Shown here one piece after another: positions 1 to 21,030 of a stretch of DNA of 21,030 nucleotides. Under the pieces are notes generated by a model. That model ran no database searches and was not told where the DNA came from. It saw only the letters and a program-made list of their open reading frames with translations. The position numbers and the translations under genes are program-made. The DNA is from a virus: IMG/VR virus record IMGVR_UViG_3300009091_000692, positions 1 to 21,030 of that record; one strand, written 5' to 3'. The number at the start of each line of letters is the position of its first letter. Within the stretch, counting starts at the first letter, position 1.

Positions 1-1593
1 GGCCTGCTCACGAGCCGCGATGCCTTCGGTCTCTGGGAGGCGACGCCAGCGCAGCGAGCGGCATGCCGGGTGGTGGATGGGCTTCCCCTTGGCGAGCTCG
101 CCGACGATCCCGACGTCGTGGAGCTCCTGGGGGGCCCCGAGTCCTTGGCGGCCATCGAGCGGCATCGGGAGAATCGCGACACGCCCGGGTGCGGTCCGAA
201 GGAAGTCGCGTTCCTGGCCGCGATTCGAAGCGCCAAGACCATGCTGGCCTGTGCGGCCGCCGTCCGGATGACCCAAACCGTGGACGTGTCGGGCCTCAAG
301 CACGGCGAGATGCCGCGCGTCTCGGTCGTGAGCCTCAAGGTGGACGTCGCCGGCGCCGCCTACCGGATGCTGAAGGAGGCGATCCTCGCGTCCTCGGTTC
401 TGTCGGCCCTCGTCATCGGAACGCCAAAGGAGGACGCGATCCAGCTCCAGCACCCGAGTGGGCGGCCCATCGAGATCGCGGTGGTTGCTGGAGCCAGGGC
501 CGGCGCAGGCCTGGTCGCCCGGTGGAGTGCCGGCGTCATCTTCGACGAAGCGCCCCGCATGGTCGGGGCCGAGGACGGGGTCGTCAACCTAACGGACGCT
601 CGTAGCGCTGTTATCGGCCGGCTCTTGCCCGGCGCCCAGGCGCTCTACATCGGGAGCCCCTGGGCCCCGTTCGGTCCCGCTTACACCATGCACGAGGACC
701 ACTGGCGCGACCCGAAGCCAGAGGTCGTGGTGCTCAAGGGCACCGGGCCGATGCTCAACCCGACCTGGTGGACGCCCGAGCGTGCCGAGGCCCTGAAGAC
801 GGCTGATCCGGTCGCCTACCAGACCGACGTCCTAGCGAACTTCGCGGACCCCGAGTCGGGCATGTTCTGGGATGAGATGCTCAGAAACTGCACGCGCGAG
901 TCGCCGATCGAGATCGAGCCCCAATCGTTGCAGCACTACCAGGCCGCGATGGACCCGGCCACGCGCGGCAACTCGTGGACGCTTGGGGTCTGGACCTGCA
1001 CGGGCACCGAGGGGGCGCGCAAGAAGTTGCAGGTCGTGCTCGCCCGGCAGTGGACCGGCTCACGGCTCGCCCCCCTCGATTCCGAGCGGATCCTTCGCGA
1101 GATCGCGTCGATCTGCCACCGATACCGGATGTCGAGTTGCTGGACCGACCAGTGGTCCGTCGACGCCCTTAGAACGACGGCGCGTCGGTGCGGGATCGGG
1201 CTTGCCGAGGAGACCATGAGCGGTCCCCGCAAGGTCGAACTCGCGCAGCTCCTGAAGCTCCACTGCGAGTCGCGCGACCTCGACTTGCCGCCCATCCCGA
1301 TCCTGTCCGAGGACCTGAAGCGACTCCGCAAGCGCATCACCCAGGAGGGTATCCAGATCGTGCTGCCCCGCACCGGCGACGGTCGGCACTGCGACTATGC
1401 CTCCATGATGCTGCTGCTCACGGCTCATGAGCCGCGGGTGCCGGATGACCCGCCGATCACGGACGAGGAGTACCGGCGCACCGAACCACAACGGATCCGG
1501 GCTGCCGAAGCCCGAGCCGTCGACGAACGCAACCGCCAGCGATGGCAGCGCGGGGCCTACCAGATGATGCGCCGCGCCCTGCATCTGAGTTGA
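1..1593 (+). CDS. terL: Terminase large subunit, 5' end cut off by window
   Basis: This is the ATP-driven motor and nuclease that cuts phage DNA and pumps it into the procapsid through the portal. The frame is open from base 1. A GTG at 70 could serve as a start, but the codons before it (…FGLWEATPAQRAACRVVDG) read like the conserved N-terminus of large terminases, so I treat the gene as truncated by the window edge. Visible motifs: a divergent P-loop FLAAIRSAKT (bases 211-240), Walker B VIFDE (Asp codon 544, Glu 547), a coupling-motif-like YIGSPW near 645, and three acidic positions expected of the RNase H-like nuclease: Asp in AMDPA (952), Asp in WTDQW (1147) and Asp in HCDYA (1393). The C-terminus is Arg-rich. 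It lies directly upstream of head genes, as is usual. Sure of the family; the exact subgroup is not determined. Confidence 0.9.
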   Translation, partial: GLLTSRDAFGLWEATPAQRAACRVVDGLPLGELADDPDVVELLGGPESLAAIERHRENRDTPGCGPKEVAFLAAIRSAKTMLACAAAVRMTQTVDVSGLKHGEMPRVSVVSLKVDVAGAAYRMLKEAILASSVLSALVIGTPKEDAIQLQHPSGRPIEIAVVAGARAGAGLVARWSAGVIFDEAPRMVGAEDGVVNLTDARSAVIGRLLPGAQALYIGSPWAPFGPAYTMHEDHWRDPKPEVVVLKGTGPMLNPTWWTPERAEALKTADPVAYQTDVLANFADPESGMFWDEMLRNCTRESPIEIEPQSLQHYQAAMDPATRGNSWTLGVWTCTGTEGARKKLQVVLARQWTGSRLAPLDSERILREIASICHRYRMSSCWTDQWSVDALRTTARRCGIGLAEETMSGPRKVELAQLLKLHCESRDLDLPPIPILSEDLKRLRKRITQEGIQIVLPRTGDGRHCDYASMMLLLTAHEPRVPDDPPITDEEYRRTEPQRIRAAEARAVDERNRQRWQRGAYQMMRRALHLS

Positions 1594-1600
1594 GGTACCC

Positions 1601-1945
1601 ATGCCGCCAAATCCGCAAAAAGCCGAACCCGCGATCAACAAGCTGATCGAAGCACTGCCAAAGCCAGACGTCGCCACACCCATTGATTGGATCGACGGGG
1701 AAATCGACTGCGACGCGCTCCAACTCGAGAAGCCCTACGGTTACCAGCAGGACGACGCCCTGGCCGTAGGAAGCGCTATTTCCAGCCGTCACGGCGTCAC
1801 GGGCAAGGTCGAGCGCATCGTGTGGGTAGCGGCGCGGGGCTATTTCCGGGTGCATCTGCGTTGCGCCGCGAATCCGGGCAAGGGACTCGCGTATGGGGAC
1901 GTCCGCTACCTCATCATTCCGCGTGGCGTGGCCACGACGAGGTGA
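1601..1945 (+). CDS. Hypothetical 114-residue protein between terminase and co-chaperonin
   Basis: I do not recognise this protein. It starts with ATG 7 bases after the terminase stop, and a GAGG (1592-1595) overlapping that stop serves as ribosome-binding site. The N-terminal third is Pro/Lys-containing and probably flexible. The middle is acidic (IDWIDGEIDCDAL). The C-terminal half (about residues 55-108) alternates hydrophobic and basic residues like a small beta-barrel: GKVERIVWVAARGYFRVHLR, then YGDVRYLIIP. There is no signal peptide or membrane segment. Its place inside the packaging/head operon, with an AGGTGA at its end serving the next gene, supports translation in the same late transcript. 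A role in head assembly is only a guess from position. Confidence 0.7.
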   Translation: MPPNPQKAEPAINKLIEALPKPDVATPIDWIDGEIDCDALQLEKPYGYQQDDALAVGSAISSRHGVTGKVERIVWVAARGYFRVHLRCAANPGKGLAYGDVRYLIIPRGVATTR

Positions 1946-1948
1946 ATC

Positions 1949-2383
1949 ATGGGAACGCTCAAGGCCTATGCCGACAATGTCATTCTGTTGCTCGAGCCCG
2001 AGCCGACGAAGATCGGGAGTTTCTGGATAGCCCCCAAGCAGAACGTGCGTGGCTCGCGCACCGCACGCGTCCTGTCCTCGGGTCCCGGCTACCACCGTGA
2101 GCCGAGCTACAGCAACCCGCAGGGCGTCTTCATCGAAAACCAGGTGAAGCCCGGGGACCGGGTGATCGTGGACGCGCTGGCGGGCCAGAACTATCAACTG
2201 GACCTTTCTGTGCCGCGCCACAACAAGGACCAGGAGTTCAAGGATCTCTTGGGCGACAAGGGCGAATTCCGCATCGTGCGCGAGGCCGAGATCCTGGCGC
2301 TGATCGACGATGACGTGGTGGATGCGGAGACGGTTCCGATGACCAATGAAGTCACGCGGTTCGGTCCGCAGGCGAGGCCGTGA
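1949..2383 (+). CDS. GroES-like phage co-chaperonin
   Basis: Likely a Cpn10/GroES-family co-chaperonin that would cap host GroEL and help fold phage proteins. The 144-residue product follows the GroES pattern: DNVILLLEPEP for the first barrel strands, a loop with the hydrophobic trio FWI (residues 25-27) where GroES has its GroEL-binding IVL mobile loop, ARVLSSGPG, then VKPGDRVIVD, and the typical end FRIVREAEILALID. E. coli GroES has 97 residues. The extra length comes from an insertion before the last strands (about residues 80-108) and an acidic tail of about 20 residues. AGGTGA at 1940-1945 gives a good ribosome-binding site. The position between terminase and portal suggests a role in capsid folding, comparable in principle to T4 gp31, but this is inference. 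Confidence 0.8.
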   Translation: MGTLKAYADNVILLLEPEPTKIGSFWIAPKQNVRGSRTARVLSSGPGYHREPSYSNPQGVFIENQVKPGDRVIVDALAGQNYQLDLSVPRHNKDQEFKDLLGDKGEFRIVREAEILALIDDDVVDAETVPMTNEVTRFGPQARP

Positions 2384-2384
2384 G

Positions 2385-4283
2385 ATGCCCAATCTGAAAA
2401 CGCTACACGAGAAACCGTGGCACCGCCTTCCCGTCTCCGAGATGGGCGACGCGGTCCAGCGGATCATCGAGGGCTACAAGAAGGAGCAGGCGGGGCGACG
2501 CTCGGCCTACTCGCGCAACCTCGAGCTCTACGAGCAGATGCATCTGTCGGGCTACTCGGCGCATTCCTACTACGGGGCCAACACCGAGAAGCTCATGAGC
2601 TTCGAACGCGACCGGCTCGGCATCGTTCGAAGCGCCATCGATTCCGCGGTCGCCAACATCTTCGCGCCCCAGAAACCCAAGCCCCAATGGCAGACCCTGG
2701 GAGCCACCTGGGAAGTACGGCGCCGAGCGTACAAACTCGATCGGGTGTGCGAAGGGATCCTGAATCAACGCCAGGAACCGTTCTGCAACATGTGGGCGTT
2801 CATGATCGACACGATGTACGACACTGCCACGCAGGGAGCGGTCGCCATCAAGGTCATGTCGGATCGGGTGCGCAAGCGCATCGTCCACCGCAACATCCCG
2901 ACTCCCGACATCTTCGTTGATCCGTCGGCGGGGCGCTTGCCTCAGGATTGGTTCCAGGTCGAGCCCTGCGACCTCAGCGTTGCACAAGAACTCTTTCCCA
3001 AGCATGCCCAGAAGCTCGAGGGAGCCAAAGACTACGAGTGGTTCGGATCCGCGCGCCAGAGCAGTATCAGGGCCTCGCGGGAGATCGAGCTCGGATACGC
3101 GTGGCGACTGCCGACCGGGCCCGACAAGCCGGGGAAGTGGTGCGTCGTGGCCAACGGAACCGTCCTCGACTCAGGGGACTGGGTCGCGCCGGCGCCTCCG
3201 TTCGTCTTTGGCTACTGGCAACGCCATCGCGCCGGCATCTGGGGCAGTGGCCTCGCGTTCCTGATGGGGGCGCAGGCACAGAAAGCCGGGGAGCTCGACG
3301 AACGTCTGACGATCAGAGAGGAGATCGCGAGCGGAAAGTACATTTGGTACAGGCCAGGATCTATCAATCCTGACAGCCTAGCCATGAACGATCCAAAGAT
3401 GGCCGTCCCGGTGGAAGACGGGAAGGAATATCCCCAGGAGAGTCTCAGCCTACCCTTCGCGCCCATGGAGCTTGACTTTCGCAACGTGAAGGTGCGGGAC
3501 ACCTGGGACTCGGTCGGCATCAGCCAAGTGAGTGCGGCGGCGCGTCGGGAACCAGGCATCGAGTCGGGGGTCGCCCAGATGACGCTCAACGACACGAAGG
3601 ACGGGCGTCATCTGCCCGAGGCACAGCGCTACGAGCAGATGTATGTCGACTTCGCGCACCAATGGGTGTGGAGACTGCGCGAATTGGCCGCCAACGATCC
3701 CGACATGGTCGTTCAGTATCCCAACGGCTCGCTGCTACGCGAGGTCAAGTGGGCGGACGTCGACGTCGAGGACGAGAAGGCCGCTGTTACGGTGGCCCCG
3801 GCTTCCAGCCTGCCGCATGACCCGTGGGGCCGCCAGCAGATGGTTCAGGCCCTGCGCGAGGGCAACATCATCTCGCAGGCCACGGCGAAGACGCTCATCG
3901 GGTGGCCGGACCTCGACAGCGAGCTGCAAACCGACAACGCCGAGACCCAGTACATCGACGCGCTGATCGAGCTCTACACGAATGCCGAAGAGGCGTCGTG
4001 GGACGCCACTCAGTACCAGGCGCCCGAGGGGTTCATCACGAACAAACTCGGCGCGCTGACTCGATTCGGCAGCGCGTGGTTCCGCATCAAGACCGACCAG
4101 ATCTCGCTGCCGCCCGAGGAGAAAGCGAAGGCGGAGTTCTGCTGCGGTTTGCTCGTACGCTACATCCAAGAACTCAGTGCCCTGTTGCCACCCGTCGAAC
4201 CGCTCAAGGGTGGGGCCACGGCGCCTGACATGCTCGCCCAGACGGCGCCCCAGGTTGCTGCCGCCGGAGCCGGAGGAATGTGA
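2385..4283 (+). CDS. Portal (head-tail connector) protein
   Basis: Portal proteins form the dodecameric ring at one capsid vertex through which terminase pumps DNA and to which the tail attaches. I chose ATG 2385, one base after the preceding stop, giving 632 residues starting MPNLKTLHEKPW. An in-frame ATG at 2346 would add 13 Arg-rich residues read through the co-chaperonin gene. Family-like features: an N-terminal helix with YSRNLELYEQMHLSGY, the SFERDRLGIVRSAIDSAVANI helix (about 72-92), and the block NIPTPDIFVDP … LPQDWFQVEP (about 168-195), which resembles podovirus portals where the strand motif ends in 'DP' before a 'P.....V' stretch. A long helical part near 415-440 (VDFAHQWVWRLREL) and an Ala/Gly-rich C-terminus follow. 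Position between terminase and scaffold supports the call. Confidence 0.85.
   Translation: MPNLKTLHEKPWHRLPVSEMGDAVQRIIEGYKKEQAGRRSAYSRNLELYEQMHLSGYSAHSYYGANTEKLMSFERDRLGIVRSAIDSAVANIFAPQKPKPQWQTLGATWEVRRRAYKLDRVCEGILNQRQEPFCNMWAFMIDTMYDTATQGAVAIKVMSDRVRKRIVHRNIPTPDIFVDPSAGRLPQDWFQVEPCDLSVAQELFPKHAQKLEGAKDYEWFGSARQSSIRASREIELGYAWRLPTGPDKPGKWCVVANGTVLDSGDWVAPAPPFVFGYWQRHRAGIWGSGLAFLMGAQAQKAGELDERLTIREEIASGKYIWYRPGSINPDSLAMNDPKMAVPVEDGKEYPQESLSLPFAPMELDFRNVKVRDTWDSVGISQVSAAARREPGIESGVAQMTLNDTKDGRHLPEAQRYEQMYVDFAHQWVWRLRELAANDPDMVVQYPNGSLLREVKWADVDVEDEKAAVTVAPASSLPHDPWGRQQMVQALREGNIISQATAKTLIGWPDLDSELQTDNAETQYIDALIELYTNAEEASWDATQYQAPEGFITNKLGALTRFGSAWFRIKTDQISLPPEEKAKAEFCCGLLVRYIQELSALLPPVEPLKGGATAPDMLAQTAPQVAAAGAGGM
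4272..4277 (+). promoter_or_regulatory. Strong Shine-Dalgarno that fixes the scaffold start
   Basis: GGAGGA ends 5 bases before ATG 4283. This favours ATG 4283, which overlaps the portal stop as TGATG, over the in-frame GTG at 4280, which would be only 2 bases away. Confidence 0.7.
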
Positions 4284-5452
4284 TGGAAGAGCCTATCGTC
4301 CAGACCCAGGCTGAGCCGCCGCTTTCTGCGCCCAAGGACGCTCCGGTGCCGCCGGAGACGCGGGGCCGCAAAGAGGAAACATTCGCGGAGAAGTGGGCAA
4401 GACACGGGGGCAACCTCGATGACCTCGGCGGAAACAAGAAGGAGGCCGCGCCTGCCGAGGCGTCACCCGAGACGCCCGAGGACAAACCAACCGAACCCAC
4501 GAAGGCTCCAGGCGCGCCCGCCGAAGAGACTCTGGAGCCCGCTGCGGCGACAAATGCGAAGCTCGCTCAGATCAAGGAGCTCGCCAAGGAACTCGGACTC
4601 GCATTCGACGGCGGCCGTGTCATGTCGGGGGAGCGGCAACAGTTCCGGGAGGCTCAACGCAAGCACAAGGCGCACATCGAGCAGCAGCGGGCCGAGGCCG
4701 AACGCGAAATCCAGGAGCACCGCCAGGGGCTGGCGCAGGAACTCGAGACGGCTACCAAGCTCTTCAAGGCACGCGATGACGGCGACTGGAACGGACTCGC
4801 CCAGGTCCTGGGCTTCGAGGACTACAACGCGATGCAGCGCGAGGTGGCGACCCGGGTCAGCGATCCGAACTATCGCAGGATGCGCGAGCTCGAAGAATGG
4901 AGGGCCAAGCAAGAGCAGGCCGAACAGGAACGCCAGCAGCGCGAGGAGCAGACCCGGATCGAGCAAGAGCAGAAGAAGGCGGTCGACGACTACATGGTCC
5001 AGTTGGCCGACCACATGAGCCAATCCGACCACCGCATTCTCAAGGCACTTGGGAGGCAACGGTTCTTTCTGAACGCGGTGCACGCCATCCAGCGGGACCA
5101 GTTCGACGGCTCGAGCACCGTCACGCCGGAGCAGGCGCTCACGATGACGGCCCCCGGGTCGACCGTCCCACTCGATCAGGAGCTTCGGTCGATCTACGGC
5201 GTGCTGCACCAGGCCTATGGCGAAGAGGCTGCCGCGGCGCCGACTCCGTCACCTTCCCAGATCACGAAGAAAGACAAGGACGCGGCTGACGCGAGCACGG
5301 TAAAGAGCGCGCCCGTGCCGCCGTCGGGCACCACCGAAGCGTCGGCACCCCGCAAAGCGCCGACCGATCGGCGCGAGTTCGCCAAATGGATGCAGCAGAG
5401 GCTCGAGGATGAGGAGCTACGGGAACGACTGGCCCAGAGGTCAATCCCCTAG
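4283..5452 (+). CDS. Capsid scaffolding protein (probable)
   Basis: Probable internal scaffold that guides capsid protein into a procapsid and later leaves. The call rests on position between portal and capsid genes and on composition. The 389 residues are highly charged and largely helical. The N-terminal part is Pro/Glu/Ala-rich and disordered. Two coiled-coil stretches rich in Glu, Gln, Arg and Lys lie at about 114-165 (GERQQFREAQRKHKAHIEQQ) and 200-240 (EWRAKQEQAEQERQQREEQT). A Pro/Ser/Thr linker near 315-360 leads to a short charged C-terminal helix pair (REFAKWMQQRLEDEELRERL) of the sort that binds coat protein in other scaffolds. No protease motif is evident. The start overlaps the portal stop (TGATG), suggesting coupled translation. 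The primary sequence of scaffolds is poorly conserved, so the call is by context. Confidence 0.75.
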   Translation: MEEPIVQTQAEPPLSAPKDAPVPPETRGRKEETFAEKWARHGGNLDDLGGNKKEAAPAEASPETPEDKPTEPTKAPGAPAEETLEPAAATNAKLAQIKELAKELGLAFDGGRVMSGERQQFREAQRKHKAHIEQQRAEAEREIQEHRQGLAQELETATKLFKARDDGDWNGLAQVLGFEDYNAMQREVATRVSDPNYRRMRELEEWRAKQEQAEQERQQREEQTRIEQEQKKAVDDYMVQLADHMSQSDHRILKALGRQRFFLNAVHAIQRDQFDGSSTVTPEQALTMTAPGSTVPLDQELRSIYGVLHQAYGEEAAAAPTPSPSQITKKDKDAADASTVKSAPVPPSGTTEASAPRKAPTDRREFAKWMQQRLEDEELRERLAQRSIP

Positions 5453-5466
5453 GAACAAATCAATCG

Positions 5467-5501
5467 CCCGGGTGGGTAACCTACTTGACGACCGACCCGG
5501 G
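5467..5501 (+). other. GC-rich hairpin after scaffold gene
   Basis: CCCGGGT (5467-5473) pairs with ACCCGGG (5495-5501). After one G-G mismatch, GGT pairs with ACC, leaving a 13-base loop. No T-run follows, so it is not a classical intrinsic terminator. A processing or stability element, or partial attenuator, is possible. Confidence 0.45.
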
Positions 5502-5516
5502 CCCTGTCAGCATTGG

Positions 5517-5545
5517 TTCAGATGCAGCGTCCAGGCGCCTATACC
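5517..5545 (+). promoter_or_regulatory. Weak sigma-70-like promoter candidate for capsid gene
   Basis: TTCAGA (5517-5522, four of six matches to TTGACA) is separated by 17 bases from TATACC (5540-5545, four of six matches to TATAAT). Transcription would start near 5552, about 80 bases upstream of the capsid ATG and at the second hairpin. Chance matches of this quality are common, and the phage's own promoter type is unknown. Confidence 0.2.
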
Positions 5546-5550
5546 TGTGA

Positions 5551-5568
5551 AGACTGTCCGGGCAGTCT
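5551..5568 (+). other. Small perfect hairpin in capsid mRNA leader
   Basis: AGACTG (5551-5556) and CAGTCT (5563-5568) form a six-base-pair stem around TCCGGG. A T-G wobble could close a CCGG tetraloop. It lies 63 bases upstream of the chosen capsid start. It is not followed by a T-run. Confidence 0.4.
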
Positions 5569-5631
5569 GCCAGCAATCCGCACTAGATGTGGGTGCTGGA
5601 GCCCCGAGCGACCTCAGACCTGGGGACGTTC

Positions 5632-6879
5632 ATGGGTTCCACAACCACAACGTATGCAGCGCTCCTGAAAGAGCGCTATCTGGATTCTGATGTAGTCGAA
5701 AAACTGACCTATCCCCAAAACCCGCTGCTCGGGAGACTCCAGAAGCGCGGGGACACGGGGATGGTGGGCTCGAGTCTGCCGGTCCCGATTCTGCTCGGTC
5801 TGCCGCAGGGCGTGTCGAGTAGCTTCACGGAGGCGCAGACCCACGCGACCAACATCGTCGCCGATGAGTGGATCATCACGGCCGGCGACTACTACGGGGT
5901 CGTCAAGATTGGCCAAAAGGTGCTCGAGGCCAGCCGCACCAACCGCGGCGCGTTCCTCGAGAACAAGACGACCGAGATCGATGGTCTGTACGAGCAAGCC
6001 GGCGAAGCTCTGTCGATCTACACGTGGGGCAACGGTGGCAACGCACTCGGCAGGATCGCGACGCTGTCGACCAACGACATCGTCCTGACGCAACCGAGTG
6101 ACTCGGCCAACTTCGAGCTGAACATGGAGGTCATGGCATGCGCCGACGATGGGTCGGTGACGACGCATGCAGTGAGGACCGGTCACAGCACTGTTGACGT
6201 CATCAATCGAGCGCTTGGGGCCCTCACGATCACGGCCTCCGACATCACGAGCCTTGCCGCCGGAGACTACCTGTTCCGCAACGGTGACTTCTACGGCGAT
6301 CAGGGGTCAATCGTCATCAAGGGCGTTCAGTGCTTCGTCACCGCGACCGACAGTCCGATGGCGCTCTGGGGCATCGCGGCGGCGACCCGCGACAACGATC
6401 CGCAGCGCTACGCGGGATGCCGCGTCGATCCGGCGAAGCTCTACGGGAAGAGCATCGAACAGCGCATCAAGCTCCTGATGGCGCAGATGACCGGCACCTT
6501 CAAAGCGAAGGCACCGACCTCCGGATACATGCACCCCGAGGACTTCCTGCTGCTCGAGACCGAGCTCCAGGCGCGTGGCGTTCGGGCGCTCGAGGATCCG
6601 GACACGAAGTTCGGATACACGAAGATCGATTGCATGACGGCGGCCGGGCGGCTGCCGATCTACACGGATCGCCATTGCCCGCGCGGCACGTTCTTCGCGT
6701 TCCGCGATGAGAACTGGTGGATCAGCAGCATGGGCGAGCTTCTGCACCCGCAGAACTCGGACGGCAACGAGATCCTCCGTATGTACAACAGCACCGACCT
6801 GGAGTTCCGCCTCCTCAGCTTCCCACTTCTCGCGTGCAACGCTCCGAAGAACTCCGGCCGTGTGACCCTCGACTCCTAG
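5632..6879 (+). CDS. Major capsid protein (probable)
   Basis: Probable main shell protein, by position after portal and scaffold and by its N-terminus. I chose ATG 5632 (415 residues, MGSTTTTYAALLKERY…) because GGGGAC lies just upstream and the protein begins with the 'YAALLKERY…VVEKLTYPQNPLL' block typical of capsid proteins in this kind of phage. An in-frame ATG at 5587 has no ribosome-binding site and directly follows a TAG. The central part (about 100-135, GDYYGVVKIGQKVLEASRTN then ENKTTEIDGLYEQAGEALS) reads like the long helix region of an HK97-type fold. A Thr/Asp-rich beta part and a helix with SIEQRIKLLMAQMTGTFK follow, and the C-terminal part contains RLPIYTDRHCPRGTFFAFRD. Family assignment below this level is not possible by eye. 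Confidence 0.8.
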   Translation: MGSTTTTYAALLKERYLDSDVVEKLTYPQNPLLGRLQKRGDTGMVGSSLPVPILLGLPQGVSSSFTEAQTHATNIVADEWIITAGDYYGVVKIGQKVLEASRTNRGAFLENKTTEIDGLYEQAGEALSIYTWGNGGNALGRIATLSTNDIVLTQPSDSANFELNMEVMACADDGSVTTHAVRTGHSTVDVINRALGALTITASDITSLAAGDYLFRNGDFYGDQGSIVIKGVQCFVTATDSPMALWGIAAATRDNDPQRYAGCRVDPAKLYGKSIEQRIKLLMAQMTGTFKAKAPTSGYMHPEDFLLLETELQARGVRALEDPDTKFGYTKIDCMTAAGRLPIYTDRHCPRGTFFAFRDENWWISSMGELLHPQNSDGNEILRMYNSTDLEFRLLSFPLLACNAPKNSGRVTLDS

Positions 6880-6889
6880 GAGGACGCAC

Positions 6890-7327
6890 ATGACCGTACC
6901 CCTGTTTCAATCTGAGGTCGCACAGTTCCCGCTGAACACGGCTGGACCCAAAGGTCAAAACGCGTTCGTCGCCATCCAACAGGTCCACTTCACGGGCCTA
7001 ACGGGACTCGTCGCTACCTGCTTCGGATTCAGTCCCCTGATCACGGCAACCCGAAGCTCGACCGGTGCCTATAACCTGTCGTTCCCGGCGGCGAAGCAGA
7101 TCTCGATCATCCCCAACATCCGCGGACCAACGGGGCTGGCCGACTACACCGCAAAGGTCTGCAACATCAACCAGTACAGCGGAACAGCGAAGCTCAACAT
7201 CACGAAGCCAGCAGGCCTGATTGCCTCGGGACACTCGGCTCCGTCGATGTCTCCGCAGGTCTGTAACCCGCCGTCTGGCATGTGCGTCGAACTGATGTTC
7301 TTCGTGCACCCCACGGTGGAGTACTGA
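6890..7327 (+). CDS. Small virion-type protein (possible capsid decoration)
   Basis: I do not recognise this 145-residue protein. AGGAGGA (6878-6884), overlapping the capsid stop, is a near-ideal ribosome-binding site 5 bases from the ATG, which suggests high expression. The sequence is poor in charged residues and looks beta-rich: FVAIQQVHFTGLTGLVATCF, TGAYNLSFPAAKQISIIPNI, AKVCNINQYSGTAKLNIT and CVELMFFVHPTVEY. It holds four cysteines (residues 44, 85, 123 and 130). There is no signal peptide or transmembrane helix. Position right after the capsid gene and strong translation fit a head decoration or other abundant head protein, but that is inference. Confidence 0.75.
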   Translation: MTVPLFQSEVAQFPLNTAGPKGQNAFVAIQQVHFTGLTGLVATCFGFSPLITATRSSTGAYNLSFPAAKQISIIPNIRGPTGLADYTAKVCNINQYSGTAKLNITKPAGLIASGHSAPSMSPQVCNPPSGMCVELMFFVHPTVEY

Positions 7328-7328
7328 G

Positions 7329-7562
7329 ATGCCCGACGACTTCGAGACGGCACTGCGGGAGGCCTGGCCCAACGAGGACTGGACCCCGGACAGGATCGGG
7401 GCAGCCCGCGAGGCCTTCCGCTTGTCGAGCGAACCCGAGCCTGAACTCGAAGAGGAAGGGATGGGTATGGGCCCCGAAGGGGGCCCAGGACCAAAGAAGG
7501 GTGCTGGTCTGGCGCTCATCTTCGGTGAACCCAAGAAACCCAAGTTGGCAGGAGGCAGATAG
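7329..7562 (+). CDS. Small acidic then Gly/Lys-rich protein, unknown
   Basis: A 77-residue product starting one base after the preceding stop. Residues 1-47 form an acidic, probably helical part (DDFETALREAWPNEDWTPDR … EPEPELEEEG). It is followed by a Gly/Met/Pro linker and a basic tail ending KKPKLAGGR. There is no recognised domain. Small acidic proteins are common between capsid and connector genes, and the tight spacing with both neighbours supports coding. The function is unknown. Confidence 0.55.
   Translation: MPDDFETALREAWPNEDWTPDRIGAAREAFRLSSEPEPELEEEGMGMGPEGGPGPKKGAGLALIFGEPKKPKLAGGR
7550..7555 (+). promoter_or_regulatory. Perfect Shine-Dalgarno for the 15-codon ORF
   Basis: AGGAGG lies 9 bases upstream of ATG 7565, inside the end of the previous gene. 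No other start codon lies within normal spacing, so this site is direct evidence for initiation at the tiny ORF. Confidence 0.6.
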
Positions 7563-7564
7563 CC

Positions 7565-7612
7565 ATGGGGTGCGGAAAACCCAAGCCGCGACCGAGACCC
7601 AAGCACCGCTGA
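7565..7612 (+). CDS. 15-residue Lys/Arg/Pro-rich microprotein MGCGKPKPRPRPKHR
   Basis: This short ORF sits between the stop at 7562 and the GTG start at 7621. Evidence for translation is the perfect AGGAGG 9 bases upstream and the fact that it fills its slot in an otherwise gapless operon. Its stop (TGA 7610-7612) overlaps the GAGGTGA that serves the next gene, so it could also act as a coupling leader for the adaptor gene. The peptide has one cysteine at residue 3 and eight basic residues alternating with proline. No function is known to me. Possible roles are nucleic-acid or membrane contact, or none beyond coupling. Confidence 0.5.
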   Translation: MGCGKPKPRPRPKHR

Positions 7613-7620
7613 GGTGAATC

Positions 7621-8352
7621 GTGTCCAGGAACGTGACGCTCCTCGAGCTCCGCGAGAGCATCGTCTACCAGACGGACAACGCGGGCGCGACGGCGCGTCA
7701 CGCTCCGACACTCGTCAACCGCCTGATCAACCAGAGCCTGCAGAGGTTCCGTGAGCGGTTGAGCGACGAAGGCGCGACGCACTTCCTGGCATCGACCACC
7801 GGCACGCTCGGTACCGGTGCCACCAGTCCGTACCCGGGCTATGTGCTGGACCTGACGGCGGTCGCGCCGTCGATCGTCAGGATCTACGGCATCGACGTCA
7901 CGGTCAGCGGAGAGGTGAGCACGCTGCAGCATGTGCCCTTCAACGAGCGCAACTCGTACGGCGGCGGAGTCTCATCGGGGATCCCGGTGGCCTGGGCGCC
8001 CTTCAATACCGCAAAGGCCATGATCCTGCCGCCGGCTGGAAGCGCCTACGCTTACTGTGTCTGGTATCTCCCTGTCCTGTCGGACCTGAGCGCGGACTCG
8101 TCGACCTGGGACGGGGTCTCGGGTTGGGAGGACTTCGTCAAGTGGGACGTGGCCTGCCAACTGATTGTCCGCGACCAGTACCCGACCGCCTACCAGATGG
8201 CGGTCAGCTACAAAAAGGAGGTGTGGGACGACATCTTGAGAGCTGCCACCAAGGTGACGTTGGCCGGTGGTGCCACCATCGGACGCGACTCGTTCGGCGA
8301 GCGCCTGGCGTCACTACCGAGCAAACGCCTTCCGCCACCGCCATGGGGATAG
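7621..8352 (+). CDS. Head-tail adaptor-like protein
   Basis: Probable connector protein that sits between the portal and the tail. The start is GTG 7621, supported by GAGGTGA (7611-7617). The 243-residue product opens with TLLELRESIVYQTDN and HAPTLVNRLINQSLQRFRERL, matching the helical start of phage adaptor proteins ('LINQSL..L…'). A beta-rich middle with conserved-looking PVAWAPFNTAKAMILPPAG and YCVWYLPVLSDLS follows, then a helix WEDFVKWDVACQLIVRDQYP (about 169-188), the usual place for the 'AA..L..KD' stretch of adaptors. The C-terminus is Pro-rich (KRLPPPPWG). Position upstream of the nozzle-like gene fits. P22 gp4 or T7 gp11-type function is inferred from order, not from alignment. Confidence 0.6.
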   Translation: MSRNVTLLELRESIVYQTDNAGATARHAPTLVNRLINQSLQRFRERLSDEGATHFLASTTGTLGTGATSPYPGYVLDLTAVAPSIVRIYGIDVTVSGEVSTLQHVPFNERNSYGGGVSSGIPVAWAPFNTAKAMILPPAGSAYAYCVWYLPVLSDLSADSSTWDGVSGWEDFVKWDVACQLIVRDQYPTAYQMAVSYKKEVWDDILRAATKVTLAGGATIGRDSFGERLASLPSKRLPPPPWG

Positions 8353-8358
8353 GACGCA

Positions 8359-8802
8359 ATGACGCTTCCGACTCCCCTGATCCCGCATGTCTTCCGAGCG
8401 GACGCTCCAGACCTCAAGGCGGATCTGGAGCTCCTGTCCAACGGTATTCGTGAATGGGTAGGACGCGCTGCCCAGCGTCTGCTCACGGTCCCGACTTTGG
8501 CGCGTTCGGCCGTGACCGTCACGGGAAGCACGACCGTTGGATTCGACGAGATCGTCCGCGTCGGTCCCGTGCTGACCACCGATGTCGTGAAGGTGATGCT
8601 GCCCCGCAACGGTCCCCAGTACAGGGGCAAGACGCTGCACGTCATCAGGACCACGACGCATGGGAAAGTCGTCCTGTGGCCGATGGACTGCGAGATCAAT
8701 GCCGGAACGAACCTGATTCTGCTCTGTAGCCCGGGGCTCGTCACGGTCATGTCGGACGGTCAGAACTTCTACGCCAGCAACGCTGGAGCCGGGGCCGCCT
8801 GA
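8359..8802 (+). CDS. Small structural protein with beta-rich C-terminus, unknown
   Basis: A 147-residue protein with AGGA (8351-8354) before its ATG. Residues 1-40 are probably helical (DLKADLELLSNGIREWVGRA). From about residue 50 it alternates in beta-strand style: SAVTVTGSTTVGFDEIVRVG, GKTLHVIRTTTHGKVVLWP, then INAGTNLILLCSPGLVTVMS and DGQNFYASNAGAG. The last stretch resembles the barrel segments with 'DG..WY' seen in tail fibre and spike head-binding parts, so an attachment or connector role is possible. Its stop overlaps the start of the nozzle-like gene (TGATG), suggesting coupled translation. Confidence 0.6.
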   Translation: MTLPTPLIPHVFRADAPDLKADLELLSNGIREWVGRAAQRLLTVPTLARSAVTVTGSTTVGFDEIVRVGPVLTTDVVKVMLPRNGPQYRGKTLHVIRTTTHGKVVLWPMDCEINAGTNLILLCSPGLVTVMSDGQNFYASNAGAGAA

Positions 8803-11800
8803 TGCGAGGCCAGAACAAAGAGAACCTGGTCACCGTCGAGCTCAACCAGGGCATGTCGGGTGCGGACCTCTACATGGGCCCCATGGGCTCATGGTACTAC
8901 ATGGTCAATGCCCGCATCGGGCAGCACCTGAGCAAACGCGATGGGTACACGCGTTGCAGCACGAACTCTGCGGGTGCTTCGAGCACCCTGAGGGTCGCTG
9001 GCGATGGCGTCTACGGCTATCCGCCGAACCCCATGTTTCTGGGAACCGCCGGGAAGCGCAACGTCGTTGGGCTCTCCAATGGTGGCGCGTTTGGTAAGAC
9101 CTCGGGCGCCTACTTCGAGTTTCAGGGTCGCGTCCCCACGGCGCGCCCGCTGCGGCGCAGGGCCGGTCTCCAGATGCCCACGATCGGCGGCATCTTGGAC
9201 GGGTTTGGCACGAAGCCCCCCTCGGTGGCCATCAGTTCGTCGGGACTCATCATGCTCGTCGGGGTCACCGACGACGGAGCTGTGCTCGGAAGAATAGAGA
9301 TGCCGGACGGATTGGTGATTGGCACCGTCCAGATACCGACCACATCAACGGTGCTCAGAGCCCAGGCGCTGAATGTGGGAGCCTCGGCCTTCATCTTGGT
9401 CTGGCGAACGGGCGTCACAATCAAGGCGGCTACGGCTACGATTACGGGAGAGAACGTCTCCTGGGGAGCAGCGGGCACCGTCGGCACCTTGGTCGACGCA
9501 ACGTCCCACTGGGATGCGGGCGCCACTGGAGCTACCGAATGGTTTCTGGTCTACAACAGCGGGGCCGGTGAACTCACGTGCAGTGCTATCACCGGAACCA
9601 CAGTCAACCACACTCAGGTCCTATCGCCGTTTCAGTGCTATCCGCTTTTGTCTATCTCGCCGCTGGCCCTCAGTGCGGCCAACTACATCTGGATCGGCTA
9701 TCTCGACCCGATCAACGGGATCGCGAAGTATGCCGTCCTATCGTACGCCGCTGCGGGTTTCTCGGTCACGCTGGACCTCACCGAACTCTCGGCAACCTAC
9801 AGCGCCAACTGGGGACCACCGCTATTTGGTCGATATCGAGGCGAGTGCAGTGGCTACGGGAACACGACCACGGCATTTTGGGTCATGGGTTGGCGTGCAG
9901 AAACTGGGAGCTACGAGCGCAAAACGCGCTGGGGAACCGCGACGGCGGCAGGAGTTATCGAAGCAGCGAGTGATGATCTCTGCCACTGGGTTCCGCTGTC
10001 GAAGCCAGATGACTATCACCGATCCTGGTTCCTGTTCGACAACGGGGCCGGGACCCAAGTCAATTCGCGAGTAGCCCTGATCCGACTGCCGAATCCTGGC
10101 ACGAGTTGGGATCTCCCGGGTGTGATAGAGCTGGCGTTGCCGCTCTTCGAGCGCCCTGCTACTGCCAATGGGCCTACCAGTTCCGGGGCCTGGTTTACCG
10201 CACAGGCCGTGGGCGCCGCGACGTCGGAAGCGACACGCAAAACACTATGCTGCCTGCCCAACGTACTCAACAGTGTGAACGGCTATCCCTTGGTCGCTTA
10301 CGACATTTGCGAGTACGTGACGGCCGAGCAGGATGCCCACGCAGCCATCAGCATCGGTCCCGACACGACCCTGGTAGCCGGTTCACCGACAGAACTCTTC
10401 GGCAACGTAGCCGATGAGCGTTTCACGGGTGCGACCGAAGCCGCCAGCGACAAAGGCGGCTCCATCGAAGTAGGCTATCCCCATGGGCCACTCATCATCT
10501 CGGAATCGGTAGAGGTTCCGGGTACCATTTCGGTGGGGACTCGGTACTACCGCGCGGTCTACCAGTGGGTCGACGGGCTTGGCCGACGGCATCTCTCCGA
10601 GCCGTCTCCGCCATGGACCGTGACTCTGCTCAATGCCTCGAACGTGACCCTGACGATTGTTGGAACTGCAGCTACCCAGCGCATCCACACATCAAACGAG
10701 TTGTCACCCGCAGTCATTCTGTACCGGACACTCGACGGCGGCGAGACCTATCGGCGTCTGCCGGTCGAGGTCCGCGCGATGGAGCGCGCCGGAGATTGCC
10801 TTGTCTCGTTGGTGGATACGTACGCCGACAGTGTGATTGCGGACGAAGAGGTCCTCTACACCGACGGAGGTGTGAAGGACAACAACCTCGCTCCGTCGTG
10901 CCAGTTCTTTGCGCGGGATGAAACCCGGATCTGGTGCGGCGGGCTCTGGGATCCCCACATCATCCAGTGCTCGAAAACCATGGTTCCTGACGAGCCTCCG
11001 CTGTTCACCGACGCGGAGGAGTTCCAGGTCGTGCTCGACGGAGAATGCACCGGGCTCGCGTACCAGGACAGCCAACTCGTCATCTTCACGAAGGACTCGG
11101 TACAACTCCTCGGGGGCGATGGCCCCGACGAACGCGGTGGCAATCCCTACGGTTCACCTCGTGTCATCGCGGGCGGCGTGGGCTGCATCAACTACAAGTC
11201 GGTGCTGAGTACCGACAAAGGCATCCTCTTCCAGTCTGCGCGAGGTTACTACCTACTGCCGCGTGGCTTTGCGCCGCCGCACTTCATTGGAGCCGCTGTC
11301 GACGACCTCGTTCAGTCGACGGCAGCCTACTGTCGTTCGTCCGCTGCGAGATCAGGTAAAGGCGAACGCATCGCTCAGTTCTTGGTAACGGATAGCGTCG
11401 ACACCTCTCCCCTGGCCCCTAGCACACTCCTGGTCTACGACATCGAGTCAGGGCAATGGACGACCGACGAGGTCACGGTTGCTACGGGTGAGGTACAGGA
11501 AGGGCTCGGTGAGATTGGGGTTTGGACCGACGGATTCGTGGCCGCGTACCACAATCTCAACTGCACGACCCACGTGTACCCTTTCCTCTACCAGCAGGAC
11601 GCTTCTGCGGCAGTGACCGACGACGGATCAACGTTCTTGGCCACGACGCTGCAGAGCAACTGGTGGCACCCGTTTGGACCAGGCGGTTGGGGTCAGTTGC
11701 GCAAGGTCATCGTCATCTACTCGGGCGTTCACTTCAATCTGGAGCTCACGGTTCAGACGGATGACGCGACGCAGACGGCGACCAAGGCGGTACCGAGCGG

Positions 11801-11990
11801 GACGGACGGCATCGGCTACTTCTGCATGCACGTAGCGCGCGATCGATGCTCGGCCATCAAGATTCAGGTGCGCGATCAGTACTACGGCAGCGAACCCGCT
11901 ACAGCGTCGACGTTTCGTCCGCTGGCTCTGCTGATGGAACTCGAGGATAGCAACGGGGTGCGCGCGTTTGCACTCGGAGAGGTGGCGTAG
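8802..11990 (+). CDS. Tail nozzle-like structural protein, 1062 residues
   Basis: Large beta-rich tail protein, most likely the nozzle/tail-tubular-B type that closes the short tail. ATG 8802 overlaps the previous stop. The N-terminus has the family-like pattern of a Gly/Asn-rich start followed by MVNARIGQHLSKRDGYTR (about 31-48). The best marker lies at about residues 743-850: LDGECTGLAYQDSQLVIFTK, DSVQLLGGDGPDERGGNPYG, GGVGCINYKSVLSTDKGILF, then FQSARGYYLLPRG and FIGAAVDDLVQ. It follows the 'L..F....V..L.GDGP…GC….S…..G..FQS..G…L.RG….IG..V' order I know from podovirus nozzle proteins. A fibronectin-like stretch precedes it at about 580-620 (GTRYYRAVYQWVDGLGRRH). There is no S74, lectin or hydrolase motif. 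Repeated 'GYGYP'-like and WTT-like stretches suggest a propeller fold, but this is a weak impression. Confidence 0.65.
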   Translation: MRGQNKENLVTVELNQGMSGADLYMGPMGSWYYMVNARIGQHLSKRDGYTRCSTNSAGASSTLRVAGDGVYGYPPNPMFLGTAGKRNVVGLSNGGAFGKTSGAYFEFQGRVPTARPLRRRAGLQMPTIGGILDGFGTKPPSVAISSSGLIMLVGVTDDGAVLGRIEMPDGLVIGTVQIPTTSTVLRAQALNVGASAFILVWRTGVTIKAATATITGENVSWGAAGTVGTLVDATSHWDAGATGATEWFLVYNSGAGELTCSAITGTTVNHTQVLSPFQCYPLLSISPLALSAANYIWIGYLDPINGIAKYAVLSYAAAGFSVTLDLTELSATYSANWGPPLFGRYRGECSGYGNTTTAFWVMGWRAETGSYERKTRWGTATAAGVIEAASDDLCHWVPLSKPDDYHRSWFLFDNGAGTQVNSRVALIRLPNPGTSWDLPGVIELALPLFERPATANGPTSSGAWFTAQAVGAATSEATRKTLCCLPNVLNSVNGYPLVAYDICEYVTAEQDAHAAISIGPDTTLVAGSPTELFGNVADERFTGATEAASDKGGSIEVGYPHGPLIISESVEVPGTISVGTRYYRAVYQWVDGLGRRHLSEPSPPWTVTLLNASNVTLTIVGTAATQRIHTSNELSPAVILYRTLDGGETYRRLPVEVRAMERAGDCLVSLVDTYADSVIADEEVLYTDGGVKDNNLAPSCQFFARDETRIWCGGLWDPHIIQCSKTMVPDEPPLFTDAEEFQVVLDGECTGLAYQDSQLVIFTKDSVQLLGGDGPDERGGNPYGSPRVIAGGVGCINYKSVLSTDKGILFQSARGYYLLPRGFAPPHFIGAAVDDLVQSTAAYCRSSAARSGKGERIAQFLVTDSVDTSPLAPSTLLVYDIESGQWTTDEVTVATGEVQEGLGEIGVWTDGFVAAYHNLNCTTHVYPFLYQQDASAAVTDDGSTFLATTLQSNWWHPFGPGGWGQLRKVIVIYSGVHFNLELTVQTDDATQTATKAVPSGTDGIGYFCMHVARDRCSAIKIQVRDQYYGSEPATASTFRPLALLMELEDSNGVRAFALGEVA

Positions 11991-11992
11991 CC

Positions 11993-14488
11993 ATGGCAAG
12001 CGACACGTTCAAATACGACGCCAATGGCAATGTGATCGGCCGATACAACGGAAACACCGGCGAGTTTGAATCCGGAGGCTTTCTCAACGGTCAGTGGGCA
12101 CCGACGAGCGGTGCAGCGACGCTCGGAGAGAAACTGCAAAATGAGCCCGGAACTTCACTCCGTGCAACCGAGGTGTTGCCGCCGGCTGCTACCGATGACC
12201 CCAACTTCCTAGCTACTCCAGAAGGTCAGCAGTGGGCCAATAGCCAGCAGGGTCTACAACCAGGAGGGGTCATCATTGGAACGGATGCGAGCCAGCGCCC
12301 CGTGCTCGCTGAGAACCTCAAGCCACGATCGCAGGTGCAGGCGCCCGTAGTCCTGGGTGGTGAGGCGAGCTACGTACCGAGAACGGCCGAGGAACTCAGG
12401 GCGATAGGAGCCGGAGGAGCGCTGCAGGCGGGCGTCTTGTCCGACAGGGTCGGCGAGATCACGCAGCACACGACTTCGAACATGGAGGCGGCCGGCGTCA
12501 CCGGAGGAAGCACGCTCCAGGGGATCGGCCAAAGTGCTATCGACGCCGGGACTGCTCGAGCCGATCAACTCGCCGCTACCGGAAACACGTTGGGTTCCGG
12601 CATCGCGACCAGCGGGGCCGTGCGAGGTGGAGCCCTTCAGGGCATCGGTCAGCAGGCCATCGCCGGCGGGACCTCACGCGCGAACCAGGTGGCTGCAGAA
12701 GGGATCAGGCTCGGGGGTGAGACGACGGCGGCCGGAGTCACACGCGGCGATGCGCTCGGAACCTTGGGCAACGAAGCCGTCGCGGCGGGCACCGGGGGCG
12801 CTGCGGCGCTCCGCACCGCCGCTCAACAGACCGGGGCCCAGATAGCGGCCCAGGGCTCCGCCCTAGGGCAAGGTGTGACCAATGTCGGGCAAGGAGCAGC
12901 CGCCAACATCGGCAATCAGGCGGCGCGAGCACAGGAAGCGCTGGGCCAGTACGCGACGCAGCAAGCCGATCGCATAGCTCAGGCCGGCACCACCGGGGCC
13001 GGCGAACTCGCGGGTCTCAGCGCAGCGGAGCGGGCAGCGGCCACCGGCAACCTGGCCCAGGCCACGGGATCGGCCACGAACCTGGCGGGCCTCGAACAGG
13101 TCCAGGGTCCCTCAGCAGCCCAGGCACAACTCAGGGCCGGCACCGAGGAGGCCATGGCCAACAACCTCGCCATGGCGCGATCGGGGCGAGGATGGGGCGG
13201 ATCTGCCTCCGCTCTGTCGGCGGCCAGTGCTGCCAACGCCCTCCAGATGCAGAGGGCGTCGACGGCCGCCGCGCAACTCAGGGCCCAGGAGAATGCGGCC
13301 TGGCGCACAAGGCAAGCCCAGAACCTGGGAGCGGCCGCTGGCATCCAAGCGGGCATCGGCACCGGACAAGCAGAACGCGGGCTGAGCGCGGCCACGGGCG
13401 CGGCCAACACAAGGCTGGCGGGGGCCACATCAGCCGGCACCCTGGGCACCTCGGGCATGGGGACTGCCCTGGACCTCGGCCTCACTGGGGTCACGAAGGC
13501 GGGTGAGCTCGCCACGGGAGCCACGGCGACAGGCGCCAAACTGGGAGCAGAAACGGCCATCGCGGGCGGTCAGACCGCACTGGGTGGGATGGAGGCGGCC
13601 GCCAACATCGGCAACCAAGCCTATGCCACCGGCGGCGCCCTGCGCGGGACAGGAGCGAGCCTGGCGACGGGAGCGACCGAAGCGGGCTCCAAGTTGGCAC
13701 TCGGGGCGCAAGAGTCCTCGGCGGCTCTCGGGAACCAGGCCTATGGCACTGGCGGCGCCCTGTACGGAGAGGGCGCGAACCTCGCGACGCGAGCCGCTGA
13801 AGCCGGGGCCGGCGTGACGCTCGAAGGCCAGAAGGCTGCCGGTGCTCTCGGGAACCAGGCCTATGGCACTGGCGGCGCCCTGTATGGAGAGGGAACGGGC
13901 CAAATGGTGGGCGCGGTCGAGGGGGCCGGTCAGATCGCCCTGTCAGGCGAGGATCTTCGGCAGAAGGCGCTGACCCAGGGAACGACCTTCGATTTTCTGG
14001 GCAACCAAGCAGCAACCGACATCTACAGCGAACAGGCCGCTCTGGAGAGCGAAGCACTCAATCGAATCCTCCAGGAGCGCGCGATCAAGGCTGGTCTCGA
14101 ATCGAGCCTGATTCAGGCGCGAGCCCAGAAGGAAGGCGCGCTGTTTGGTGCCGCTGGAGCATTGGGCGCCGGACTCCTGATGTCAGATGTTCGTGCGAAG
14201 ACCAACATCAAACCGGAGAAAGCACTGGACGTCTTCGAGAAGGCTCCGGCCTACAGCTACCACTACAAGGATCCAAACGCTCCGGGCATGGCCCCGGGTC
14301 GTCACTTTGGCCCCATGGCTCAGGACCTGGAGAGGACGCCACTCGGAGCCAGCGCGGTGAAGACGGACCCGAACGGCATGAAGATGGTCGACACGGGCCG
14401 ACTCACGATGATCAACTCCGCGGCGCTCTCGAACATGGCGCGGGAGCTCAAGAGACTGAAGTCGCGGGTTGAAAAGAGGGCAACCTGA
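11993..14488 (+). CDS. Ala/Gly-rich repeat virion protein with C-terminal Peptidase S74 chaperone domain
   Basis: An 831-residue protein; GGAGAGG at 11977-11983 precedes the ATG. Residues 1-130 are polar. About 165-660 are Ala/Gly-rich and include two sets of exact 40-residue repeats (174-293 and 540-659). The middle block GPSAAQAQLRAGTEEAMANN (from 372) and SGRGWGGSASALSAASAANA is helical. After a hydrophobic stretch (GALFGAAGALGAGLLM), residues 731-831 form an S74 domain: SDVRAKTNIKP with Ser731 and Lys736, FEKAPAYSYHYKD, RHFGPMAQDL, a LTMINSAALSNMARELKRLK end. In endosialidase-type proteins this domain helps trimer folding and then cuts itself off before the Ser, using Ser and the Lys five residues later. 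Both are kept here, so cleavage between 730 and 731 is predicted. The role of the released body, tail fibre or internal protein, is uncertain. Confidence 0.75.
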   Translation: MASDTFKYDANGNVIGRYNGNTGEFESGGFLNGQWAPTSGAATLGEKLQNEPGTSLRATEVLPPAATDDPNFLATPEGQQWANSQQGLQPGGVIIGTDASQRPVLAENLKPRSQVQAPVVLGGEASYVPRTAEELRAIGAGGALQAGVLSDRVGEITQHTTSNMEAAGVTGGSTLQGIGQSAIDAGTARADQLAATGNTLGSGIATSGAVRGGALQGIGQQAIAGGTSRANQVAAEGIRLGGETTAAGVTRGDALGTLGNEAVAAGTGGAAALRTAAQQTGAQIAAQGSALGQGVTNVGQGAAANIGNQAARAQEALGQYATQQADRIAQAGTTGAGELAGLSAAERAAATGNLAQATGSATNLAGLEQVQGPSAAQAQLRAGTEEAMANNLAMARSGRGWGGSASALSAASAANALQMQRASTAAAQLRAQENAAWRTRQAQNLGAAAGIQAGIGTGQAERGLSAATGAANTRLAGATSAGTLGTSGMGTALDLGLTGVTKAGELATGATATGAKLGAETAIAGGQTALGGMEAAANIGNQAYATGGALRGTGASLATGATEAGSKLALGAQESSAALGNQAYGTGGALYGEGANLATRAAEAGAGVTLEGQKAAGALGNQAYGTGGALYGEGTGQMVGAVEGAGQIALSGEDLRQKALTQGTTFDFLGNQAATDIYSEQAALESEALNRILQERAIKAGLESSLIQARAQKEGALFGAAGALGAGLLMSDVRAKTNIKPEKALDVFEKAPAYSYHYKDPNAPGMAPGRHFGPMAQDLERTPLGASAVKTDPNGMKMVDTGRLTMINSAALSNMARELKRLKSRVEKRAT
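12512..12871 (+). repeat. Three 120-base (40-residue) tandem repeats, upstream block
   Basis: Copies begin at 12512, 12632 and 12752 with TLQGIGQSAIDAGT, ALQGIGQQAIAGGT and ALGTLGNEAVAAGT. The first two agree over most of their length (RADQLAATG / RANQVAAEG, ending RGG / RGD) and the third is more diverged. The sequence just before 12512 ends AAGVTGGS, like the end of copy two (AAGVTRGD), suggesting a degraded earlier copy. Confidence 0.75.
13610..13969 (+). repeat. Three 120-base (40-residue) tandem repeats, downstream block
   Basis: Copies begin at 13610, 13730 and 13850 with GNQAYATGGALRGTG, GNQAYGTGGALYGEG and GNQAYGTGGALYGEG. Copies two and three are nearly identical in DNA for 50 bases (13724-13773 against 13844-13893, one difference), while the rest has diverged. 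This points to recent duplication or gene conversion of that part. Confidence 0.8.
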
Positions 14489-16371
14489 TGGCCTATGGTG
14501 ACCTCATCGGAGCCGAACCTATCGACCTCGGCAACGGCGTCCCGGCCTACAACTTCGTGAGCCGCGGTGGTCAGAAGACCATGCTGTGGGGTCCCGAGGC
14601 CGAACAGCTCAAGGCGCGGCTCGATGCGTCTGAATCCATGATGCCGCAGAAGACGGCGCAGCTGGACGTTTCAGGGGAAACGGCTCCGGATGTATTCGGG
14701 ACCGGGATACCAGCCGCAACTCCTCCGCCCCCGCGCATGGGTCAGACCGAAATGCTTACGGGGCCTCCACCGAAGCAGGCGGGAGTCAGAGAGGTTGTTT
14801 CCGGGAATGGTGAGACCGTTACGCTCCCGGTCCAATCGAACGGTGATGTCGTGAGACCCCCGGGACAATCGCAGCAACAGCAGGGTCCCGTACGCATTGG
14901 GTACAACAGCCGCCTGGTCCCCAACCCCGAGGGGGGGCCGCCCATCATGCAAACGTACCATCCGGGCTCATCGGGTGTTTCGCAAGAAGACCTGCAACGC
15001 AAACGCGCTCAGACGGTCATGATGCCCTCAGGGACACGGACAACGGTCGAGGGTGCGGTGCCTCCAGATCCGGAGTTCGTCAAGGGTATGGAGGAGATGA
15101 CGTGGGAGCGGCGGCGCCAGATACGCGAAGCCACCGACAACGCCATCGCAATGAACGAAGAGCAGCGCAAGTTGGTTCAAGCGCAGTACGAGAGGGACAC
15201 GGCGGCGGTCCAGGAACAGGAACGACTCCGGCAGCTCACCGAGCAGCGAGTCCAGCAGTTCGAACAGACCAAGAACAAGTTGCGAGCGGACGCCAACTCG
15301 GCCAAGGTGAATCCGCGTCGGCTATTCTCGGGTGAACTGGGCACGCTCAGAACCATTGGCGCCGCCATCGCGTCAGCTATGGGGCAGTATGGTGCCGCGA
15401 GGGCGCACACTCCCAACACGGCGCAACAGATCATCGATGGCGCCATCGACAGAGACATCCAGGCGCAGCAAATCGAGATACAGACCAAGAAGGAAGCGGC
15501 CGACAACGCGCTATCTGAGTACCTCCGCGAGGGATTGAGCTTGGATCAGGCAAAGCTGGTGCTCAAGCAGAACATGCGCGACCAGGCAACATCACAACGG
15601 CGTCTGATCGACTTGACGAACGCGCCTAAAGAGATCTGGGCGTGGAATGAGCAGATGGATCTCGCGGAACGGCAGAATCAGTTGATGTTCGAGGAGGATT
15701 ATCGCAGGAAGTCGCTAGGTAGAACCACCGAGGAGATTGCGGCAACGGCGCGGTATCCGCAGGCAGGAAGCCCTGGAGGTTGGAGGGAGTCGACTCCGAC
15801 AGAGGCCAAGGGTGCCATGGACGCAACGAAGGCGATGCGCGTCGCTTACAACGAGATGAAGGGGGAGGGGGGCGGCGGCGGCGGCAACCCGACCGAGCGC
15901 AACCTGCTGTCAGCTATCGGGGAATTCGAGCAGATCAACAGTAGGGTCGCCGCGAAGGATCCCAACGCAAGAGTCCCCGGGTACGAGCAGCAAGGTCTGC
16001 CCAGTAGAATCAAATGGAAGTTGGATGATTGGTGGGGCGGTGAGGGAACCCACATGTCTGGGCTAACGCCCGAAGAGCAAAAAGACTATGAGTTGTACAT
16101 GCAATCTAGAAACTCTGCTCTGTTCTCCTTGTCACAGGGACGCGGGCAAGGTGTTGTCCGTGAAAGCGAACTCAGGCTTTCGATGCAGGAGTTGCAATCG
16201 GCCAAGAACTGGGGCTCGGTCCAGCGCATCCGGCAGCACCAGACGGACGCGATCAGGGCGCGGCTGCAGGCTGTGCAATCCGGCAGGATGACAGCCGATG
16301 AATCCATCAATACCTACCGACTAACCCTAGGAACGGGCACGGATACCGAAGCGGAGACGGAATCGCAGTAA
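14488..16371 (+). CDS. Probable internal/ejection-type virion protein, 627 residues
   Basis: I do not recognise a named domain. ATG 14488 overlaps the S74 gene stop (TGATG), with AGAGGG upstream. The order is: a short globular N-terminus (AEPIDLGNGVPAYNFVSRGG), a long Pro/Gln-rich disordered part (about 50-180), a charged coiled coil (about 205-275, EEQRKLVQAQYERDTAAVQE), then NPRRLFSGELGTLRTIGAAI, ASAMGQYGAARAHTPNTAQQ and IIDGAIDRDIQAQQIEIQTK (about 275-335). I have seen this last pattern in other predicted phage virion proteins of GC-rich bacteria, but cannot name it. Residue run GEGGGGGG near 459 separates a helical C-terminal part. The helical, low-cysteine make-up and position beside the next large protein fit an internal core or ejection protein. 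This is inference. Confidence 0.6.
   Translation: MAYGDLIGAEPIDLGNGVPAYNFVSRGGQKTMLWGPEAEQLKARLDASESMMPQKTAQLDVSGETAPDVFGTGIPAATPPPPRMGQTEMLTGPPPKQAGVREVVSGNGETVTLPVQSNGDVVRPPGQSQQQQGPVRIGYNSRLVPNPEGGPPIMQTYHPGSSGVSQEDLQRKRAQTVMMPSGTRTTVEGAVPPDPEFVKGMEEMTWERRRQIREATDNAIAMNEEQRKLVQAQYERDTAAVQEQERLRQLTEQRVQQFEQTKNKLRADANSAKVNPRRLFSGELGTLRTIGAAIASAMGQYGAARAHTPNTAQQIIDGAIDRDIQAQQIEIQTKKEAADNALSEYLREGLSLDQAKLVLKQNMRDQATSQRRLIDLTNAPKEIWAWNEQMDLAERQNQLMFEEDYRRKSLGRTTEEIAATARYPQAGSPGGWRESTPTEAKGAMDATKAMRVAYNEMKGEGGGGGGNPTERNLLSAIGEFEQINSRVAAKDPNARVPGYEQQGLPSRIKWKLDDWWGGEGTHMSGLTPEEQKDYELYMQSRNSALFSLSQGRGQGVVRESELRLSMQELQSAKNWGSVQRIRQHQTDAIRARLQAVQSGRMTADESINTYRLTLGTGTDTEAETESQ
15861..15884 (+). repeat. 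G-rich low-complexity tract encoding a glycine linker
   Basis: Five Gs, an A, six Gs and then four CGG units encode GEGGGGGG between two helical parts of the 627-residue protein. The tract could form a G-quadruplex or slip during replication, so length variation among relatives would not surprise. It may simply be a flexible linker. Confidence 0.6.
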
Positions 16372-16374
16372 CCC

Positions 16375-19300
16375 ATGGCCGGCAACTTCCCCGAATTCAA
16401 GAACATGTTCCCCGGCGGACCCGCCGAAGGGACGTTTCCGACGTTCGGCAACATGTTCCCTGGTGCGGCGCCACAGCCGGCAGGCATCGGTGTGCCTCCC
16501 CAACTGACTCCGCTACAGGAGACGATCCGCCGTTCCGAGGAGGAGGACAAGAAACGGGAAGCAGACCTGAAGCGCATGGAGGCGGAGCACGGCGCTTTCG
16601 AAACCTACGCCACCCAGATCTGGAAGGGCGGACTCTCGGCAATCACAGCTCCAGGAGCCGTGACAGGAGCTGCCGCCGAGACAGCCGGTGGGGTCACAGG
16701 GTGGAAGGGCTTGGAGGAGTTCGGGCGCGACCTGGGCGAGTCCGCGAACGGGCAAGCGGCGATGGAAGCGCTGGCCTTCCTCTTTGGTGGAGGAGGCAAG
16801 GAGGGACTCGCCAAGGTCCGCGAGATCCAGCAGACCGTGGAGGAGCAGCAGAAGGTATGGCCGACCCTCTCTACGATCGCGAACCTGGCCGGCCAGGCTA
16901 CTGTTGCACTCGCTACTGGCACGGCGGCTGGTCTGGTTCCTGGTGCTACCAAGGCGGCGGTGGTTGGCACCGAGGCCGCGGTTGGCGCCTTCGAAGGCGG
17001 ATCGGCCGGGATGCAAGCCGCCTACGAGCAGGCGGCGCCCCTGTCCGATGTCTATACCTCGGGTCTCGTGGGCGGAATCCTGGGAGGGGGCCTGGGAGCA
17101 ACCGGCGGTGCCATCTTTGGTAGACCCGCTCGTCAGGTTGTCGGCAAAGACGCCGCCCAGGCCTTCACCAAGGTCGAGGAACTCGAAGCCATGCAGGGCA
17201 TGCGCGCGGCCGGCATCCGGGCATCGCAGGCCAAGCGTCTGCATGGCCGCAAGGGAGCCGAGGCATCGCGCCAACTCGACATCAGGACGGGGCTCGACGC
17301 CACCAACTACGTGCTCAAGACCGGTGAGCACGCCGGGGAAAACATCTTCTGGAAGCCCGGGGGACTGATCGGTCGCAAGCCGCAGGAGATCCCGATTCTT
17401 CTCGAGCAGGGCAAGGAAGAACTCGGCGCCGAACTCGGGCAAATGCGGCAAGTCCTGGATCAGCAGATCCAGCAGGCCCAGACGCCGTATGCGCGCGCAC
17501 TGGCGGAACGCCAGGCTCTCATCGCCAACCAGGCCAAGGTGGCTGCTGCGGCGCGCCAGGCGCGGGGGCCCGCTCAGTTCGTAGATGAGTCTGGAGCGAC
17601 CAGCGAGAACATCCGGCCCGTGCGGTTCTACCGTGTGCAACCCAAGGGCTTGGGAGTACTCGGACACAAGTCGAAACTCGGAGCAGAACCGGTTGAAGGC
17701 GTGTTCGCCTACGAAAACCCCGAAACCATGTTCGGGACCTACTCATGGAAGTACATCTCTAAGCGGCTGCCAGATTACGAAATGGTCGAGATCGATGGTC
17801 GACTGATTGATCGGCCGCCGGACTCCGAAGGTGTGGTCGTTGAACCGTCGCGCGTAGTACGCCGAACCCCAATCAGCGAATTCGCAAAGAACCTGGAGAG
17901 CTTCCGTTCGACCTACCAAGGTAAGTCACCCAACGAGATCAACGCCATTGCTCGCGGCGAGATACCGTACCAGGCTCAGAAAGCCATCGAGCCCGTCAAG
18001 TTCGAGATTGGCTTCGACGAGAGAGGCCAGCAGCAGATCTTCCTTCGCGACGGGCGCCATCGGCTGGATGCCGCCAAGGAAGCAGGCGCAGACGAGATCC
18101 TGGCTACCGTGGAGCGGGTCGACAAGGACGGTAATGTTCTGTCGAGCCAGACGCGGCCGGTCTCGTTGAAGCCAAGGACTGCACCGCCGATAGCGAAGTT
18201 CGAGCCTCCCCCTGTTCCGCAGCCAACGGATGACATGCCGTCGGCGGTGCAGTTGCTTCGGCGCATCAATGATGAGGTCGTGGAGCCCTTGAAGGCGGAT
18301 GCGAAAATGGTGCCGGCAGCTCGTTCGCAACTGACCGAGATCAAGGCAAACCTGGGTTGGCTAAGTCAGAGGGCCGCGGCGGAACAACGGGGCGTCGGCG
18401 CTCCGCTGACGTTTGGGGAGCTCGAGACATTCCGTCGAAACATCGCCAAGTACACGCCGGTCTACCCACAGATCTCCGTTGCGGGCTTGGCTCCGCCCAC
18501 GCCTCCGTCGCAGATGCTGATGAAAAAGGTCGAGCGCATGGTCATGGATCATCTCGACGAGAAGGCCGAGATTGCGCTCAGCCGGCAGGGGTTGGACACG
18601 CTTGGCTACCGTCGACTACGCCGTCAGTGGAGCTCACTCAAGAACATATCGGATACAGCCGCGAACGAGGCGAACTTCCGGCGCTGGAATCAGCGCCTTT
18701 CCCTGAGGGATATCGGCGTCGGTGCGGGCGCCACGTTGATGTTGGCGCACGGCAACGTGGCGGGATTCATGGTTGGGGTCGGCGCCACCATGGCCTCGAA
18801 GTTCTGGAGAGAGCGAGGGGACGGAATCGTTGCGCTCTGGGCGCACAGGGCGAGCCACACGCTGACCAGCGAGATGAGCGGGCGCATGGGCGCGGTTGTG
18901 CCACTGCTGCGCGGTGCAGGCGCCACAGCCAAGCGCACGCTGCCGAGAACCCTGGGTGCATGGGCAGCACCGGACCAGAAGAGCTACACGGAGCGACGCA
19001 AGAAACTCGACGACTTCATATCGCGACCCGACCCCACCGTTCTCAGCCAGCAACTCGAGGCCAACCCGGACATACCGGACGACCTGGCATTGCCGTTGGG
19101 CCAATCGGTCTACCAGAAGATCACGAAGTTGGCTCGAGACTTTCCGAAGCCGCGGAGCACTGGAATCAAGGCGAGCGGCGCCCTCTCGAGTGAGGAACTC
19201 AGAGTGGCGAACGCGATGTGGGATGCCACGGTCGACCCGTTTGGCTTGTTCTCGGCGTTCCAGAACGGACATGTCGACTACACCCGGGTCCAGTACACCT

Positions 19301-19590
19301 GGCAGCAATGGCCTGGGTTGAAACAGGCCGCACAGGCTGCCATGATCGATGCTCTCCATCAGCAGTTGAACGACACCGAACGTTCGGCGATCCCCGACTC
19401 GATCCTGACCCAACTCGACTTTCTACTCGGGTTCGACGGAACGTTGCAGACGACTGTGGGGCGTGGCTTCTCGGCACAAATGAGCGCTGCGGCACAGAAG
19501 CCAGAAGAGCCGCCCATGTCGGGACCCCCTCTCAAGCTACCAATGAGACCAAGCCTCACAGAACGAATCGCAGGACAACGACAAGGATAG
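16375..19590 (+). CDS. Large multi-domain internal-type virion protein with ParB-like motif and hydrophobic segments
   Basis: A 1071-residue protein, three bases after the previous stop. Visible parts: a doubled FPxFxNMFPG motif (residues 5-14 and 21-30); a charged helix (44-85); hydrophobic Ala/Gly segments at about 85-109, 164-209 and 230-249 (GLVGGILGGGLGATGGAIFG, a glycine-zipper pattern); helices to about 395; an unassigned alpha/beta module (about 413-505); a ParB/sulfiredoxin-like stretch (about 530-600) with IFLRDGRHRLDAAKEAG, Asp559 to Arg563 being the DGRHR core; helices (620-695); another hydrophobic glycine-rich segment (777-811); and a helical C-terminal part (934-1045, DPFGLFSAFQNGHVDYTRVQ). 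Such a mosaic fits the 'polyvalent' proteins phages package and deliver with DNA, and the hydrophobic segments fit membrane passage. Both are inferences. No lysozyme or polymerase motif is seen. Confidence 0.65.
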   Translation: MAGNFPEFKNMFPGGPAEGTFPTFGNMFPGAAPQPAGIGVPPQLTPLQETIRRSEEEDKKREADLKRMEAEHGAFETYATQIWKGGLSAITAPGAVTGAAAETAGGVTGWKGLEEFGRDLGESANGQAAMEALAFLFGGGGKEGLAKVREIQQTVEEQQKVWPTLSTIANLAGQATVALATGTAAGLVPGATKAAVVGTEAAVGAFEGGSAGMQAAYEQAAPLSDVYTSGLVGGILGGGLGATGGAIFGRPARQVVGKDAAQAFTKVEELEAMQGMRAAGIRASQAKRLHGRKGAEASRQLDIRTGLDATNYVLKTGEHAGENIFWKPGGLIGRKPQEIPILLEQGKEELGAELGQMRQVLDQQIQQAQTPYARALAERQALIANQAKVAAAARQARGPAQFVDESGATSENIRPVRFYRVQPKGLGVLGHKSKLGAEPVEGVFAYENPETMFGTYSWKYISKRLPDYEMVEIDGRLIDRPPDSEGVVVEPSRVVRRTPISEFAKNLESFRSTYQGKSPNEINAIARGEIPYQAQKAIEPVKFEIGFDERGQQQIFLRDGRHRLDAAKEAGADEILATVERVDKDGNVLSSQTRPVSLKPRTAPPIAKFEPPPVPQPTDDMPSAVQLLRRINDEVVEPLKADAKMVPAARSQLTEIKANLGWLSQRAAAEQRGVGAPLTFGELETFRRNIAKYTPVYPQISVAGLAPPTPPSQMLMKKVERMVMDHLDEKAEIALSRQGLDTLGYRRLRRQWSSLKNISDTAANEANFRRWNQRLSLRDIGVGAGATLMLAHGNVAGFMVGVGATMASKFWRERGDGIVALWAHRASHTLTSEMSGRMGAVVPLLRGAGATAKRTLPRTLGAWAAPDQKSYTERRKKLDDFISRPDPTVLSQQLEANPDIPDDLALPLGQSVYQKITKLARDFPKPRSTGIKASGALSSEELRVANAMWDATVDPFGLFSAFQNGHVDYTRVQYTWQQWPGLKQAAQAAMIDALHQQLNDTERSAIPDSILTQLDFLLGFDGTLQTTVGRGFSAQMSAAAQKPEEPPMSGPPLKLPMRPSLTERIAGQRQG
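16387..16464 (+). repeat. Duplicated N-terminal FPxFxNMFPG motif
   Basis: FPEFKNMFPG (codons 16387-16416) and FPTFGNMFPG (16435-16464) are 16 residues apart. Third bases differ between the copies while seven of ten residues agree, so selection on the peptide is more likely than a fresh DNA duplication. Confidence 0.65.
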
Positions 19591-19596
19591 TGCCCC

Positions 19597-20052
19597 ATGA
19601 GCTCGATCGCATTTGAAGCCGAAAACGTAACGCCGCCGCTCAAGAACAGCAATGCGATGAAGTGCATCGCCAACATCGCGGTCTTGACGACCTCCTCCAG
19701 TACGGATCTGGCCCCGCTCCTTGGAGCTCTGGGCATCGGAGGCTATGTCACTGTGAAGGCCGACATGCCTGCCAATACCACGGGGCGCATCTACTTCGCT
19801 CTGGCTAGCACCGCTGGAACGATTGACGAGACGGCAACAGGAACCGGCAACACGGTTTGCTGGCCGCTGCCCGATGGGCACGAGATGAGCTTCCGTCTCG
19901 CCACCGGACGCGAGACCACGGCCAGCAACGTGGCCACCCTATGCTGGTACACCCACCTTCACACCAAGGGCACGGCGACGGGATACCTGAGAGTGTACCG
20001 CAGTTCGTTGCCGCCTGACCAGGATGCCGGGAGAGCCTTCAAGCTGCCATGA
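19597..20052 (+). CDS. Small beta-rich virion-type protein, unknown
   Basis: A 151-residue product with AAGGA (19583-19587) 9 bases before its ATG. It looks like a single beta-sandwich domain: YVTVKADMPANTTGRIYFAL, GNTVCWPLPDGHEMSFRLAT, NVATLCWYTHLHTKGTATGY and LRVYRSS near the end. Three cysteines lie at residues 23, 88 and 109. No signal peptide or membrane helix is visible. It overlaps the lectin-like gene by four bases (ATGA), so the two are probably made together and may belong to the same tail or surface structure. I cannot name the family. Confidence 0.65.
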   Translation: MSSIAFEAENVTPPLKNSNAMKCIANIAVLTTSSSTDLAPLLGALGIGGYVTVKADMPANTTGRIYFALASTAGTIDETATGTGNTVCWPLPDGHEMSFRLATGRETTASNVATLCWYTHLHTKGTATGYLRVYRSSLPPDQDAGRAFKLP

Positions 20053-20801
20053 TGCGTCGGAACCAAAAACGCAGATCGGCCAGCAGCAGACCCGCGGCGG
20101 GGATCCCCGATCCGGAGAGGCTGGTCAGCAACCTGTACGCGAGCTACTGCGTTGCATGCGTCACCACGGTCGTCGACGAGGGCCGTGTCACGGCAATGGG
20201 CGAGCGCATGGGCCGCGGGGTCGCTTTCTCCATGGCGGCCATCGGCGGAATCGGCCCGATGTACACGGCAGCGCTCGCGGCGCTGGATAACCGTCCAGCC
20301 ATGTACCAGGGCAGCGAAGAGGCCTGCGGACTCGGTTCAGTGGACCCAGCGGCTCCCATGACGAACGGCAGCACGACGCATGGGCTCTACGTCGTGGGCT
20401 CCCATGTCTCCGCCAACGCCACCAAGGCGATCATTGGCGCTCAGGACGTGGACTCGTATGTCGGGAGTACCCCGTCCAACCATGGCATCGTCTATACCAA
20501 CGGCAAGGCGGCACAGGACAATGTCGCCATGAGCGACCAAGGCTTCGCCGTGTTCGCGAACATGGACGCGACCGACGTCGTAGCCACCGTGTACTACGCA
20601 GACGGCACGACGCGTTCATGGTCGACCACCGGAGGCCCGCCATCCATCTGGCTCGGTCTCACGATGCTGGTGCGCCCAGGGAACCTCAATCCCTGGCCGG
20701 GAGCACTGGCCGAATGTGGCTTTACGTCGGGTCCTCTTGCGGAGGGGGAACGTGACGCATTGATCAACCAAAGGCTCAAGCCGCTGTACGGATTCACATG
20801 A
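20049..20801 (+). CDS. Concanavalin/LamG-like lectin-fold tail protein (probable)
   Basis: Probably a surface-binding protein. The 250 residues begin with a very basic tail (MMRRNQKRRSASSRP), then a beta-sandwich-like body: VTTVVDEGRVTAMGERMGRG, PMYTAALAALDNRPAMYQGS, GFAVFANMDATDVVATVYYA. The end ALAECGFTSGPLAEGERDAL followed by INQRLKPLYG matches the closing strand and helix of LamG/concanavalin-like domains in phage and bacterial proteins ('E…y…L…E…L…L…YG'). Two starts are possible, 20049 (ATGA overlap of four bases) and 20052 (one base overlap), and the ribosome-binding site GGGAG is rather distant. Carbohydrate binding is likely for the fold, but the ligand is unknown. The position at the 3' end of the virion genes fits host adsorption. 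Confidence 0.6.
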   Translation: MMRRNQKRRSASSRPAAGIPDPERLVSNLYASYCVACVTTVVDEGRVTAMGERMGRGVAFSMAAIGGIGPMYTAALAALDNRPAMYQGSEEACGLGSVDPAAPMTNGSTTHGLYVVGSHVSANATKAIIGAQDVDSYVGSTPSNHGIVYTNGKAAQDNVAMSDQGFAVFANMDATDVVATVYYADGTTRSWSTTGGPPSIWLGLTMLVRPGNLNPWPGALAECGFTSGPLAEGERDALINQRLKPLYGFT

Positions 20802-21030
20802 CGCATGGTAGCCGCAGAGCATCGAGACGGTGGATCGGTCATACGGTCGGCAACAATACCGCAGCGATCCGAGCGGCTTTCATTGCCGGCAACCCTGGCC
20901 TTGCGGGGACACATGTAGAAATCTGGCTGCCACATCTTTACACTGCCGGACAACCATATCTCGGTATTATCAATCGATACGCGGCCACGCTCGTTGGCGA
21001 TGCGTTGACCGTCGCCGAAACCGGGTGGAA
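20798..21030 (+). CDS. Start of a further virion-type gene, cut by window end
   Basis: ATG 20798 overlaps the preceding stop (ATGA), and the frame is open for 77 codons to the last base. The protein begins with a basic tail (MTHGSRRASRRWIGHTVGNN), similar in character to the basic start of the gene before it. It continues TAAIRAAFIAGNPGLAGTHV, EIWLPHLYTAGQPYLGII, with no recognised domain yet. The overlap and uninterrupted frame make it a real gene; function cannot be judged from this fragment. A tail or adsorption role is suggested only by position. Confidence 0.65.
   Translation, partial: MTHGSRRASRRWIGHTVGNNTAAIRAAFIAGNPGLAGTHVEIWLPHLYTAGQPYLGIINRYAATLVGDALTVAETGW

Follow-up and report, generated by a model that had tools for sequence, protein, structure and literature searches.

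A ParB/sulfiredoxin-like module located inside a 1071-residue protein of a 21-kb IMG/VR virus fragment (the window, meaning the whole stretch analysed) appears to be an optional cassette in a family of probable phage ejection proteins. The protein that carries it is probably the large ejection protein of a podovirus, occupying the position of T7 gp16, and the domain itself very probably adopts the ParB/sulfiredoxin (ParB/Srx) fold. On balance, we favour the interpretation that it is an accessory effector that binds NTP or phosphate and is delivered to the host together with the genome. The features are listed in Table 1.

The plus strand of the window carries a podovirus-like head and tail cluster. 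The gene for the 1071-residue protein follows those for the tail nozzle and two internal-type proteins, which is the position of gp16 in T7, and is itself followed by two small genes. The complete order of nozzle, two further proteins, ejection protein and portal is present in contig L031 (992, 387, 688 and 815 aa, counting from the nozzle), and the nozzle-like and portal-like proteins of the window match the same contigs as the carrier family does. A sequence match between the 627-aa neighbour and its counterparts in the relatives was not found. The 831-aa protein is Ala/Gly-rich, with 120-bp tandem repeats inside its gene (13608-13894); its Peptidase_S74 domain is a chaperone domain, and it occupies a position where the relatives encode an internal-type protein.

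Table 1. Features of the window, with the residues (aa) of the 1071-residue protein where these apply.
Feature	Nucleotides	Residues	Strand	Basis
Terminase-like ORF	1-1593		+	Sequence reading only; profile search without significant match
Cpn10-like protein	1949-2383		+	E 4e-4
Portal-like protein, 645 aa	2346-4283		+	tblastn to L012 contig, 7e-17; also L033, L027, L031, L032
Scaffold-like protein	4280-5452		+	Position, composition
Major head protein	5587-6879		+	phrog_14242, 4e-10
SU10-type adaptor	7621-8352		+	
Tail nozzle-like protein, 1062 aa	8802-11990		+	tblastn to L031 (E 9e-21), L024 (7e-14), L008 (8e-13); weak phrog_511 match
831-aa protein, Peptidase_S74 domain	11993-14488			
627-aa protein, gp15-position neighbour	14488-16371		+	Counterparts at this position in L031 (688 aa) and L012 (543 aa)
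1071-aa probable large ejection-type (gp16-position) protein, ParB-like domain inside	16375-19590		+	ORF; C-terminal homology; gene order
Gly/Ala-rich hydrophobic N-terminal segment	16852-17142	160-256	+	Full-profile HHalign block, colinear with family N-part; weak
YRVQPKG domain, second putative cassette	17626-17889	418-505	+	37% identity to 2175-aa Rctr197k protein, E 6e-6
ParB/sulfiredoxin-like domain	17875-18174	about 501-600	+	PHROG ParB matches; tblastn/blastp to L005 MuF protein
Beta-beta-alpha-beta-beta core	17995-18165	541-597	+	AlphaFold2, 12-row alignment; pLDDT block means about 90-95 over most
DGRHR	18049-18063	559-563	+	GxxR P-motif; single ParB/sulfiredoxin core of the protein
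C-terminal hydrophobic Gly-zipper segment	18736-18792	788-806	+	Hydropathy scan
C-terminal family region	18937-19491	855-1039	+	HHalign, 173 columns, 20% identity

The C-terminus of the 1071-residue protein aligns to the family represented by L008, L015, L016 and L012 with an HHalign score of 48.9, compared with 13.8 ± 2.6 (maximum 26.2) for 200 shuffles. In the full-length alignment the N-terminal, ParB core and C-terminal blocks occur in the same order in the window protein and the family, although the N-terminal part, when tested separately with a truncated profile, scored no better than shuffles (24.6 against a shuffle maximum of 25.8). A sequence-only reading of this DNA had described the carrier as an internal-type protein, and the C-terminal alignment, the block order, the nozzle and portal homology and the gene order all bear this out. 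It had also placed the motif between hydrophobic glycine-zipper segments. Gly/Ala-rich stretches are indeed present on both sides, the hydrophobic 19-mers peaking at residues 179, 231 and 788 with moderate, membrane-type hydropathy (1.17-1.41), but they do not adjoin the domain. As judged from its C-terminus and gene order, the protein is a diverged member of this family (class (i) below), from a podovirus group encountered here only in metagenomes.

Searches among 50,697 phage records brought up hardly any relatives for the window proteins that were tried, and the INPHARED search returned only the virus Rctr197k. Pattern and tblastn searches of IMG/VR found no direct relatives of the whole 1071-residue protein, its two-domain region, the portal or the major capsid protein, and searches of GTDB genomes found none of the two-domain region or the YRVQPKG alignment. 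Matches also arose in Bordetella phage PY223 and in a plasmid from Streptomyces; these were rejected as spurious, since they coincide with genes annotated as something else or lie antisense to such a gene.

At the motif the protein reads IEPVKFEIGFDERGQQQIFL, then RDGRHRLDAAKEAGADEILA. The DGRHR lies within 17960-18180, where a ParB/sulfiredoxin-like motif had been noted earlier. It might be argued that it arose by chance in a stretch linking helical regions, and the lack of matches in Pfam and NCBIfam, together with its absence from all four homologues found independently of the motif, would be in keeping with this. We consider it very improbable. The number of DGRHR expected from the composition of the protein is 0.0002, and the broad ParB P-motif, [DEN]G[HERKQ][HRY]R..A, is found at a single place when all six frames of the window are read, whereas 10 of 2000 shuffled versions of the protein contain it. 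The isolated 110-aa region matches PHROG profiles, the best being phrog_26063 (E 9e-5), which like phrog_22327 (0.002) has no named function; the ParB partition families phrog_1033 (9e-4), phrog_6218 (0.024) and phrog_3264 (0.025) are also matched. The confident ParB/Srx-like model and the recurrence of the motif in unrelated virion proteins, both described below, point the same way.

The isolated domain has no match in Pfam or NCBIfam even at E 10 (with HMMER filters applied), nor to the Pfam ddrB-ParB profile at E ≤ 10, and is therefore regarded as a diverged member of the superfamily. Traits of partition ParB proteins, namely a curated ParB family or an HTH DNA-binding domain, are absent from the domain and from the whole protein in Pfam and NCBIfam, and no ParA-like gene or nuclease partner was recognised among the Pfam- and PHROG-scanned proteins of the window, which is a genome fragment. 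The sulfiredoxin motif is GGCHR, and its Cys is catalytic. DGRHR has no Cys at this place, so a role in peroxiredoxin repair is unlikely. In the superfamily as a whole the GxxR P-motif contacts the nucleotide phosphates (PMC12704722).

The first AlphaFold run, on a single sequence, had a mean pLDDT of 43 and was usable only for about residues 540-600, for which sulfiredoxin chains were among the highest-probability PDB matches. A second model was generated with AlphaFold2 from an alignment of 12 motif-bearing sequences, taken from the window and the fetched loci. Every cassette-bearing relative was found through the motif, and its invariance in this alignment is therefore circular. The model has an alpha+beta fold with a phosphate loop between strand and helix. 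The top 12 Foldseek matches in the PDB are all sulfiredoxin, with probabilities up to 1.00, TM of 0.36-0.43 and E of about 0.01 (0.011), values at which the matches to sulfiredoxin/KorB are supportive more than decisive. The N-terminal half of the domain (residues 485-540), corresponding to ParB Box I, the nucleotide base site, is modelled with low confidence. Searched against the sequences of solved structures, the alignment profile matches SbnI (5e-4), sulfiredoxin (0.15), a ParB nuclease (0.52) and a chromosome-partitioning ParB (0.76). The E-values are modest, and the weight of the evidence lies in the agreement of profiles, solved sequences and model. The fold proposed by the sequence-only reading is upheld by the PHROG profiles, the SbnI match, the AlphaFold core and the Foldseek sulfiredoxin matches.

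A DNA-pattern scan for a hydrophobic residue followed by RDGRHRLxA yielded 17 viral contigs. Three of these (L007, L014, L021) look like chance matches outside real genes and were rejected; L010 and L020, which encode short ParB-like ORFs, and L019, which encodes another kind of protein, are not counted as carriers. The real motif-bearing proteins fall into three classes. Class (i) (L008, L012, L015, L016 and L023) consists of proteins of 928-1331 aa with a Gly/Ala-rich N-terminal part. Class (ii) contains the large internal virion proteins L006 and L011, the latter (1277 aa) with no family. The L006 protein combines phrog_6651, an internal virion protein (4e-48), with ParB (7e-7), and its gene follows those for a nozzle-type tail protein (phrog_376) and internal-type proteins. 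Class (iii) consists of the MuF minor head proteins L005, which came from a protein scan rather than the DNA pattern, and L013/L018/L022; in L005 and L013 Phage_Mu_F and ParB are present in one protein. The window domain matches the L005 protein over 91 aa (34%, by tblastn/blastp). In the MuF genes of L005 (5254-6918) and L013 (3056-4402, minus strand), the DGRHR ParB-like domain is internal, upstream of the MuF domain.

The L006-type protein matches 66 isolated-phage records, and in the 25 listed the match begins at residue 490 or later; the ParB part of L006 alone has no isolated-phage match in INPHARED. Similarly, all 25 listed isolated-phage matches to the L013 MuF protein start downstream of its ParB part.

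The module, about 96 aa in the class (i) family, is present in some members and absent from others. A scan with the C-terminal region, which did not use the motif, although its seeds were motif-bearing members, identified four further full-length members (L026, L030, L031 and L032), in none of which is DGRHR found. L016 is 71% and 63% identical to L031 and L032 over 815 aa, the alignment being interrupted once, by a clean gap of some 110 aa that is the ParB module. In the same way, the module is present in L008 and L015 but absent from L026, which is 57-58% identical to them. Its position also differs: in L012 it is at residues 942-1037, adjoining the C-terminal region, as against 314-456 elsewhere. 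In L030 (1-3903), a relative of the L012 ejection protein, a different and unrelated sequence occupies the site of the cassette.

Among the members, the module is 59-78% identical whereas the carrier flanks, leaving aside the L008/L015 pair, are mostly 22-40% identical. Divergence at third codon positions is about the same in module and carrier, but at first and second positions the module is far more conserved, which reflects strong purifying selection on the module rather than recent exchange. This stronger conservation argues that the module is functional, and together with the clean seam it points to an optional cassette and not a chance motif. Loss of the DGRHR core from most homologues, the outcome that the earlier reading had set against itself, is half borne out, in that the domain is missing from all four full-length homologues identified independently of the motif; that reading was largely right, but the optional nature of the domain was not visible to it. 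For the window domain itself, the score against the other cassettes with the motif masked (15.1) falls within the range of shuffles (10.7 ± 2.1, maximum 17.3), so that its sequence homology to them rests on the motif region. Shared descent is nevertheless likely on the basis of fold, motif and position in the carrier, the sequence being too diverged for proof.

Upstream of the ParB domain is another module, named here YRVQPKG. The pattern RVQPKG...VFAY...EG..V.P.R..RRTP is conserved between two unrelated viruses, the window virus and Rctr197k, and the domain has no family match in Pfam, PHROG, NCBIfam or the PDB. Its appearance led us to consider an ADP-ribosyltransferase, but no profile supports this. 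The position upstream of ParB, and its occurrence in the Rctr197k protein, suggests that the slot in the window protein holds two modules. The Rctr197k protein is encoded by a 2175-aa ORF adjoining the terminase (L002 2943-9470; 46139-52666 of the record), with no CDS annotation. Besides the YRVQPKG module it has a GNAT acetyltransferase domain; inspection by eye suggests more enzyme-like parts, and the whole reads as a polyvalent-type protein. Polyvalent proteins combine at least two effector domains; in the window protein the ParB-like and YRVQPKG domains would be the candidates.

That ParB domains occur in virion-associated phage proteins is already known. The DdrB-like ParB domains of polyvalent proteins, for which an NTP-regulated DNase activity has been proposed, are likewise ParB/Srx domains within large late-gene proteins thought to be packaged and injected (PMC5512222). 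They share with the window domain a conserved active-site arginine, and the likeness to polyvalent-protein domains drawn in the earlier reading is supported. However, the window domain lacks a Pfam match, its carrier is an ejection protein with a family of its own, and neither an MPTase nor a lysozyme nor any further polyvalent domain was recognised in that carrier. In position, size and hydrophobic segments the window protein resembles T7 gp16-type proteins (internal virion protein D, phrog_6651); L006 is a fusion of phrog_6651 to a ParB domain, while the window protein has no phrog_6651 match. MuF head proteins are also virion proteins with an exchangeable effector domain (PMC5512222, PMC5576092), and those of L005 and L013 carry the DGRHR domain, but the window carrier is not MuF and its cassette is internal and not C-terminal. 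The Tox-ParB domains of polymorphic toxins have the ParB fold and a DGHHR motif and act as effectors, but belong to secreted bacterial toxins with immunity genes (PMC3482391), none of which is seen in the window. Kaljevic et al. (2025; PMC12704722), who used PF02195 to survey ParB-fold fusions in phages, both isolates and gut phages, describe the fold as a portable NTP-binding module, as may be the case here; the window domain escapes both Pfam and INPHARED, and the main text of the survey contains neither the word 'MuF' nor 'virion'. ParB is not mentioned in a review of ejection proteins (PMC8954989). Such a cleanly optional cassette within ejection proteins at the gp16 position is thus missing from the review and, as far as its text shows, from the survey.

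On the basis of these observations, we infer the following sequence of events. The 1071-residue protein would be packaged in the head, exit with the genome and insert into the envelope. The cassette, lying between membrane-active N- and C-terminal regions, would be presented inside the host and fold there, use DGRHR to bind a nucleotide or phosphodiester, and act once, on host DNA, incoming DNA or a host factor. Delivery to the host is favoured because the carriers are thought to leave the head with the DNA. By analogy with the DdrB-type domains, the likeliest single activity would be nucleotide-regulated nicking or binding of DNA, though for nicking in particular we would not put the chances high. 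ParB folds bind CTP, ATP or GTP with a specificity that is not predictable from sequence, and GxxR mutants serve as negative controls (PMC12704722).

The same fold could instead serve the ejectosome, gripping the incoming DNA or, while the genome enters, exploiting host NTP as signal or ratchet. The domain sits inside a gp16-position protein, the C-terminal part of gp16 is believed to engage DNA within the cytoplasm (PMC8954989), and ParB clamps bind DNA under NTP control (PMC12704722). This is nevertheless unlikely: the close relatives L031, L032 and L026 evidently do without the cassette, which speaks against a central part in ejection, and MuF proteins, a different structural class, contain the motif-bearing domain too. 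Slightly less likely still is a kinase or phosphotransferase like SbnI or SerK, acting on a small molecule or protein, which would reset host metabolism or modify a defence protein. SbnI, a bifunctional transcriptional regulator and O-phospho-L-serine synthase, is the best PDB sequence match, and with SerK and sulfiredoxin it shares with the window domain a phosphate loop of the G-x-[HR]-R type. However, the similarity to SbnI is confined to the fold core, no substrate is indicated, and the window lacks a serine-kinase context. An accessory effector delivered with the genome remains our preferred reading.

More tentatively, podovirus ejection proteins may have an effector slot, like MuF proteins and polymorphic toxins, in which ParB/Srx, YRVQPKG and other domains are exchanged. 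If so, the phage group of the window would possess a virion-delivered arsenal, overlooked so far because the domain escapes the Pfam ParB model and isolated phages lack the carriers. Early effectors in gp16-type proteins, beyond cell-wall hydrolases, are hard to test because variation among ejection proteins is usually diffuse. Here there are natural pairs, L016 with the module and L031 and L032 without it, 63-71% identical elsewhere, and the contribution of the module can therefore be isolated. The findings also extend the ParB NTP-binding fold to ejection and MuF proteins; what this fold does apart from segregating DNA is under active investigation.

It is worth adding that a Cpn10/GroES-like gene lies near the portal and scaffold genes both in the window (1949-2383, E 4e-4) and in L031 (12173-12898, 8e-7). 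It is possibly a phage co-chaperonin for capsid assembly common to this phage group.
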